64,000 bases of DNA from Adhaeribacter aquaticus DSM 16391. Its GTDB lineage: Bacteria; Bacteroidota; Bacteroidia; Cytophagales; Hymenobacteraceae. The notes beneath the pieces were generated by a model. That model saw only the letters and a list, made by a program, of their open reading frames with translations, made no database searches and had not been told where the DNA came from. Below are positions 1 to 64,000 of the stretch, piece by piece; position 1 is the stretch's first letter; each line of letters opens with the position of its first letter. The position numbers and the translations under genes are program-made. The stretch covers positions 2,505,504-2,569,503 of the forward strand of contig NZ_KI421517.1 of NCBI RefSeq assembly GCF_000473365.1, given 5' to 3'.

Positions 1-424
1 TACCAGCCAACGATTGCTGAGCACCGTAAACCATACCTATCCGGCGCTGGTACCGGTCTAATTCTATAGCTTTTTCCCCAACAATTTCTGAGATACGGCC
101 GGCTGCTGCATGCGTCTGAAATTCCATTTGCCAAAGCCGGTCTTTGGCAGTTACATAGCCCTGGGCAAAATATAAATCGTAATTGTTACTGGCAAAAATG
201 TGCGGCACCCGGTTTAGGTCGTACTGCACAACCACTGCCCCCTTTAATCCTTTTAAGTCTAAATTTTCTGATTTATTAGAGCTTGTGGCTTCAGCATTTT
301 TCCAAAAGCCTGTAAATGGACTTAAAAATTTACCTAAAGGAGGAATATCACCATTTTTAGTGTTTAGGGCATATACCAGTATTATACAACTAAAAATACT
401 TAACCCAGCTTTAAGTAACTTCAT
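1..424 (-). CDS. Penicillin acylase family protein, N-terminal part (truncated by window edge)
   Basis: Reading the minus strand from an ATG at 424 gives an open frame to the window edge, about 141 residues. It starts with a short hydrophobic signal or anchor (residues ~5-20). The segment DLNRVPHIFASNNYDLYFAQ, followed by GYVTAKDRLWQMEFQTHAAA and GRISEIVGEKA, is the hallmark start of the alpha subunit of penicillin G acylase/cephalosporin acylase (Ntn-hydrolase) proteins. Family members are periplasmic and self-process to expose an N-terminal Ser. That catalytic Ser lies beyond the edge, so activity cannot be judged. Substrate unknown: amide antibiotics, acyl-homoserine lactones and others occur in the family. 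Confidence 0.85.
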   Translation of the reverse strand, partial: MKLLKAGLSIFSCIILVYALNTKNGDIPPLGKFLSPFTGFWKNAEATSSNKSENLDLKGLKGAVVVQYDLNRVPHIFASNNYDLYFAQGYVTAKDRLWQMEFQTHAAAGRISEIVGEKAIELDRYQRRIGMVYGAQQSLAG

Positions 425-1204
425 GATAGATACGTTAAACCTTGTAGTTATAAATCAAAGGCAGATAAATTTCTACCTTGAATACTAATTTAATTTGAAC
501 CCAATTGTAATCAAAAAATAGTATTCTTTCCACCAAGTTACTGTACTTAGGAAGGCAATTACTATAATGTAACTCCCTCCTATAAAGGAAATTAAAATGA
601 TTTATATCCTCTATAAAATCACCTTCAGAAAAAATGTTCTTTCATTTAAAAAGTAAGAACCTAAACAAATTACCTCTTTTAATGCTGTTTTAATCTATAT
701 AAACTTTAATATAATATAAAAATAACTTAAGAAAATACTATTTATTATTTATGGATAGGAGGTAAATATTTAAATTTTACTAAATCCATACATTAGGCTT
801 TATGTTACCAAATTAAACTCACATTAAGAATCCGCAGATTCATCAAAACTATATTAACTAAATTTTAATATCTTTTTAACTAGCCCTTAATAACTTTTTT
901 CAATATTGGTCTTTTTAAGGAGGAATTGTTTTACTGTACTAGAATTGCGAGACTGTGAAAAAAATAGTATTACCTACAAACCTAACTATTCCCTTGCTTC
1001 ATCTGATAAAGTTGGGGTTGCAAATAATGACAGGTCGAACGTGCCAGACTTTCCTGAAGGAAAATAAAGCTATTTTACAGGCTTCTTCACCAGAAAGAGA
1101 ATCTTCTGTGATGTGGCCATATACAAGGAGTCTGTCTCTAGCAATTGCTTAATTCTTTAATACCTGATTAATAAAGCTGTATCTAACCATTTATTTTAAT
1201 CCTT
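425..1204. other. AT-rich intergenic region between divergent genes
   Basis: About 780 bases between the acylase (minus) and the bestrophin-like gene (plus), very AT-rich. It holds one weak frame from a GTG at 955 to 1152 (65 codons). The first residues, KKIVLPTNL, faintly recall the start of universal stress proteins, but the rest does not continue that fold. I treat it as a possible gene remnant, not a gene. An AAGGAGG string at 917-923 is about 30 bases too far from that GTG to serve it. Nothing else recognisable. Confidence 0.4.
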
Positions 1205-2113
1205 ATGTTATTAAAGAAAAACATTCCGATCTCCTATGTATTTGGCAAAGTGAAGTATGAGGTTAGCTTTGTTCTTATTTATGCCACCTTAATTGGCACG
1301 TGGGATAAATATTTTCATGTCATTAATATCTCTATCCCGTTAAGTGTCCCCATGATCTTAGGCACTGTACTTTCGCTATTGCTTGCATTTAAATCAAATC
1401 AGGCATACGATCGGTGGTGGGAGGCCAGAATTATTTGGGGAGCTATTGTTAACGACTCCAGAACCCTTACCAGGCAGTTACTTAATTTCATAGCCGATCC
1501 TTATGTTTCAGTAAATGTCAAAGATTTTCAGGATCGGTTTACTTACCGGCAAATTGCCTGGTGCTATAGCTTAGGACAATCACTCCGCAACGAATCCCCT
1601 ATAGAAGGGCTACCCAAATATTTAACTCCAGGGGAACTGGAATTTGTTAGCAAACATGATAACGTGCCAAATGCGCTCCTACAATTGCATGCCCGCGACC
1701 TTAAAAGGCTTTTGGAAGATGGTCAGATAAATAAATATCAACAAGTAGAGATAGATGGCACCCTTACCCGTCTTTGTGACGCTATGGGAAAATGTGAACG
1801 AATTAAAAATACTGTATTCCCGGTAACCTACGGATTATATATTCACTTCTCACTTTTTATATTTATACTATTATTACCTTTTGCTTTGCTGGAAACTTTT
1901 GGCATTCTGCAAATTCCAATGGTAGCAATCATAGCTGCTTCTTTTTTCCTGATAGAAAAAATGGCCATTCACTTACAAGATCCATTTGAAAACAGAGCTA
2001 CCGATACCCCGGTAACTGCTATTTCCAGAACCATAGAACGTAATTTGATGCAAATGATAAATGACTACCAAATACCCGATAAAATTAACTCAACTGATTT
2101 TTACGTTTTATAA
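1205..2113 (+). CDS. Bestrophin-like (UPF0187/YneE family) membrane channel
   Basis: 302 residues, the usual family length. The segment LLAFKSNQAYDRWWEARIIW (residues ~60-80) is the family signature: Asn/Gln followed by a Tyr-Asp-Arg-Trp-Trp-Glu block at the end of the first helices. Hydrophobic segments lie near residues 17-33, 46-62, 212-232 and 236-255. The C-terminal HLQDPFENRATDTP matches the conserved D-P-F-x-N acidic motif. Bacterial bestrophins form pentameric inner-membrane ion channels (cation-selective in the Klebsiella homologue); ion selectivity here is unknown. Stands alone, convergent with folB and separated from it by a strong hairpin terminator. Confidence 0.9.
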   Translation: MLLKKNIPISYVFGKVKYEVSFVLIYATLIGTWDKYFHVINISIPLSVPMILGTVLSLLLAFKSNQAYDRWWEARIIWGAIVNDSRTLTRQLLNFIADPYVSVNVKDFQDRFTYRQIAWCYSLGQSLRNESPIEGLPKYLTPGELEFVSKHDNVPNALLQLHARDLKRLLEDGQINKYQQVEIDGTLTRLCDAMGKCERIKNTVFPVTYGLYIHFSLFIFILLLPFALLETFGILQIPMVAIIAASFFLIEKMAIHLQDPFENRATDTPVTAISRTIERNLMQMINDYQIPDKINSTDFYVL

Positions 2114-2127
2114 AATATAAACCAATA

Positions 2128-2189
2128 TTAAAAGGACAAAGCCCGAACTTCTTATTATAAAATAAGAAGTTCGGGCTTTGTCCTTTTAA
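2128..2189. terminator. Perfect 29-bp-stem bidirectional terminator
   Basis: Arms 2128-2156 and 2161-2189 are exact reverse complements with loop ATAA. The stem has a GC-rich core (AAAGCCCGAACTTC) and T-rich ends on both strands. It sits between the convergent bestrophin and folB genes, so it can stop transcription from either side. Confidence 0.85.
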
Positions 2190-2272
2190 CCTTAATTAGG
2201 TATTTATTAATACTTATACAACTTGTTAAACCGCAATCAAGCTCCCCCTATATTAAATAACTAGAAGGGTAA

Positions 2273-2629
2273 TTACCGTTTTTCTTTTATCGTAACCTTC
2301 GCCTGCCGACAAATACCTCCCAATGGCGGATTAAACTTATACACATTAACCTTTACCGCCCTAATCAAAGGAAATCTACTGTAAACGCGGTCGATAATGC
2401 GGTGCCCCAGGTGCTCCAGCAGGCGGGCAGGATTTAACATTTCTTCTAATACTAATTTGTATACCACCTCATAGTTTACTGTTTGCGTCAGATCATCTGT
2501 TGCCGCAGCAGCATGCAGGTCGGTATAAATGTATAAGTCTATTCCATACTTGTTCCCAATTTTTTGCTCTTCATCATAGAATCCATGAAAAGCAAAGAAC
2601 TCCATACCTTCTAAAGCAATCCTTCCCAT
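2273..2629 (-). CDS. folB: Dihydroneopterin aldolase
   Basis: 118 residues, the full family length. FolB converts 7,8-dihydroneopterin to 6-hydroxymethyl-dihydropterin and glycolaldehyde in folate synthesis. Visible landmarks: FHGFYDEEQKIGN (residues ~14-26, with the conserved Glu), VNYE (51-54, catalytic Tyr53), and KFNPPLGG (98-105, conserved Lys98 and the PP-x-GG turn). The stop is followed, across the terminator, by a convergent neighbour. Upstream lies the DivIVA-domain gene on the same strand (gap of 12 bases), so the two are probably co-transcribed although functionally unrelated. Confidence 0.93.
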   Translation of the reverse strand: MGRIALEGMEFFAFHGFYDEEQKIGNKYGIDLYIYTDLHAAAATDDLTQTVNYEVVYKLVLEEMLNPARLLEHLGHRIIDRVYSRFPLIRAVKVNVYKFNPPLGGICRQAKVTIKEKR

Positions 2630-2641
2630 GGTAGGTTTTAC

Positions 2642-3637
2642 CTATTCAAAATCATCAAAAAAAGAGGAACTGGCCGAAGCAAGTTCTCTTACTGGCTTGT
2701 GCTGGGCAGGAGCCGGAGCGGGTTGCGGCACCTGAGGTTGAATTTCCGGATTATTAGGTGTTACTGGTTGAATATCAGGACTAGGTGTTTCTATTCTGTC
2801 TGGAGCTATTTCCGGAATATCTGGTTTTGGCTGTTCTATTTCCGGCCCAACCGGGTTGGGTACAGGTGTAACCGGACTCGGTACCTCGGGCTGGAAAGGT
2901 TGAATGGGTTGAACAGGCTCAATAGGTTGTATTGGCTGAATAGGGTCAATTTCATTTTTGAAAACCGGCCTGTCTATTAATAAATTTCCTATATTTTTAT
3001 TTATTACCGGATCAGAGTTGCTTGTAACGGCAGATGGAACATCTTGAAAGACTTTATCTAACTCAGCCCGCTTAACTTTTATGTTAGCCGCTTTCGCTAA
3101 AATGCTGGATAAAGAAGGACGTTGCTTGGCAGCATTCTTCTCTACTTTATCTAAAGCGTCTGTAGCCAGGTTTCTTAAATCCCGTAATAAATTATCTACA
3201 TAGCTTTCTAAGCGCTGATGCTCCAGCTCTAAATCTTTTACTTCACTGTGCATTTCAGCAATTGCTTTCTCAGACTGGCCATAAGCATCTTCAATAATGG
3301 CACGAGCCTTCAAGCGGGCATCATTTAATAACTGCTCCGATTTAAGCTGGGCTTCCCGTACTTGCAAAGTTGCTTCTTTAGAAGCTTGCTCCAACATGCT
3401 GTTTCCGGTATCTTCTGCCGTTTTTAAGGTGCGGTATAAGGTAGATTCTACCTCTTTCATTTTTTGCACCTCTTTACTCGTCACATCCAGTTTGGTTCTT
3501 AAATCCTTATTCTCATCGAGCAGCTTTTCCCACTGTTGCGATAAGGTCAGCAAAAAAGCACTTACTTCATCTTTATCCAATCCACGAAAAGCCTTCTCAA
3601 AAGTCTTCTGCCTAATTTCTAATGGTGTTATTTTCAT
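2642..3637 (-). CDS. DivIVA-domain protein with Pro/Gln-rich tail
   Basis: 331 residues. Residues 1-~45 (MKITPLEIRQKTFEKAFRGL, then DKDEVSAFLLTLSQQWEKLL) match the N-terminal membrane-curvature-sensing domain of DivIVA/GpsB proteins. A long heptad-type coiled coil follows (~40-170) with many Lys/Glu/Ala/Gln. From ~225 on the chain is disordered and Pro-rich with PIQP/PVQP/PFQP repeats, ending in DDFE. The start overlaps the end of the upstream WD40 gene by 26 bases, implying coupling. In Firmicutes and actinobacteria DivIVA proteins mark poles and septa; the role in Bacteroidota is not established. Confidence 0.85.
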   Translation of the reverse strand: MKITPLEIRQKTFEKAFRGLDKDEVSAFLLTLSQQWEKLLDENKDLRTKLDVTSKEVQKMKEVESTLYRTLKTAEDTGNSMLEQASKEATLQVREAQLKSEQLLNDARLKARAIIEDAYGQSEKAIAEMHSEVKDLELEHQRLESYVDNLLRDLRNLATDALDKVEKNAAKQRPSLSSILAKAANIKVKRAELDKVFQDVPSAVTSNSDPVINKNIGNLLIDRPVFKNEIDPIQPIQPIEPVQPIQPFQPEVPSPVTPVPNPVGPEIEQPKPDIPEIAPDRIETPSPDIQPVTPNNPEIQPQVPQPAPAPAQHKPVRELASASSSFFDDFE

Positions 3638-4565
3638 ACCGCAAGCTAAAGTTTAAATCCCAGACTGAAATGGTGCGATCATCGCTACACGAAACTAACG
3701 AATTTACTCGATCTGTCCAAAATAATTTGTTCACGGAAGTGCCGTGTCCGGCGTGCCTGGCTTTATCAATTACTTTTAAAAGTTTAAAGGTTTTTGCATC
3801 CCATATTTTTACAGATTTATCCATGCTGCACGTAGCAAAATATTGTGCATCCGGGCTAAAGGCTAGGTGATTGATAGCAAAAAGATGCGCTATAATGGAA
3901 GTATATTCCTGATAGTTATTAGTTACATCCCAAACTTTTAAATGGGCATCCCGGCTGCCGCTTAATAAATATTTTTTATCAGGCGAATACACAACGGTAA
4001 AAACAGAATTAGCATGGGCCTCTATTTCTTCTTTTACCGCGCCGGTTTCCAGATCTAGAATACGCATGAAACAATCACTATAACCAGCAGCTAACTCCAT
4101 TCTTTCTTCGTTTATAGCCAAACAGCGTAAGCTTTTTCCCGAATACCTGAGGCTTGCTTTTACCGTAAAATCCTGCCCATTTAAAATATACAGGGTTCCA
4201 TCACCGGTTCCTACATAAACCTGGTTTGTTTTACTGGAGTAAGCAATGTCAAAGAAAGCACTACCAGGCAACGGAATGGTTTTCTTAACCTGCTTGGTGC
4301 TTAAATCTATTACTTCTATGCTATTTTGATTATGCCCGACTAAAAGCAAATTAGGAACCGGCAGATACTTTAGGGCATAAACAGAATTGGTAACCTGAGC
4401 CACCAATTCACCATTCTCCGGATCGTTTAAATCCCATGCTACCACCATGCCATCGCCGGCTGCCGAGTAGAAGGTAGTTGCTTTATCGGAACGCTCCAAA
4501 GTATAAATGCAATCTCGATGCCCTGTAAGGGTTGCAATTTTCTGGACCTGTACGGGACTAGCCAT
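3612..4565 (-). CDS. WD40-repeat beta-propeller protein
   Basis: 317 residues, no signal peptide, so probably cytoplasmic. Seven blades can be counted, most ending in a W/I-D-L-type dipeptide: AAGDGMVVAWDL, GHNQNSIEVIDL, GTGDGTLYILNG, GYSDCFMRILDL, SGSRDAHLKVWDV, CSMDKSVKIWDA and CSDDRTISVWDL. Seven blades make one closed propeller, normally a protein-protein scaffold. The 3' end overlaps the DivIVA-domain gene, so the two proteins are likely made together. A shared structural role is an inference. Confidence 0.9.
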   Translation of the reverse strand: MASPVQVQKIATLTGHRDCIYTLERSDKATTFYSAAGDGMVVAWDLNDPENGELVAQVTNSVYALKYLPVPNLLLVGHNQNSIEVIDLSTKQVKKTIPLPGSAFFDIAYSSKTNQVYVGTGDGTLYILNGQDFTVKASLRYSGKSLRCLAINEERMELAAGYSDCFMRILDLETGAVKEEIEAHANSVFTVVYSPDKKYLLSGSRDAHLKVWDVTNNYQEYTSIIAHLFAINHLAFSPDAQYFATCSMDKSVKIWDAKTFKLLKVIDKARHAGHGTSVNKLFWTDRVNSLVSCSDDRTISVWDLNFSLRYENNTIRN

Positions 4566-4692
4566 AGTACGAACTATTAGTTTAAAGAAATTATTTACAA
4601 GAATACGCTATTTCAGGCCAATATTTACATAATTGCACCCAGAAACTGTTTTAAGTTACCCGTTATAAAATAGTGTTATTGCAAAATTACTC

Positions 4693-5349
4693 ATGCCATT
4701 AACCGAAATACGCAAAATCAATGAAGCTACCGTCTTAGGATTCTGGAACCTTACAGAAGATATAGAAAGCTTAAAAGAGCAGGTAACAGCATTAGCGCCA
4801 GCCAATTTTGAGATACTAAACTTTACGAATCTTCCGCGGCAAAAACAATGGCTTACGGGCAGATTATTAGCTTACCGGTTATTGCAGGAATTTACCAACG
4901 ATAAGTTACATCTCCAGGTAGATGCACATGGTAAACCTGTTTTCGAAGATAGCACTTACTCGTTGTCTATTTCGCATACGGCAAATACAGTTGGTGTTAT
5001 ATTATCTGATACATATAAAGTTGGCATAGATATTGAAAATATTAGTTCAAAAGTGTTGAAAGTAAAGCACAAGTTTTTGTCTGAGGCTGAAATACAATAT
5101 ACAGAAGACAGCTTAGAAAAAACCCTGGTGTATTGGTGCACAAAAGAAACATTATATAAACTATACGGGAAAGGGCAGGTTTTATTTAAAGAACATTTGC
5201 AGGTACAACCTTTTAAATTGGCAACCTTTGGAAGTTTAGCAGCAACTATTGCTCTGCCCAACTTGTACAGAAAGCTACATGTATTTTACGAATTGCATCC
5301 CGACTTTATATTTAGTTATTGTTTAACCTCAGAATTATCTGAAACATAA
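4693..5349 (+). CDS. 4'-phosphopantetheinyl transferase (Sfp/EntD superfamily)
   Basis: 218 residues, the length of the Sfp-like group. These enzymes move phosphopantetheine from CoA to a Ser of carrier proteins. Motifs: YSLSISHTANTVGVILSD (~93-110), VGIDIE (~114-119, Mg-binding Asp and Glu) and WCTKETLYKLYGKG (~146-159, W-x-x-K-E-x-x-x-K). Divergent from the WD40 gene, with only 3 bases to the next gene, so co-transcribed with it. It could serve fatty-acid ACP or a secondary carrier protein; no NRPS/PKS genes lie in the window. Confidence 0.9.
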   Translation: MPLTEIRKINEATVLGFWNLTEDIESLKEQVTALAPANFEILNFTNLPRQKQWLTGRLLAYRLLQEFTNDKLHLQVDAHGKPVFEDSTYSLSISHTANTVGVILSDTYKVGIDIENISSKVLKVKHKFLSEAEIQYTEDSLEKTLVYWCTKETLYKLYGKGQVLFKEHLQVQPFKLATFGSLAATIALPNLYRKLHVFYELHPDFIFSYCLTSELSET

Positions 5350-5352
5350 TCT

Positions 5353-5925
5353 ATGAAAGCTATATTTACTCTTATAATAAGTTCCTTTATATCACTGGCG
5401 GCTATTGGGCAGCAATCAAATGCTCAGATAGGGCAGCCGGTATCTAATTTAGATTTTTTAAGAAATATAACTGCTAACAAAGCTGTAGTAATTGTATTTG
5501 TAAATAATACCTGCCCCAACTCACGTTTGTATGAAAGCCGGTTACAAACCTTAGCGAATGCCTATAGCAGCCAAGGCGTAAATTTTGTTTTTGTGAATGT
5601 TCCTATCAATATGCAGGATAGTGGTGGAGGAGTAAAAGAATTGGCGCAAATAATTCCTGGTGGAAATTTAAGTACTTCTATCTCAGATGAGAATCTAAAA
5701 ATAAGTTCACAGCTTGGGGCCACTAAAACACCGGAAGTCTTTTTGCTGCAAAATCAAAATGGTCAGTTTATTTTAAAATATAAAGGCGCTATAGACGATA
5801 ATCCACAGCTCAGCACCTCTGTAAAAGACAATTATTTGCGGGATGCGCTGGAGGCAGTAGTAAATAACAGAACAGTTACCACCCCGGAAAGACGCAGCAT
5901 TGGTTGCCTTATAAAACGTTATTAA
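5353..5925 (+). CDS. Exported thioredoxin-fold protein (PRX-like1/redoxin type)
   Basis: 190 residues with a signal peptide (MKAIFTLIISSFISLAAIGQ). The core VIVFVNNTCPNSRLYESRLQ (~46-65), then FVFVNVP, is the beta-alpha-beta start of a thioredoxin fold. It has a single Cys followed by Pro (CPNSR), as in the peroxiredoxin-like family usually annotated redoxin, not a CxxC disulfide pair. KTPEVFLL (~124-131) supplies the cis-Pro loop. One Cys argues for a peroxidase-like or non-catalytic role rather than a disulfide reductase. A second Cys occurs near the C-terminus (IGCLIKRY). Confidence 0.75.
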   Translation: MKAIFTLIISSFISLAAIGQQSNAQIGQPVSNLDFLRNITANKAVVIVFVNNTCPNSRLYESRLQTLANAYSSQGVNFVFVNVPINMQDSGGGVKELAQIIPGGNLSTSISDENLKISSQLGATKTPEVFLLQNQNGQFILKYKGAIDDNPQLSTSVKDNYLRDALEAVVNNRTVTTPERRSIGCLIKRY

Positions 5926-6112
5926 TTAAGCATTTAAAAGAAAAACAATAGAATTATTAATTCTTATTTCTAGTTAAACCATTTACTACCTGGTCATGGC
6001 CCATCAACGGAAATCTATACAAAGCAGGATTAAATTGTATCCAACCCATCAGTAGAATACGTAAATAGAATTACATAAATAATATTTAACTGTTTACTTA
6101 ATTACTCAAACT

Positions 6113-6766
6113 ATGAAAAAGATTTTATGCTTGTTGGTAGCATGTTTAGGCCTCACGTTTGCACAAGCACAATCCACCAGAATTGGTTTAAAAGGCGGCT
6201 TAACGTATTCTAATATTGCTGGAGATTTAGAAAATGAAAGTATCTATCAGAACAAATTAGGGTTTAACGGTGGTATTACTGCCAACTTTCCAGTGATTGG
6301 CAATTTTTTATCCATTCAACCTGAGATATTATATAATCAGAAAGGCTATCAATACCAGGATGAAGAATTTACGTTTTTAGGAATCACCCGGGAAAGAAAA
6401 GGAAAACGTAATTTTAATTATATTGACGTACCTGTGCTGGCTAAAATAAATGCCGGTGGCATCTTCTTCGAGGCTGGTCCACAAATTTCGTATTTATTAG
6501 GAGTACGCGATAATACTGAAGAAACCATAAATGGCATAGAAAATAAGAACTATCAGCGAATTAATAAAGATGATTTAGCTGAATTAGAAATTGGGTATGC
6601 AGTTGGTTTGGGTTTCCAGGCTTCTAATGGAGTAAGCTTAGGCGTGCGTTATAACGGTAGCGTTCAAGATCTGGCAAAAAATACCGGCAACGACGAATTA
6701 ACTAATGCCCGTCATTCTGCTTTCTTACTACAGCTTGGTTTTCCAATAAGCGGGGGTAGCAAATAA
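6113..6766 (+). CDS. PorT-family outer-membrane beta-barrel protein (copy 1)
   Basis: 217 residues with signal peptide (MKKILCLLVACLGLTFAQAQ). GLKGGLTYSNIAGD (~24-37), FLSIQPEILYNQKGYQY, FNYIDVPVLAKI and FEAGPQISYLLG are the alternating strand motifs of PorT-like/outer-membrane-protein-beta-barrel_2 proteins, with a closing strand FLLQLGFPISG. Predicted small outer-membrane barrel; cargo or partner unknown. Closely similar to the gene at 7098 and more distantly to 30644, so it is part of a paralogous set. Followed by a hairpin terminator. Confidence 0.88.
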   Translation: MKKILCLLVACLGLTFAQAQSTRIGLKGGLTYSNIAGDLENESIYQNKLGFNGGITANFPVIGNFLSIQPEILYNQKGYQYQDEEFTFLGITRERKGKRNFNYIDVPVLAKINAGGIFFEAGPQISYLLGVRDNTEETINGIENKNYQRINKDDLAELEIGYAVGLGFQASNGVSLGVRYNGSVQDLAKNTGNDELTNARHSAFLLQLGFPISGGSK

Positions 6767-6838
6767 TTCTTTAATTAAATTATTTGCGTAAAACATTTTT
6801 CTTTAGCCCAATATAGTAAAATATAAAACTACTTATAT

Positions 6839-6874
6839 AAAGCCTTAATCGAGTGTATCGGTTAAGGCTTTTTT
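6839..6874 (+). terminator. Rho-independent terminator
   Basis: Stem AAAGCCTTAA (6839-6848) pairs with TTAAGGCTTT (6862-6871), then a T-run. It lies about 70 bases after the first PorT-like gene. Confidence 0.7.
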
Positions 6875-7097
6875 ATTATAAATTCTACTGAATCAAGGTA
6901 CTTACCACGCGCACCAACTTTTTTCTTTAAATCCAATCCATATATTAAATAAATACAAACCCAAAATCATTCTTCCACCCTTAATCAAGCAACTATATAA
7001 ACTCGAATCAAACTTTTTTATTCATAAACGTAAAACAACTATATTACCAAAATACAATTTACCAGAACACAATGAGAAAAACTTACGAACTAAAACC
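6875..7097. other. Leader region of second PorT-like gene with tiny overlapping ORF
   Basis: AT-rich, no gene of usual size. A nine-codon frame starts with ATG at 7072 and its TGA (7099-7101) overlaps the ATG (7098-7100) of the next gene. It could act as a leader peptide that couples translation, or be chance. No clear promoter boxes. Confidence 0.3.
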
Positions 7098-7751
7098 ATG
7101 AAACAATTTATATGCTTACTGCTTGCTTTTTTTAGCTATTCTATTACACAGGCCCAAACCGTAAAACTTGGATTTAAAGGTGGGCTCAATTACTCAAACT
7201 TATCCGGGGATTTAATGAAAAGTAATGATCAAAACAGCAAAACAGCTTTTCACGGTGGAATCTCAGCTAATGTAGGTTTGGGTTATTTTCTTTCTTTTCA
7301 GCCAGAAGTTATTCTTTCCCAAAAAGGCTACCAATACATGGAAAACGAAGTTAGAACCGGGAACAGCGTATACGAGCGGAAAGGAAAAGTTAATTACACG
7401 TATATCGATGTTCCGTTATTACTACGATTAAAAGCAAAAGGCCTTTTTGCTGAATTAGGTCCACAATTATCTTATTTAACCGGTATCCAAGACCGAACTG
7501 AAGTAAGCATAAACAATATTGAACAAAAGGAGGTGCAGCGCATTAGCAAAGGAGATATGGAGCCTTGGGAGCTCGGCTTTGCAACCGGCCTTGGTTACCA
7601 AACAGAAAAAGGAATCAGCATAGGCTTACGCTATAATGGTAAAATCAAAAATTTTGCCCGGGAAAATGCAAACAACTCTTTAACCAACGCCAGGTTTGCG
7701 GTTTTACAGTTACAAGCGGGAATCCTATTAAGTTCTTTTTCCCAATTGTAA
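7098..7751 (+). CDS. PorT-family outer-membrane beta-barrel protein (copy 2)
   Basis: 217 residues, the same length as its neighbour at 6113 and collinear with it throughout: GFKGGLNYSNLSGD, FLSFQPEVILSQKGYQY, YTYIDVPLLLRL, AELGPQLSYLTG and GLGYQTEKGISIGLRYNGK. Signal peptide MKQFICLLLAFFSYSITQAQ. A local tandem duplication that has diverged. Transcribed separately, since a terminator lies between the copies, so the two could be expressed under different conditions (inference). Function beyond an outer-membrane barrel is unknown. Confidence 0.88.
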   Translation: MKQFICLLLAFFSYSITQAQTVKLGFKGGLNYSNLSGDLMKSNDQNSKTAFHGGISANVGLGYFLSFQPEVILSQKGYQYMENEVRTGNSVYERKGKVNYTYIDVPLLLRLKAKGLFAELGPQLSYLTGIQDRTEVSINNIEQKEVQRISKGDMEPWELGFATGLGYQTEKGISIGLRYNGKIKNFARENANNSLTNARFAVLQLQAGILLSSFSQL

Positions 7752-7752
7752 T

Positions 7753-7786
7753 AAAAAAGGCCTGGGTACAAAACCAGGCCTTTTTT
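7753..7786. terminator. Bidirectional terminator
   Basis: Perfect 13-bp stem (7753-7765 with 7774-7786), core GGCCTGG/CCAGGCC, flanked by six A and six T, eight-base loop. It serves the plus-strand barrel gene and the convergent dipeptidase. Confidence 0.85.
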
Positions 7787-7807
7787 ATTTGATTAATACT
7801 ATCTTAA

Positions 7808-9169
7808 TTATTTACTCAGCTCCGCATAATGTTTAAAGAAATAAGGTATGGTTTCAATACCTTTTAAGAAGTTAAATATTCCAAAATGCTCATTAGGTGA
7901 GTGAATAGCATCCGAATCAAGTCCAAATCCCATTAATACAGAATCAAGTCCTAATTCTTGTTTAAACATAGCCACAATAGGTATGCTGCCGCCGCTGCGC
8001 ATTGGCACTGGCTTCTTCCCAAATGTTTGCTCGTAGGCCATACTCGCGGCTTTATAAGCAATAGAATTCATAGGTGTAACGGCCGGCTCACCGCCATGGT
8101 GCGGCCTTACTTCTACTTTTACGCCAGCCGGAGCAATCTGCTCAAAATGCTTTCTGAATAAATTTGTTATTTCCTCTGATGTTTGATGAGGAACCAACCG
8201 CATCGATATTTTGGCAAATGCTTTTGATGGAATAACTGTTTTGGCCCCTTCACCAGTATATCCTCCCCAAATGCCATTTACATCTAATGTTGGCCGAATG
8301 GAGTTACGTTCATTAGTAGAATAACCCGTTTCACCATAAACATCATTCAGGTCTAAGGCTTTTTTATACTCCTCCAGGCTAAAAGGTGCTTTAGCCATTT
8401 CTGCCCGCTCCGCTTCAGATAACTCTTCCACGTTATCATAGAATCCGGGAATGGTAATATGATTGTTCTCATCGTGTAAAGACGCAATCATTTTGCACAA
8501 AATATTAATTGGGTTAGCCACTGCTCCGCCATATAACCCCGAATGCAAGTCGCGGTTAGGACCTGTAACTTCAACTTCATGGTAACTTAAACCGCGCAGC
8601 CCGGTAGTTATGGAAGGAATATCATTGGCAATCATGCCGGTATCCGAGATCAAAATTACATCGGCCTTTAATTTCTCCTTATTGTTTTGTACGAACCATT
8701 CCAGATTATTAGATCCAATTTCTTCCTCCCCTTCTATCATGAATTTAACATTGCAAGCTAATTCCTGCTGTTGCATCATTAACTCAAAAGCTTTTATGTG
8801 CATGTATAGCTGCCCCTTGTCGTCGCAGGCTCCACGCGCATATATTTTTTCATCTTTAATAACCGGCTCAAAGGGTGGCGAGTGCCAAAGCTCCAACGGG
8901 TCGGCAGGCTGCACATCGTAATGTCCATAGGCCAGTACCGTAGGCAAACCCGGATCAATGATTTTCTCGCCATATACAATTGGGTTGCCCGGTGTTTCAC
9001 ATAACTCTACCTTATCTGCTCCGGCCTCCCGCAGTCTATCAGCAATAAATTCGGCTGCTTTTAGTACATCTCCTTTATATTGCAGATCGGCACTAATAGA
9101 AGGAATTCGTAACAAATCCAGCAGCTCGTTAATAAACCGCTCTTTATTTTCCTGGAGATAACTTTGCAT
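7808..9169 (-). CDS. M20-family zinc dipeptidase (CNDP-like)
   Basis: 453 residues, normal for the family. Metal and catalytic motifs are all present: GHYDVQPADP (~81-90, first His and Asp), YARGACDDKGQL (~110-121, bridging Asp), EGEEEIGSNNLEW (~146-158, catalytic and metal Glu) and ISDTGM (metal Asp). The central lid carries GLRGLSYHEVEVTGPNRDLH and SGLYGGAVANP. LDSDAIHSPNEHFG near the C-terminus gives the last metal His. Lacks a signal peptide, so likely a cytoplasmic di- or tripeptidase. Substrate range cannot be told from sequence. Confidence 0.93.
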   Translation of the reverse strand: MQSYLQENKERFINELLDLLRIPSISADLQYKGDVLKAAEFIADRLREAGADKVELCETPGNPIVYGEKIIDPGLPTVLAYGHYDVQPADPLELWHSPPFEPVIKDEKIYARGACDDKGQLYMHIKAFELMMQQQELACNVKFMIEGEEEIGSNNLEWFVQNNKEKLKADVILISDTGMIANDIPSITTGLRGLSYHEVEVTGPNRDLHSGLYGGAVANPINILCKMIASLHDENNHITIPGFYDNVEELSEAERAEMAKAPFSLEEYKKALDLNDVYGETGYSTNERNSIRPTLDVNGIWGGYTGEGAKTVIPSKAFAKISMRLVPHQTSEEITNLFRKHFEQIAPAGVKVEVRPHHGGEPAVTPMNSIAYKAASMAYEQTFGKKPVPMRSGGSIPIVAMFKQELGLDSVLMGFGLDSDAIHSPNEHFGIFNFLKGIETIPYFFKHYAELSK

Positions 9170-9231
9170 GAGATAAAAGATAGGCTACAGCTTAGCAGCA
9201 GCAGTTTTGAAGGTTAAGACTAAAAGTTAAA

Positions 9232-9876
9232 CTATTTTCTGTTTAATATCCGGATATTGGCCTTACTTTCTTGGCCATGCAGCAAACGATTAATATTCTT
9301 TTTATGGGTTAATACAACCATGGCTGATAGCAGAAAGCCGAATATAATCAATAATGGCTCGTCGGGGTGGAAACGTGGCATTAACAACAGTAAAGGAAAG
9401 GAAATAGCTGCTATCATAGAACCTAAAGAAACATACCGGGAAATAAGCAGCACCACAATAAAAATACCTAAACAAATAAGAGCTGCCGGAGTATGTATGG
9501 CCAGGACCATGCCCATTAAAGTAGCCACCCCTTTGCCTCCTTTAAAACCTACGTACACCGGAAAAACGTGCCCCAGTACCGCCAGCACCCCCATTATAAG
9601 TTTATATTGAATTAAATTCTCAGCCGGAATCAGGTTAAGCAGTAGTAGGTAATTAGCTAAAGAAGTAGCCGCCCAGCCTTTAAAAATATCGAAGAGCATT
9701 ACAAAAGAGCCTGGCTTTTTACCTAACACCCGAAAGGTATTGGTAGCCCCGGCATTACCACTTCCATAATCTCTTACATCAATACCAAAGAATGCCCTCC
9801 CCACCCAAACTGCTGTCGGAATGGCTCCTATCAGGTAAGCGGCCAGTAAAAAACCTACTTTTATCAGGATATCCAT
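9232..9876 (-). CDS. plsY: Glycerol-3-phosphate acyltransferase (acyl-phosphate type)
   Basis: 214 residues with at least five membrane segments. PlsY transfers the acyl group of acyl-phosphate to glycerol-3-phosphate, the first step of phospholipid synthesis. Family motifs: IGAIPTAVWVGRAFFGIDVR (~17-36), YGSGNAGATNTFRVLGKKPG (~37-56) and GFKGGKGVATLMGM (~109-122, phosphate-binding Gly-rich loop). The last ~15 residues are polar. Precedes the dipeptidase on the same strand with a 62-base gap. Confidence 0.95.
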   Translation of the reverse strand: MDILIKVGFLLAAYLIGAIPTAVWVGRAFFGIDVRDYGSGNAGATNTFRVLGKKPGSFVMLFDIFKGWAATSLANYLLLLNLIPAENLIQYKLIMGVLAVLGHVFPVYVGFKGGKGVATLMGMVLAIHTPAALICLGIFIVVLLISRYVSLGSMIAAISFPLLLLMPRFHPDEPLLIIFGFLLSAMVVLTHKKNINRLLHGQESKANIRILNRK

Positions 9877-10113
9877 TTCTTAACTTTTATTACTATTGCT
9901 AGTTTTTAACGAAAAATAAACCAGCAGGTATCACCATTTTTTAAGAATTCTTATTCCAAATATAGTCAAATTCAGATGCAGTAAACAAATAAATCGGGTA
10001 TATTTTACAATAAGGCTACCACCCTGTATACTAGAAAATTTTCAAGAACAAACTCCTTAACCCACCCCTTATTGAATAAGATTCACAGAATCAAGGATAT
10101 ATTAAAGTTTATT

Positions 10114-10150
10114 AAAAAAAATGCCACATATAATATGCGGCATTTTTTTT
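10114..10150 (-). terminator. Terminator of the 1743-residue protein gene
   Basis: Hairpin ATGCCACA/TGCGGCAT with one mismatch; on the minus strand it is followed by a T-run (A-run 10114-10121). It overlaps the stop codon of the large gene, leaving no 3' untranslated region. Confidence 0.65.
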
Positions 10151-13100
10151 AGTTCATATCTACATCCGGAAGCAATCCGTCGTCACCTCCCCTTTTAGAC
10201 TTTTTCTTCTTTTTAGGTTCTTTTGGTTCTTCTGTTATTTCGGGTAAAGCACTTTCTCTGGCAGCCGGGGCCGGCGTTTGTACCTTTTCCTCTGTTTTAG
10301 CTTTTTTCTTCTTTTTCTTTGCATCCGTTTCTTCTGCAAAATCAAAACCCGGTTCTTTTGCAGGAGCCACTTTTACTGCCGGGGCATCTGTTTTACTATT
10401 TTTCAAATAGTTTCTTCTAAAATAGTTTACAAACTGCACTTTATCCATCTCCTCGCCTGGGATAAGGGTCCGGCCTTTTTTCTTAGCTATCTGATTAAAA
10501 AACTGTTGCTCAGAAGAAGCGGCCAGCACCACATTGTTATCAAAGCTAAAGTAGTACCAAACCGCTGGCAAAGGTTCTAAATACACACTTACTATATCAG
10601 AGGCTGATCCACGTTTAATTTCGATATAACCAGGTACCTGCGCATTAATGTCGCGTTTTAATACGTTAGATAAGTTCAAATTCCCTACACTGTACCAAGC
10701 TTTGGTAGAATCAGACCATTGCAGCTGAACCCCACTTAACACCAAGCTTTTAACAAACTTAGAAGAAAATGAGGCCAATGGCGTATAGGTAGATTTTTCG
10801 GCAAACGATCGAGCCTCTTTAGTCCCTACAAATTGAGCCAATTTATTTACCACGGAAGCCATATCAACTTTAGCTTCTGGTGCCCCAGACGTAGTTTCTG
10901 ATAAGGTATTACCCATAGAAACTACTGCTTGTTCCGGAAGCTTTATATCCAAAGCCAGTAAGGCATCCATTTTATATTGTTTTTCAGAAGATTTTGCAAC
11001 AGTAGTACCTGCAGCATTTATGGCAAATATTTTGGTTGGATGCATGAGTTTAAACTTTCCTTCGTATCTGGATACATTGGAAGAGTCGTTATAAACTAGC
11101 AGATTACCTTCCAGTTCTTCGCCGGAAACCCGGGCTGGCTTCCCAATCCGAAATTCTTTCTTCTTTTTCAAATAAGCTAATTGTCCCTCTACTTCAAAAA
11201 CATCTAAGTCTGCTTCATCTTTTTTCTTAGAAACAAACGTGTTGTAAATTTTATTATTTGCTGCCGACACGTGCAAACCGGTTTTTAAAGGAGTGGCATC
11301 TGCTGCAGTTGGTTTCTCAATATTAATTTTTACCTCTGCCGGATTAACGGTAGCCTGGTAAGGAAACCAGTCAGAAGCACCTTGGGCATCTGAAAATGCC
11401 AGCTTCACAAAACCATCAAAATCCCAATATTGCTTATTCGAGTTCATGGTTACATTACCTTTGTACCGAACTCCCGGAGCAATAAATAAGTTGTCGTCCT
11501 CTTTTATTGAGGCTAATGCAACCGTATAAGGGACCATATCGTCCTCATCTAAATCGCCTTTAGATTTTCTTTTACCTATTTTGGCCACTAATGTCTTAAA
11601 GCTGGTTGCAGTAGAATCAGTGCCAGTAGAATCAATAACATTGGATATACCTTCCTTTTTACCTAAAAAACCAAAGGCTTTTGCTTTCTTCGGATTCACT
11701 AATTCTTCTGGCGCTGGTTCTTTTCCTTCTCCAGGCGGAGCCGTTAGCGCTTCTATAGCCAGCATGCCATCGGTTTCCTCTTTTTTCTTTTTGTTTAAGA
11801 AGCCTACCTTTCTAAAAACACCTTTTTGCTCAGACTCCTCAACCGGATCATTAACCATGGGGTCATCAGGCAATATCTCTGTATTAATACTGGCAACTTT
11901 AGGCGCTTTAGTAGTATCTATGAACACCTTTGTTTTTACACTGGCTAAAGCTTTGGCTTTATCCATGTTGCGCATGATAAACTTTTCAAACTTAATAGCA
12001 AAAGTATCTGACTGCGCATTCACGTAATTGGCCCGGGCATAACCCTGGTATTTGTACCGCGAAACAATATCAACTTCGCCTTTAAACATCTGATGATGCT
12101 TTTGAATGGTATCGGTAATAACCGCCGCATTCTGAAGCGGTCGCAGTTCAGCTTTCTCTATATAAATCTGGTTGTTTTCCGGAACTATGTGTGCATCGGC
12201 GGCCGCTATATAGGGTATACCTCCTATCAATAAAGTATTCTTGCTGATATCGTAGGTACTGCTTTTAGCCTTAAACTTTAAATTTTCATGAGAAGGCCGG
12301 GTAGAAACAAAGTATGCTTTTGCTTCACTTTTATCATCGGGCTCTTTCATCACTACCAGCTTTTTAGTAACGTCCCATTTACCGCTGTTGAGAGAAGTTT
12401 TAAACTGCGAGTAAGGGAATTCTGTACTTACCGTGCCTGCTTTCTCGGGTGCAAAAGCCGTTATGCCTGATTTTAAATCATAATCTACAAAAACATCCGT
12501 AGCCCGTAAAACCGGTTTCTCCGGAATATTAGATTTAATTTCCAGAATGGCCTTATTAGCTTTGAAATTAGTTTTGGCAAATTGCAATAACGGCGACTTA
12601 ATTGTGCCATCGGTTCCTTCTACCAAGCCATCTCCGTAAAACCCAGTGCGGGTAAGCGTAGCCATGCCCCGGTAAATAAACTTTCCGTTGTACAGTTTAA
12701 TAGGCTCCGATACCGTGCTTATGTTCATGGTATCTTTTTGTGGAAACCACTCCAAAGCATATTTATCAAAATCGGCTTCCATGTAGTAGGCATTGCCAAT
12801 TTGAGCTTCTGTTACAAGGGCCCTTGTTCCTAAAGTATGTACTTTATCCAGGTAAAAAGTAAAGGCATTAGATTGTAGCTTGGCACTTAAATATTCTATA
12901 TCACCATTTCCCTGCAATCCTTTATAATTTAAGGTGATGGTGTTGTAATATTTTCCTTTGCCACCATAAGCAGGTAAGCCCCCTTTAGGTGTTTTATAGA
13001 TAAACCCGAGCGATTGGTCCGGCATTACTTCAAGCTTGGTTTCCAGGGGAGGGAAAATACCTCCGGAGTGAAACTTACCCTTTAAGCCGATGGCCCGCGG

Positions 13101-15380
13101 CACAGTATTGCCCAGGCTATCAATTTTAAAAGGCGGAATTTCAAAATATACGGTGGTGTCGTAGGCTCCTCCTAATATTTCCGGTTTATTGAAAAACACA
13201 TAAGCTCCTGAAGTTGCATTAAACATGGGGTAGTTCAAGTGTTTCTTTTTACCCGATTTATTGTCAGGCTTGTTCAGATATAAAATTCCGGAGGTTTTAT
13301 TAATTGTATTAGAGATAAATTGTTCTCCCGGATCATTTCCCTTCAGGCCTTTTTTATCTTTCTTTTTAACGGCAAAAGCAATGGTATCAATTTTTGCCAT
13401 ATCAATTAGAAAGTCTTTATACTTAAAGGTGAACTTAGAACCCTTAAATTTTAAGTGCGAGGCCAATACCTGCCCATTAAACTTTATATCTCTGTTTCTG
13501 AGAACGCGCACCTGGTTACTATCAGGCACTGCATAAACGGCCATAGAGTCTCCAGTTAAGTAAAACCTTTCTACACCCCGAACTATCAATTCATTTTTAT
13601 TTAAATCCAAAGTGGCATTCTTACCCGAAGGCATCATGGATTTAAGGGTTATATAATCATAATCTTTTTTCTTCTGCGCCGACCGCAGGTAATGAAAAGC
13701 TTTAGCTTTTAAAGTAACTTCTCCGGTTCTGTTATTATAGTACAAGAAATTTTGACGGGCCAACATAGAGGCGGCGACGCGTAATTCATCTTCTTTTATT
13801 TTTGTTTTCTGAGCTAAATCAGCCAGAAAAAAAGAATTGGACCGCTGTTTATCGGCAAAATTTGCCATCACTATCAACGGATGAAAGTCGGCTGTTCCTT
13901 TCAGATGCTCGTAACTGTTCTCGGTAAAATATTCCATCGACATCAACTGAGCCGGCACCTGGTTTTTAGCGCTTAGAATGGAAAAATCGACTAATGGAGT
14001 AGCTAAGTTCCAGTTTAGCATACCCGCATTAATTTCCATTTGGTGATAGGAAGCGTAAAAAGGACTGGTCTGCGATTCATCAAAACGAGTAAGCGACAAA
14101 TTCTTAGTCGGTTTGGAATATTTTAGCCGGATACCCGGGTGCATCAGCGAATCTTTTCCCTGATAAATCAGCACTACGGCTCTATTGGAAATAATTAAAG
14201 AATCGGATAAAGAATAATTAGCTGCTGATGCTTTAAATTTTGGTTTCCCATCCAGGCTTACCGTAATATTTGACGGACTACCATCTAATGCCCCGGTACT
14301 AACTTTACTCCCAATTAAAGAAAAGCCTCCCACATACTGAATATTTTCACCGATATTCTTGATGCGGGCATTATTTGTATAGGTAATAAATTTAGGAAAA
14401 TCTGTATCGCCATTGCCCCTTCTCTGCACACTTCGGTATTCAAAAACACCTTCTACCGGGGCCTCTAAAACAGCCGGGTAGGTTAATGTCACATTTTCAG
14501 CTTTAAAAACCGGCTTGGTCACATCAAAGCTAAATTTTTTAAAATCTGCAGATGCTTCTCCATTCTTTTGCAGCCATTCAAAATGACCTTTATCTCCTAC
14601 GTAAGTATTTTTAGATAAAAGTACCGCTCCGCTCGTGTTTTTTAAAAGCAGCGAATCTTCTCTGTTACTCAGAAATAGATCAATGTTTTGTAACTGTAAC
14701 ACAGCACCCTTTACGGCCGGAATACTGCTAGCCGAACCAGAAACCAAAGCATCAGCAGTTGTGCTATCGGCTACATCCGTAAACCAGGTTATTTCTCCAT
14801 CTTTAACCGGTTTCTTTTTAGCTTCTTTTTTTATTTTTGTTTTTTCATTCTTTTCATCCAGGCTTTTAGATTCTGATCCATCTAAATAGGCAAAAGAGAA
14901 TGTACCCCCTAAAACGCGTAAAGCATTTAGCTGAGATTTATAAATAACTTTAGAATCAAGAAAGGTATAAGCGGTTTGTAAATATTTATCAAAGGCAGGA
15001 ATTTGTTCGTGAGTAAGGGTTTTTTCTGTAACGGTTAAAAATTGGTCTAAAGCAACATTGTTTAAATTCTGGACAGTAACGCCGCTGACTATTGCTCCTA
15101 AAAAGTTTTCGAAATGCGGTCGGGCTCTCAGCTTTCGGCCTAACATTTTTTGTGAAAGATCAATAATGCGGGTCTGCTGAGTGGGTGTCAGTTGTTTATT
15201 ATTCCACAAGCCTTCAAATTTAGCTCCTACCTCCATAGCACCTTGGTTATGGGTAGAAGCCATCATCGATTTAAGATCGGTAATAAACTGCTGGGGTTCC
15301 TTAGATAGTTTGTAGTTTTGTGCCTCCGCCATCCCAACTACCCCAGCTACAAAGAACAAGATAAGGAAAAAGTGTTTCAT
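10149..15380 (-). CDS. Very large exported protein of unknown function
   Basis: 1743 residues with a clear signal peptide (MKHFFLILFFVAGVVGMAEA). I recognise no named domain. The first ~170 residues look helical. After a Lys-rich linker (~170-190) the body to ~1600 is dominated by alternating beta-strand patterns with repeated short motifs such as KFKASAANYSLSDSLIISNR, LKFKGSKFTFKYKDFLIDMA and GKFIYRGMATLTRTGFYGDG. These recur like repeats of an OstA/AsmA-like or beta-solenoid protein (inference). Lys-rich low-complexity segments occur near 1200-1260 and in the last ~80 residues (KKKKKKAK, PKKKKKSKRGG). Just downstream of prmA (8-base gap). Probably periplasmic or envelope-associated. Confidence 0.85.
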   Translation of the reverse strand: MKHFFLILFFVAGVVGMAEAQNYKLSKEPQQFITDLKSMMASTHNQGAMEVGAKFEGLWNNKQLTPTQQTRIIDLSQKMLGRKLRARPHFENFLGAIVSGVTVQNLNNVALDQFLTVTEKTLTHEQIPAFDKYLQTAYTFLDSKVIYKSQLNALRVLGGTFSFAYLDGSESKSLDEKNEKTKIKKEAKKKPVKDGEITWFTDVADSTTADALVSGSASSIPAVKGAVLQLQNIDLFLSNREDSLLLKNTSGAVLLSKNTYVGDKGHFEWLQKNGEASADFKKFSFDVTKPVFKAENVTLTYPAVLEAPVEGVFEYRSVQRRGNGDTDFPKFITYTNNARIKNIGENIQYVGGFSLIGSKVSTGALDGSPSNITVSLDGKPKFKASAANYSLSDSLIISNRAVVLIYQGKDSLMHPGIRLKYSKPTKNLSLTRFDESQTSPFYASYHQMEINAGMLNWNLATPLVDFSILSAKNQVPAQLMSMEYFTENSYEHLKGTADFHPLIVMANFADKQRSNSFFLADLAQKTKIKEDELRVAASMLARQNFLYYNNRTGEVTLKAKAFHYLRSAQKKKDYDYITLKSMMPSGKNATLDLNKNELIVRGVERFYLTGDSMAVYAVPDSNQVRVLRNRDIKFNGQVLASHLKFKGSKFTFKYKDFLIDMAKIDTIAFAVKKKDKKGLKGNDPGEQFISNTINKTSGILYLNKPDNKSGKKKHLNYPMFNATSGAYVFFNKPEILGGAYDTTVYFEIPPFKIDSLGNTVPRAIGLKGKFHSGGIFPPLETKLEVMPDQSLGFIYKTPKGGLPAYGGKGKYYNTITLNYKGLQGNGDIEYLSAKLQSNAFTFYLDKVHTLGTRALVTEAQIGNAYYMEADFDKYALEWFPQKDTMNISTVSEPIKLYNGKFIYRGMATLTRTGFYGDGLVEGTDGTIKSPLLQFAKTNFKANKAILEIKSNIPEKPVLRATDVFVDYDLKSGITAFAPEKAGTVSTEFPYSQFKTSLNSGKWDVTKKLVVMKEPDDKSEAKAYFVSTRPSHENLKFKAKSSTYDISKNTLLIGGIPYIAAADAHIVPENNQIYIEKAELRPLQNAAVITDTIQKHHQMFKGEVDIVSRYKYQGYARANYVNAQSDTFAIKFEKFIMRNMDKAKALASVKTKVFIDTTKAPKVASINTEILPDDPMVNDPVEESEQKGVFRKVGFLNKKKKEETDGMLAIEALTAPPGEGKEPAPEELVNPKKAKAFGFLGKKEGISNVIDSTGTDSTATSFKTLVAKIGKRKSKGDLDEDDMVPYTVALASIKEDDNLFIAPGVRYKGNVTMNSNKQYWDFDGFVKLAFSDAQGASDWFPYQATVNPAEVKINIEKPTAADATPLKTGLHVSAANNKIYNTFVSKKKDEADLDVFEVEGQLAYLKKKKEFRIGKPARVSGEELEGNLLVYNDSSNVSRYEGKFKLMHPTKIFAINAAGTTVAKSSEKQYKMDALLALDIKLPEQAVVSMGNTLSETTSGAPEAKVDMASVVNKLAQFVGTKEARSFAEKSTYTPLASFSSKFVKSLVLSGVQLQWSDSTKAWYSVGNLNLSNVLKRDINAQVPGYIEIKRGSASDIVSVYLEPLPAVWYYFSFDNNVVLAASSEQQFFNQIAKKKGRTLIPGEEMDKVQFVNYFRRNYLKNSKTDAPAVKVAPAKEPGFDFAEETDAKKKKKKAKTEEKVQTPAPAARESALPEITEEPKEPKKKKKSKRGGDDGLLPDVDMN

Positions 15381-15388
15381 ATAGGATA

Positions 15389-16219
15389 CTAAGTGTTCTT
15401 CTTAAGAATAACCGACGTCCAATTATTCTTCACACGGTTTATATTATACGTAATATTATATAGTAAGGCTTGATTATTTATTGCATCCAAATCCTCTGTA
15501 TAAAAACCACTCATAATCAGGGTTCCGCCGGCCTTTAAAAGCTTGCTATATTCCTGCATATCAGCTAAAAGCACATTGCGGTTAATATTGGCCAGTACTA
15601 TATCAAAAGGCTGCTCCTGGCCTACTACTCCAACATCGCCCAACCGTACATCAACCTGGCAATTATTTAGTTCAGCATTTTCGCGGGCATTCTCTACCGT
15701 CCAGTCCTCAATATCTACGGCAACTACTTCGCTTGCACCTAATTTATAAGCCAGAATAGCTAAAATACCGGTACCACACCCCATATCCAGCACCCGCTTC
15801 CCGGCATGATCAACCTCTAGCTGATTTTCAATCATCAGAGAGGTAGTTTCGTGGTGCCCGGTCCCGAACGACATCTTAGGGTTAATAACAATATCATAGG
15901 CAACATGATCGGGTTTAGGATGAAAAGAAGCCCGAACAGAACATATATTGGCAATTAAAAGAGGCTCAAAGTTTTTTTCCCATTCTTCGTTCCAGTTCTT
16001 TTTTTCAATTTCCTGAATGGCATAGGTAAGCGAGTTTTCAACTGAATATTTTTCCAAGACAACTTTTAAATCTTCTTCCGAAAAAATATCTTCCGTTATA
16101 TAAGCGTTCAAACCTTCTTCTGTTTCCATAAAGGTATCGTACCCAATCTGGCCCAGTTCAGCAGTTAAAATATCGTTTAATTCTTCAGGCGAGTAAATAG
16201 TTACTTCAATAAAATTCAT
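15389..16219 (-). CDS. prmA: Ribosomal protein L11 methyltransferase
   Basis: 276 residues. PrmA trimethylates L11 using S-adenosylmethionine. The SAM-binding core is complete: KMSFGTGHHETTSLMIENQL (~112-131), VLDMGCGTGILAILAYKLGA (~141-160, motif I), VVAVDIEDWTVENARENAEL (motif II), and DIVLANINRNVLLADM (~206-221, N-x-N motif IV). The N-terminal ~90 residues form the usual L11-recognition domain. On the minus strand with the large exported protein downstream and a DUF6150-like gene 12 bases upstream, so these are likely one transcript. Confidence 0.95.
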   Translation of the reverse strand: MNFIEVTIYSPEELNDILTAELGQIGYDTFMETEEGLNAYITEDIFSEEDLKVVLEKYSVENSLTYAIQEIEKKNWNEEWEKNFEPLLIANICSVRASFHPKPDHVAYDIVINPKMSFGTGHHETTSLMIENQLEVDHAGKRVLDMGCGTGILAILAYKLGASEVVAVDIEDWTVENARENAELNNCQVDVRLGDVGVVGQEQPFDIVLANINRNVLLADMQEYSKLLKAGGTLIMSGFYTEDLDAINNQALLYNITYNINRVKNNWTSVILKKNT

Positions 16220-16231
16220 GAATAGGGTTGG

Positions 16232-16615
16232 TTAATTCCGGCAACCGGAAAATGTTCTTACTTTGGTAAAATGGATAGAGAAATCGGCTAAAGCCCGATT
16301 GGTAGTTACAAAAAATATATGATCGGCAAAATCACGGTTAGAGGCTATATGCCATAAGCCAGGAGCATCGGCAAATAGTTTGTTGTTTTCTTTAAAAACC
16401 TGCATATCGGCAAAAGCCGACTCGGGCTCCAGGTAAATAACATAACGGGCCAGGTTTTTATGCCGCGGATCGCTGGTTAAATAAACCGATCCAAACAAAC
16501 GGCATATTTCGGGTTCAGCACTTACCGCAACCTTTGCTTTACCGTCGGTAGCCTCTGAAACTGGCTTTTCCCAAAAACTTATTAAAGAAATAAAAGAAAA
16601 AAATAATAAATGCAT
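16232..16615 (-). CDS. Small secreted DUF6150-like (septoil-knot type) protein
   Basis: 127 residues. The start MHLLFFSFISLISFW is a short hydrophobic segment, possibly a signal peptide without a clear cleavage site. The mature part repeats a pattern of aromatic/aliphatic strand plus A-D: ESAFADMQVFKENNKLFADA, ASNRDFADHIFFVTTNRALA, DFSIHF. Two Cys (CRLFGSVYL near 38 and SGCRN at the end) could close a disulfide. The repeat pattern matches the Bacteroidota family I know as DUF6150; I cannot confirm the match by search. Function unknown. Sits between tpiA and prmA. Confidence 0.65.
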   Translation of the reverse strand: MHLLFFSFISLISFWEKPVSEATDGKAKVAVSAEPEICRLFGSVYLTSDPRHKNLARYVIYLEPESAFADMQVFKENNKLFADAPGLWHIASNRDFADHIFFVTTNRALADFSIHFTKVRTFSGCRN

Positions 16616-16725
16616 GCGCCAACAACCATATACTAGGCCCCTCCTATATTTCCTGGAACCTCCAGGTACTTTTTATAAAAGCCTGCTGTTTTGCTAAGTC
16701 AGCAAAAACCTTGCAATTTTTTCAT

Positions 16726-16765
16726 AAAAAAAGCAGGTAGTAAGCATACACCTACATTACCTGCT
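16726..16765 (-). terminator. Terminator downstream of tpiA
   Basis: On the minus strand AGCAGGTA (16765-16758) pairs with TACCTGCT (16739-16732), followed by six T. Its position 30 bases past the tpiA stop fits tpiA termination. Confidence 0.7.
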
Positions 16766-16793
16766 GTTAAATTATAAAAAAATAAGGTATTTT

Positions 16794-17555
16794 TTAGAAA
16801 GATTTGATAATATCCACAAAATCACGGGATTTTAAAGAGGCCCCACCAATTAATCCGCCATCAATATCCGGTTGCGAAAATAACTCTTTTGCATTACCCG
16901 GGTTGGCACTACCACCATATAAAATGGTAGTATCAGCTGCTGCCTGCGCATCGTAATTACGGGCAATTTGTTCCCGAATAAAAGCATGAACTTCCTGAGC
17001 TTGCTGGCTCGTAGCTGTTTTGCCGGTGCCTATTGCCCAAATAGGTTCATAAGCAATTACCACCTGGGCAAACTCCTCGTTGCTTACATGAAATAAACCT
17101 TCTTTTAACTGCGACTCAAGTACTTTAAAAGTTAAGTCCTGCTCCCGCTCTTCCAAAGATTCGCCAATGCAGAAAATTGGTTTTAAACCTTGTTTTAAAA
17201 CAGCTTTAACCTTGGCTTCCAGTAACTGATTATCTTCCTGAAAATACTGCCGGCGCTCGCTATGTCCTAAAATTACATACGATACTCCTACTGATTTTAG
17301 CATACCAGCCGATACTTCACCGGTATAGGCGCCGCTTTCATTCTGGTGGCAGTTCTGAGCTCCAACCTGTATTTTTGCGTTGCCGTTGATGGCTTTGCTA
17401 ACACTGCTTAAGAAAGGGAAAGACGGACAAATAACTACTTCTGTATCATTATTTACTTCGTCCTGAACCATATTTACTACCTCCGAAACCAAAGCTTGTG
17501 CTTCGTCAAAGGTTTTATTCATTTTCCAGTTTCCGGCAACTATTTTCTTTCTCAT
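16794..17555 (-). CDS. tpiA: Triosephosphate isomerase
   Basis: 253 residues, the exact family size. It interconverts dihydroxyacetone phosphate and glyceraldehyde-3-phosphate in glycolysis. Visible: AGNWKMNK (~7-14, Lys13-type active site), ILGHSERRQYF (~95-105, catalytic His), VIAYEPIWAIGTGKTAT (~166-182, catalytic Glu and the mobile lid) and LYGGSANPGNAKELF (~212-226, phosphate loop). Starts with its own upstream region and ends in a terminator, so it is largely monocistronic. Confidence 0.97.
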   Translation of the reverse strand: MRKKIVAGNWKMNKTFDEAQALVSEVVNMVQDEVNNDTEVVICPSFPFLSSVSKAINGNAKIQVGAQNCHQNESGAYTGEVSAGMLKSVGVSYVILGHSERRQYFQEDNQLLEAKVKAVLKQGLKPIFCIGESLEEREQDLTFKVLESQLKEGLFHVSNEEFAQVVIAYEPIWAIGTGKTATSQQAQEVHAFIREQIARNYDAQAAADTTILYGGSANPGNAKELFSQPDIDGGLIGGASLKSRDFVDIIKSF

Positions 17556-17699
17556 TTTATTTTCGGATTTTCTTCACTAACAATTTAAGGCGTAAGATTA
17601 AGGATTTTAACTAAAATAGCCTAAGATTTTACGGCAGGAAATATTTTTTGAATATAAACTTTGCCGGAAAAGTGTTCGTTTCAGATAAAGTAAAACGAC

Positions 17700-17728
17700 T
17701 TGATTGCTTTAAAAAGCAGCTATCTTTA
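17700..17728 (+). promoter_or_regulatory. Bacteroidota-type promoter
   Basis: TTG at 17700-17702 and TATCTTTA at 17721-17728, spacer 18, close to the TTTG / TAnnTTTG consensus of the Bacteroidota primary sigma factor. It lies 40 bases before the ferredoxin-like gene. Confidence 0.45.
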
Positions 17729-17767
17729 CAGCAGCATCGGATTTAACTTTAATTTTAACAAAATAAC

Positions 17768-18094
17768 ATGAGTAAAGCATTTAATACACCTCAGCAGGTA
17801 ATATATATATGTACTGGCAGTAAGTGTAAAAAAAAGGGCGGGAAAGAATTAAGTAAGTTTTTCCGGTCGCACCTGAAAGATACCGGTTTGAAAGGCAATA
17901 TAGAAATAATAAAAACAGACTGTACCGACCGTTGTAAACTAGCGCCCAATGTGACCTTGCAACCCGAAAACACCTGGTTCCATCAGGTTTCTGAACAAAT
18001 GGCCCACCAGATTTTACAACAGCATATTTTAGGAAAAGGGCGAAATAATTCAGAAGCAATACCAAATGAAAATCCCTCAGATCCGGAGGATTGA
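17768..18094 (+). CDS. (2Fe-2S) thioredoxin-like ferredoxin domain protein
   Basis: 108 residues. Four Cys in the spacing typical of thioredoxin-like [2Fe-2S] ferredoxins: CTGSKC (15 and 20) and CTDRC (52 and 56), with VIYICTGSKCKKKGGKELSK at the front of the fold and KLAPNVTLQPENTWF after the second pair. Likely a small cytoplasmic electron carrier or cluster protein; partner unknown. The C-terminal ~20 residues are polar and not conserved-looking. The 3' end overlaps a bulged hairpin (18071-18100) that may help terminate transcription. Confidence 0.88.
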   Translation: MSKAFNTPQQVIYICTGSKCKKKGGKELSKFFRSHLKDTGLKGNIEIIKTDCTDRCKLAPNVTLQPENTWFHQVSEQMAHQILQQHILGKGRNNSEAIPNENPSDPED

Positions 18095-18125
18095 GGGATT
18101 AACACTGGATTTTAATTCCTTTTAA

Positions 18126-18665
18126 CTATTCGTTATCGTATTTGATTTTTGGTACGTGCTTGTCTATTTCGTAACGGCCTGTACCTTCTTCTCCAATAAC
18201 ATCAAACAGTTCTAAAGCCCGACGCGCTACATACTCCTCCTCTACCTGCTCTTTTAAGAACCACTGTAAGAATTGGAAGGTTACATAATCCCGTGCCTTC
18301 ATACACCGGTCAGCAATACGGTTAAACTGCTGCGTTACATAAATTTCCTGTTGAAGTGCCTGTTCAAACACACTCCGGAACGATTCAAAGTCCTGCGGTA
18401 TATTGGTTACTTCCGGAGAAATAGCCCGACCACCTAAATCGTTAACAAAATTAAAGAGCTTTAACATATGTTCGCGCTCTTCACCAGACTGTTTCTGAAA
18501 ATACCCGGCACTGTAATCAAACCCGTGGCGGTTGCACCACGACGACATAGCCAAATACACAGACGACGAATGTGCTTCTACTTTTATCTGTTCGTTTAAG
18601 AGCGTTTCAATTTCTTCAGAAAGAGACGTTCTAAGTCTTAATAAATCTTTCATGATGATTATCAA
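18126..18665 (-). CDS. Ferritin (non-heme iron storage)
   Basis: 179 residues. Four-helix bundle with all ferroxidase ligands: LNEQIKVEAHSSSVYLAMSS (~23-42; Glu, Glu and an adjacent His), GEEREHMLKLFNFV (~60-73; Glu and His), EQALQQEIYVTQQFN (~97-111; Glu) and FLKEQVEEEYVARRALELFD (~135-154; Gln). Resembles bacterial FtnA in length. The start may be the ATG at 18665 or the one at 18653 (MKDLLRL); the second gives the usual ferritin start. A terminator-like hairpin lies directly upstream, which may matter for regulation. Confidence 0.93.
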   Translation of the reverse strand: MIIIMKDLLRLRTSLSEEIETLLNEQIKVEAHSSSVYLAMSSWCNRHGFDYSAGYFQKQSGEEREHMLKLFNFVNDLGGRAISPEVTNIPQDFESFRSVFEQALQQEIYVTQQFNRIADRCMKARDYVTFQFLQWFLKEQVEEEYVARRALELFDVIGEEGTGRYEIDKHVPKIKYDNE

Positions 18666-18671
18666 TTAAAT

Positions 18672-18707
18672 AAAAAAAGTCAGGAGATCTTATTGCGTAT
18701 CCCTGAC
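18672..18707 (-). terminator. Hairpin plus T-run immediately before ferritin
   Basis: On the minus strand GTCAGG (18707-18702) pairs with CCTGAC (18684-18679) and is followed by seven T (18678-18672), only 7-20 bases before the ferritin start. It either ends the upstream 117-residue gene or works as an attenuator in the ferritin leader. Confidence 0.6.
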
Positions 18708-18786
18708 CTAAATATAAACTGAAAAATCAAAAAATGGTTTTGCTTAAAGCTAAATAGCCTTAATACATATTAAGTCTAAATTACAC

Positions 18787-19140
18787 TTAAACCGCCATGG
18801 CGTGCAAACATTCATAAATCAGGCTGTTCAGATCCAGCATCGCTTTGGCACCCTGTAATAATTCCCGAAAATTAAGTACATCTGTAAGCGTTAGGACAAA
18901 GCACCGCTCCGAACGCAACGGCATAACAATGGCAATATCGGTAGCACGCGTAGTGCTGTTAGCCATGCTTTGCACATCAATCGCTTCTACCTTTTGCTTT
19001 AACAGTAGAAAGTCTTCTACCTTAAAAGAGGTCTTGCCGCCGGCAAACTCTACCCAAAAGCAATTTCTTCCATTACATTGGTAAACGGCACCGTGTTCTG
19101 TCTTAAATATTTCAACGGGCTGACACAGGGAGTTTAGCAT
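18787..19140 (-). CDS. Small conserved cytoplasmic protein (DUF6686-like)
   Basis: 117 residues without signal peptide or membrane segment. Two central Cys (VYQCNGRNCFWVEFAGGKTS, ~19-38) form a C-x4-C pattern, followed by a mixed alpha/beta region and a C-terminal helix LNSLIYECLHAMAV. The layout resembles a small Bacteroidota family annotated DUF6686, but I could not verify this. No function can be assigned. Upstream of ferritin on the same strand, separated by a terminator. Confidence 0.7.
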   Translation of the reverse strand: MLNSLCQPVEIFKTEHGAVYQCNGRNCFWVEFAGGKTSFKVEDFLLLKQKVEAIDVQSMANSTTRATDIAIVMPLRSERCFVLTLTDVLNFRELLQGAKAMLDLNSLIYECLHAMAV

Positions 19141-19307
19141 ATAACCAGTTACGTAAGGTGGTTGATTGGTTAATCTGAGACAAAAGTAGGCACAATTTAG
19201 ATTTAGTCCAAATAATTTAAAGAACTAACTTTATTTTACGTCCATCAAGAGGATAATTTCTATATTTAGGATCGAAAATCTAGACTTTTATCCACTACTA
19301 TCTTACC

Positions 19308-20228
19308 ATGAAAAATTTTTTAACCATTTCGGCTCTTTTCCTGGCCATTGGTTGCACCGCCCCAAAAAAAATTAGTCCGGCAGTTCCCGAAAATAAAGAT
19401 GGCCGCTACAGCATTAAGGTACAAAACCAAACTTTAGAGTTTGACCCGGCCATAGGTGGCAGAATCACCGCCCTTAAACTAGATGAAGTTAATTTCTTTA
19501 CGGACAATACTGTTAATCCTGGCAATTGGGGTTCCACGTTTTGGCCAAGCCCGCAAAGCAACTGGGGCTGGCCGCCTTTACCGGAGTTAGATAATAAACC
19601 TTACACGGCTACACTGGTAAATAACACTGTAAAAATGGTTAGCCAGAAAAACCCAAAAACAGGCTTGGTAATCACCAAAGAATTTTCGGGCGATAAAAAA
19701 GCTGGCTCTTTCCGTTTAAAATATACCCTTACAAACCAAGCCGATCAGGCCCAGAAAGTAGCGCCCTGGGAAGTAAGCCGCGTTAGAGGCAACGGCATCT
19801 CTTTTTACCCAACCGGCCAGGGCGAAAAAACCGGCGGACTGGTTTCTTCTACCTTGGATAAAAATGGCATAACCTGGTTTATTTATGATGCAGCAAAAAT
19901 TCCGGACCGTAACCCCAAACTCTTTGCGGATGGAGCCGAGGGTTGGTTTGCCCAGGTAAACGATGGTTATATAATGGTAAAAAAATTCCCGGATATGCCC
20001 CTGGCAAGCAAAGCTCCCAACGAAGGAGAAATAGAGATTTATACCAGCCCGGCCGTACCAGGTAAAACTTATGTAGAAATTGAACAACAAGGACCTTATG
20101 TAGAGCTACAGCCTGGCGCCTCTACTACCTGGGAAATGACCTGGTTTTTACGAAAGTTACCTGCTAATATACAAGCAGAAGCTGGCAACCAGGCTTTAGT
20201 TGATTTTGCCCGGAAACTGGCAAAATAG
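19308..20228 (+). CDS. DUF4380-type lipoprotein (copy 1)
   Basis: 306 residues. The signal peptide MKNFLTISALFLAIGC ends in a lipobox-like AIGC, so this is a predicted lipoprotein. The rest is a galactose-mutarotase-like beta-sandwich of DUF4380 type: EFDPAIGGRITALKLDEVNF (~49-68), WGSTFWPSPQSNWGW (~79-93), VAPWEVSRVRGNGISFYP and YVELQPGASTTWEMTWFL. Family members are carbohydrate-binding or epimerase-like proteins of unknown substrate. Followed by its own terminator and then a tandem paralogue. Confidence 0.85.
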   Translation: MKNFLTISALFLAIGCTAPKKISPAVPENKDGRYSIKVQNQTLEFDPAIGGRITALKLDEVNFFTDNTVNPGNWGSTFWPSPQSNWGWPPLPELDNKPYTATLVNNTVKMVSQKNPKTGLVITKEFSGDKKAGSFRLKYTLTNQADQAQKVAPWEVSRVRGNGISFYPTGQGEKTGGLVSSTLDKNGITWFIYDAAKIPDRNPKLFADGAEGWFAQVNDGYIMVKKFPDMPLASKAPNEGEIEIYTSPAVPGKTYVEIEQQGPYVELQPGASTTWEMTWFLRKLPANIQAEAGNQALVDFARKLAK

Positions 20229-20246
20229 TTTTAACCAAAAAAATTT

Positions 20247-20283
20247 AAAAATAAAGCTAGCCTGAACCGCTAGCTTTATTTTT
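20247..20283 (+). terminator. Rho-independent terminator
   Basis: Perfect 15-bp stem (20247-20261 with 20269-20283), core AAAGCTAGC/GCTAGCTTT, loop of seven, T-run. It ends the first DUF4380 gene. Confidence 0.85.
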
Positions 20284-20385
20284 TCAGACCCTTTCTTACT
20301 ACTTTAAGGCAAATGCAATAGGGTGTAATAGAAGAAAATAATATATTTATATATCGAGTCCATAAACCAAGTCCACCACACTAGT

Positions 20386-21300
20386 ATGAAGAAGTTTTTG
20401 ATTGTACCCGCATTATTCTTAGCTTTTATTTCTCAGGCTCAAAATTCTGCCAATAGAAATGCGCTACTGGAGCGAAAGAATGGCCTTTATAGTATAGTGT
20501 TACAAAACCAGGTTTTGGAAATCGATCCGGAGCAAGGAGGCCGCATTACGGCTTTAAAACTGGATGGTAAAAATTTCTTAACCAGCAAAGACGTACACCC
20601 CGCCTATTGGGGATCCAGCTTTTGGCCAAGCCCCCAAAGTGTCTGGAAAAACCCGGCTGTGCTGGAAGTAGACCAGAAACCTTATACTGTTTCGGTAGAG
20701 AACAATGTACTTAAAATGACTAGCCCAAAAGACTCTAATTTGGGCTATGTTTTCACCAAACAAATTTCCGGCGATGCCCGGAAAGGCACCTATACTATTA
20801 AATATGTAATCAGTAATGAATCTGGAAAGGTGCAGCAGGTAGCGCCCTGGGAAGTGACGCGGGTGCACCCCAATGGGATAGCTTTTTACCCGAAAGGCAC
20901 CGGTGAGCGTTGGGGCAACATGGCTGGCCTGGCCGAGGACAAGGACGGCATTACCTGGTTTAATTATCCGGCCGACAAAATTACCCGCAGTACTACCAAA
21001 TTCTTTTCGGATGGTGCCGAAGGCTGGGTAGCCCAGTTAAACGGCGATATATTATTTGTAAAGAAGTTTCCGGAGATTGCTGCAACCAAAGCGGCTCCCG
21101 GCGAGGCCGAAGTAGAGATTTATGCCAACCCGGATAAATTGTATGTAGAAGTAGAAAATCAGGGAGAATATGTGGAGCTGCAGCCCGGTGCATCCACTGC
21201 CTGGGAAGTAACCTGGTATTTACGTAAACTTCCGCCTTCTATTAAACCAGAAGCTGGCAACCCGGCATTAACGGCTTTTGTGCGAAATTTAATAAAATAA
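20386..21300 (+). CDS. DUF4380-type periplasmic protein (copy 2)
   Basis: 304 residues, collinear with its neighbour at 19308: EIDPEQGGRITALKLDGKNF, YWGSSFWPSPQSVWKNP, VAPWEVTRVHPNGIAFYPKG, SDGAEGWVAQLNG and YVELQPGASTAWEVTWYLRK. The N-terminus differs in kind: MKKFLIVPALFLAFISQAQ is a signal-peptidase-I signal with no lipobox Cys, so this copy should be soluble in the periplasm while the other is membrane-anchored. Sugar-related binding or epimerisation is suggested by the fold only. Confidence 0.85.
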   Translation: MKKFLIVPALFLAFISQAQNSANRNALLERKNGLYSIVLQNQVLEIDPEQGGRITALKLDGKNFLTSKDVHPAYWGSSFWPSPQSVWKNPAVLEVDQKPYTVSVENNVLKMTSPKDSNLGYVFTKQISGDARKGTYTIKYVISNESGKVQQVAPWEVTRVHPNGIAFYPKGTGERWGNMAGLAEDKDGITWFNYPADKITRSTTKFFSDGAEGWVAQLNGDILFVKKFPEIAATKAAPGEAEVEIYANPDKLYVEVENQGEYVELQPGASTAWEVTWYLRKLPPSIKPEAGNPALTAFVRNLIK

Positions 21301-21344
21301 GGTCTCTAAAAGTCTATTCATAAGGGCCACTCCTAAAGACGTAA

Positions 21345-21425
21345 TAACCGGAACCAGTTCCGTTTAGCCAACTACTTTTGGGTGTATAACTGGAACGCAT
21401 TCCGTTTAGCTACGAGTTGTGGGTA
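21345..21425. repeat. Two imperfect 42-bp direct repeats with inverted GGAA-TTCC cores
   Basis: Units start at 21345 and 21387. Both read TAAC-C/T-GGAAC..., then TTCCGTTTAGC, then a G-rich end (TTGGGTG / TGTGGGTA). Each contains an inverted GGAAC-CA-GTTCC (21350-21361) or GGAA-CGCA-TTCC (21392-21403). No coding potential. Could be paired operator sites or a dispersed repeat. Confidence 0.6.
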
Positions 21426-21524
21426 ATGTAAGACAGAGAAATTAGCAAAGATGGCTAAAGCATGTAACCTATTAAGCTAATAAGGAATCATATAAATATA
21501 ACCTCCACTAGAAAACCTGCCGAT

Positions 21525-21965
21525 ATGCAACACAATTTTCACAATACCCTTTTAGTTAGCTTAATCATGTTTTTTTCAATATTGGTTGCAGGTTGTGAAA
21601 AAGAAGATGTAGACCCAATTACCAGTTTAAAAGGCAAATGTTTGCAAGGAAGATTGATTACCTCTTACCGCTGTACTTCTGCCATATATGTACAACTACT
21701 TAATGCTAAAACTGGCACTACGTCTACTTACGAAGGCAAAGAATATAAAAATGTTATCCTGTTAAGTAACCTTCCTAAAAGTCTTGACTTTGGTGCTGAT
21801 TACAGCAAGCCTTTTTATTTTACAATAGATACCACTAAAGATTTTAATAGCTGTACCGAATTTTACCATTGCACAATGATTATAGATAGAGAAGAGCCAT
21901 CCCCTGTGTCTATAAAAGTTTGCGGAAAGACCTTTTCAACTTCTGGATGCCCAAAAGCTGAGTAA
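21525..21965 (+). CDS. Small lipoprotein of unknown function
   Basis: 146 residues. The signal MQHNFHNTLLVSLIMFFSIL ends with lipobox LVAGC. After a charged EKEDVDP linker the mature part has six Cys (near 39, 50, 111, 116, 132 and 139), suggesting disulfides in a compact extracytoplasmic domain. No family recognised. Clearly more AT-rich than the DUF4380 genes before it, and at the left edge of the small-gene island. The region 21301-21524 before it holds only the direct repeats. Confidence 0.7.
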   Translation: MQHNFHNTLLVSLIMFFSILVAGCEKEDVDPITSLKGKCLQGRLITSYRCTSAIYVQLLNAKTGTTSTYEGKEYKNVILLSNLPKSLDFGADYSKPFYFTIDTTKDFNSCTEFYHCTMIIDREEPSPVSIKVCGKTFSTSGCPKAE

Positions 21966-22048
21966 AATAAATTTTACCTATTGTTAAAGGTTCAGAAGCA
22001 GAAGTAATCGGATGCAAACAAAAAAATACAAATACAACCCACACCCAA

Positions 22049-22107
22049 ATGCATAAGTAACCCTTGCTATCGCTAATGCTCCTTATGCATACGGGCGTTA
22101 GTGGCAA
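22049..22107 (+). repeat. Cassette-boundary-like inverted repeat A
   Basis: ATGCATAAG (22049-22057) pairs with CTTATGCAT (22082-22090). It is followed by ACGGGCGTTAGTGGCAA, whose CGTTAGTGGC (22096-22105) matches the CGTTAGCGGC of repeat B (22792-22801) in nine of ten bases. A frame starts 12 bases later. Looks like a recombination or cassette-end element; integrase not in the window. Confidence 0.5.
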
Positions 22108-22116
22108 TAAATTAAT

Positions 22117-22330
22117 ATGATAAAAAAGCTGCGGCGGTAATTTTATAACAGGCAATTCCCACTTGGTATTTTCATTTTTGAATAAGCAGGAGAAAAAGTT
22201 AGAGTACCATCAATATTTCAGAATGTCGTTGCCTAAGCAATTCGCCAAAGAAGAAATCAATTATTTGAAAACAAAAAATGAGATTAAAAAAATCGAAGGG
22301 TTATATATTATTCCGAAGTTGAACAAGTAG
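22117..22330 (+). pseudogene. Small ORF broken by a frameshift at an A6 run
   Basis: ATG at 22117 reads only seven codons (ending CGG CGG TAA). The frame entered after the AAAAAA run at 22122-22127 stays open for 68 codons to a TAG at 22328-22330. Removing one A joins them into about 70 residues, beginning MIKSCGGNFITGNSHLVFSF and ending IKKIEGLYIIPKLNK, rich in Lys/Glu like a real small protein. Either a decayed gene, a slippage-controlled gene, or a sequencing error. Lies directly after repeat A. Confidence 0.5.
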
Positions 22331-22469
22331 AGTGTTTACAAAAGACTTTCCCTCCGTTAAAAGAAAACTATTAATCAAACCTGGTGAAACTGTGTGAAAT
22401 ACCTATAGAAAAAATCGTGCTTCTCAAAAAAAGTAAATAGCGCTAACTTAGTTAATTTTTGACATCATC

Positions 22470-22661
22470 ATGAAAAATAAGAGAACCGTAAACTTCATTT
22501 TCTTAATTATAGCAATCATTTTAGGATCTACATTGATTAAACAGTTTGATTTTGAAACCTTGAAATTTGAACACACAGGTTTAGCCATAGTTTATATTGT
22601 CGTCTTTCTTTTTTCAATTTTTATTATAGTTAAAGACTACAAAAAATCTCCTGAGAAATAA
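22470..22661 (+). CDS. Small two-helix membrane protein
   Basis: 63 residues with two hydrophobic segments (NFIFLIIAIILGSTLI near 8-23, and GLAIVYIVVFLFSIFIIV near 37-54) separated by a polar FDFETLKFEHT turn. Lys-rich ends suggest both termini are cytoplasmic. No family recognised. Preceded by AGCGCTAAC (22437-22445) and followed by repeat B, so it occupies the position of a cassette gene. About 30% GC. Confidence 0.6.
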   Translation: MKNKRTVNFIFLIIAIILGSTLIKQFDFETLKFEHTGLAIVYIVVFLFSIFIIVKDYKKSPEK

Positions 22662-22666
22662 AAACT

Positions 22667-22805
22667 GCCACTTACCCTGCATACCAGCCATGCTTTTATT
22701 TACCCGCCTCAGAAACTACTCAGGTGAAAGAATAATTTGTCTACTTTAGAAACCTCATTGCAAACATACGGCACTTGCTGGTATGCGATAACGTTAGCGG
22801 CCATT
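22667..22805 (+). repeat. Cassette-boundary-like inverted repeat B
   Basis: GCATACCAGC (22679-22688) and GCTGGTATGC (22777-22786) are perfect 10-bp arms about 88 bases apart. Outside them GCCACTTAC (22668-22676) pairs imperfectly with the complement of GTTAGCGGC. The right end GATAACGTTAGCGGCC shares its core with repeat A. The nested, imperfect outer arms resemble an attC-type folded site but do not fit the canonical GTTRRRY core. Confidence 0.55.
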
Positions 22806-22854
22806 GTAGAGCTACCTCGATACTTAAGTCCACAACCTAATTCCAAAATAAATT

Positions 22855-23220
22855 ATGACACAGGAGGAACAAATAATTGATTGTGAAAATAGACTTTTAG
22901 ACGCTATGAAAAATGGTGATATAAAAACTCTTGACGAACTTTTGCATGATAGCTTAATTTTCAATATTCCAACAGGTCAAACAATAACAAAAGAAATGGA
23001 TATCGAAAATTATCGTTCAGGAATCATGACTGTTAAGGACATTTCAACAACTGACCAAATGATAAAAACCATTGAAAACATATCTACTGTTGTAGTTACT
23101 ATTCATTTAAAAGCAAAGTATGCTGACCAAATAATAGATGGAAAATTTAGGTACTTACGGGTATGGCAACTATTCAACAATTCGTGGCAAATAATTGCAG
23201 GAAGCGGATTCCAAATTTAA
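22855..23220 (+). CDS. NTF2-like / DUF4440-type protein
   Basis: 121 residues, no signal. The order is helix (EEQIIDCENRLLDAMKNGDI), then LDELLHDSLIFNIPTGQTIT, then paired strands VVVTIHLKAKYADQIIDGKF and RYLRVWQLFNNSWQIIAGSG. This is the cone-shaped SnoaL/NTF2-like fold typical of DUF4440 proteins. Such proteins bind or isomerise small molecules, or work as immunity and scaffold domains; no ligand can be proposed. Stands alone between repeats B and C, in the same direction as its neighbours. Confidence 0.8.
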   Translation: MTQEEQIIDCENRLLDAMKNGDIKTLDELLHDSLIFNIPTGQTITKEMDIENYRSGIMTVKDISTTDQMIKTIENISTVVVTIHLKAKYADQIIDGKFRYLRVWQLFNNSWQIIAGSGFQI

Positions 23221-23243
23221 TAACTGAAATAGAAAAAACGAAA

Positions 23244-23320
23244 CGCTAACAGCATATATACCTTACTGTGGCAGGCATTATAAATTAGGCTTTATTATCC
23301 TACTCCGGCCTTGGGGAATA
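23244..23320 (+). repeat. Possible third boundary element (C)
   Basis: CGCTAACAGC (23244-23253) follows the NTF2-like gene by about 25 bases; its complement GCTGTTAGCG resembles the CGTTAGYGGC core of repeats A and B in the opposite sense. GTGGCAGGC follows (near 23270). The second arm is not clear, so this may be a decayed copy. Confidence 0.3.
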
Positions 23321-23389
23321 ATGAGCTACTTTAAAATTCCCCACCGAAGGCATATACTTAATGGTATCCAAGTTGTAAAGGATAATAAA

Positions 23390-23809
23390 ATGAGAGTTTA
23401 CAAAGCAAATAGAAAAGGTCCAATCATATATCTGATAGTAGCATTTGCGGTTTTTACAGGTATTATTTTCTTACTTGCACATGAATCATTCAAGGATAAA
23501 CCTCTTGCTTTTATAATTTTATTGATTCCAACTGCTTTATTATTGTGGATCTATTTTGATACATTTTACGCAATAGCAAATCAAACCCTTAAATACCGAT
23601 CAGCATTTCTAAGTGGTGAAATTCGAATAGGTGAAATCAGAGAAATTGTTAAAGGTAAAACATTGTGGGTTGGCATTAAGCCAGCTTTGGCTAAAAATGG
23701 ATTGATTATAAAATACAACAAATTTGATGAAATTTATATTGCCCCAGAAAATAACGATGAAATGATTATAGACTTACTTAAAATAAATCATAAGATAAAT
23801 ATAATCTAA
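23390..23809 (+). CDS. PH-domain-like membrane protein
   Basis: 140 residues from the ATG at 23390 (MRVYKANRKGP). An upstream in-frame ATG at 23321 adds 23 residues that look non-coding. Two membrane segments (IYLIVAFAVFTGIIFLLA and LAFIILLIPTALLLWIYF) are followed by YAIANQTLKYRSAFLSGEIR and IGEIREIVKGKTLW, then IYIAPENNDEMIIDLLKI. This is the bacterial PH-like layout (DUF1200/bPH type), where the soluble domain follows two helices. Function unknown. AT-rich; last gene of the small-gene island. Confidence 0.7.
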   Translation: MRVYKANRKGPIIYLIVAFAVFTGIIFLLAHESFKDKPLAFIILLIPTALLLWIYFDTFYAIANQTLKYRSAFLSGEIRIGEIREIVKGKTLWVGIKPALAKNGLIIKYNKFDEIYIAPENNDEMIIDLLKINHKINII

Positions 23810-23874
23810 TAAGTCAGCATACATTTGGCCCGTTGTACAAACAATAGGTACCTATTTTTAATTATATTATTAAA

Positions 23875-23937
23875 AAAGAGAACGGACAGTAACTATTGGA
23901 TTTCCTTTCTGAAGGAAAATTGCACGTAGTTCTCTTT
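23875..23937 (+). repeat. Nested hairpin at the right end of the small-gene island
   Basis: Outer arms AAAGAGAAC (23875-23883) and GTTCTCTTT (23929-23937) enclose an inner hairpin TTTCCTT (23901-23907)/AAGGAAA (23912-23918). It may terminate transcription from the PH-like gene or mark the island end. Confidence 0.45.
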
Positions 23938-23990
23938 ATTTCTATACTTAGAAAGTTGAATAAAATTAGTATACATGTAAATAAAAATAA

Positions 23991-25268
23991 ATGAAAAAAT
24001 TATCTGGCCTGCTAACCCTACTTGCCCTGTTTATGCTGGCCTTCAAACCTGCTGATTACAAAACGGTTTCCAACCCCTCTTATGACGATGGCTGGGTGGA
24101 ACTTATTAATGGAAAAGATTTTACCGGATGGAAAGCTACCCAAAATACTTCTACCTGGTCAATAAAAGACGGTCTTTTCCAGGCCGACGGAAAAGTTTCG
24201 CATCTTTTTTATGAGGGCGAACACCTGAAGGACGGTTTCAAAAATTTTGAACTGGAAGTGCAGGTAAAAACTTATAAGCTGGCGAATACAGGCATCTATT
24301 TTCATACCAGGTACCAGGAAAAAGGCTGGCCCAATAACGGTATGGAAATACAGGTAAACAATACCCACATTGGGGAAGGCAATTACATTGAACTCAAAAA
24401 AACCGCCAGTCTCTATGGGGTCCGGAATGTATATAAAGCTTTTGGCCAGGATGGTGAATGGATGACGGTAAAAGCCCGTGTAGAAAACAACCGGGTCCAA
24501 ATTTGGCTTAATGGCATGAAAACAGTGGACTATCTGCAGCCTGAAAAAACTTTTGCGGCGGTAAAACGCCTGGGAAAAGGAACGTTCGCGCTGCAAGGTC
24601 ATGACAGTTTGAGTAAAATGCAGTATAAAAGTTTCCGGGTGCGCCGCCTGCCGGACGATGCCCGTTCGGGCCTGACTGCGCCTAAATTGGGTGCTTGGCA
24701 CGACAGCCTCGTGGTGCTGCAAGGTCGTCAGTTTGCTTTTATTGATTTAAATCCAAAGACTACTTTATCAGCAAAAGAATTGGCCGGCTACTTTTATACT
24801 ACCGGCATCAATGTTTCATTGGTAAAAAGCCCGACAACTACCAAAGAACTTGCAACCGCTAAGAATCTCCCTCTTTTTACCGGCATTAAAGTGAATGCCA
24901 TAAACCAGGCAACGGCTCAGGCATCAGCCGCAGACTATATTGTAGGCGAAAGCATTGATGTAAAAACTGCGCAGGCATTGCTTCGTGGAAATAAAATAAA
25001 TATCTGGTCTGATAAGGGCAGAACACTGGACAACCGGATGGCCGCCGAACTTTTAGACCTGGCAAAGCAAAACAATATTGCTATAGAAATTGACAATGTG
25101 AGCAATAGTCCGTCGGTGGAAGTTATCAAAATGGCAAAAGCCAAAGGCTGCAAATTTACCTTCGCGGGCCTGGTACCTGCATCCAACATGCAAAAATCAA
25201 TGTATGTGATGGAGGCTATAAAAGCGGCAAAACTTACATATAAAGACCTTTATATTCCGAAATGGTAA
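23991..25268 (+). CDS. DUF1080 (3-keto-disaccharide hydrolase-like) protein with PHP-like C-terminal domain
   Basis: 425 residues with a signal peptide (KLSGLLTLLALFMLAFKPAD). Residues ~30-222 are a laminin-G/concanavalin-like DUF1080 domain: WVELINGKDFTGWKATQNTS, GIYFHTRYQEKGWPNNGMEI and NRVQIWLNGMKTVDYLQPEK. DUF1080 proteins cleave 3-keto-glycosides or bind sugars. Residues ~235-425 resemble a metal-free PHP/amidohydrolase barrel (NRMAAELLDLAKQNNIAIEI, VEVIKMAKAKGCKFTFAGLV), but I see no metal-binding His cluster, so it may be non-catalytic. Higher GC than the island before it. Convergent with uvrA. Confidence 0.82.
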   Translation: MKKLSGLLTLLALFMLAFKPADYKTVSNPSYDDGWVELINGKDFTGWKATQNTSTWSIKDGLFQADGKVSHLFYEGEHLKDGFKNFELEVQVKTYKLANTGIYFHTRYQEKGWPNNGMEIQVNNTHIGEGNYIELKKTASLYGVRNVYKAFGQDGEWMTVKARVENNRVQIWLNGMKTVDYLQPEKTFAAVKRLGKGTFALQGHDSLSKMQYKSFRVRRLPDDARSGLTAPKLGAWHDSLVVLQGRQFAFIDLNPKTTLSAKELAGYFYTTGINVSLVKSPTTTKELATAKNLPLFTGIKVNAINQATAQASAADYIVGESIDVKTAQALLRGNKINIWSDKGRTLDNRMAAELLDLAKQNNIAIEIDNVSNSPSVEVIKMAKAKGCKFTFAGLVPASNMQKSMYVMEAIKAAKLTYKDLYIPKW

Positions 25269-25378
25269 TACTATTTACCCCGGTTTTATTTGAAGTTTAA
25301 TGGTTAAGGTAAGTTTATGAAATTCATAAACTATCCAATTGCTGAAAATCACTCTTAGATGGCCGTTAAAGTAAATAA

Positions 25379-25421
25379 AAAATAAAAGCCTCATCCTTAA
25401 ACAGGATGAGACTTTTATTTT
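25379..25421. terminator. Bidirectional terminator
   Basis: 19-bp stem with one mismatch (25379-25397 with 25403-25421), core CTCATCCT/AGGATGAG, A/T-rich flanks, five-base loop. It separates the convergent DUF1080 gene and uvrA. Confidence 0.85.
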
Positions 25422-25446
25422 AAACTTAAAAAATCAGAACTCTTAG

Positions 25447-28254
25447 CTACACCAACTTCTCCTTTAAATAAGCAGCGGTAGCGTTATTCTCCAGTTTTAC
25501 CATTTCTTCCGGGGTACCTTCAAATAATAAATGACCACCGTTTATTCCCCCTTCCGGGCCCATATCTATAATCCAATCGGCGCATTTTACAATATCCATG
25601 TTGTGTTCAATAATAATGACCGAATTCCCTTTCTCGATCAAGGCATTAATAGCCGTTAGTAGTTTACTGATATCATGGAAATGCAAACCCGTGGAAGGTT
25701 CGTCAAAAATAAACAAGATGTTTTCGGAATGAGCAGTAGCCCCTTTGGTTAGGAAAGACGCTAATTTTACCCGTTGGGCTTCTCCCCCACTCAGCGTGTT
25801 AGACGATTGGCCTAACCGGATATAACCCAGACCCACATCATCCAATGGCTTTAACTTCTCTACTACCTTCGGCTGATCACAGAAGAAACCAATGCTATCA
25901 GCAATGGTCATATCCAATACATCGGCAATACTTTTCTCTTTAAACTTAATGTCCAGAATATCTTGTTTAAACTTCTGGCCATTGCAGCTCTCACAGGTTA
26001 GGTAAATATCGGCCATAAACTGCATCTCAATTTTTACCTGTCCTTCTCCCTGGCAAACGTCACAACGGCCACCTTCAATATTAAAGGAAAAATGAGAGGG
26101 TTTAAAGGCCCGTGCTTTGGCTAACGGCTGATCGGCAAATAAAGCCCGGATAGAATCGTAAGCCTTCACGTATGTTACCGGATTGGAACGCGATGATTTA
26201 CCAATCGGATTCTGGTCCACAAATTCTACGTGAGCAACCTTAGTATAATCGCCTTGCAACTTATCAAACTTACCGGTTGCATCTGCATGCCCACCTAAGG
26301 CTTTAGCTAAAGACGGATGTAATATTTTTTTAATAAGTGTGGATTTGCCTGATCCGCTTACGCCGGTTATTACCGTCATTACATCCAGCGGAAACTTTAC
26401 CGTTACGTTTTTCAGGTTATTTTCGCGGGCCCCTACAATTTCAATAGCATTGCGCCACTGCCTCCGGCGAGCGGGCACCGGCACCTCCAGCTTACCACTT
26501 AAATATTTTCCGGTATAGGTATCTTCCGATTTTAACATATCCTGATACGTACCCTGGAACATTAGATTTCCTCCACCCGATCCGGCTTCCGGACCTATAT
26601 CAATAATCTGATCGGCAATTTCCATCATTTTTTCTTCGTGCTCCACCACAATTACGGTATTGCCCATTTGCTGCAGCGAGCGTAATACCCCAATTAATTG
26701 CTCCGCATCTTTCGGGTGCAAACCAATACTAGGTTCGTCCAGAATATACATAGAGCCAACCAAAGCACTACCCAAAGAAGTAGCCAGGTTAATGCGCTGC
26801 GATTCGCCGCCCGACAAGGTAGAAGAAAGCCGGTTTAGCGTTAAGTAACCCAAACCTACCCGCACTAAATAACTTAACCGGTTAGCAACTTCAATCGCTA
26901 ACCGATCGGCTACAGCCATATCGTGCGCATCCAGCTGCAATTGCCTGAAAAACTCCAGCACGCCCGTTACCGGCAATAACAACAGATCAGTAATGCTTTT
27001 CCCGTCTACTTTTACATAAGAAGCATCCTTTCGCAAGCGGGTTCCCCGGCAATCGGGACAGGTAGTACGTCCGCGGTACCTGGAAAGCATTACCCGGTAC
27101 TGGATTTTATGAGATTGGGTTTGAATATGATCAAAGAACGCATTCAAACCATCAAAGTATTTATTACCGGTCCAAAGCAATTGCTGCTGCTCCGGCGTTA
27201 ATTCATTGTAAGGCCTATGAATGGGGAAGTCGAACCGGATGCCGTTTTTAATAAGTGGCCGTTGCCATTCGCTTTGTTTTTCGGTACGCCACGGCGCAAT
27301 TGCTCCTTCGTAAACCGACAGCGTTTTGTCCGGAATTACCAAATCTTCGTCGATGCCCAATACCGTACCAAAGCCTTCGCAACGCTGGCAGGCACCATAA
27401 GGGTTGTTAAAGCTGAAGAAGTTTACGTTAGGCTCCTCGAAAACCATTCCATCTAACTCAAAGCGGTCGGAGAACACCCGCGTTTCTGAACCCAGGTAAA
27501 TATGGCATTCGCCGTGCCCTTCAAAAAAGGCAGTTTGCACCGAGTCAGAAATCCGGAACTGCAAGTCCTCATCATCCTTCCGAACCACGGCTCTATCTAT
27601 CAGAATAAAAACCTGACCCGTAATATCAGCGGCACCGGCAGTTAGCAGGTCTTCTATAAATAAAGTCTGGTCGTCTGCATAAATACGGGAATACCCTTTC
27701 TGCAATAACAGATCTAACTCCTTAACTAAAGGGCGGTCGCCATCGGTTTGGAGCGGAGCCAGTATCATGACCTTGGTACCGTCTTCCAGCTTAAAAACAA
27801 AATCTACTACATCCGAAACCGTATCTTTTTTCACCTGATTACCAGAAACCGGGGAAATGGTTCTTCCGATCCGGGCAAAAAGTAATTTCAGGTAATCATA
27901 AATTTCGGTGCTGGTTCCTACGGTAGAGCGGTTATTTTTAATACTAACTTTTTGTTCAATGGCAATAGCCGGACTAATCCCTTTAATGTAATCTACATCG
28001 GGTTTGTCCATGCGGCCTAGGAACTGCCGGGCGTAGGAACTTAAGCTTTCCACGTACATCCGTTGGCCTTCGGCATAAAGCGTATCAAAAGCAAGCGAAG
28101 ACTTACCTGAACCGGAAAGGCCGGTAACTACAATAAATTTATTGCGCGGCAGCGCTACGCTTAAGTTTTTAAGATTATGTACCCGCGCTCCTTTGATGAT
28201 AATAAATTCCTTAGAATCGAGGGTATCTATATTTTGATCTGTATGTTGGGTCAT
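25447..28254 (-). CDS. uvrA: Excinuclease ABC subunit A
   Basis: 935 residues, standard. UvrA recognises bulky DNA lesions and loads UvrB in nucleotide-excision repair. Two ABC ATPase modules: the first has [20 protein letters not shown] (~45-64) and its ABC signature [12 protein letters not shown]; the second has [15 protein letters not shown] and [15 protein letters not shown]. Zinc-binding Cys pairs appear as [18 protein letters not shown] and the C-x2-C pairs in [18 protein letters not shown]...CESCNG. DEPS Walker B motifs occur in both halves. Whether this is the only uvrA copy cannot be told. Confidence 0.97.
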
Positions 28255-28725
28255 GAGCTGTTTTGGTCTGAAACCATTCTAGTAATAACACCATTCCGGA
28301 CAAAAAGATTATTCTTTACTTAAACTTTTTGCACGTTTGGTAGCCTTCCGCTTATGTATACGTTTTACCTAAAAGAGCAGGCTCCTAGTTTAAACCACTT
28401 GCTGTAACACATTCTGGCCTACTTACTACTCTTTCAGATAAAGCTCACAAATTTACAGATAATTTCAGGTGTAGGGTAAAAATAAAAAGCACTTCCCTGG
28501 AGAAGTGCTTCTGAAGTCTATCCTAAAAGTGATTGGCCGCCCACCACCAATTTCTCTGCCCCTTGTAAGGCTGCTCTTTTATGGACTAATTAGAGCTACA
28601 CTACTTAAACTTAATCTAAAACTGTGCCAAATTACTTTGACATTTATCCTATACGCAAACTTGACAGCTTAGGTATTAGATTTAGGACTTTCCTACCGAC
28701 AGCACCACTACTTTGGAGCTAATAA
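28255..28725. other. Long intergenic region with an orphan minus-strand terminator
   Basis: No protein gene. It holds the uvrA leader and, at 28487-28510, a terminator-like hairpin whose T-run lies on the minus strand although no minus-strand gene precedes it within 500 bases. A short transcript from about 28700 to 28480 on the minus strand would be a candidate small RNA. The stretch 28530-28580 has the highest GC of the region (GGCCGCCCACCACCAA). Confidence 0.35.
28487..28510 (-). terminator. Orphan minus-strand terminator hairpin
   Basis: AAGCACTTC (28487-28495) pairs with GAAGTGCTT (28502-28510), loop of six. On the minus strand it is followed by TTTTTATTTTT. No open reading frame of convincing size feeds it. 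Confidence 0.6.
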
Positions 28726-28756
28726 TTTCGAGAAAAGAAAGGGACAACTATCTTTG
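28726..28756 (+). promoter_or_regulatory. Bacteroidota-type promoter of the THX gene
   Basis: TATCTTTG (28749-28756) is an exact TAnnTTTG box. TTTC at 28726-28729, 19 bases upstream, approximates the TTTG -33 element. It is 54 bases before the ATG. Confidence 0.6.
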
Positions 28757-28810
28757 TAACTGTATTTTATCAGAACCGTTAATTTTTTATTCACGCTTAA
28801 ATTGAAGACT

Positions 28811-28945
28811 ATGGGTAAAGGAGACGTAAAATCTAAAAAAGGTAAAATTGCCAAGGGTAGTTTCGGTAACAGCCGTAAACGCAGATCAAAAAAGAATAAT
28901 ACTACTAAAAACCAGGCACCTGCTGCACCTGCAGCAGCTAAATAA
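28811..28945 (+). CDS. 30S ribosomal protein THX (bTHX)
   Basis: Only 44 residues and easily missed. MGKGDVKSKKGKIAKGSFGN, then SRKRRSKKNN, matches the THX family start MGKGDxKxxxGKIxxGSxG. It is highly basic, as expected for a peptide filling a cavity in the 30S head. A short Ala/Pro tail (QAPAAPAAAK) follows, typical of Bacteroidota copies. It has a good promoter box 54 bases upstream and a perfect palindromic terminator 20 bases after its stop, so it is a single-gene unit. Confidence 0.9.
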   Translation: MGKGDVKSKKGKIAKGSFGNSRKRRSKKNNTTKNQAPAAPAAAK

Positions 28946-28964
28946 ACTGGCTGGAGTTTAAAAT

Positions 28965-28994
28965 AAAATCCCGTTTTAGCTAAAACGGGATTTT
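28965..28994. terminator. Perfect 30-base palindromic terminator
   Basis: AAAATCCCGTTTTAG joined to its exact reverse complement. Usable on both strands; it lies between the THX gene and the convergent MFS gene. Confidence 0.85.
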
Positions 28995-29026
28995 TCATTT
29001 TTAAAAAATAATAATGGTTAAAACAG

Positions 29027-30274
29027 TTAAAGTTGAAGCTTACGTAATTTGTCTGCTTTTAAAGCGGTAACACCAACCACAATTAAAGTCATACAACCCC
29101 CAAAAATAACCGAAGCCGCAGTACCCAATAATTTTGCGGTTGCCCCCGATTCGAAAGCACCAATTTCATTAGAAGAACCCACGAAAATATTATTAACCGA
29201 AGAAACCCGTCCCTTCATGTGTTCGGGAGTCAGGGTTTGCATTAAGGTTTGCCGGATGATAACGCTTATACTATCAAAGGCACCACTTAAGGCCAACAAA
29301 AGCAACGAAAACCAAAAGCTGGTCGAAAGCCCAAATAATACCATACAGATTCCAAATCCGGCTACACAGTAAAGCATTCTTTTTCCGGCATCCTTCCGCA
29401 TAGGAAAGTGGGTAAAATATACCGCCATCAGCACCGAACCAATGGCAGGCGCAGCCCGCAAAAAGCCAAGTCCTTGTGGGCCGGTATGCAAAATATCAGA
29501 AGCAAAAATAGGCAACAAGGCTACTGCGCCGCCAAACAAAACGGCAAATAAATCCAAAGTGATAGCACTTAATATTACCTGGTTACCAAAAACAAACCGC
29601 AGTCCGGAAAGCAGACTTTCTTTAATAGATATCTGTTCGGTGGTGGGAGGCAGCGGTTTAGCGCTGATAAGTAAAAAGAATATAGTAGCCAGGAAGGTTA
29701 AAAATACATCTACCCCATAAGAAGCTGTTATGCCCCAAAAGCCATAGAGTAATCCACCAATTGCGGGGCCTGCTACCGCAGCTCCCTGCCAGGTAGTTGT
29801 TGTCCAGCTAACGGCATTGGTATATAATTCGCGGTTGTTTATAATCTGGGGCATAAACGAAAATATAGCCGGACCTATGAAGCCACGGGCTATACCGCTT
29901 AAAAATATAACGGCATATATAGGGAATACGCCCTGCTCTTCCAAAATAGTGGTGGCATCTAACGTAAACAGCAGCAAGGCCACCGAACAAACCAGCAATA
30001 CAAGAACACAGGAAATTATTATTTTCTTGCGGCTGGTGTTATCCGCTACATGGCCGGCATACAAAGCCACCACAATAGAAGGAATAGCTTCGGCCAAACC
30101 TATTAATCCTAAAGAAAGCGGATCTTTTGTTATATCGTAAATCTGCCAGCCTACAATTACGCCCTGTATTTGCAGCGCCAGCGTCATGCACAAGCGGGCA
30201 GATATAAACAGCCTGAATTCGGGAATTTTTAAAACAGCATAAGGATCGTGAATGGGTGCAGCTTTGCTCTCCAT
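29027..30274 (-). CDS. MFS exporter (EntS/MFS_3-like)
   Basis: 415 residues with about twelve hydrophobic helices. The start IPEFRLFISARLCMTLALQI and the loop 2-3 motif GHVADNTSRKKIII (a variant of G-x-x-x-D-R-x-G-R-R/K) fit the transmembrane secretion-effector/enterobactin-exporter branch of MFS. The second half repeats the layout (MKGRVSSVNNIFVGSSNEIG). Likely a proton-driven exporter of a small molecule, substrate unknown. Stands alone; convergent with THX and divergent from a PorT-like gene. Confidence 0.88.
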   Translation of the reverse strand: MESKAAPIHDPYAVLKIPEFRLFISARLCMTLALQIQGVIVGWQIYDITKDPLSLGLIGLAEAIPSIVVALYAGHVADNTSRKKIIISCVLVLLVCSVALLLFTLDATTILEEQGVFPIYAVIFLSGIARGFIGPAIFSFMPQIINNRELYTNAVSWTTTTWQGAAVAGPAIGGLLYGFWGITASYGVDVFLTFLATIFFLLISAKPLPPTTEQISIKESLLSGLRFVFGNQVILSAITLDLFAVLFGGAVALLPIFASDILHTGPQGLGFLRAAPAIGSVLMAVYFTHFPMRKDAGKRMLYCVAGFGICMVLFGLSTSFWFSLLLLALSGAFDSISVIIRQTLMQTLTPEHMKGRVSSVNNIFVGSSNEIGAFESGATAKLLGTAASVIFGGCMTLIVVGVTALKADKLRKLQL

Positions 30275-30643
30275 GAAAAGTAAATTTAAGCTAACAAAAC
30301 TACGGATTAAGATTAAAAGTTACGTCCTATTTAAGGAAACAAGTTCTTTATACCCGAGTTGCCGGCAGCAAGAGCAGCCACTCAATTTTATTAAAGAACG
30401 TAAGTTCTCCCAGCTGCTAAGCTTTTTTATAAGTTATTGATTTAAAACATTTCCTGAAAACAAAATGAGTAAAAGCCTAAAAATAAAGGCAACTTGCTGG
30501 TTTATTAATATCTCCCTGTAAAAGAACAGCGATTAAAAAAATGCAATTTATTTGCTTGAAACTTTATGGCACTTGTGTAGTATAAAAAATACTTTCTGCT
30601 CAAGCAGGAGGTATAACGACCTAAATCTAACTTACATAATACT
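30275..30643. other. Divergent intergenic region
   Basis: 370 bases between the MFS gene (minus) and a PorT-like gene (plus). No convincing gene. Contains AT-rich stretches fit for two divergent promoters; AGGAGG at 30607-30612 is about 30 bases before the next ATG. Nothing else recognised. Confidence 0.4.
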
Positions 30644-31288
30644 ATGAAAAGAATTTTATTACTAACCATACTTTTATTTTGCGGCTTTATCAGCTTTTCG
30701 CAAAGGCGGGTTACCACTACTGCCCCCGTAAACCACAACCTGGAAGGCGAAGGTAGCAGCGCGCCCCGCAATGCCGGGTTTGGTATTAAGGGCGGTTTAA
30801 ATTTTGCCAACATTCACGGCGACCATACCGGAGCCTATCCTGAGTTAGACGGCTTCACCAGTTTTCATTTTGGAACTTTTGCTCAGTTTAGCCTGGGCAG
30901 TGCGTTTTCCTTACAACCCGAAGTTCTTTATTCCCAGCAGGGTTTTAAAACAAACAACATGCTAAACCGGCTGGATTATATAAATGTGCCTTTATTATTA
31001 GGTTTCCGGGTATTGGATAATATTACCATCCAGGCCGGTCCCCAGGCTTCTTTGCTCTTAACAGCAAAACAAGGCAGTACCGAAATTAACAAACAGCCAC
31101 ATTATAACAGTTTTGATTACGGATTAGCAGGTGGCATAGAAGGTCGACTAGCTATGTTTCGGCTAGGGGCTCGTTATAACCACAGCATAGGCGATGTGTT
31201 TAAAGATGGTCACCGGGTAGGTAATACACCAGTAACCAACATCAGAAATAATGTTTTTCAAGTTTACCTGGGTCTTGGCTTTCATTAA
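30644..31288 (+). CDS. PorT-family outer-membrane beta-barrel protein (copy 3)
   Basis: 214 residues. Signal peptide MKRILLLTILLFCGFISFSQ. GFGIKGGLNFANIHGDHTG (~46-64), FSLQPEVLYSQQGFKTN, LDYINVPLLLGFRV and IQAGPQASLLLTAK line up with the tandem pair at 6113/7098. It differs by a longer Thr/Pro/Asn linker after the signal (TTTAPVNHNLEGEGSSAPRN) and shorter mid loops. Predicted small outer-membrane barrel. It has its own terminator and no operon partners. Confidence 0.87.
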   Translation: MKRILLLTILLFCGFISFSQRRVTTTAPVNHNLEGEGSSAPRNAGFGIKGGLNFANIHGDHTGAYPELDGFTSFHFGTFAQFSLGSAFSLQPEVLYSQQGFKTNNMLNRLDYINVPLLLGFRVLDNITIQAGPQASLLLTAKQGSTEINKQPHYNSFDYGLAGGIEGRLAMFRLGARYNHSIGDVFKDGHRVGNTPVTNIRNNVFQVYLGLGFH

Positions 31289-31304
31289 TAAGCTTTAATT
31301 CTGT

Positions 31305-31344
31305 AAATAAGAAAGGCTGCACCAAAATGCAGCCTTTCTTATTT
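31305..31344. terminator. Bidirectional terminator
   Basis: Perfect 17-bp stem (31305-31321 with 31328-31344), core GAAAGGCTGCA/TGCAGCCTTTC, loop CCAAAA. Between a PorT-like gene and the convergent thioesterase. Confidence 0.88.
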
Positions 31345-31465
31345 ACCGGTTTATATTGCTGTATGAGCAAGGGCTCATTTGTTAAATAGGCTCCCAGTTA
31401 TACCTCCGGGGTAGTAAAGTTTCTATTTTGTTTCCTGATAAGAAAAATCACCGGACAATCTGTGG

Positions 31466-31981
31466 CTAAGACTTTTTAACCTGATGCTTTACCTCCTTAA
31501 CTCTTTCATAAAAACCATCCGGTTCATACATCACATCTCCCACATCCAGCTCATCTAATAAATCCATCAGCGTATCAGGGTGGTCGGTTGTTTTACCAGT
31601 TTCCAGATTCACAAAGCGCATAGTAGTCCAGAGCAGGGCCTTTAGTAAATTTCGCTCCTGGTTTAACATCGTCGCTTCAATTACCAGCGATGAATTATCA
31701 AAATGAATTATTTTGGTTTGCACCACTACCTGTTCACCCACCGCAGCAGGTCGCACATAAGCTATATGATGATTGGTTACAACCCAGCTCGCTTTCTGCT
31801 CCCGGGCTAGCGTCATTAGGTTTAAATCATAATAAGTTTGCGTATGTTCTTCCCGGGCATTTAAAAAATAATCCAGATAACGCACATTGTTCAGGTGCCC
31901 CTGGGGGTCACAATCCTGGACCTTAATAAATACAGTACTTTCGGGCGTTCGGGGAAGTGAGTTAGAGTAGTTTTCTGCCAT
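31466..31981 (-). CDS. Acyl-CoA thioesterase, hotdog fold (4HBT/FatA-like)
   Basis: 171 residues. VQDCDPQGHLNNVRYLDYFL (~22-41) is the hotdog-fold active-site segment with Asp and the L-N-N-x-x-Y start of the central helix. The sheet carries HHIAYVRPAAVGEQVVVQTK and ALLWTTMRFVNLETGKTTDH. It likely hydrolyses acyl-CoA or acyl-ACP thioesters in the cytoplasm; chain length cannot be read. A Lys-rich tail ends the protein. 58 bases before the next minus-strand gene. Confidence 0.85.
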   Translation of the reverse strand: MAENYSNSLPRTPESTVFIKVQDCDPQGHLNNVRYLDYFLNAREEHTQTYYDLNLMTLAREQKASWVVTNHHIAYVRPAAVGEQVVVQTKIIHFDNSSLVIEATMLNQERNLLKALLWTTMRFVNLETGKTTDHPDTLMDLLDELDVGDVMYEPDGFYERVKEVKHQVKKS

Positions 31982-32039
31982 GTTATTAGTGCCTCAGCGG
32001 TAAAATATTAGGATTAAAATATATACCTGCTCGCTTCAC

Positions 32040-32372
32040 TTACGTTAAATTTCGCCATTCTTGAGCTGCTTTGGTTCCGGCTTGCCTGGCTTCTACTTCG
32101 TATTTGTTGTTGTAATAGCCATTTCTATAAGATTCCAGCAAGTATAACCATAAGAATTTAAAGTACCCATTTTCCTTAAACTGCTGAACATGACACAGTT
32201 CGTGCGCTACCCAAGAGTGATCCTGAAGAAATTCTTCTTTTTTCACCCCACTCAAATGAATGGTTTTGCCCAGAACCATGGCTACGTTAGAAGTTTTCAA
32301 AATGATACGAGCTAGCCTTGCAAAAAAAGAATTTTCTTTAACCTTTAACTTAAGGTTTTCTAAATCTTCCAT
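32040..32372 (-). CDS. DUF4157-like protein with HELCH metal-binding motif
   Basis: About 110 residues from the ATG at 32372 (MEDLENLK); an in-frame ATG at 32387 is possible. SWVAHELCHVQQFKENGYFK contains H-E-L-C-H, the zinc-binding and catalytic motif of gluzincin-type peptidases, followed by a helix rich in aromatics and a second acidic motif YEVEARQAG with a candidate third-ligand Glu. It is much shorter than true peptidases, like the minimal DUF4157 proteins of Bacteroidota. Possibly a small metallopeptidase or a fold remnant. Confidence 0.7.
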   Translation of the reverse strand: MEDLENLKLKVKENSFFARLARIILKTSNVAMVLGKTIHLSGVKKEEFLQDHSWVAHELCHVQQFKENGYFKFLWLYLLESYRNGYYNNKYEVEARQAGTKAAQEWRNLT

Positions 32373-32641
32373 CCTTCTAGTAATCAATACAATAACTCCA
32401 CTTACTTAAACCATACATAAAACCGCCAAATATGAATTTTACAGGATTTTAAAAAAAATAATTAAAATTTGTAACCTTTTATATTTGGCACTTATTTTAG
32501 TTTTGCCTAACTTCATCATTAGAAAAAGACAACAAACCTCTTTTTTCGGAGAAATAAAATTAAGTTTCACCTAAAAAACTATCAACAGAACAGGGATTTA
32601 ACTCCAAAATAACCCTTAAGGTTACTTTATTAAGTTAAGTC

Positions 32642-33292
32642 GTGAAAAAGGAACACTTCATGAAAAATAGTATTTTATGTAGCTTAGCAGTTGTATCTTT
32701 AGCTTTATCTTTCTTTTTCGAAAGAACCCCAACTGCCCCAACAAAAGCTAATGCCGCTCACATTCAAACCGCCTCTTTATTCCCTACCGAAGAAACAACC
32801 TTTATTAAAGATATTAAAGAAGAAACTGCCCCGGTTTCTAACCCAGCTAAAAACCCCTCCTTCAAAGATTCTCTTCGGTATAACTATTACGCGCAAACTT
32901 TAGGTTTACGGGTTAATTATACTGAGAATACTGAGTTACTGGAAACCGTTTCTGATTGGATTGGTACTCCTTACCGGAGCGGGTCAAACACCAAAAGAGG
33001 CACCGATTGTTCAGGTTTTGTAACCCGGGTATACAAAGAAGTTTATGGTATAGATTTAAGCCGTAGCTCCCGGTCTATGTTTCATGATGTAAAACACATC
33101 AGCAAACGCGAGGTGAAAGAAGGCGACCTGGTTTTCTTCCGGAGAGGACCTAAGCAACCTATTTATCACGTAGGTATTTATTTAAAGAATGGCAAATTTG
33201 TGCATTCTGCCTCCAACGGAGGAGTTCGTATTAGCTCACTTAAAGATGCCTACTACAGCCGGAACTATTATGCTGCCGGTCGGGTAATTTAG
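32642..33292 (+). CDS. Exported NlpC/P60 peptidoglycan hydrolase
   Basis: 216 residues from GTG at 32642, or 210 from the ATG at 32660 (MKNSILC). A signal segment (SILCSLAVVSLALSFFFERT) is followed by a Thr/Pro-rich linker. Residues ~105-216 are a C40 peptidase: GTPYRSGSNTKRGTDCSGFV (catalytic Cys), VKEGDLVFFRR, and IYHVGIYLKNGKFVHSASNG (catalytic His). These endopeptidases cut the peptide cross-bridges of murein. It ends in a strong terminator and has no operon partner. A TATATTTG box lies at 32480. Confidence 0.9.
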   Translation: MKKEHFMKNSILCSLAVVSLALSFFFERTPTAPTKANAAHIQTASLFPTEETTFIKDIKEETAPVSNPAKNPSFKDSLRYNYYAQTLGLRVNYTENTELLETVSDWIGTPYRSGSNTKRGTDCSGFVTRVYKEVYGIDLSRSSRSMFHDVKHISKREVKEGDLVFFRRGPKQPIYHVGIYLKNGKFVHSASNGGVRISSLKDAYYSRNYYAAGRVI

Positions 33293-33308
33293 AATTTGTA
33301 CAAACCAT

Positions 33309-33346
33309 AAAAAAAGCCTGCTTGCTAAAACAAGCAGGCTTTTTTT
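33309..33346 (+). terminator. Rho-independent terminator
   Basis: Perfect 16-bp stem (33309-33324 with 33331-33346), core GCCTGCTTG/CAAGCAGGC, loop of six, T-run, right after the NlpC/P60 gene. Confidence 0.9.
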
Positions 33347-33495
33347 ATTTCTAAGGAATGCCTATATAGCACATCTTTCTGGAAAACTAACGCGTAAAAA
33401 GAGATTCACAAACGCAAATAATTAAGGCATTACAAAGTATATAAAAAAATATATACTTTCCTTCAAACGTTATGTAACTAATTATGAAATAGCTA

Positions 33496-33503
33496 TAGTT
33501 TTG
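33496..33503 (+). promoter_or_regulatory. TAnnTTTG -7 box upstream of the DUF1232 gene
   Basis: TAGTTTTG is an exact TAnnTTTG match, 46 bases before the ATG. The -33 element is not clear. Confidence 0.4.
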
Positions 33504-33548
33504 CAGTGATAGTTACGCAATCAGGAGAAAGAAGTAGAAATTAACATT

Positions 33549-34376
33549 ATGGAAAATCAAACTAATAAAGGCCGCAACATAGCCGAGTCGGGTATATTTA
33601 AAAAGTTCATGAACCAGGCCCAGGATTACATGAAAAAACCCCTCCGGGTAAAGGAGTTACTCCACGACGCCTATACAAAAGCTAGTGAGAAAAAAGACGT
33701 AGGTGCTATTGCCCAGGAAGTGTGGGATAGCCTGCAAACGTTAACCCGGATGATAAAAGCAGCCGTAACCGGTGAATACACTGGTATTCCTACCTCAACC
33801 ATTGTAGGTGGTATAGCCGTTTTAATTTATTTTTTAACACCAATTGATTTTGTTCCGGATTTTATACCTGTAATTGGTTTATTAGATGACGTAGCCTTAC
33901 TGGCCTGGTTTATGACCAGTATTAAGCACGAGCTGGATAAATTCGCCGAATGGGAAAAAGGCAATCAGGCTACCCAGGCAGCAGAACCTGGCGGAGTTGG
34001 TTTAGCAGCTACGCCCATTACTACTAATAAAGCGGATAACGAAGCCACTGCCAAACCCACTACCTCAGGCGCCTCCGATCCGGCCGCTACAACACCTAAG
34101 TATGAAGCGTATGAGAATCGGGACCCAAACATGCCCCCTACGCAGCCAGGCACTACTCCTACCAGGCAGGTGCCTTTATCTAAACCGGACGAGAAACCCG
34201 TAATTAAGGATTTTACGGCACATGATTTAGATACCTCCCAAACCCCAAATGATTCTGCCATACGGGCTGCTTCGTCGGGTTCTGGCGAGCCAAACGTACG
34301 GGCCGCTACTACCGACAGCACCCGCATCCCAAGCTCTAACAGCAGTGATGCCCGGACAGGCGGAAATGTTCGGTAA
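33549..34376 (+). CDS. DUF1232 (YkvA-like) membrane protein with disordered tail
   Basis: 275 residues. After a Lys-rich start, residues ~78-125 hold the DUF1232 signature: a hydrophobic segment IVGGIAVLIYFLTPIDFVPD followed by FIPVIGLLDDVALLAWFM, the Pro-Asp-x-x-P-x-x-G-x-x-D-D block. The last ~130 residues are Thr/Pro/Ser/Asn-rich and probably disordered (PTTSGASDPAATTPKYE). DUF1232 proteins are small membrane-associated proteins of unknown function. Starts with its own -7 box and ends with a terminator. Confidence 0.85.
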   Translation: MENQTNKGRNIAESGIFKKFMNQAQDYMKKPLRVKELLHDAYTKASEKKDVGAIAQEVWDSLQTLTRMIKAAVTGEYTGIPTSTIVGGIAVLIYFLTPIDFVPDFIPVIGLLDDVALLAWFMTSIKHELDKFAEWEKGNQATQAAEPGGVGLAATPITTNKADNEATAKPTTSGASDPAATTPKYEAYENRDPNMPPTQPGTTPTRQVPLSKPDEKPVIKDFTAHDLDTSQTPNDSAIRAASSGSGEPNVRAATTDSTRIPSSNSSDARTGGNVR

Positions 34377-34398
34377 GGAAATTATTTTCATCCATAAG

Positions 34399-34433
34399 GG
34401 CCGGATTTATTTATAAGTCCGGCCTCTTTTTTT
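34399..34433 (+). terminator. Rho-independent terminator
   Basis: GGCCGGATTTA (34399-34409) pairs with TAAGTCCGGCC (34414-34424) with one G-U pair, loop TTTA, then a T-run. Ends the DUF1232 gene. Confidence 0.8.
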
Positions 34434-34475
34434 GCGCCTAATTGTTTACTTTTGGGAATAATTCAGCAGGTATCC

Positions 34476-35219
34476 GTGGCGCGCTCTTCCTCCCCTTTAT
34501 TACAATCACTACAAATTCATTTAGAAGGTATTGGGCCGGTATTGCTTCAAAGAAGCACTAAAGCAAAACGAATCAGCATCCGGTTGCAGCCCTTAAAAGG
34601 AGTACGCGTATTGGTACCCTCCCGGGCCAGCTTTGAGGAAGCGCAGCAATTCTTACAGTCTAAACTGGATTGGGTTAAACAACACTTACCTAAAATAGAA
34701 AAGCAGGAAAACAACCGCACTATTTACGATCACCAAACCATATTTTATACATTTACCCACCAGCTCTACCTGCAACCCCATGATAAGTCCACGCTTAAAG
34801 CAAATATCCGGCAAGGAAAACTTTTAGTGCATTACCCGGCTTACCGGAATGTACAGGACCAGGATATCCAAGACTATATCCGCAAAGCCATTGAAGAAAC
34901 CTACCGCCTGGAGGCCAAGCAATATTTACCTCAGCGGGTGCATTGTTTTGCCCAGCAGTTTGGCTTCAGTTATAATAAGGTTACAATTAAAAAAGCGGGC
35001 ACCCGCTGGGGCAGTTGTTCTTACCAGAATAATATAAACCTGAACTTACACTTAATGCGCTTACCGCAGCACCTGCGCGATTACGTAATTCTGCATGAAC
35101 TGGCACATACTGTAGAGAAAAACCACGGGCCGAAATTCTGGGCTTTACTGGATAAAATCAGCGGCAATGCACAAGGCTTAGATAAAGAAATGAGAAACTA
35201 CCGGATAGAAATATTTTAA
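34476..35219 (+). CDS. YgjP/SprT-like M48-type metallopeptidase (DUF45)
   Basis: About 247 residues. I chose GTG at 34476 because AGCAGG sits just upstream; a TTG at 34452 adds eight residues. KAKRISIRLQPLKGVRVLVP opens the DUF45 domain. VTIKKAGTRWGSCSYQNNIN and LNLHLMRLPQHLRDYVILHE lead to H-E-L-A-H (zinc and catalytic Glu) and KNHGPKFWALLDKI, with His as likely third ligand. Cytoplasmic; reported relatives are linked to protein-DNA crosslink or nucleic-acid-associated functions, substrate here unknown. Confidence 0.85.
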   Translation: MARSSSPLLQSLQIHLEGIGPVLLQRSTKAKRISIRLQPLKGVRVLVPSRASFEEAQQFLQSKLDWVKQHLPKIEKQENNRTIYDHQTIFYTFTHQLYLQPHDKSTLKANIRQGKLLVHYPAYRNVQDQDIQDYIRKAIEETYRLEAKQYLPQRVHCFAQQFGFSYNKVTIKKAGTRWGSCSYQNNINLNLHLMRLPQHLRDYVILHELAHTVEKNHGPKFWALLDKISGNAQGLDKEMRNYRIEIF

Positions 35220-35289
35220 AGGTTTTAATCCTGTATTTCCTAAGAAAAAGCCAGCACCCCCTTCCCCAAATTACGTATGTAAGATTTTT

Positions 35290-35850
35290 ATGCCTAAGTA
35301 CTTACATCTAATATTTATACTGATTTTATGCTTAGATTGCTCCTGCCGGGAGTACAGGAAAGAAGCAGCCTATTTCCAGAACAAACCCAAAAAGGTTATT
35401 TCTATTCCCGATACGATTACCATTGAAGACCAGATCGCCCATCAACCTTTTTTAACTGATACTATTTCGCTGGAGGCCATCCGGTTGCTTTTTGGAGACA
35501 ACATTAAAATAAAAAGACAGCCCATCAAAAACCAGTATGTAAAAGGTCAGATTGATACCTTAATAACCTTTTACAAAGGACAATCTTCCATTACTATGTA
35601 TTTGGTGAGCAAAGAAAAAAAGTGCTTTTATAAGAGTGCTGACATTAAAGATAATTACCCCATTTTTCAGCAATCGATACAGGTAGGGAAAAGCAAAAAA
35701 GAAATTCAGCAGGCTTTTCCTATCCTGGCCAAATACAAAATTTTACCTGATTACATCGAAATAGCTACCGGAGAAGGAACAGATTACCTGTATTTAATCT
35801 TTAGCCAGGACACCCTGAAACGGGTAGAATACAAACCTTATCTGGAGTAA
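35290..35850 (+). CDS. Lipoprotein of unknown function
   Basis: 186 residues. The signal MPKYLHLIFILILCLDCSC ends in a Cys-rich lipobox (LDCSC), so lipidated. The mature part is a compact alpha/beta region with no recognised family; strand-like segments are DTLITFYKGQSSITMYLV and YLYLIFSQDTLKRVEYK. VGKSKKEIQQAFPILAKYKI looks like the helix-turn-strand of BLA/SmpA-type small lipoproteins (weak resemblance). Convergent with the barrel protein at 35931. Confidence 0.6.
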   Translation: MPKYLHLIFILILCLDCSCREYRKEAAYFQNKPKKVISIPDTITIEDQIAHQPFLTDTISLEAIRLLFGDNIKIKRQPIKNQYVKGQIDTLITFYKGQSSITMYLVSKEKKCFYKSADIKDNYPIFQQSIQVGKSKKEIQQAFPILAKYKILPDYIEIATGEGTDYLYLIFSQDTLKRVEYKPYLE

Positions 35851-35930
35851 CAAAAAAGTACAAGCCGCAATTCTATAAACTTTTATATCTTATAACATAC
35901 AGCTGTTATATATAAATAATACTTAAATTT

Positions 35931-36896
35931 TTAAAATTTAAAGCCTAAGGACAAACCACTTCTTATCCCCGCCCATGGCCCTTTCAGGATTACAGAAGCA
36001 TTATTAGCATTTACTGTAACCGTTTTAGTTACAAAAGGAATATCCAGGTTTTCTAATTCTTCCCTTAGGTCTTCCTGCTCATCAGGCGTTAAAATCTTGT
36101 CTGAAACGGCATTAAGATTTCCATTCGCCGATCCTCCATGAGCACCCACTATCCACCAATCCAGGCAAACGTATTTCCCAAGCGAAAACTGAGCACCCAT
36201 TAACAATCCAGCTGTTTTACCAGTAAGTTTACCCGCCAGCGTTACCGACTCCTCTATCCCGTCTTCATTTTCGTAAGTATAAATTAAGTCTTCGGTGGCA
36301 AAAGTAGCTTGCCGGTAAAATGGAGCTAAGTAAAACCCACGGCCGTACCCTTTTTTACCTACATATAATCTAATCTCTGGCGTAAAGGCGGTGCCTTTTA
36401 ATTTAAGATCACTTAACCCAGAAGGTATCTGATCCGCTAATACATCTTTTAAAGGTAATTCACCACTCGGCATTTTCCGATAAGAAAATGCTACAGAAAA
36501 CCGCTTTGTTAATACCCGCTCATATTGAAAAGAATAATTTCTTAAAGCAATTCCAGGCAGGTTAATTTTAAATAAATTACGTTGTATGTTATCGTTTTTT
36601 TTAATACTAGTTGCCAAAGGCTGCGGTGTTGCTGATTGAATAATTGTTGGCTCCTGATTTGTAAATGGAGTTTGATTTGTAGCTGATGTTGGTGTAACAG
36701 GCTCCTGAGCAGAAACTGAAGCTAGCTTTTCCTGACTAGAACCAGGGGCTGGAGATAAGGGCATTAAAGCAAGCGCTGGTGATTTAGTTGTATCCGTAAC
36801 AACACCTTGCCCAACTACCTGAAGAGAGGATAGCAGGAAAACAGCACCGAAAAGAGAAAGAAAAGGAGTTTTCATGATAGTAAGGGCAAGGCTCAA
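35931..36896 (-). CDS. Outer-membrane beta-barrel protein with Pro/Thr linker
   Basis: 321 residues as read from 36896; ATG at 36875 (MKTPFLSLFGAVFLLSSLQV) gives a good signal peptide and is the likely start. Residues ~30-100 are a Thr/Ser/Pro/Gln linker. From ~105 on, alternating strands appear (LPGIALRNYSFQYERVLTKR, FSVAFSYRKM, FYLAPFYRQATF, GLLMGAQFSLG, WAGIRSGLSLGFKF) as in a DUF3575-like barrel. The final aromatic residue (GFKF) fits an outer-membrane insertion signal. Role unknown; no partner genes. Confidence 0.75.
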   Translation of the reverse strand: MSLALTIMKTPFLSLFGAVFLLSSLQVVGQGVVTDTTKSPALALMPLSPAPGSSQEKLASVSAQEPVTPTSATNQTPFTNQEPTIIQSATPQPLATSIKKNDNIQRNLFKINLPGIALRNYSFQYERVLTKRFSVAFSYRKMPSGELPLKDVLADQIPSGLSDLKLKGTAFTPEIRLYVGKKGYGRGFYLAPFYRQATFATEDLIYTYENEDGIEESVTLAGKLTGKTAGLLMGAQFSLGKYVCLDWWIVGAHGGSANGNLNAVSDKILTPDEQEDLREELENLDIPFVTKTVTVNANNASVILKGPWAGIRSGLSLGFKF

Positions 36897-37288
36897 AAAA
36901 TAAAGAAAACAAAATTCAAAATATAATATACTTGAGGATTATTTTAAGTCAGCAGATGGAGACAGCTACATTTTAAGTTATCATTACAAATTACAATTAA
37001 TAATTCACAATCAGCTCACACTAACCAGCTTAAGCCATTAATTAAGTTACGTTAATATTACTTTCTTGCCTTACTAAAGCACAATAATTTTTCCACTATT
37101 TACATTGAGCTTACTTCTGAGCTCTGACTAATATTCTATTTTTTAACTCTTTTTAGTTAAGACACCTTAAAACGGGGTTAATACAGACCTTACCTATAAT
37201 AAAAATTTTTACCGCGTCTTCCTTTTTTTATGGTCTTATGCCAGAACAAGAAGTAGTTAAAGCATTACCAGAGCACGTTCCATTTAAC
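36897..37288. other. AT-rich intergenic region
   Basis: About 390 bases between a barrel gene start and the end of the RND operon. No gene, no convincing promoter; a short frame near 37230 (MPEQEVVKALPEHVPFNKK) is too short to support. Nothing else seen. Confidence 0.4.
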
Positions 37289-37320
37289 AAAAAAAGAGGC
37301 TACCCTTTCGGATAACCTCT
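37289..37320 (-). terminator. Terminator of the RND efflux operon
   Basis: On the minus strand an 11-bp stem with two G-U pairs (37320-37310 with 37305-37295) closes on a GAAA-type loop and is followed by seven T. Lies 25 bases past the ACP-like stop. Confidence 0.8.
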
Positions 37321-37345
37321 CCACTAAATAGAAAACAGGAAAATT

Positions 37346-37615
37346 TTAACTGGCTTGCGACAAGGTATGGGTATACACATAATCTACAAAATCGCCAACC
37401 GTATCAATAGGTACTTCGTCGGGTATCGTTATTTTAAAATTCTTTTCTAATTCTAATATAATATCTACTACATCTACAGTATCAAAGCCAAACTCCTGGC
37501 TTAAATTAGCTTTAGGGCGCAAGCGCGCTGCCCTGATTTCTTTTGTTTTGCTAATTATATTTATTACTTCATTTTTGATTGCGGGGGTAGGGTGTACTCT
37601 CATATTAATAAGCAT
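37346..37615 (-). CDS. Acyl-carrier-protein homologue with Thr in place of the carrier Ser
   Basis: 89 residues (85 from the ATG at 37603). The three-helix ACP layout is clear: PAIKNEVINIISKTKEI, then LSQEFGFDTVDVVDIILELE, then FKITIPDEVPIDTVGDFVDY. Normal ACPs read D-S-L/V at the start of helix II, where Ser carries phosphopantetheine. Here the codon is ACT and the motif is D45-T46-V47. Unless Thr is modified, it cannot carry an acyl chain. The ATG shares one base with the stop of the RND pump gene (TAATG), so translation is coupled to the pump. Known AcpP binding to an RND pump makes a structural role worth testing. Confidence 0.85.
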   Translation of the reverse strand: MLINMRVHPTPAIKNEVINIISKTKEIRAARLRPKANLSQEFGFDTVDVVDIILELEKNFKITIPDEVPIDTVGDFVDYVYTHTLSQAS

Positions 37616-40600
37616 TAAGCAATTTGTTCTTCATATTGATGATCCATTATTTTACCGGAAGGTTGCAAGCCTCTTTTCGGAAATAATTTAAATTTTACTT
37701 TTTCATTTAGCAGGTACATTACCGGCACCACTAACAAGGTAATAAAGGTGGCAAAGGTCAGTCCGAAGATAATACTCCAGGCCAGAGGCCCCCAGAATGC
37801 CATACTTTCGCCGCCTACATAAAAGTTAGGGTTAAACTCTGTAAACAAAGTAAAGAAGTTAATGTTTAGACCAATAGCTAGCGGTATCAACCCTAAGGTG
37901 GTAGAAACAGCCGTCAGAATTACCGGGTTTAAGCGCTCTTTACCCGCCTGTACAATGGCCTCCTTTAATTCCAGCCCTTCCTTTAAAAGCTGGTCGGTAA
38001 ATTCCACAATCAGAATACCATTTTTTACCACTATACCGGCCAGGGCTATGATGCCTACCCCTGTCATTACAATCGAGATATCCATTTTAAAAATAGAAAA
38101 CCCTAGTAACACCCCGATGATACTGAACAGGATCTCCGACAGGATAATAACAGTTTTAGAAACCGAGTTAAACTGCGTTACCAGAATCAGGAATATCAGC
38201 ATAAAGGAGGCAGCCAAAGCCAAGCCTAAGAAATCAGACGTTTCTTTCTGATCTTCCTGCTCGCCGCCCATTTTTATCTCAAATCCTTGCGGCACTTTAT
38301 AATCTTGCAGGGCATCGGTTATTTCGCCCACAATGGCATTGGCATTATAACCGGTAAGCACATTAGAAGAAAGGGTAATTACCCGCTTCAAATCTTTTCG
38401 TTTTACCCCACCATAAGTACTGGAATAACTAATATTAGCCACCGACGAAAGCGGCACTTGTTTAATGGCACCGGAAGCTTCCCGGAAGGTAATATTCATA
38501 TTAGCCAGGGCATCGATATTCTTCCGGTACAATTCATTGTAACGAATCTGAATAGGATACTCTTCTTCATCCAGTTTAAACTTAGAAGCTTCTTTTCCAA
38601 AAATGGCCGTACGCAGTTCCATTCCAATCTGGCCGGTGGTTAAACCTTCCCGGTTAGCGCGTACCCGATCAATGTTAATCTGAATTTCCGGGTTATTATC
38701 TTCTAAGTCTGACCGTAAATCTTCTATACCGGCAATGTTTTTCGCGTCTATAAACTTCTCTACATCGCGCGATAGCTTAATTAATTCGGTGAAGTTTTCC
38801 CCGGCTATTTCAATACTGATGGGTTTACCTACCGGCGGGCCATTGGCCTCCCGATCTACACTTATTTCGGCTCCTGGAATACCTTTTACCGCTTCGCGTA
38901 CCAATGGTATGTATTCACTGGTGCTTTTGCCCTTGCGTTGCTGAAACTCGACAAAGGCAATGGAAACTTTCCCTAAGTTAGATTGTGCCCCCATAGATCC
39001 CTGATTGCCTTCACTTGCACCAACAGCCACGTTCGCAATGATAGATTCCACATCTCTATTATCAGCACCCAATACTTTTTCAATCCGCTTCTCTACTACC
39101 TGGGTTACCGAGTCGGTAACGGTCTGGTCGGTACCTACCGGCATTTTTATATAGGTATAAATAAAATCAGGATCACCGGAGGGAAAAAACACCACGTTAG
39201 GCGCCCGGACAATGGTAAGACCAATAGAAAAGAACAGCAGAAATACTACGGTACCCAGTACAAAATAAGGTTTTTTACCGGCCAGCATCCAGCGCAGCAA
39301 CCGCTCATATTGGTTCATAAACCGCGGCAGAGCCTTGGTCTGGAAACTATGAATCCACTTGGTGAATACATATTTATTCAGTACAATAATCAGCACCAGG
39401 AAGATGAGCAAATTACCCATGCCCACCGATCCGGCTACATAAAATACCAATGCCACCAACGTTATAACCCCTAACACCAGGTAAAAGGTCTTGCGGGCTT
39501 TGGGGGAATTATTCTCTTCATTATCCCGGCGCATAAACGAAACCGCAAATACCGGGTTTATCAAAAAGGCTATAATCAGCGACGATACCAGGACCACAAT
39601 CAGGGTGATAGGCAGGTAGAACATAAACTCACCTACTATACCCGGCCAGAAAGACATGGGCAGAAAGGGCGCCAATGTAGTAAGGGTACCCGCAAAAACC
39701 GGCACAAATACTTCACCGGCGGCAAATTTGGCGGCTTTCCGTATATTCATGGAAGTGGTATTGTAAATCCGGTGCGTATTTTCCACTACCACAATAGCAT
39801 CATCTACCACGATACCTAAAGCCAGCAAAAACGAGAACAGCACAATCATGTTCAGGGTAAAACCCAGCGTAGGCATCACAATAAAAGCCAGGCACATAGA
39901 AAGCGGCACCGAAAGCCCCACAAACAAAGCATTGGTGGTGCCCATGAAAAACATCAGAATAACCGTAACCAGGATAAAACCAATGATAATACTGTTTACC
40001 AGGTCATTCAGGGTATTCCGGGTGCGGTCCGACTGGTCGCCGGTAATGGTAATCTTTAAATCTTTGGGCAAGGTGGTACCCGGCATTTCTTTTAAGATCG
40101 CCTCAATTTTATCGGAAGCATCAATCAGGTTCTGGCCACTGCGCTTAATAACGTTAATGGTTATTACCGGCTGATGATCCAGGCGGGCAAAGCTTTCTCT
40201 TTCTTTAAAACCATCGGTAATGGTCGCAATATCTTTTAGGTAAATGTTAGCTCCGGGCAACGATTTAACTACTATTTCTCCCAGCAGATTCGGATCCTGG
40301 TACTGACCTACTACCCGCACGGCCCGCTTCATTTCCCCTACCCGGATGCTGCCGCCCGATATAGTAGCATTTTCAGCAGCAATCGCCCGTTCGATATCAT
40401 TGAACGTTACTTTGGCTACCTGCATTTTATACAGATCCACATCTACCTGTACCTCTTTTTCCAAGGCCCCTACAATGTCTACCCGGGTAATTTCTGGCAA
40501 AGCTTCTATGCGGTCTTCTATGTCCTCGGCATATTTCTTTAACCGGTCCAGGCTGTAGTTCCCCGACAAGTTTACAAACATGATGGGAAATTCCGAGAAG

Positions 40601-41007
40601 TTAATTTCCTGTACACTCGGCTGATCCGGCAAATCGTTAGGCAAATCCATTTTTGCCTTGTCTACCGCATCTTTTATGCGTTGCTTGGCTTCTTCTACCT
40701 CAACGTCCGTATTAAATTGCACCTGAATAGCCGAAAAATCCTGGATAGAATTAGAAGTAACTTTCTTTACCCCGCTCAGCGATTTAATTTGCTTTTCAAT
40801 AGGGCGGGTAACCAGGTTCTCCATATCCGTAGGCGACGTTCCCGGATAAGGCGTACCCACATAGATGGTTGGCACCACAATGTCTGGGAAGTTTTCTTTT
40901 TGCAACCGGTTATAGGCAATATATCCCGCCAGGGTAAGGATAAGGGTTATGATGTAAACGCTGGTCCGGTTATCAATGGCCCAACTGGTTGGTTTGAACT
41001 CTTTCAT
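37615..41007 (-). CDS. RND efflux pump, AcrB-like permease
   Basis: 1130 residues, slightly longer than the usual ~1040. Layout: N-terminal helix (SVYIITLILTLAGYIAYNRL), the porter sequence PGTSPTDMENLVTRPIEKQI, then a cluster of helices containing LGIVVDDAIVVVENTHRIYN (~392-411, proton-relay Asp pair). An extra loop and helix pair (~500-560) separates the halves. The second porter half and GIIALAGIVVKNGILIVEFT (~983-1002) follow. HAE1/CusA-type: it uses the proton gradient to export hydrophobic compounds; substrate unknown. Central gene of a TetR-tolC-adaptor-pump-ACP operon. Confidence 0.95.
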   Translation of the reverse strand: MKEFKPTSWAIDNRTSVYIITLILTLAGYIAYNRLQKENFPDIVVPTIYVGTPYPGTSPTDMENLVTRPIEKQIKSLSGVKKVTSNSIQDFSAIQVQFNTDVEVEEAKQRIKDAVDKAKMDLPNDLPDQPSVQEINFSEFPIMFVNLSGNYSLDRLKKYAEDIEDRIEALPEITRVDIVGALEKEVQVDVDLYKMQVAKVTFNDIERAIAAENATISGGSIRVGEMKRAVRVVGQYQDPNLLGEIVVKSLPGANIYLKDIATITDGFKERESFARLDHQPVITINVIKRSGQNLIDASDKIEAILKEMPGTTLPKDLKITITGDQSDRTRNTLNDLVNSIIIGFILVTVILMFFMGTTNALFVGLSVPLSMCLAFIVMPTLGFTLNMIVLFSFLLALGIVVDDAIVVVENTHRIYNTTSMNIRKAAKFAAGEVFVPVFAGTLTTLAPFLPMSFWPGIVGEFMFYLPITLIVVLVSSLIIAFLINPVFAVSFMRRDNEENNSPKARKTFYLVLGVITLVALVFYVAGSVGMGNLLIFLVLIIVLNKYVFTKWIHSFQTKALPRFMNQYERLLRWMLAGKKPYFVLGTVVFLLFFSIGLTIVRAPNVVFFPSGDPDFIYTYIKMPVGTDQTVTDSVTQVVEKRIEKVLGADNRDVESIIANVAVGASEGNQGSMGAQSNLGKVSIAFVEFQQRKGKSTSEYIPLVREAVKGIPGAEISVDREANGPPVGKPISIEIAGENFTELIKLSRDVEKFIDAKNIAGIEDLRSDLEDNNPEIQINIDRVRANREGLTTGQIGMELRTAIFGKEASKFKLDEEEYPIQIRYNELYRKNIDALANMNITFREASGAIKQVPLSSVANISYSSTYGGVKRKDLKRVITLSSNVLTGYNANAIVGEITDALQDYKVPQGFEIKMGGEQEDQKETSDFLGLALAASFMLIFLILVTQFNSVSKTVIILSEILFSIIGVLLGFSIFKMDISIVMTGVGIIALAGIVVKNGILIVEFTDQLLKEGLELKEAIVQAGKERLNPVILTAVSTTLGLIPLAIGLNINFFTLFTEFNPNFYVGGESMAFWGPLAWSIIFGLTFATFITLLVVPVMYLLNEKVKFKLFPKRGLQPSGKIMDHQYEEQIA

Positions 41008-41145
41008 ATTCTTAATAACTATAAGCTACAGCAACAGGCCTAAAGCTTTTTTCAACTTGTTCAATGGCAATAAACGCTATTCAAAATAAGCTCTATAATA
41101 AAGCCCTAGAGCTTTTCTGCTAATCCCGTAAGCCTAAACCTTTGC

Positions 41146-42282
41146 TTAAAAAGTAATGGTTTGCCCTTCGTTCAGGCTCTGGTACCCTACGGTAATGACT
41201 TTATCATTAGAGGCCAGCCCGTTCACAATCTCAATTTTTCCTTTGTAGGTCATGCCCGTCGTTACCGGTTTTTTCCGGACTACATAATCCTTGCCGTTCG
41301 GCTCGGCTACATAAACAAAAGTCGAGTTTTCATCTTTCTGTACCAGGTTTACCGGTACCACCGTAGCTTCTTCTTTCTGGTAATCTTTAATGCGCACCAC
41401 CGCTATCATGTTAGGGCGTAAAGGCACCTGGTTATTAGCCTTATTTTTAATAACCAGTTCAATCGGGAAAGACCGGCTATTGGCGTTAATTACCTGGCTT
41501 ACCACTTTTACCGTAGCATCCAGTTCAGTATTGGTATCAGGCAGGAATATTTTTGCCTGATCGCCCGCTTTTACTTTACCGGCATAAGCTTCCGAAACTT
41601 CCGCCACTACTTTTATGCCATCCTGGTTTACAATCCGCCCGATTGGCTGCGGCGAGGCAGGGCTAACGGCTTCACCTACTTTAGGAATAAAGTCATCCAC
41701 TACCCCGCTAATGGGTGCTTTTATGTAATATTGGTCCAGCTGCTGACGCAAAGTAGCCAGTTTACGCTCTAATGCGTCTTTGTTGTTTTTGGCCGTCAGA
41801 TACTGCACTTCCGTGCCTATTTTCTGGTCCCATAACCGTTTTTGTTTTTCGTATATGGTATTGGTCAGTTCTAAATTAGTGCGCAGTTCCTGTATGGTTT
41901 GCTCCATAATCGAAGGATCAATTACGGCTAATACCTGGCCTTTGCGTACCCGGTCGCCGCGCGTTACCCGCACACTCGTCAGTACTCCCGCCATGCGAGG
42001 GCTCACTGCTACACTTTGCTCGAAATCTACCCGGCCTTGCACCTCCAGGTAATGATCGAAGGCCTGCGGCTGAACAGAAACTACCGAAACCGGTGTAGCG
42101 GTTTGCGCTACGCCTTTGCCTTCCGCTTTTAACTCTTCTTCCAGTTTGGCAATTTTATCCTGTATGTCGGCCTGCTCTTTTTTCAGATTTGTTAATTGCT
42201 CTTCTTTATTCCCGCCTTCTTTGTTGCAAGCCGAAAAGCTAACCAGGGCAATCAATAAAGCTATTGATAATTGTTTTTTCAT
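41146..42282 (-). CDS. RND periplasmic adaptor (membrane fusion) protein
   Basis: About 378 residues from ATG 42282 (MKKQLSIALLIALVSFSACN), which gives a clean lipobox FSAC; the ATG at 42300 adds six residues. A Lys/Glu-rich coiled segment (KEEQLTNLKKEQADIQDKIA) follows the lipid anchor. Lipoyl domain halves are VRVTRGDRVRKGQVLAVIDP (~110-130) and YIKAPISGVVDDFIPKVGEA, with the hairpin helices between. The beta-barrel and MP domains include VVPVNLVQKDENSTFVYVAE. Links the pump (41007) with the TolC-like gene (42315). Confidence 0.94.
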   Translation of the reverse strand: MKKQLSIALLIALVSFSACNKEGGNKEEQLTNLKKEQADIQDKIAKLEEELKAEGKGVAQTATPVSVVSVQPQAFDHYLEVQGRVDFEQSVAVSPRMAGVLTSVRVTRGDRVRKGQVLAVIDPSIMEQTIQELRTNLELTNTIYEKQKRLWDQKIGTEVQYLTAKNNKDALERKLATLRQQLDQYYIKAPISGVVDDFIPKVGEAVSPASPQPIGRIVNQDGIKVVAEVSEAYAGKVKAGDQAKIFLPDTNTELDATVKVVSQVINANSRSFPIELVIKNKANNQVPLRPNMIAVVRIKDYQKEEATVVPVNLVQKDENSTFVYVAEPNGKDYVVRKKPVTTGMTYKGKIEIVNGLASNDKVITVGYQSLNEGQTITF

Positions 42283-42314
42283 TCTAGTATTTATTTCCAT
42301 AGTAAGGCTCTTCT

Positions 42315-43691
42315 TTATCTTTTCAGCGTACCGGTAGCTTTCTCCAAATCTACTTTGGTAATCACGGCATCGTACAGGGCGCTGTAATAATTAGTTTGGG
42401 CCTGCCGTAAATCTGTTTCGGCGGTTATTACCTCCAGGTTAGAGCCCACGCCTTCCTTAAATTTAACATTAGCTACCCGGGCCACTTCCTGCGCCAACGC
42501 CAAACTTTCTTTCTGCGATTGCAATACCTGTAAAGCATTCTGCAGATTGGTGTTAGACTGCCGGATTTGTAAATCAATGCTGTTTTGCAAGGTAATGGCT
42601 CCCTGGTCCAGGGACTGAAGGGCTAGCTTTCCTTGTTTAATCTGGTAATGTCTTCGTAAACCATCAAATACCGGAAACTGAACACTTAGCCCCACAAAAG
42701 AGTAGTTGTAGTAAGGGCCATGACCAAACATATTCTTCTCGCCAAAGGCAAAGAGTTTAGCAAAATCGTTGCCGGCCGTATTCCAGCCCACCCTACCCGT
42801 TAAGGATACGGTTGGGTAATAGCCTACTTTTCGGTTTCGCAGGTCCAGCACAGCCAGGTCCCGTTGGGTTTGCAAAATGGAATATTCTATGCGTTGCGGG
42901 TAATCAAATTTTTCGGCTGCTACCTGCTGGGTTTCCACTACCACATTATCCAGTTTATCCGTAAGTTCAATAGGCTGGGCTAAATTCAGGCTCATCTGAA
43001 ACCGTAATAAATCTACGCCCAATGCTACCAGTCTTTCTGCTTTGTCTTTTTCTACCTTCAGGTTGTTATAAGAAACCTGCATCCGGTCTACATCTATTTT
43101 CTCAGCAAATCCCTGCCGCTGAATCTGGGTAGTTTCGCGCAGTAAACTTTCTAACCGGGCCAGGTTGCGGTCCAGCAAGGTTAAGCGCTCCCGCGATACC
43201 AGCACACTGTAATAAGCTTTGGTAACACCTTCAAGTATATCCAACTCGGTTTGCTGCACTTGTTTGGTAGCCAAATCAGTATACACATTGGCCGCTTTCA
43301 AGCCTAATAAGTAAGACCCGTTAAATACCATCTGGCTCCCGCTAAACCCCAGCGCACTGGAGTACTGGGTCCCAAACTGCACCGGAATAAAAGGCACATC
43401 CGGCTGACCCGCTACTATACCGGGTAAAAAGCTTGTCTGTATATTTAAGTTATTACCAATATCAATAGCGCCGTTAATCTGGGGCAAACCGGTAGCTTTT
43501 ACTTCCCCTACTTTCGCCCTGGCAATTTCTGATTGAATCTGGGCATTTTTTATAGTGGGCTGGTTTTGCAAAGCATACCGGATGGCTTGTTGCAAGCTAA
43601 AAGCCTGGGGTGTACCCTGCTGCTGGGCCGAAGCAACAGAGAGGCTGGCTAATAACACCAGTAAAACCAGGAAGTACTTAGTGGTTTTCAT
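42315..43691 (-). CDS. TolC-family outer-membrane efflux channel
   Basis: 458 residues with signal peptide (MKTTKYFLVLLVLLASLSVA). SLQQAIRYALQNQPTIKNAQ (~33-52) and the repeated long helical hairpins (ARAKVGEVKATGLPQINGAI; TEAYY-like LEGVTKAYYSVLVSRERLTL; VGSNLEVITAETDLRQAQTN, then YYSALYDAVITKVDLEKATG) are the TolC fold, with the internal repeat covering both halves. Forms the outer-membrane duct for the adaptor and pump downstream. 12 bases follow the TetR gene, 14 precede the adaptor. Confidence 0.94.
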   Translation of the reverse strand: MKTTKYFLVLLVLLASLSVASAQQQGTPQAFSLQQAIRYALQNQPTIKNAQIQSEIARAKVGEVKATGLPQINGAIDIGNNLNIQTSFLPGIVAGQPDVPFIPVQFGTQYSSALGFSGSQMVFNGSYLLGLKAANVYTDLATKQVQQTELDILEGVTKAYYSVLVSRERLTLLDRNLARLESLLRETTQIQRQGFAEKIDVDRMQVSYNNLKVEKDKAERLVALGVDLLRFQMSLNLAQPIELTDKLDNVVVETQQVAAEKFDYPQRIEYSILQTQRDLAVLDLRNRKVGYYPTVSLTGRVGWNTAGNDFAKLFAFGEKNMFGHGPYYNYSFVGLSVQFPVFDGLRRHYQIKQGKLALQSLDQGAITLQNSIDLQIRQSNTNLQNALQVLQSQKESLALAQEVARVANVKFKEGVGSNLEVITAETDLRQAQTNYYSALYDAVITKVDLEKATGTLKR

Positions 43692-43703
43692 TTTCTTTAC
43701 TAT

Positions 43704-44318
43704 TTATTCTACTTCGGTAACTTCTTTGTATTTATTTATTAGTTTATGCCCTTTTAAAGAGGCAATTCCCATCATAAAATGATCCAGTATGGCTAATTGC
43801 ACCTTTTGCATGTTAAACTGGTCAGGCGGAAAAAACTCCGGGTTAAAGCTATGCTCGGTTTGCAGCAAGCGCAGTCTGGCCAAAATCTCTATATCAATAT
43901 CGCTGCGGTATAAACCTTCTTCTATGCCTCTTTTTAAATTTGCTACTATCTGCTGAAAGAGGACGTTATTTTTATGATCAACCCACAATTGGTAAGCTTT
44001 GGGGTGATACTTCTGTAAATCATAAAAAACCGAATGATGAACCCCGGCTAACCGCTTCCGCATCATGCCCATGATATTAAAAAGTTCTTCCACCGCATTC
44101 TGTGCCTCCACTGAAAATTGCTGGCAATCCTGGTTCATATCACCTAAATAAGCCTGCAGGGCTGCCCCTACAATTTCATCTTTGTTCTGAAACCACTTAT
44201 AAATCGTTTTTTTTGAGGCCCCCAGTTTCAAGGCTATATCATCCATCGATACACTCTTGATGCCCCTGTTCAAAAACAACTTAAAGGACTCAACTAAAAT
44301 TTTTTCCTTGATCTCCAT
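43704..44318 (-). CDS. TetR-family regulator of the efflux operon
   Basis: 204 residues. The N-terminal DNA-binding domain EKILVESFKLFLNRGIKSVS, then MDDIALKLGASKKTIYKWFQ, NKDEIVGAAL, is a standard TetR helix-turn-helix. The C-terminal ~150 residues form the ligand domain, with no strong homologue recognised. First gene of the efflux operon, so it probably represses its own promoter upstream of 44318 and is released by an export substrate (inference). Divergent from pheS. Confidence 0.92.
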   Translation of the reverse strand: MEIKEKILVESFKLFLNRGIKSVSMDDIALKLGASKKTIYKWFQNKDEIVGAALQAYLGDMNQDCQQFSVEAQNAVEELFNIMGMMRKRLAGVHHSVFYDLQKYHPKAYQLWVDHKNNVLFQQIVANLKRGIEEGLYRSDIDIEILARLRLLQTEHSFNPEFFPPDQFNMQKVQLAILDHFMMGIASLKGHKLINKYKEVTEVE

Positions 44319-44613
44319 CCAGCTTTAAAATCTCAGCACGAAACTATAGAAACTTTTTTTGTTTCCCAAGTTTCCATCAAAATTTTTATATCTTTTAAAG
44401 AAAAACCATACTATTCCAAAGATTACGCAGGCACAAATGTGATTATCAGATTGCTTTAGGAAAAATAAAAATCCTTTAAAAGGTAAATTTTATCCCTGAA
44501 TGACCGAAATGGGCGGATGAACCACGAAAAATAAATCAGGGAAAAATATATCAATTGCACCAATACCGCTTAGGCTCTGGATAAAACCGGATTACTGCCT
44601 ATATTTGCATATT
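44319..44613. other. Divergent region between the efflux operon and pheS
   Basis: 295 bases with both promoters. For pheS a TATATTTG box (44600-44607) lies only six bases before the ATG. For the TetR side no exact box or clear palindromic operator is visible in the first 100 bases. Confidence 0.45.
44600..44607 (+). promoter_or_regulatory. TAnnTTTG -7 box close to the pheS start
   Basis: TATATTTG matches the Bacteroidota -7 box exactly and ends six bases before the pheS ATG (44614). If functional, transcription would begin at or next to the start codon, giving a leaderless message. Confidence 0.5.
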
Positions 44614-45627
44614 ATGTTTGAGAAAGTAACGAAAATAGCCCAAGAAGTTGCTGCTTTTGACATCAGCAATAAAGAGCAACTGGAGCAGTTCCGCATTTTA
44701 TATACCGGTCGCAAGGGCCAGATAGCCGACCTGTTTGACGATATCAAAAATATTGCGCCTGACCAACGAAAAGCTTACGGCCAGGAAGTAAATAAATTAA
44801 AAGAACAGGCTCAGGCAAAATTCACCCAGGCCCTGGAGCAGTTAGATGCTTCCGTGGGCAATTTCGAATTAGCCATTGATTTCAGCTTACCACCGGTACC
44901 CCATACCATGGGTACCCGCCACCCGCTTTCGGTCGTGCGCGAAGAAATCATCCGCATTTTCGAACGCTTAGGCTTCAACTTGTCCGAAGGTCCCGAAATA
45001 GAAGATGACTGGCATAACTTTACGGCCCTGAACTTCCCCGAGAACCACCCGGCCCGCGACATGCAGGACACGTTCTTTGTAGAAGGCGATATGTTGTTGC
45101 GTACGCATACCTCCAGTGTACAGGTACGGGTCATGGAAAACGAGAAACCGCCTATCCGCACCTTATCCCCGGGACGGGTGTACCGCAACGAAGCTATATC
45201 AGCCCGGGCACACTGCGTTTTCCACCAGATAGAAGGTTTGTTTATTGATGAAAACGTCAGCTTTGCCGACCTGAAACAAACGCTATATTACTTTGTGCAG
45301 GAAATGTTTGGCAAAGAAACTAAAATCCGTTTCCGGCCCTCCTTTTTCCCATTTACTGAACCCAGTGCCGAAATAGATATTTCCTGCCTTATCTGTAAAG
45401 GAACGGGCTGTAATATCTGCAAGCATACCGGCTGGGTAGAAATTGGCGGCTCCGGCATGGTAGACCCGGAAGTGCTTAAAAATTGTAACATAGATCCGGA
45501 GAAATATTCTGGTTTCGCTTTTGGAATGGGTATCGAACGCATCACCATGCTGAAATACCAGATTAAAGATTTACGCTTATTCACCGAAAACGACATTCGC
45601 TTCCTGCGGCAGTTTGAGTCGTTATAG
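44614..45627 (+). CDS. pheS: Phenylalanyl-tRNA synthetase alpha subunit
   Basis: 337 residues from ATG 44614 (MFEKVTKIAQEV); a TTG at 44605 is in frame but unlikely. Coiled N-terminal arm (~1-85), then the class II core: PPVPHTMGTRHPLSVVREEI, EDDWHNFTALNFPENHPARD (motif 1), DMLLRTHTSSVQVRVME (motif 2), FRPSFFPFTEPSAEIDISCL and FAFGMGIERITMLKYQIKDL (motif 3). A C-x2-C pair, a further Cys and CNICKHTGW lie between. It charges tRNA-Phe together with PheT, not in the window. Followed by a terminator. Confidence 0.97.
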   Translation: MFEKVTKIAQEVAAFDISNKEQLEQFRILYTGRKGQIADLFDDIKNIAPDQRKAYGQEVNKLKEQAQAKFTQALEQLDASVGNFELAIDFSLPPVPHTMGTRHPLSVVREEIIRIFERLGFNLSEGPEIEDDWHNFTALNFPENHPARDMQDTFFVEGDMLLRTHTSSVQVRVMENEKPPIRTLSPGRVYRNEAISARAHCVFHQIEGLFIDENVSFADLKQTLYYFVQEMFGKETKIRFRPSFFPFTEPSAEIDISCLICKGTGCNICKHTGWVEIGGSGMVDPEVLKNCNIDPEKYSGFAFGMGIERITMLKYQIKDLRLFTENDIRFLRQFESL

Positions 45628-45647
45628 GTGATAAAAGTTAAGAAATA

Positions 45648-45686
45648 AAAAGCCAGCCGGTATATTCAAAATAACGGCTGGCTTTT
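45648..45686 (+). terminator. pheS terminator
   Basis: AAAAGCCAGCCG (45648-45659) pairs perfectly with CGGCTGGCTTTT (45675-45686); loop 15. Confidence 0.85.
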
Positions 45687-45771
45687 ATCGTTTATACAGG
45701 AACCGGTTCAGGTTAAAACTTAAACAGCACCTGACCGGTATTTAAATCAAAACTTTTATCCGCTCTAACTA

Positions 45772-46188
45772 ATGCTCCGTAGGCTCTTCTTTTTTATCAG
45801 TTTACTAACGGCTGTTGCTTGCGGCAAAGATACGGTAGCCCCCCAAATCCCTTATGTGCCCGTAAACGAACAACTCAACTTAACCAACATCCAATACAAC
45901 CAACTGCGACGAGACAACGGCTACGTGTATATTAATGGTGGTTTACGCGGCCTTATTGTTATCCGACAAAATGCTAATCACTACCTGGCCATTGAGCGCA
46001 CCTGCAGTTATAAACCCGCTGATGCCTGTGCCCTGGTGAGCGTAGATCCGTCGGGTTTATTTCTGAAGTGTGGCTGCTGCAACTCCCAATTCGATTTAAC
46101 CGGCCGGGTAACCGGTGGACCGGCTGCTTACCCGCTCAGATTGTACGGCACCAGCCTCAACGGCAATTTACTGTACATCAACAACTAA
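45772..46188 (+). CDS. Rieske-like lipoprotein with altered cluster ligands
   Basis: 138 residues. The signal MLRRLFFFISLLTAVAC ends in lipobox AVAC (Cys17). The rest follows the Rieske beta-sandwich: ERTCSYKPADACALVSVD (box 1, Cys78 and Cys86) and LKCGCCNSQFDLTGRVTGGP (box 2, Cys100, 102 and 103), ending with AAYPLRLY. In true Rieske proteins each box supplies a His ligand (C-x-H and C-x-x-H). Here the first is Tyr80 and the second Cys103. So either the cluster is absent or Cys-ligated. Small outer- or inner-membrane-anchored periplasmic protein. Confidence 0.75.
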   Translation: MLRRLFFFISLLTAVACGKDTVAPQIPYVPVNEQLNLTNIQYNQLRRDNGYVYINGGLRGLIVIRQNANHYLAIERTCSYKPADACALVSVDPSGLFLKCGCCNSQFDLTGRVTGGPAAYPLRLYGTSLNGNLLYINN

Positions 46189-46241
46189 GAATAATCTTAC
46201 TCCGCTTCGAAAAAAATATTTAATTTTTTTATGCCAAATAC

Positions 46242-46272
46242 TTGCGTAGAACCGAAAACTGCCGTAATATTG
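46242..46272 (+). promoter_or_regulatory. Promoter of tRNA-Asn
   Basis: TTG (46242-46244) and TAATATTG (46265-46272), spacer 20, about 42 bases before the tRNA start. Acceptable but not exact match to the Bacteroidota consensus. Confidence 0.4.
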
Positions 46273-46314
46273 CATCACAATTCAGCAGCGCAGTAGCAAA
46301 ACTGAAAAGTAAAC

Positions 46315-46388
46315 TCCTCCTTAGCTCAGTTGGTTAGAGCACATGACTGTTAATCATGGGGTCCTTGGTTCAAGCCCAAGAGGGGGAG
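46315..46388 (+). tRNA. tRNA-Asn (anticodon GTT)
   Basis: 74 bases form a complete cloverleaf. Acceptor TCCTCCT/AGGGGGA (one G-U), D-arm TAGCTCAGTTGGTTAGAGCA, anticodon stem CATGA/TCATG around CTGTTAA (anticodon GTT), T-arm CTTGG-TTCAAGC-CCAAG. Discriminator G; the CCA end is not encoded. It stands alone, with a strong terminator directly behind. Confidence 0.96.
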
Positions 46389-46394
46389 CAAAAC

Positions 46395-46436
46395 AAAAAA
46401 GCCACTTACAAATATAAATTGTAAGTGGCTTTTTTT
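46395..46436 (+). terminator. tRNA-Asn terminator
   Basis: Perfect 19-bp stem (46395-46413 with 46418-46436), loop ATAA, six T at the end of the arm. Starts seven bases after the tRNA. Confidence 0.92.
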
Positions 46437-46741
46437 TATTCCCAATGGCAAGCGTGCTGCTCCTAAAAAAGAAAGCGTATCAACTGGTTAAAGGAATACT
46501 TAAAAACCGTTTCCTTCGCTAATTTTGTAAGAGTTGCTTCATTTAAAGGCTACAAGTCACTTATCTAATAAGTAAATTTGTAAAAGCGCTTCACTAAACT
46601 AAAATTTAATGCTCTTATAATGAACCTGATAACAAAAACAGGTCAGTGATTAAATGGTAAAAGGAACTTTTAAACCAGTATTCTATTTAAATAACTGAGC
46701 ATTATTGGCCGGAAATAAATTTATTCAAACAGAAAAAGATT
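46437..46741. other. Intergenic region with no recognised element
   Basis: About 300 bases between the tRNA terminator and the acyltransferase gene. AT-rich; no gene, hairpin or clear promoter box found. Confidence 0.4.
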
Positions 46742-47890
46742 GTGTTACTTTCTCCATCCCCTCCCAAATTAGAATCGACTACAATCCGGGAAATTCAAAA
46801 GGACAATACCTTTCAGCACATTGCAAGCTTCGATGGCATCCGAGGCTTTGCCGCTTTTCTGGTTTTGCTTCATCACGGCAGCTATGGCTTTTTCCATGGG
46901 GGCTGGATTGGCGTAGATCTTTTCTTTGTTTTAAGTGGCTACCTCATTACCTCTTTACTGCAGAACGAATACAACACTACCGGTAAAATATCCATTTCTA
47001 AGTTTTATGCCCGCCGTGCGTTACGACTCCTGCCACCCCTCTTGTTAGTCGTATTATTAGCCAATATTTTCTGGCCTTACACCAGTCATTATCCGGGTGC
47101 CGATCAAAGCACTGCTACCCTATCGGCTTTATTGTACTTTTTAAATTTTATTCCGGATAAAGTAGCGGGTAACTTAACGCATATCTGGTCTTTATCCGTG
47201 GAAGAGCATTTTTACCTGGTCTGGCCGTTTATTGCTGCCTGGTTCTTCTTTAAAACCTCCCGGCGCAACCGTATTCTATTTTTATCGGCTTTAATACTAG
47301 CCGGAGTAGCTTTTCGGATATATGCCTTTAATTCCGAAATTCAGCTTTTGAATGGTTTAATTACCGTGGATGCTTACCGGTTTACCTTATGCCGGATAGA
47401 TGGCATTTTACTAGGCGTTTTATTATCCGTAATCCTGAACAAACCAAAGTATAAAAATACCACCTTACCCAACACTACTGCCACCTTATTTTTAGCGGGA
47501 TTATTTATCTTTTTTATCACGATTCTGGTGGCTGTCGGCGAAACCAACCTGTACTGGCGCAATGGGGGCTTTATCCTGACCAATATCATCTGTGCCTTTA
47601 CCGTGTTTATAGCAGTAAAGAAGCCCAATCATTCCTTTTTAACCAACAAAGTACTTCGGTGGCTGGGGAAACGCTCCTATGGTATTTACATGTACCACTT
47701 CCCTATCTTCCTGGTACTCGAAAACCTGCGAGAGCCCGGCAATGTGAGCAACCTGCTTACAGTTACCCTGCTCCGCTTCGTAGCTTCTATTGTGGCCGCT
47801 GAGTTGTCCTACCGGTATTTAGAGCAACCTATTCTAAAATTGAAAAAGCGATATGAGGTAAATAAGCCTGAGGTTGCCAAAGCTATTTAG
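46742..47890 (+). CDS. OafA/YrhL-type membrane acyltransferase
   Basis: 382 residues from GTG 46742; there is no in-frame ATG before the first helix. FDGIRGFAAFLVLLHHGSYG (~29-48) is the acyltransferase-3 signature (R/K-G-x-A, His-His). GGWIGVDLFFVLSGYLITSL and FYARRALRLLPPLLLVVLLA follow, with ~10 membrane helices, and FLVLE/YLEQPI near the end. These enzymes move acyl groups onto surface sugars. Upstream of the exopolysaccharide cluster by 3 kb, so it may decorate that polymer (inference), though a separate gene lies between. Confidence 0.9.
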   Translation: MLLSPSPPKLESTTIREIQKDNTFQHIASFDGIRGFAAFLVLLHHGSYGFFHGGWIGVDLFFVLSGYLITSLLQNEYNTTGKISISKFYARRALRLLPPLLLVVLLANIFWPYTSHYPGADQSTATLSALLYFLNFIPDKVAGNLTHIWSLSVEEHFYLVWPFIAAWFFFKTSRRNRILFLSALILAGVAFRIYAFNSEIQLLNGLITVDAYRFTLCRIDGILLGVLLSVILNKPKYKNTTLPNTTATLFLAGLFIFFITILVAVGETNLYWRNGGFILTNIICAFTVFIAVKKPNHSFLTNKVLRWLGKRSYGIYMYHFPIFLVLENLREPGNVSNLLTVTLLRFVASIVAAELSYRYLEQPILKLKKRYEVNKPEVAKAI

Positions 47891-47916
47891 TGATCTTCAG
47901 AAGAATAGCTGCCGGT

Positions 47917-49329
47917 CTAAGGCTTAGTGGCTTTTTTACTAAAGCTTACGCCAAAGAAGCCGTCCAGCTGTTTACTCTTTCCTAATGCCGTAAATAAGCT
48001 CCCGGACCCAATAAATACGGGTCCAAAACGCAAAGCTAAGCCAGCCTGCATTTTACTTAAAGGATTATAACTTAAAGGCAGAAAAACACCTACTCTATCA
48101 TTTTCATACCGAGGCGTAAGTGCATAAAAGCTATAGGTATAAATGGCTGCAGGAGATCCTATCTTTCGCAAGTTTTCCTGCGCCTCGAAATTTACAAAGA
48201 ACCCTTTATCAAGATTATAATCAACAGACCAATTCAAGGTAGTGGGCAAACCAATTCTATAAGACGTTGTAGCTACGGCTGTTTCTTTAAAATAAGCCGG
48301 ATATTTATCAAAAACACTCGCCGCCTTGTTAAACTCTGAGCCACTTAATCCTTCGTGAAAGTAAAATTGTTTATTAGCGGGTATACTTACATCATAATTT
48401 ATACTATATTTAGAATCGGGTTGAAAAGCCACTGCACCTATATCATTTAGAGCAAGTGCAAATTTTAGCAGATAAGTCTTCTTTTCTTCTCTTGAATGAA
48501 ATTCGTAACTAAACCCTATATCAGCCCCAAGACCTCCTTTTCTCATTTTAAAGAGATCAAACAATCCTATATGGTTCAAAGATTTACCAGCAGTCCTTGT
48601 ACTTAAAACTCCACTAGCATCTGTTAAATAGGAATCCGGCAGTTGCTTATTATACCTTACTGTTCCATTGAACTCCTCTATTGCCAAGCTGGCATTACTA
48701 ACACCCGAAATATACTTAACATTTACTCCTCCTCTTAATTGATGCGCCCCTTTTTCCCATATTTTATCTGCCCAACCTAAAACCAACTCATTTAACATTG
48801 TATTATTAGCCCTCATAAATAATTTAGGACCAACCGTATAAGGGTGAGAAACCATTTCTACTCCATGATCATCAATATCGGCTATGATTCTTCCATCTAG
48901 ATTGTATCCATTTACATAAAGCCGCGAACGAGTAGAAAAAGAAAGTACTCCAATTTTGGGAGTACGCCACATAACCGCTGGCCCAAGCATTTCTGCAGAA
49001 GCAAAAACAAAAGTATTTTTGGAACTACTTACCCATTTTTCTTTAAGGGTTTCTGTTGTTAACCTAGGTAAACTGCTCCAATTTAAAGATGCATTAGAAC
49101 CAGCCAGATTTCCTTGAAATGAGAAAATATGAACGGACCACTTATCCGGCATATCAGCCTTAAAAGCAGGATTAACCAATTGTTTTACAAATCCTACTTT
49201 ATTACTAGTTCGAATTCCAGCAAAGTTTTGGGCATACGATCTATTAATAAAAAATAGAATTAGTAGTAAAGAAGCTACATAATGCATACTAATATGGGGA
49301 TGCCTAATATAAGATGAGGCTATATTCAC
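47917..49329 (-). CDS. Outer-membrane protein of DUF5723 type
   Basis: 470 residues. The N-terminal extension to a second Met is followed by MHYVASLLLILFFINRSYAQ; ATG at 49287 (MHYVAS) may be the real start. A beta-rich body follows: KNTFVFASAEMLGPAVMWRT, GVLSFSTRSRLYVNGYNLD, ADIGFSYEFHSREEKKTYLL, ending MQAGLALRFGPVFIGSGSLF. This resembles the Bacteroidota DUF5723 family of outer-membrane barrels often found near surface-structure genes. Function unknown. Confidence 0.7.
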   Translation of the reverse strand: MNIASSYIRHPHISMHYVASLLLILFFINRSYAQNFAGIRTSNKVGFVKQLVNPAFKADMPDKWSVHIFSFQGNLAGSNASLNWSSLPRLTTETLKEKWVSSSKNTFVFASAEMLGPAVMWRTPKIGVLSFSTRSRLYVNGYNLDGRIIADIDDHGVEMVSHPYTVGPKLFMRANNTMLNELVLGWADKIWEKGAHQLRGGVNVKYISGVSNASLAIEEFNGTVRYNKQLPDSYLTDASGVLSTRTAGKSLNHIGLFDLFKMRKGGLGADIGFSYEFHSREEKKTYLLKFALALNDIGAVAFQPDSKYSINYDVSIPANKQFYFHEGLSGSEFNKAASVFDKYPAYFKETAVATTSYRIGLPTTLNWSVDYNLDKGFFVNFEAQENLRKIGSPAAIYTYSFYALTPRYENDRVGVFLPLSYNPLSKMQAGLALRFGPVFIGSGSLFTALGKSKQLDGFFGVSFSKKATKP

Positions 49330-50002
49330 AGATTTATTAGTTCAGAAAAAATGGATTACCATTTTAATTATGCAAATTTACCTGTTATTATCCGTAACTA
49401 GTATGAATGAAGCGATAATTAAATACGAACTTCATATTCTTCCTTACTTAAGGACTTTTAGAAAAATGTAAAAATTTTAAGTAAGAAATAACACCTTAGC
49501 TCAGAATACCCCTATAAAACATAATAAATTTGATGAGGAGCAAATTCATAAAAAATAAAATTTATTTTATGAGTGAAAATTTAATAGGTATAAAATCTTT
49601 CTTTGAGTCAAGCCTACATAATAACAGCTTAAAAGAAAATAACTTCTTCATAGAGAGAAACAATAAACAAATAATTTAGATTTTTCTCCTTTTTTATTTA
49701 CCTCTAGTAAGGCTACTTAATGAGCATAAAAAAAAGGACTTGAGAAGTCAATTTTTTCCTAACAAATGGAATTTAATGAGGTTTACAATTGTATATACTA
49801 CGCTTAGCAAAAGGTGCAATTTTAAATTTTTTTCTATAAAGAAAGAACTTAATTATAAGATTTATATATTTTTAACTAAATCTTTAATTTTTTTATACTA
49901 ATTTTTTTTTTATAAATTGCAATACGTTTATTAACTAATAAGGTTTTAAAAATATAAATTTTTTATTATAAACTAAGTCTGGTGTATACTTTGTATTACA
50001 AA
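49330..50002. other. AT-rich upstream region of the polysaccharide cluster
   Basis: Nearly 670 bases, among the most AT-rich of the window, between a minus-strand gene and the first cluster gene. No gene. Likely holds the cluster promoter. Long T-tracts at 49885-49912 and a TATAAATTG string at 49911 could be part of it. Nothing firmer. Confidence 0.4.
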
Positions 50003-50788
50003 ATGAAATTAAACTACTTTCTGTTAGTTGCCATTATTTTCAACTTTTCATGTACGCCTAGAAATCTGGCTTACTTTAGTGACTTAAAACAAAATACGGC
50101 TTACGAAGAAGCAATATTAAACGATATAGATCCTAAGATTCAAACTTATGATTTGCTAAGCATAACTGTAACCAGTTTAAACCCTGAAGCAAATGCATTG
50201 TTTAATACAGGGGTGGCAGCCCAAGCCAAAACAATTACAGATTTTAGTTTATCCAGAAGTAATAATAGTGAATTGGCCAGAGAAGGTTACTTAGTAGACA
50301 AAACCGGTAGTATTGATTTTCCTGTTTTAGGAAAGATAAAACTGGTAGGCCTTACCAAAACTCAGGCTACAGAAATGTTAAAAAACCAGCTAAAACTTCA
50401 TCTAAAAGATCCTATAATAAATGTACGTTTTCTGAATTTCAAAATAACTGTAGTAGGTGAAGTTAATCGACCGGCTACTTTTAGCATTCCTTCCGAAAGA
50501 ATCAATATCCTCGAAGCATTGGGTATGGCCGGCGACATGACAGCTTTTGGAAAAAGGGAAAATGTATTAATAATACGTGAGGAAAATGGAATACGTAAGA
50601 TGACACGCCTTAACCTGAATAACAAGGAAATTCTAAATTCACCTTATTTTTATCTGCAGCAAAATGATGTGATTTATATAGAACCGGATAAGATGAAACA
50701 GGTGCAGGCGAGTACGAATACCCGAACAATATCTATTATTGCTTCATTGACCACATTGCTCATAGTTGTTGCCTCAAGATTATTATAA
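50003..50788 (+). CDS. Polysaccharide export lipoprotein (Wza-like)
   Basis: About 261 residues from ATG 50003 (MKLNYFLLVAIIFNFSC), lipidated at Cys17; a GTG at 49982 is less likely. IQTYDLLSITVTSLNPEANA (~47-66) and REGYLVDKTGSIDFPVLGKI (~95-114) form the polysaccharide-export domain. VGEVNRPATFSIPSERINIL, EALGMAGDMTAFGKRENVLI form the SLBB domain. A last membrane helix (ISIIASLTTLLIVVASRLL) is Bacteroidota-typical. Exports the polymer through the outer membrane together with the kinase 11 bases downstream. Confidence 0.93.
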   Translation: MKLNYFLLVAIIFNFSCTPRNLAYFSDLKQNTAYEEAILNDIDPKIQTYDLLSITVTSLNPEANALFNTGVAAQAKTITDFSLSRSNNSELAREGYLVDKTGSIDFPVLGKIKLVGLTKTQATEMLKNQLKLHLKDPIINVRFLNFKITVVGEVNRPATFSIPSERINILEALGMAGDMTAFGKRENVLIIREENGIRKMTRLNLNNKEILNSPYFYLQQNDVIYIEPDKMKQVQASTNTRTISIIASLTTLLIVVASRLL

Positions 50789-50799
50789 ATTATATTTCC

Positions 50800-53175
50800 A
50801 TGACAGAAAAAGAATTTTTACAATTTAAACCGGAAGCCACGGAAGAAATAGATTTAAAATCGTTGCTTTTCAAGTATCTGCATTATTGGTATTTATTCCT
50901 GATCGGAATTATTTTGAGCTTAGCCTTGGCCTTTATTTACCTACGATATGCGACGCCACACTACAATATTAAGAGTAAATTATTAATCAAAGACGATCAA
51001 AAAGGGTCCGGGCTCCTGGGAGGTTCAGCTTTTAGCGATCTGGACATCTTTCAATCCAGCAAGATTATAGATAACGAAATAGAAGTCTTAACGGCTTCCA
51101 GTTTAATGGAACGGGTACTAAAAGAGCTTTCTTTAGAAACCTCGTTTTTTAAAGTAGGTCGTATTCATGATGTAGAAATTTATGGAGAAGAAGTACCTGT
51201 AAAAGTTATTGTTAAAAGATTGACTGATGAAGCTTATAAAACAAGGTTAGCACTTCACATTAAGGACAAACAAAGCTTTGTACTGGAAGAAAGCACCAAG
51301 GATGGTGATCCGGTAAAAACTGTTTATAATTTTGGGCAGCAGATAAAAAAGCCTTATGGTGTTTTTACGGTAGTAGCTAAAACAATAATCAACAGGTCAA
51401 AAAGCCCTCAAGATGTTAATATTAAATTTAATGATATTGAAGAACTAGCCCTTTACTACAATCAGAAGATAGAAATTACCCCTGCTAATAAAAAAGCAAG
51501 CGTTTTATTAATTAGCCTCACTGAACCGGTTCGGGAAAAAGGAAAGGATATCATAAACAAATTAATAGAGGTTTATAACAAAGAAGCATTAGAAGATAAA
51601 AATGCAGTTGCATCCAATACTATCAATTTTATAGACGAACGCTTACGGTTTATTACAGCGGAATTATCAGATGTCGAAAAAGATGTTGAGCGTTATAAAA
51701 GATCCAATGAACTAACAGATGTAAGCTCAGAAGCCAAACTATACGTGGAAAGTGCCAGCCAGTATAATAAGCAATTAGCTGATTTTGATATCCAACTGGA
51801 TGTTCTGGAGTCAATTGAAACTTATTTAAATAAATCCGGTCAAAATTATCAGTTAGTACCGAGTACTTTAAGTGTACAGGACCCTACCCTACTGGGCCTA
51901 ATTAGCAAGTTTAATGAACTGCAGCAGGAACGGGAGCGAATGCTCCGTACTACGCAAGCCAATAGCTTATTGGTGCAAAATATAAATGACCAGCTAGCAA
52001 ACTTGCGGGTAAATATCCTGGAAAATTTAAAAAATATAAAAAACGGGTTAAAAATTACCCGTGATAAACTCAAAGCCAATATGGCTTCTTTCAAATCCAG
52101 AATTCATAATGTCCCTTCCATTGAACGTGAATTGCTGGAAATTCAACGGCAGCAAGGTATAAAACAAGGTCTTTACCTATATCTTCTTCAAAAAAGAGAA
52201 GAATCAGCCGTTACATTGGCCGCAGCGGTATCTAACTCCAGGGTATTAGACCCCGCAAAAGTTGGTAAAGACCCGGTAAATCCCAAAAAGATGCTGGTTT
52301 ACCTGATCGCTATGTTGGCAGGAGTTGGTGTTCCATTTGCTGCTTTGTTTATTAAAGAATTATTAAACGATAAGGTACAGGAGAAAAAAGAAGTAGAGCA
52401 GGTTACTTCTATGCCTATACTGGGAGAGTTGCCGCATGACAAGTCTGGCAGTGCTGTGGTAGTAACGGAGGAGAACAGAACCTCAACAGCGGAAATGTTC
52501 CGTCTTATTCGGGCTAACTTAAAATATGCAACCTTAGGAAAACCCAATAAAGTTGTATTGATTACTTCCAGTATGAGTGGGGAGGGTAAAACTTTCTTTA
52601 GTCTTAACTTAGGTGCAAGTCTGGCTTTAACTGGTAAAAAAGTAGTGGTATTGGGATTTGATTTACGGAAACCAAAATTATTAGAAACTTTAGGTTTGCC
52701 TAATGAGCCCGGTATAGCTAATTATCTTGTTTCTGATAATATTATGTTAGATGATATTGTACAACCATCTCGAATTATGGAGAACCTCTTTGTGATAGGC
52801 TCTGGTCCAATACCTCCAAATCCAGGCGAATTAATGTTAAGTCCTAAGGTGAAGCATTTACTGGAAACATTACAAGAAGTTTTTGATTATGTAATTCTGG
52901 ATACCCCGCCTGTAGGACAGGTAGCAGATGCTTTTACCCTAGCTCCCTATATTGATTCCAGCATATTTATTGTTCGTTATAATTACACATTCAAGGCGCA
53001 GTTACAGTCAATCAATAATGATGTTTATAAAAATAAAAAGCTTAACCATCCGATGATAGTAATGAATGATGCTAAAAAAGGAAATGGATATGGCTATGGA
53101 TATGGATATGGTTATGGTTATGGTTATGGTTATGGTTATGAAGAAAAAGGAAAGAAAAGTAAAGTAGGAGTGTAA
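50800..53175 (+). CDS. Wzc-like chain-length regulator and tyrosine autokinase
   Basis: 791 residues. Wzz domain with helices near 30-50 and ~505-525 and a coiled periplasmic part (~280-430). The cytoplasmic BY-kinase domain has Walker A SSMSGEGKTFF (~590-600), Walker A' VVVLGFDLRKPKL (~612-624) and Walker B YVILDTPP (~696-703). The tail is nine exact Gly-Tyr units (residues 763-780) encoded by hexamer repeats at 53086-53139, then KGKKSKVGV. The Tyr cluster is the autophosphorylation site in this family. Controls polymer length and export; no cognate phosphatase gene in the window. Confidence 0.94.
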   Translation: MTEKEFLQFKPEATEEIDLKSLLFKYLHYWYLFLIGIILSLALAFIYLRYATPHYNIKSKLLIKDDQKGSGLLGGSAFSDLDIFQSSKIIDNEIEVLTASSLMERVLKELSLETSFFKVGRIHDVEIYGEEVPVKVIVKRLTDEAYKTRLALHIKDKQSFVLEESTKDGDPVKTVYNFGQQIKKPYGVFTVVAKTIINRSKSPQDVNIKFNDIEELALYYNQKIEITPANKKASVLLISLTEPVREKGKDIINKLIEVYNKEALEDKNAVASNTINFIDERLRFITAELSDVEKDVERYKRSNELTDVSSEAKLYVESASQYNKQLADFDIQLDVLESIETYLNKSGQNYQLVPSTLSVQDPTLLGLISKFNELQQERERMLRTTQANSLLVQNINDQLANLRVNILENLKNIKNGLKITRDKLKANMASFKSRIHNVPSIERELLEIQRQQGIKQGLYLYLLQKREESAVTLAAAVSNSRVLDPAKVGKDPVNPKKMLVYLIAMLAGVGVPFAALFIKELLNDKVQEKKEVEQVTSMPILGELPHDKSGSAVVVTEENRTSTAEMFRLIRANLKYATLGKPNKVVLITSSMSGEGKTFFSLNLGASLALTGKKVVVLGFDLRKPKLLETLGLPNEPGIANYLVSDNIMLDDIVQPSRIMENLFVIGSGPIPPNPGELMLSPKVKHLLETLQEVFDYVILDTPPVGQVADAFTLAPYIDSSIFIVRYNYTFKAQLQSINNDVYKNKKLNHPMIVMNDAKKGNGYGYGYGYGYGYGYGYGYEEKGKKSKVGV
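53086..53139 (+). repeat. Hexamer microsatellite coding (Gly-Tyr)9
   Basis: Nine GGN-TAT units, the last five identical GGTTAT. Lies in the C-terminal tail of the tyrosine autokinase. Slippage would change Tyr number without breaking the frame. Confidence 0.9.
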
Positions 53176-53367
53176 ACTCATATAGCTTGTCCTTTTGACT
53201 TCACTAATGAAATGCAAACCACCTGAAAATATATTTTCTAAAAAGTTAAGCTTTATTCTGCTCTAGAATAGCAGTGGAAGTATTAAATTTAACATATTAA
53301 CTTAATAAAACACGGGGTTTATTAAAAACTCCCAAACAAAAATAAATTCTAAATTCAATTATCAAGC

Positions 53368-54669
53368 ATGAAAAGTAACTTACTTGCAAGAATCAAAGGA
53401 GGCCAGGTACCTGAAGGTACTGTTAGAGTAAGCGGAGCAAAGAATGCGGCAACCCGGCTTTTAGCCGCGTCACTAATAGCTGATGAACCTGTAAAGCTCG
53501 AGAATTTTCCAACAGAATTAGTAGATGCCCGGTACAAAGTAGATTTCATTAATAAAAGTGGCGGCAAAGTTTTAATTAACGAAGAAGAACAATTCTTAAA
53601 TATAGATGCTACTGGTTATTCCGATACATTACTGCTAAACTATGATTACCCAATCCGTACCACCTACTTATTAGTAGCAGGGTTAATTAAACGTTCTGGA
53701 GTCGCCCGTATTCCCTACCCAGGTGGTTGTAAGATTGGCAGCAGAGGCTATGACCTGCATATAATGGTTTGGGAAAAGCTTGGCGCAAAAGTAACTGAAA
53801 CACCTGATTATATTGAGGTATCTGCTCCCAATGGATTCCAACCCGGTGAAATAAACTTTCCTATATCAACAATTGGAGGAACTGAAAACGCCTTAATTTC
53901 TGCAGCAATAGTAAAAGGAGAAACAACTATCAAAAATGCTTATATCTCACCTGAGGTAGAAAGTTTAATAGATTTCCTTAGAACCCTCGGTGCTAAAATA
54001 GATGTAGTTGGAAATAGCTTTGTAAGGGTTATTGGTAGCGATTACTTACGGGGCTCCATCTATAGAGTGATGCCAGACCGGATTGAAGCCCTAACCTGGA
54101 TGGTTTACGGCATTATTTCCGGTGGCAAAATAGTAGTTGAAGATGTTCCTTTTTCAACTATGGAAATCCCCTTAATCCATTTACAAGAAGCAGGTATCGA
54201 CTTTTACAGAAATACCAGAAATGTAATTGTTTCTCCTGATTCTCTTATAAATGGTAACATCCAGCCATTCGAATTAGCTTGTGGCACCCACCCCGGAGTA
54301 ATTTCAGATATGCAGCCTTTTTATGTATTATTAGGTCTACACGGAGATGGAATCAGCCGAGTTTATGATTACCGGTACCCAGAAAGGATGAAATATTGCG
54401 AAGAATTAAGCAAATTTTACCCTGGTGGCTTAGAATGGACTAAAGGTGCTATTACCACCCATGGAGGTGTTAAACTACAGGCTGCTTCCGCCCAATCAAC
54501 AGATCTTAGAGGTAGCATGGCTTTAGTGATGGCAGCATTATTGGCAGAAGGAGAATCAGAAATTTATAATGTTGAAATGGCTTTAAGAGGATATAATAAC
54601 CTGCAACAAAAACTTAAAGGTTTAGGCATTTCAATTGAAATTGAAGAGCAAGAAGTTGTTAATGCATAA
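53368..54669 (+). CDS. MurA-like enolpyruvyl transferase in the polysaccharide cluster
   Basis: 433 residues. RVSGAKNAATRLLAASLIAD (~19-38, with the Lys/Asn pair), IPYPGGCKIGSRGYDLHI (~115-132, catalytic Cys121), PISTIGGTENALISAAIVKG and GVISDMQPF (Asp314) are the EPSP/MurA landmarks. DLRGSMALVMAALLAEGES supplies the conserved Arg. MurA transfers enolpyruvate from PEP to UDP-GlcNAc. The active-site Cys and Asp are kept, but loop sequences differ (VISD where MurA has FPTD). Its 3' end overlaps the flippase start by 8 bases and a murB-like gene follows, so it probably works on a polysaccharide precursor rather than peptidoglycan. Confidence 0.88.
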   Translation: MKSNLLARIKGGQVPEGTVRVSGAKNAATRLLAASLIADEPVKLENFPTELVDARYKVDFINKSGGKVLINEEEQFLNIDATGYSDTLLLNYDYPIRTTYLLVAGLIKRSGVARIPYPGGCKIGSRGYDLHIMVWEKLGAKVTETPDYIEVSAPNGFQPGEINFPISTIGGTENALISAAIVKGETTIKNAYISPEVESLIDFLRTLGAKIDVVGNSFVRVIGSDYLRGSIYRVMPDRIEALTWMVYGIISGGKIVVEDVPFSTMEIPLIHLQEAGIDFYRNTRNVIVSPDSLINGNIQPFELACGTHPGVISDMQPFYVLLGLHGDGISRVYDYRYPERMKYCEELSKFYPGGLEWTKGAITTHGGVKLQAASAQSTDLRGSMALVMAALLAEGESEIYNVEMALRGYNNLQQKLKGLGISIEIEEQEVVNA

Positions 54670-55972
54670 GTTTATAAAAGATTTGCTAAGTGTAATGCTT
54701 AGCAAAGCAGGGATAATATTGTTTAGCTTAGGCCGGGCAATAATAACAGCCAGGTGGTTAGGACCTGAATTAAATGGGACCATAACCGCTTTGGCTGTAT
54801 ATCCAGCCCTTTTTATGACTATAGGCTCGTTAGGAGTTAGCCAAGCTACTACGTTTTATATAGGAAAAGGAACCTTTAACATAGAATCCATAAAAAGAGG
54901 TATTGCCCAGTTATGGCTTTTTTCAACAATTTTTAGTTTTATAGTATGCTTCGTTCTTATAAAAGAGTTTAGTAGCGCTGGAAATAATATAATTCTTATA
55001 TTACTTGCAACGTTACCTATTCCTTTTAATCTTTTTAACACCTACAATTCTGGTTTATTTTTGGGTCAAAATAAAATAAGCAGCTACAACAAAATAAACT
55101 GGCTACCCGCATTTTTTATATTTATTTTTTCAGTTCTTTTAATAATAGTATTTAAATATAGCATTTATGGAGCCCTGATGGCGGCTGTTGCCGGTCCATT
55201 ATTTATGGCTAGCTACCTTTTTTTAAAAAATGACTTTATAAAATCATTTTCTTTAAAAATTGAATATAAGGTAATCAAATCATTGGCTTCATTAGGCGTA
55301 GTATATGCTATTTCTTTATTAATTATCAATTTAAATTACAAAGCCGATGTAGTTTTACTTGATAAATTATCTACGCCTTACCAATTAGGGATATATTCAA
55401 AAGGAGTAGCTCTTATAGAATATCTTTGGGAAATACCCATGCTTTTTAGTACTATAATATTTGCCAGAAGTGCGGTTTCAAAAGATGGAGAGGCTTTTTC
55501 AAAAAAAGTCGGGCACTTATTAAGGTTGTCCATAATAGCCATAGGTAGTATTTCCATTATTTTGATGTTACTATCTAAATTTATAATTCAGCTATTATTT
55601 GGTGAAGCATTCTTACCAAGTGCTCAAGTGTTAACTTTATTACTGCCTGGTGTTCTCTTATTAACCATATTCAAAGTTCTAAATATGGATTTAGCAGGAA
55701 AAGGAAAACCATGGGTTTCCATGAAGGCCATGGTTCCTGCCCTTATTTTAAACCTTGTTCTTAACTTCTTATTCATACCTAAATATGGGGCTAATGGGTC
55801 TGCGCTTTCGTCTACAATAAGTTATGCCATGGCTGCCTTATTATTCCTTTACTTTTACGCTAAAGAAGTTAAGGTAAGGGTTAGTGACATATTATATTAT
55901 AGTAATAGTGATTTTGATATTATCAAACAATTTATTATTTCTGGCAAACAGAAAATACAGAAGTCTTTATGA
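54662..55972 (+). CDS. Wzx-type polysaccharide flippase (MOP superfamily)
   Basis: About 436 residues from ATG 54662, which overlaps the murA-like stop; an ATG at 54635 is further inside that gene and unlikely. Around 12-14 helices, e.g. FIVCFVLIKEFSSAGNNIIL, NKINWLPAFFIFIFSVLLII, IIILLATLPIPFNLFNTYNSG-like LLATLPIPFNLFNTYNSGLF and KPWVSMKAMVPALILNLVLN. Moves lipid-linked repeat units across the inner membrane. Stop and next start overlap (ATGA). Distinctly lower GC than the left half of the window. Confidence 0.9.
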   Translation: MHKFIKDLLSVMLSKAGIILFSLGRAIITARWLGPELNGTITALAVYPALFMTIGSLGVSQATTFYIGKGTFNIESIKRGIAQLWLFSTIFSFIVCFVLIKEFSSAGNNIILILLATLPIPFNLFNTYNSGLFLGQNKISSYNKINWLPAFFIFIFSVLLIIVFKYSIYGALMAAVAGPLFMASYLFLKNDFIKSFSLKIEYKVIKSLASLGVVYAISLLIINLNYKADVVLLDKLSTPYQLGIYSKGVALIEYLWEIPMLFSTIIFARSAVSKDGEAFSKKVGHLLRLSIIAIGSISIILMLLSKFIIQLLFGEAFLPSAQVLTLLLPGVLLLTIFKVLNMDLAGKGKPWVSMKAMVPALILNLVLNFLFIPKYGANGSALSSTISYAMAALLFLYFYAKEVKVRVSDILYYSNSDFDIIKQFIISGKQKIQKSL

Positions 55973-56826
55973 AAGTTTTTAAAAATTTTGACTTAACAAA
56001 TTATAATTCTTATAAAATTAAAGCTATTTGTGCAAGAGCTTTTTTCCCGGATACAGAAGAAGATATACGAGAAATATACCAAGGCAAAACTAATAATTTA
56101 ATATTAATTGGTAGTGGCCATAATATAATCTTATCCAAAGAATATTACGAAGAAGACTTTATTATTTTTTCTGGAAACTTTGAAAGTATTATTTTCCTTG
56201 ATGATACCACTTTTACAGTTGAAGCAGGAGCTACCTTATTACAGTTAAGCGAAATGGCTTATGAAAAAAGCTTATCAGGGTTAGAAATGTTTTATGACAT
56301 ACCTAGTTCTGTGGGGGGAGCCGTTGTAATGAATGCCGGCGCTGGAGGTGAAGAAATCAAAGACCTTCTGGTAAAAGTAAGATATTATAATCCTCATAAC
56401 AATACGTTTAACGAAATTACAAAAGAAGAAATAAATTTTGAGTACCGGAACAGTTTTTTTCAGCGGAATCCTGGAATGATCATTACTAATGCTACCTTAA
56501 GATTGGAACCTAAGGATAAAGCACTAATTCGCCAGAAGATGGATTCTATAAAAGAGGCACGTTGCGCAAAACAACCTAAAGATTTTCCTAATGCAGGAAG
56601 TGTTTTTAAAAGACCGCCCGGGAAATTTGTAGGTCCTATGATTGATGAATTAGGATTGAAAGGTTATAGTATTGGAGGAGCTAAAGTTTCTGAGAAGCAT
56701 AGTGGATTTATAATAAACTTTAATAATGCTAAAGGAGCAGATATACTAAACTTAATAGAGCAGGTTAAGGAAAAAGTTCTTGTAAAGTTTCAAATTGAAT
56801 TAGAAGTAGAACAAAGAATCATTTAA
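55969..56826 (+). CDS. MurB-like UDP-N-acetylenolpyruvoylglucosamine reductase
   Basis: 285 residues. NSYKIKAICARAFFPDTEED, GLEMFYDIPSSVGGAVVMNA, GAGGEEIKDLL and FPNAGSVFKRPPGKFVGPMI (Ser211, proton donor) give a type II MurB layout, with GYSIGGAKVSEKHSGFIINF and a C-terminal Glu (LEVEQRII). FAD-binding is slightly altered: GSGHNIIL where MurB has G-x-G-S-N-L-L. The chain ends right after the Glu motif. It would reduce the enolpyruvyl ether made by the murA-like gene to a lactyl ether. Overlaps the flippase stop by 4 bases. Placement outside a cell-wall cluster suggests a polysaccharide role. Confidence 0.87.
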   Translation: MKVFKNFDLTNYNSYKIKAICARAFFPDTEEDIREIYQGKTNNLILIGSGHNIILSKEYYEEDFIIFSGNFESIIFLDDTTFTVEAGATLLQLSEMAYEKSLSGLEMFYDIPSSVGGAVVMNAGAGGEEIKDLLVKVRYYNPHNNTFNEITKEEINFEYRNSFFQRNPGMIITNATLRLEPKDKALIRQKMDSIKEARCAKQPKDFPNAGSVFKRPPGKFVGPMIDELGLKGYSIGGAKVSEKHSGFIINFNNAKGADILNLIEQVKEKVLVKFQIELEVEQRII

Positions 56827-56845
56827 GTTTTTTAATAAAATTCAA

Positions 56846-59194
56846 GTGAAAATACTTTATGCAATATATGGTTTTAAAGAAAGTATAGGTGGGCATTTCC
56901 AAAGCCTAGTTACAATTGCTGATGCAATAAAATCTGCTGGAGTTGAAGTAGAGGTGTTATGCATAGGAGAAAATAATAGTCCTATTATAACAAGAACGTC
57001 ACTTTACTACCACTATATAGAAAGCTATAAACCAGAAAAAGTTATTATTAAACAAATTGAAAACCTGTTACTGAGTAATGAATATGACTGCATTCATTGT
57101 TTTGATGAATTATCTTATTATTATTTAAGAAAAAGAACTCATAAAGTATTAGTTACTAAATGTGGAGGCGAAAATCCAAAATTTTACCCATATTCAAAAT
57201 ATTTATGCCTTTTCTCCCAGGAAAACCTAGACCATTTTAAAAGTAACAAAAAATTTTCTACAAGTAATATTTGGTTAATTCCTAATAGAATTAAATCATT
57301 CCAACAGAATTATTTAGCTATAAAAGAGTTGAGAGCAAAATATTCAATAAAAGAGGAAGAAGAGGTTCTATTAAAAATTACTAGAATATCCTCGTTTTAT
57401 GAAAAATCTATAGTTCAAACTATAAAATTATTTCAAGAATTATCTAAAGAGAGAAAAAACATCAAGCTATTAATTATTGGGTTCATTCAAGAAGAAACTT
57501 TTTTTAGAAAATTAAATTCTTTAACTAAAGGGATTGACAATATTATATTTATTTCAGATAAAAAATATACATCTAATCCTAAAGAATTGATAGATATATG
57601 CACAGTCTACATTGGTAGCGGAAGAAGCCTAATGGAGGCTTCATTTATGGGTAAAATATTAGCAGGCCACACAGCTTCACATAGTTTTCCTATTTTATTA
57701 AATGAGCTAAATCTGACAAACTTTTTAGAAAAGAATTTCTCAGAAAGAGTGATTGATAATTCTGACGATAAAGAAAGATTAACTCAATTTAAAAAAATAT
57801 TGAATAATGCACCTTTACAAGAACAAAAGAGAGAATTTTCGAGACGGATATGTAAAGATTATTTTGATGTAGAAAAAGTTGTATATAAATATATAGATAT
57901 TTACAAAGAAATTTCATTCACCAAACCTTATTCACTTCCCCTGTTAGAAAAAATAAAATTTGAGATTTATTTTAAATATAAATTGGTCAATAGCATTTTG
58001 TATGTCCAACCCATAACAATGGGCTCAATAAAAATATCAGCATTAACAAACGGATCTTTTATTGTTTTTAGCATTTTATACTTACTTAAGAAAAATAGTT
58101 TTAAAATAACTAAAATTGGAAAAACTAGTATAGCATCAGCTTTAAAAACCTTTTTTTCGACGGGGACCTATTATAGCTTTTCAACTGTACTAATAGATAC
58201 ATTAAGGTCGTTAATATTTCCATTAACTTATATAGTTGCCTTAAATAGGTTTGATAAAAAGCAAATTATAAATTTTTTAATCTTTTTTTCTTTTGTAATA
58301 ATTTCCTCTTCTTCTTTCTTTTTATTAGGCATTCTTGAACCGATAAATACAGGGTATAATCTTTCTATTTTTGGGGAAGATTCTTCCGGTTTTATAGGAA
58401 TGTTTGAAAATTCACATAGCGCAAGCGTTACCCTTAGTTTATGCTTATTATGCCTTATTTATTTTCTTTTAGTAAACAAAGAACCTATATACATAAATAA
58501 AAATTTTAGAAGGGTATTACTTTTAACAATTTTGTTTGGGTTATATGTTATTTATAAAACCTATATTAGAACGGGCTATCTTACCTTAATTGTTGGACTT
58601 CTTGTTTTTTATATAAAAACCTTTAGGATCAAAAACATATTACCTTCAATTATTCTCGCAATCTTCTCATTTAGCATATTTTTTTATTTATATAATAAGG
58701 ATGAGACTTTAAAAGCAAGGTTACTAGATTCACAAGAATACTCCTCTGGTGATGCTACTAAAGATTTAGGATCTGGTAGAATCTTATTTCAAATTGCCTC
58801 GATAGATATATGGATTAATGCAAGTTTTGAAGAAAAAGTATTAGGACTAGGCTTAGATCCCTACATGGAGAAAATGGAGAAACTAGTTGGCCTCAGAATT
58901 TATGCACATAATGGTTTCATGACCTATTTCCTTAAAGATGGAGTAATCGGGTTAATTCTTTATGTTTTATTTATCTACAGTTTAATTATCCAATCAATAA
59001 GATCAAAATCTCCAGTTAAATTACTTCCTTTAGCCGTAAGTTTTTCCTATTTGTTTTACCAAATGGTTCAAGGAGGTGTAATTTCTTCAATAATGGAAGT
59101 GCTTTTAGCATTAATATACATTCTTCTACAAGAAGATAATCCAAAATTAAATTTTAATTTTAACAAAAAGATTTTAATTGAAAATCATAAATAA
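56846..59194 (+). CDS. Fusion: glycosyltransferase (GT4-like) with Wzy-type O-antigen polymerase
   Basis: 782 residues in one uninterrupted frame from GTG 56846. Residues ~1-350 are a GT-B glycosyltransferase: MKILYAIYGFKESIGGHFQS, LLKITRISSFYEKSIVQTIK, KLLIIGFIQEETFF and CTVYIGSGRSLMEASFMGKI. Residues ~400-775 are a polytopic Wzy/O-antigen-ligase module with about ten helices and the motifs FIGMFENSHSASVT, LGSGRILFQIASIDIWINAS and YAHNGFMTYFLKDGVIGLIL. Linking a transferase with a polymerase is unusual, since these are normally separate genes. The stop overlaps the next start by one base. Confidence 0.82.
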   Translation: MKILYAIYGFKESIGGHFQSLVTIADAIKSAGVEVEVLCIGENNSPIITRTSLYYHYIESYKPEKVIIKQIENLLLSNEYDCIHCFDELSYYYLRKRTHKVLVTKCGGENPKFYPYSKYLCLFSQENLDHFKSNKKFSTSNIWLIPNRIKSFQQNYLAIKELRAKYSIKEEEEVLLKITRISSFYEKSIVQTIKLFQELSKERKNIKLLIIGFIQEETFFRKLNSLTKGIDNIIFISDKKYTSNPKELIDICTVYIGSGRSLMEASFMGKILAGHTASHSFPILLNELNLTNFLEKNFSERVIDNSDDKERLTQFKKILNNAPLQEQKREFSRRICKDYFDVEKVVYKYIDIYKEISFTKPYSLPLLEKIKFEIYFKYKLVNSILYVQPITMGSIKISALTNGSFIVFSILYLLKKNSFKITKIGKTSIASALKTFFSTGTYYSFSTVLIDTLRSLIFPLTYIVALNRFDKKQIINFLIFFSFVIISSSSFFLLGILEPINTGYNLSIFGEDSSGFIGMFENSHSASVTLSLCLLCLIYFLLVNKEPIYINKNFRRVLLLTILFGLYVIYKTYIRTGYLTLIVGLLVFYIKTFRIKNILPSIILAIFSFSIFFYLYNKDETLKARLLDSQEYSSGDATKDLGSGRILFQIASIDIWINASFEEKVLGLGLDPYMEKMEKLVGLRIYAHNGFMTYFLKDGVIGLILYVLFIYSLIIQSIRSKSPVKLLPLAVSFSYLFYQMVQGGVISSIMEVLLALIYILLQEDNPKLNFNFNKKILIENHK

Positions 59195-59679
59195 TGAACC
59201 TTATTCAGGAAATAATAAAACTAAGAGGAAATACTAAGGGCGCATTTTTTATATTAATCTTTAGAATTAGCTCATTCTTTACAAAAAACTCCTTTTTTAA
59301 GATAATAGGATTACCAATAAGAATCTTTTACAAATTTTTTGTTCAATGGCTACTTTGTATCGATATACCAGATACAGTGAAATTAGGCAGAGGTTTCAAT
59401 TTATTTCATGGACAAAGTACAGTTATACACCAAGATTCTGTTATAGGTAGGAATGTAACTTTAAGGCATAATACCACAATAGGTAATGGAAAATCAGAAA
59501 AAGATGTTCCTTGTATTGGGAATAATGTTCAAATAGGTGCTAATGTTGTAATTATAGGAAAAATCAATATTGGAGATAATGCTATAATAGGTGCTGGCTC
59601 GGTTGTTATTAAAGATGTTCCTTCTTTTTCAGTTGTAGCAGGAAACCCTGCCAGGGTTGTTAAAAATTTAAAAATTTAA
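59194..59679 (+). CDS. Hexapeptide-repeat O-acetyltransferase (WcaB/CysE-like)
   Basis: 161 residues. Left-handed beta-helix repeats: VKLGRGFNLFHGQSTVIHQD, SVIGRNVTLRHNTTIGNGKS, PCIGNNVQIGANVVIIGKIN, IGDNAIIGAGSVVIKDVPSF and AGNPARVVKNL. The HGQSTVIH segment supplies the active-site His of serine/colanic-acid acetyltransferases. N-terminal ~60 residues amphipathic (membrane association). Likely acetylates a sugar of the exported polymer. ATG shares one base with the fusion gene stop. Confidence 0.87.
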   Translation: MNLIQEIIKLRGNTKGAFFILIFRISSFFTKNSFFKIIGLPIRIFYKFFVQWLLCIDIPDTVKLGRGFNLFHGQSTVIHQDSVIGRNVTLRHNTTIGNGKSEKDVPCIGNNVQIGANVVIIGKINIGDNAIIGAGSVVIKDVPSFSVVAGNPARVVKNLKI

Positions 59680-59867
59680 TTAATAAAATATGTAAATCAT
59701 TAATAACCAATAGCGGAATTAATTAATGTTTTTACAAAAAATATTAATTATACTTTTTTAAAATTAAAATTAACAAATCTCCATTTATAATAATCTTGTA
59801 AAATAATTAAATTTTAATACAAAACTATTAATTTAATTAGCAAAGGGCATTTTAACAAATAAACTGC

Positions 59868-60965
59868 ATGTCGGTTAACCAAAAATCATCTTTAAAAATT
59901 TTAATTACTTCACCAAGCTTAGAAATTACTGAAAATGTTAGTGGAATTTCATCAGTAGTAAACACTATAATTAAAAATAATTCTCAAGTAACATACATCC
60001 ACCTTTTATCAGGTAAGAAAGATAATGAGGGAAATACGCTTAAAAGGTTTACTAATGTATTTGATAGCTACAGGATACTTTACAAACATATACAAACTAA
60101 CAATTTTGATATTCTACATCTTAATCTTCCATTAAATACAAAATCTATATTACGGGAGTTTGTAGTCTTCTTACTATGCTATTTTAAAAAAAAACCAATA
60201 CTAACTCATTTACATGGAGGCAGGTACTTAATTGAAAAGGCCCCTTACATACTGAATAAAATAATTAAATTTATATTAAAAAATTCGAAGATTGTTTTAG
60301 CTTTAAGTGAATTAGAAAAAGAAACTGTTAAAAAGGAATATAATATAAACTCTGTTAAGGTTTTAAAGAATACAATTAATTTTCCTGAAAACATAAATAG
60401 GCCTACGATAAATAACAAAGTTGTAAATATCCTTTTTTTAGGTCGGCTTCATGAATCAAAAGGTTTAGAAGTGATTATTAATGCAATAAAGATTCTTAAT
60501 ATAAATGGGTATAACACCAAGTTTAAATTAAACATATGTGGTAAAGGGCCTCTTGAAGAATTTATATTTTCAGAAGAAAAAGAAATCGAAAATATTAAAT
60601 TTCATGGAATAGTTGGGGGTAAAGCCAAAATAGAAATTTTATCTACCTGTGATATTTTTTTACTTCCCTCTTTACATGGAGAGGGTTTACCTGTTGCACT
60701 TCTTGAGGCTATGGCCTATGGCTTAGTTCCAATTGTTACCACAGATGGATCAATGGGATATTTAATTGAAAATGGTAAGAATGGTTTAATCGTTGAAAAA
60801 AGCAATCCTATAGATTTAGCAGAGAAAATAAAAACTTTAATTTTTAATGAAAACTTTTGTTTACTTCTATCAAATAATGCAAGGGATTATGTAAAAAATA
60901 ATTTCGATATAACTAACTATATCAACAACCTTAATATTTTTTACAAAATAGCTAAACCAACTTAG
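59868..60965 (+). CDS. GT4-family glycosyltransferase
   Basis: 365 residues, cytoplasmic GT-B. N-terminal acceptor half starts LKILITSPSLEITENVSGIS. The donor half carries VNILFLGRLHESKGLEVIIN (~188-207), KLNICGKGPLEEFI and the E-x7-E motif region EGLPVALLEAMAYGLVPIVT (~284-303). Adds one sugar of the repeat unit; donor and linkage unknown. Separated by 188 AT-rich bases from the acetyltransferase, so perhaps with its own promoter. Confidence 0.9.
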   Translation: MSVNQKSSLKILITSPSLEITENVSGISSVVNTIIKNNSQVTYIHLLSGKKDNEGNTLKRFTNVFDSYRILYKHIQTNNFDILHLNLPLNTKSILREFVVFLLCYFKKKPILTHLHGGRYLIEKAPYILNKIIKFILKNSKIVLALSELEKETVKKEYNINSVKVLKNTINFPENINRPTINNKVVNILFLGRLHESKGLEVIINAIKILNINGYNTKFKLNICGKGPLEEFIFSEEKEIENIKFHGIVGGKAKIEILSTCDIFLLPSLHGEGLPVALLEAMAYGLVPIVTTDGSMGYLIENGKNGLIVEKSNPIDLAEKIKTLIFNENFCLLLSNNARDYVKNNFDITNYINNLNIFYKIAKPT

Positions 60966-61448
60966 ACCTTAAAATATTTATATAAAGAGCCTAATTAAAG
61001 AAACTCTACAGCAATTATAAATTTAATTATCAAGGGCTTCTATTTATAAAAAATTTATTTTAGTTAAATAAAAAACATTAACATTAAAAAAGGTGACTGC
61101 ATCGGTAATAGAACTTCTATAAGTGGAAAATGTTTTTTTCAATATAATAATCAAAAACTAAAATTAACATTTTTGATTATTTGACAGATATAGTTCATTA
61201 TTGCAAGAACGTTTTATTTAAAAAAGCTGTTTTATTTAAGATTGACTTTAAAAACTAATCAATTTCTTTTTATAATATTTCAGATTAATGATGGCTATTA
61301 TAATTAATTCTTAATCTAATTTATTATAATATACTTTAACAAAATCTTTTCTTCCTATTTTTTTATAATTATGCTCTTACAAATGAAGGCATTTGCAAGA
61401 CGAATTGGAATTTATTAAATTGCTATAATTAAAATTATTTTTCCTCAA
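60966..61448. other. AT-rich gap inside the polysaccharide cluster
   Basis: 480 bases with no gene. Contains one A/T hairpin AATCAAAAA (61149-61157)/TTTTTGATT (61170-61178), too weak for a clear terminator. Unusual length for a gap within such a cluster; may hold an internal promoter or a lost gene. Confidence 0.4.
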
Positions 61449-62249
61449 ATGGTTACAAAAGTTATGGGTTCAAAGAATAATATTGAACTTTTAGGGTTTA
61501 AAATTTTTAATGATAAATTGGAAAATTTAAAAATTCGCTCTAAACTATTAATCAACACTATAAACCAATATTCATATATAGTTGCGGAAAAGGATCACAA
61601 TTTTAAACAAGCATTATTAAATTCTGATATATTATTACCTGATGGTGTCGGCATTGTTGCCGCATCTAAGCTATTAACAGGAGATAAGATAACAAAGATA
61701 GCAGGAGCCGATATTCACCAGTATCTTTTAAGAGAACTTAATAAAGTAGGTGGAAGTTGTATGTATTTAGGTTCCACAGAACAAACATTAACGAAAATAA
61801 AGGAAAGGCTTGCTATTGAGTACCCTTCGGTAAAGATGACGTATTACTCTCCCCCTTATAAGCCTGAATTTTCAAATGAGGATAATGCTATAATGATTGA
61901 AGTGGTTAATAATATTAAGCCAGATGTTCTATTTGTGGGTATGACGGCACCTAAGCAAGAAAAATGGTCTTATCTCCATAAAGAGAAACTTGACACAAAA
62001 ATAATCTGTTCTATTGGTGCAGTATTTGATTTTTATGCTGGCACAGTAAATAGACCAAGCAATTTTTGGATTAATTTTGGGTTAGAGTGGTTAGGCCGAC
62101 TGGTAAAGGAACCAAAAAGAATGTGGAAGCGGTATTTATATTATGGTCCTGTATTTGGTTGGATTTTGCTAAAAGAGAAACAGAAACAAGTAAATTCTTC
62201 TATAAAAAGGAATAAATTTAAACAACGTGCTTATCCAATTTCCAAATAA
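61449..62249 (+). CDS. WecG/TagA/CpsF-family glycosyltransferase (GT26)
   Basis: 266 residues; ATG 61449 (or 61464, MGSKNN). AEKDHNFKQALLNSDILLPD, GVGIVAASKL (~57-70 on) and MTAPKQEKWSYLHKEKLDTK, SIGAVFDFYAGTVNRPSNFW, GLEWLGRLVKEPKRMWKRYL are the GT26 blocks, with the conserved Asp of L-P-D-G-V/I and the basic C-terminal membrane-contact region. GT26 enzymes add the second sugar onto an undecaprenyl-linked acceptor (ManNAcA, ManNAc or Glc types). The initiating phosphoglycosyl transferase is not in the window. Confidence 0.93.
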   Translation: MVTKVMGSKNNIELLGFKIFNDKLENLKIRSKLLINTINQYSYIVAEKDHNFKQALLNSDILLPDGVGIVAASKLLTGDKITKIAGADIHQYLLRELNKVGGSCMYLGSTEQTLTKIKERLAIEYPSVKMTYYSPPYKPEFSNEDNAIMIEVVNNIKPDVLFVGMTAPKQEKWSYLHKEKLDTKIICSIGAVFDFYAGTVNRPSNFWINFGLEWLGRLVKEPKRMWKRYLYYGPVFGWILLKEKQKQVNSSIKRNKFKQRAYPISK

Positions 62250-62631
62250 TTATTAATTAATTTTATTATAAACTTTTTTCATACTTATCTTTTCTAAAAT
62301 TTAGTTTAAATTGTGGTAAACAGGTTAAGACCAAGGAAATTATAATATTTTTTCAATCAGTTGTAATTTTAAAATTAATCATTTTTTAAAAACTTCAAGA
62401 TTACTAAAAATTGTACCAATTAAATGAAAAGAAGAGAATTTAAAAGTAATTAGCACCCTACCGTAATACTGTGGTTAGGCGTTGGCTAAGCCTTTATTAT
62501 TTTTCTTCTTTCTGAAAATGGTACTTTATTAATAAATTAAGTAAGGGGCTAAAAAAACATTCCAGCTCACAGATGTTACTTTTAACCTACAAGTTCCTCT
62601 TAGATAATTTTATAAACCAAATTTCTTTGTT
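62250..62631. other. Convergent intergenic region
   Basis: 380 bases between the last cluster gene (plus) and the Wzi-like gene (minus). AT-rich. A weak inverted repeat near 62473-62493 (TTAGGCGTTGGCTAAGCCT) followed by TTTATTATTTTT could terminate the cluster transcript. No gene. Confidence 0.45.
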
Positions 62632-64000
62632 TTACCATTTTTTCGAAAACTTTACAATTAAACCTCCTGTATCATACAGAAGCTTTCCAGAATCAAAAGC
62701 TGTAAGAAAAGATATACTATAACCTCTGGTTAAATCTCTACTTCCTTCTAAATAAGCTGAAAATTGGTTAACTTCTGGAAAAATTCCATTTTGAGGAGGA
62801 AACCTTAATTTGCCCCTAGAACGACCAGAAATACTTGTTCCAAAAGTGCCATAATTTTTTGAATAAGAACTTTTGGCTACAAATCTCCATGCCTTAACTT
62901 GTCCTTGTAAACCTACATGAAATGCAAGCACCCGGTTATTATTAAAATAATCTACAGGATCTGAAGGCAAATTTTTTCTGGTTGAAGCCTTTGTACTTAA
63001 AAAAGGAGTTCCTATACCTAAACCTTTATATGACCAACCAGTTGAATAAAAATAGTTATTATAATAATCTTCATCACCTGAAGGGGTAATCTTTGACCAT
63101 GTCTCTCCTGCCTGATTTTTAGTATATAGAAGTTCTAATACTACCTTCCGCCATTGTACAATTTTATCCGAATTTTTCTTATTTATTAGACTAATTCCAT
63201 TTAACCCATCCATGATGTTAGCAAGATAATATAATGCACCCACATCGTAAAAACTTTGTCTGTAAGCAAAAACCTTTATATCCTGCATATCATACTCCAA
63301 CCCTAAATCAATGGAGCCTAATTGATTACCAAGTTTGGATCTCTCTATATAACGCGCTCCATCCTCAGCTCCATATGCTTTCCCTGTAATTACGTAAAAG
63401 TAAGCCTGCAAGGGAGTAAGATTAAAATGACCTGGAGCGTAAATTCTTCTATAATCACCCCAAAATACTTGATGATTAAAACCCCCATAAATCCTTATTT
63501 TCCATTCGTTCCGACCAAACTTCCCATACAAAGATTTTTGGTGAAAATAGACGTAATCCTGATCTACCCTTTTGGTAGATCCTATATTGTAGATACCTAA
63601 AGGAAGCTGCCCAACCCAACCATGGGCGAAGTTACCTTTAAAAGCAAACATTCCTTTAAAAATAGGCAAAGTATAAAATCCAGGAATTGCCAGCTGAACT
63701 TTTGGAATTCCCAAGGCATTACCAGAAATTGCAAAGGCTCCAGATGATAGGGTGGTATCTACTAAACCCATTATTTCCTTTGCACGGCCAGCCTTTAATT
63801 CAAATATACCTAAACGTGCCTTTCCATAACCTTCTACTAGTAAAAATTGTGAAGTTTTTCCTACATTGACTCTTCCCTCATAACCTACTCCCCAATCAAA
63901 TAATTTAGTTTGGGTACTATCATAATCTTTACGCAATCGGCTGATAAAACTTACAGATGGGCCGGAAAGGGGAACGCTACCAAATTGGTTTGATCTTAAC
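62632..64000 (-). CDS. Wzi-family capsule-assembly outer-membrane protein (5' part beyond window)
   Basis: The minus-strand frame is open to the window edge, so the 434 residues from a TTG at 63936 are not the whole protein; about 21 more residues (QFGSVPLSGPSVSFISRLRK among them) continue upstream and the start is off-window. Strand-rich barrel with WGVGYEGRVNVGKTSQFLLV, LFELKAGR-like GIFELKAGRAKEIMGL, FHQKSLYGKFGRNEWKIRIY, SIDLGLEYDMQDIKVFAYRQ and GLIVKFSKKW at the end. Wzi-like proteins bind and anchor capsular polysaccharide at the surface. It faces the cluster, fitting a shared job. Confidence 0.83.
   Translation of the reverse strand, partial: LRSNQFGSVPLSGPSVSFISRLRKDYDSTQTKLFDWGVGYEGRVNVGKTSQFLLVEGYGKARLGIFELKAGRAKEIMGLVDTTLSSGAFAISGNALGIPKVQLAIPGFYTLPIFKGMFAFKGNFAHGWVGQLPLGIYNIGSTKRVDQDYVYFHQKSLYGKFGRNEWKIRIYGGFNHQVFWGDYRRIYAPGHFNLTPLQAYFYVITGKAYGAEDGARYIERSKLGNQLGSIDLGLEYDMQDIKVFAYRQSFYDVGALYYLANIMDGLNGISLINKKNSDKIVQWRKVVLELLYTKNQAGETWSKITPSGDEDYYNNYFYSTGWSYKGLGIGTPFLSTKASTRKNLPSDPVDYFNNNRVLAFHVGLQGQVKAWRFVAKSSYSKNYGTFGTSISGRSRGKLRFPPQNGIFPEVNQFSAYLEGSRDLTRGYSISFLTAFDSGKLLYDTGGLIVKFSKKW

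Follow-up and report, generated by a model that had tools for sequence, protein, structure and literature searches.

Background

MurA and MurB normally act together to make muramic acid, the acidic 3-O-lactyl sugar of the cell wall. NikO, an enzyme of nikkomycin biosynthesis, is a MurA relative with a function outside peptidoglycan and acts on UMP (PMC6801904). Bacterial polysaccharides can contain lactyl ether sugars, and 3-O-(1-carboxyethyl)-D-glucuronic acid is a component of the exopolysaccharides (EPS) of Alteromonas HYD657 and 1644 (PMC2901825). A gene pair assigned to the synthesis of lactyl ether sugars was not found in the open-access literature. Comparison of an EPS cluster of Adhaeribacter aquaticus DSM 16391 with related loci suggests that a MurA-like and MurB-like pair in such clusters probably makes an acidic sugar related to muramic acid that is destined for the slime layer and not for the cell wall.

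A MurA-like and MurB-like pair within an EPS cluster

The stretch of DNA that was analysed (64,000 nucleotides; the window) contains Wza, Wzc, Wzx, and Wzy-like proteins together with glycosyltransferases, which Pfam and profile matches identify as a Wzx/Wzy-type EPS cluster (Table 1). An initial annotation had described the order murA-like, flippase, murB-like, with 8- and 4-base overlaps, inside this cluster, and the open reading frames and Pfam matches bore this out. The MurA-like and MurB-like frames are intact (433 and 285 amino acids). The best start of the flippase is the ATG at 54662, which gives the 8-base overlap with murA; its longest listed open reading frame starts at a TTG at 54635. 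The overlap between flippase and murB is exactly 4 bases (55969-55972).

Table 1. Features of the EPS cluster in the window
Feature	Coordinates	Strand	Basis
Wza-type outer-membrane export protein	49982..50788	+	Pfam Poly_export, SLBB
Wzc-type chain-length/tyrosine autokinase	50800..53175	+	Pfam Wzz, GNVR, AAA_31; NCBIfam TIGR01007 over cut-off
MurA-like enolpyruvyltransferase, EPS clade	53368..54669	+	Pfam EPSP_synthase; TIGR01072 below equivalog cut-off; AlphaFold2/Foldseek MurA fold
Codon, catalytic Cys121 of MurA-like (reference Cys115)	53728..53730	+	Alignment to 1NAW
Codon, Asp314 of MurA-like (reference Asp305)	54307..54309	+	Alignment
Codon, Arg336 of MurA-like (reference 327)	54373..54375	+	Alignment
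Wzx-type flippase	54662..55972	+	Pfam Polysacc_synt_3 and MurJ matches
MurB-like reductase, type II, without GAYG Tyr	55969..56826	+	Pfam MurB_C, FAD_binding_4; TIGR00179 over cut-off
GT4 glycosyltransferase (GGH..KCGG..IPNR..NFSER type) fused to Wzy/O-antigen-ligase-like domain	56846..59194	+	Pfam; candidate lactyl-sugar transferase
Hexapeptide acetyltransferase (WcaB/EpsC-like)	59194..59679	+	Profile matches
GT4 glycosyltransferase	59868..60965	+	Profile matches
WecG/TagA/CpsF (GT26) glycosyltransferase	61449..62249	+	Pfam; TIGR00696 over cut-off
Wzi-like capsule assembly protein	62632..63936	-	Pfam Caps_assemb_Wzi, 34.5 bits vs 30.1

The EPS MurA-like clade and its catalytic residues

In the MurA tree, 17 EPS MurA-likes, from 13 genomes (inferred to be Bacteroidota) and 4 alphaproteobacterial plasmids, made up one side of a branch with support of 100/99 against 33 other MurA rows. 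The phylum search gave 47 matches, of which 45, at 32-35% identity, were taken as housekeeping background; the 12 of these placed in the tree all fell outside the EPS clade. The scan of named genomes covered the best 80 of 584 confirmed places. For plasmids, 30 MurA matches were listed among 134 matching records, from which four were fetched and four further Rhizobium matches (38%) were left out. On the three annotated plasmids, public annotation calls the EPS murA and murB genes peptidoglycan enzymes, a label that hides the pair.

The fold of the window MurA-like is that of MurA (AlphaFold2/Foldseek); in this comparison, which concerns the fold and not ligand geometry, the best PDB matches were MurA structures (TM 0.82-0.90, 28-32% identity), and the Cys loop (121-126) was poorly modelled. 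Alignment confirmed that Cys121 and Asp314 are kept and that the VISD motif is present, as the initial annotation had stated. Reference residues K22, N23, R91, C115, R120, D305, R331, D369, R371, and R397, which we take to have catalytic and PEP-site roles, are kept in 17/17 EPS MurA-likes; these include catalytic Cys115, Asp305, and Arg397 and PEP-binding Lys22, Arg120, and Arg331.

The window MurB-like passed the TIGR00179 cut-off (217.6 bits versus 144.5), and the Ser211 and C-terminal Glu (Glu281) originally noted in it are present. The catalytic Ser, Arg, and C-terminal Glu are kept in all 16 EPS MurBs, which represent two or more MurB lineages in a tree that left out one row (T2_L140) identical to another. 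The GAYG Tyr was lost in all 16 EPS MurBs and kept in 26 of the 27 other MurBs sampled, a count that includes T2_L080, a row outside one MurB comparison set. The loop differences from housekeeping enzymes first reported do exist, but GSGHNIIL has little value as a marker, since that position is H, Y, or N in the four closest relatives first aligned. A Ser-to-Asn change beside the catalytic Ser was dropped as a marker, since Asn likewise occupies this position in the 11 type I MurB rows.

An altered sugar pocket and the proposed pathway

Changes stronger than the loop differences were found in the window MurA-like at Arg336, Ser194, and Tyr192. Reference position 327, which we take to contact the sugar, is Arg in 17/17 EPS MurA-likes and Ile, Val, or Met in 33/33 other MurA rows, with R336 paired to 327 and R340 to Arg331 by the multiple alignment; the HMMER pairwise alignment pairs R336 differently, and the multiple alignment was preferred since it brings the blocks YPER and YHER/FENR into register. 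Among the MurA pocket residues listed in docking papers are Val327, Asp305, and Phe328. Glu188 and Ala186, both present in 33/33 other rows, were each found in 0/17 EPS MurA-likes. These changes suggest that the acceptor may be other than UDP-GlcNAc, and thus "muramic acid" may be wrong in detail as a name for the sugar.

In the proposed pathway, the MurA-like enzyme would attach enolpyruvate from PEP to a UDP-sugar at its 3-OH; reduction of the enolpyruvyl group by the MurB-like flavoenzyme would then give a D-lactyl ether. The acidic UDP-sugar would then be taken by a glycosyltransferase of the cluster, for which the GT4 half of the gene after murB is the probable candidate in the window, and the lipid-linked repeat unit built with the lactyl sugar would be flipped by Wzx, polymerised by Wzy, and exported by Wza/Wzc. 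Judged from sequence, it appears quite likely that both reactions occur, in this order, and that the sugar reaches the polymer. The route would be a dedicated side-branch of muramic-acid chemistry, apart from the housekeeping peptidoglycan pair, with a MurA/MurB cassette that may move between genomes; that such a mobile cassette supplies an exported polymer with a 3-O-lactyl sugar nucleotide seems likely.

The acceptor might be a UDP-uronic acid (UDP-HexNAcA or UDP-HexA) with its C6 carboxylate read by Arg336, a proposal we regard as close to an even call. A UDP-sugar dehydrogenase and 4-epimerase pair was found upstream of murA in 8/17 loci, a raw count for genes that are common in EPS clusters generally, and within the flank examined none was found in the other 9. 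In the window's cluster, murA has no neighbouring UDP-sugar dehydrogenase; elsewhere in its genome there is an apparent UDP-glucose dehydrogenase ~20 kb from the murA-like gene, and a TviB/TviC-like pair lies far off.

It is also conceivable, though unlikely, that the pair makes plain UDP-MurNAc, so that the polymer holds ordinary N-acetylmuramic acid and the separate genes supply EPS with a precursor pool of its own. The UDP- and PEP-handling residues that were compared, Asn23, Asp123, and His125 among them, are conserved, and no uronate-forming gene is adjacent in the window, as this reading would have it. However, the presence of Arg327 and the absence of Glu188 and Ala186 throughout the clade argue for a changed acceptor, as does the consistent loss of the MurB GAYG Tyr.

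Housekeeping genes in the same genomes

The profile search of the genome found two MurA and two MurB, so that the window genes are not the sole copies; the housekeeping pair lies ~0.75 Mb away and consists of an Asp-type MurA and a type I MurB. Origin of the MurA-like as a paralogue of the host's own MurA was rejected, the host copy being Asp-type and 28% identical. Two MurA were present in 10/10 other Bacteroidota EPS genomes tested and two MurB in 9/10.

The genes could in principle be spare or back-up peptidoglycan enzymes that lie in an EPS cluster by chance, like the second MurA of Firmicutes. Both proteins still match the general MurA/MurB families, the MurB-like above its equivalog cut-off, and a second MurA is not unusual per se (two or three in 4/5 Firmicutes-type reference genomes). 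However, these genomes carry one MurB each, and the window MurA-like scored 315.6 bits against TIGR01072, short of the equivalog cut-off of 392.7, whereas the housekeeping MurA of the same genome scored 443.2. The window MurA-like also grouped apart from the housekeeping MurA sampled, second Firmicutes copies included, and not in the position of an ordinary peptidoglycan enzyme. Polysaccharide-type or glycosyltransferase genes are close by in the 17 loci, and the pocket changes likewise argue against back-up copies. On the tree, cut-off scores, and gene context, this was rejected as the main reading and is improbable.

Gene neighbourhoods and distribution

In 16/17 loci, murA has a MurB gene no more than 3.5 kb away, a count biased by the four loci found via MurB and the four plasmids chosen after both MurA and MurB lists; among the eight genomes found through the MurA search, it was 7/8. 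The pair does recur in EPS clusters of other genomes, but the coupling to the flippase emphasised initially does not extend to most of them: murA and murB have a flippase between them in only 6/17 loci, whereas others have an ABC transporter or carry the flippase at a different place, and coupling was dropped as the key feature. Downstream, 15/17 loci have a glycosyltransferase that belongs to one of three types (one a fragment), and the type of the window's next-gene GT4 also occurs in seven other loci.

The pairing bears on whether the MurA-like is active while its enolpyruvyl group stays unreduced or serves some other purpose, with the MurB-like decorative or acting on another substrate. 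One locus of the 17 (G300) has the EPS MurA-like gene in a genome with one MurB in all, which fits this; it is nevertheless very improbable, given a MurB beside murA in the other loci despite at least two MurB lineages, with catalytic residues intact.

A MurB-like of the window's clade was found in 3/150 genomes of the family and a MurA-like at E<=1e-60 in 6/390 genomes of the order, own genome included in both. The class-wide MurB search (E<=1e-40) gave 2/395, the second match being the only MurB of its genome (G937), whose MurA is outside the final MurA tree. This patchy occurrence would suit genes in decay that were carried along in a cluster gained by horizontal transfer, the least probable reading of all, but the window frames are full-length with overlapping starts, and the other 16 loci have full-length MurA frames (six 57-74% identical to the window) with kept catalytic residues. 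The EPS MurA frames of Psychroserpens and G831 are open (413 and 418 amino acids), so the stop flags on these matches were read as match ends past the gene.

Implications and comparison with known systems

The favoured route, a dedicated side-branch making a lactyl sugar for EPS, can be extended to a fuller scenario. A horizontally moving pair from peptidoglycan synthesis may have switched acceptor from UDP-GlcNAc to a UDP-uronic acid, with Arg327 and loss of Glu188 allowing the MurA-like to bind the C6 carboxylate, and the MurB-like, apparently acquired repeatedly from different type II lineages, would complete a doubly acidic 3-O-lactyl-uronate, a uronic analogue of muramic acid, for EPS in at least two phyla. 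This would be the missing route to diacidic sugars such as the 3-O-lactyl-GlcA of deep-sea Alteromonas EPS. We offer this tentatively, as somewhat short of an even call. If true, the combination of an Arg327 MurA with a neighbouring Tyr-less MurB inside an EPS cluster would be a genomic marker for predicting diacidic polymers, and the switch in acceptor specificity could be probed at a single residue. The Cys-to-Asp MurA of Mycobacteria and Chlamydia is described as fosfomycin resistant (PMC6801904); in a host such as the present one, with an Asp housekeeping MurA and a Cys EPS copy, fosfomycin should therefore strike the EPS enzyme and spare growth.

The window MurA-like shares its fold and catalytic residues with peptidoglycan MurA, but the EPS MurA-likes differ in forming a separate clade, in Arg at 327, in the absence of Glu188, and in their EPS gene context, and the window protein in its score below the equivalog cut-off. 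The EPS MurB-like resembles type II MurB in length, in its MurB_C and FAD domains, and in its Ser/Arg/Glu catalytic residues; unlike type II MurB, it lacks the GAYG Tyr and lies beside an EPS-type murA, in a host whose own MurB is type I. NikO (PDB 4FQD), found in the structure comparison at 23% identity to the window MurA-like, is likewise a MurA relative with a role outside peptidoglycan, but its product is an antibiotic and not a polymer, and we know of no MurB partner. TviB and TviC are the UDP-GlcNAc dehydrogenase and 4-epimerase of the Vi antigen; in five relatives, murA is preceded by genes for a TviB-like protein and an epimerase. Two of the TviB-likes scored just under the cut-off of 592 (578 and 586 bits), but the epimerases were far below the TviC cut-off and the window cluster has no local pair; the Vi antigen is not known to carry lactyl groups. 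We also know of no biosynthetic genes for the 3-O-(1-carboxyethyl)-GlcA of Alteromonas. In the HYD657 and 1644 EPS, which are exported polymers, this sugar is a uronic acid that bears a lactyl ether (PMC2901825), the type of product proposed here.

Gene order of the exopolysaccharide cluster

The murA-like and murB-like genes of the window flank wzx in the middle of an exopolysaccharide (EPS) cluster, and the overlaps claimed in the initial annotation, 8 bases for murA-like/wzx and 4 bases for wzx/murB-like, were confirmed. The first GT4 glycosyltransferase shares a single 782-aa frame with its Wzy-like polymerase domain; the same glycosyltransferase is separate in the other aligned loci. The C-terminal end of the Wzc kinase is a long Tyr-Gly repeat (YGYGYG...). 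Just outside the window are nucleotide-sugar genes, named from their translations, for GDP-fucose and GDP-mannose enzymes, an RmlA-like protein, and a UDP-glucose dehydrogenase-like protein that was also matched by a TviB-like query (25%).

Features of the EPS cluster in cluster order
Feature	Position	Remark
wza	49982-50788	first in cluster order
wzc	50800-53175	after wza
murA-like	53368-54669	after wzc
wzx	54662-55972	between murA-like and murB-like
murB-like	55969-56826	after wzx
GT4 glycosyltransferase fused to Wzy/O-antigen-ligase-like domain	56846-59194	after murB-like
hexapeptide acetyltransferase		after GT4-Wzy fusion
second GT4		after hexapeptide acetyltransferase
WecG/TagA/CpsF GT26		after second GT4
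Wzi-like gene		opposite strand; closes listed cluster

The cluster pair is distinct from the housekeeping pair

The suspicion that the cluster genes are not the only murA and murB copies was borne out by a profile search of the whole genome (assembly 99.34% complete), which found two MurA and two MurB. The other MurA (L005:7643-8950, a stretch of the same genome) scored 443.2 bits, above the MurA equivalog cut-off of 392.7, and carries Asp where the catalytic Cys would be; the cluster MurA-like protein keeps the Cys and, at 315.1 bits, falls below that cut-off. The other MurB is of the longer type I (346 aa), and the cluster MurB-like protein is of the short type II. 'Type I/II' (MurB) and 'Asp-type' (MurA) are names in use for these forms. 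Asp at the Cys position was found in 10 of 11 second MurA copies from EPS-carrying genomes, and the Asp-carrying housekeeping MurA is expected to be insensitive to fosfomycin. Besides the window's genome, two MurA were present in 10/10 Bacteroidota EPS genomes and two MurB in 9/10 (counts that leave out G1239, G1256 and the plasmid hosts); five Firmicutes-type reference genomes had one to three MurA and one MurB apiece.

The MurA tree likewise upheld the separation, with all 17 EPS MurA-likes on one side of a branch (support, 100/99) versus 33 others (10 Asp-type, 9 Firmicutes, and a further 14 of the Cys type, one being the 1NAW reference). Within the EPS clade, the branching conflicts with host relations: the window protein pairs with Olivibacter and Kriegella with G340, and the alphaproteobacterial sequences fall in both subclades. 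Among the housekeeping MurA copies, by contrast, those of G000, G060, and G090 group together, as do those of Kriegella and Psychroserpens.

MurA-like and MurB-like genes occur together

The 17 loci come from 13 genomes, inferred to be Bacteroidota, and four alphaproteobacterial plasmids. For the window, it is the named relatives that point to this phylum. A MurB gene lies within 3.5 kb of murA-like in 16 of them, a count that is biased because four loci (Olivibacter, Kriegella, Psychroserpens, and G090) were reached via MurB and the plasmids were selected once both the MurA and MurB match lists were known. Among the eight genomes reached by MurA searches, MurB adjoins MurA-like in seven. The exception, G300, has an EPS-type MurA (L046:9279-10607) and one MurB in the whole genome; a Gfo/Idh/MocA oxidoreductase is encoded three genes from this MurA.

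The EPS MurB partners do not form a single clade. Eight are of the window type and group with a Bacteroidales MAG sequence, seven belong to another type II lineage, and that of G1239 has a third, uncertain placement on a long branch. One MurA clade with adjacent MurBs from at least two lineages is good evidence that the putative enzymes work in sequence. The MAG sequence (L080:1862-2716), a type II MurB that branches basally to the EPS MurB lineage, lacks the GAYG Tyr; on its short contig, the neighbor reads as aconitase-like, not as an EPS cluster.

Catalytic residues are kept and the sugar pocket differs

Twelve MurA residues (K22, N23, R91, C115, R120, D123, H125, D305, R331, D369, R371, and R397; E. 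cloacae numbering) were conserved in all 17 EPS MurA-likes, and the catalytic Ser, Arg, and Glu in all 16 EPS MurBs. The GAYG Tyr was absent from 16/16 EPS MurBs and present in 26/27 others (exception, L080). Four MurA positions separated the 17 EPS proteins from the 33 others, although these counts are not independent events because the sequences are related: 327 (Arg versus Ile, Val, or Met), 188 (Ser, Thr, or Arg versus Glu), 186 (Tyr or His versus Ala), and 304 (Ser versus Thr or Pro). We take position 327 to face the O4/O6 side of the sugar. An AlphaFold2 model of the window MurA-like protein (pLDDT, 88.3) was good save for the Cys loop; its closest structures were MurA, with NikO, the relative from nikkomycin biosynthesis, next. 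One published study assigns Asp305 to the glucosamine pocket, with Val163 and Arg91 located at the diphosphate (PMC10500568), and two docking studies list Val327 and Asp305, with Phe328 in one case, among the contacts (PMC8587927, PMC10816260).

Sugar-nucleotide and glycosyltransferase neighbors

A UDP-sugar dehydrogenase and 4-epimerase pair lies upstream in 8/17 loci, the dehydrogenase being TviB-like in G060, G090, G441, G418, and G300 and UDP-glucose dehydrogenase-like in G340, Haematobacter, and Agrobacterium. Family profiles underlie the assignments for G060, G090, G340, Haematobacter, and the window genome's own pair; the remainder rest on BLAST. No such pair was found in the other nine loci within the flank compared, as short as 2 kb (G1239). 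The window genome's TviB/TviC-like pair is elsewhere, in a group at L214:5549-10035 with RmlB-like and GalE-like genes (named by reading); export genes were not found in this stretch.

A GT4 gene with GGH, KCGG, IPNR, and NFSER motifs lies 3' of murB in eight loci, among them Kriegella, where it is a fragment; a GT2 gene lies 3' of murB in four, and a different GT4 is present in three, including G300, where it is 3' of murA. These glycosyltransferases are candidate transferases of the cluster sugar. The Kriegella fragment (143 aa; L078:10991-11422) is accompanied by an apparently full-length conserved GT4 upstream of murA. The G090 cluster carries an unusual set of genes (L037:14765-18383), for an HMGL-like aldolase, a cytidylyltransferase, and a GT29 sialyltransferase-like protein.

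Distribution

Clade MurB-likes (≥58% identity) were present in 3/150 genomes of the family and MurA-likes (E ≤ 1e-60) in 6/390 of the order, each including the window's own. At the same MurA limit, 47/395 genomes of a phylum draw passed; 45 matched at 32-35% and look, by sequence, like housekeeping copies, and the window's genome and G831 matched at ≥60%. A MurA profile search of the class of G831 passed 3/244 genomes at E ≤ 1e-95. Among the best 80 of 584 matches in a MurB alignment scan of named genomes, Olivibacter sitiensis, Kriegella sp. EG-1, and Psychroserpens burtonensis (57-63%) were followed by one Bacteroidales MAG (48%) and then by mostly Firmicutes-type sequences (≤46%).

Plasmid tblastn with MurA matched 134 of 72,556 records, and the four taken into the analysis belong to the EPS clade: Haematobacter massiliensis pOT1-6 (58%) and plasmids of Rhizobium gallicum, Qingshengfaniella alkalisoli, and Agrobacterium sp. 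MA01 (35-38%). The range of the cassette thus includes Alphaproteobacteria. A MurB match on a Burkholderia cenocepacia plasmid (NC_011003.1:83130-83981) is an annotated murB with an annotated carbamoyltransferase under the match, possibly another MurB outside peptidoglycan.

Proposed chemistry

The MurA-like enzyme would transfer enolpyruvyl onto a UDP-sugar, as MurA does, and the MurB-like enzyme would then carry out the reduction, as MurB does, yielding a lactyl ether UDP-sugar that would enter the polymer repeat unit. The extra Arg and lost Glu at the sugar end of the pocket, and the uronate-forming genes often located upstream, suggest that the acceptor may be a carboxylated sugar. In the open-access literature, we recognized no report of MurA/MurB in polysaccharide clusters or of lactyl-sugar genes, and excerpts of PMC8657804, PMC11340318, and PMC4189415 describe no such genes. 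A polymer residue of the kind proposed for the cluster product is known: 3-O-(1-carboxyethyl)-D-GlcA is reported from the EPS of two Alteromonas strains (PMC2901825).
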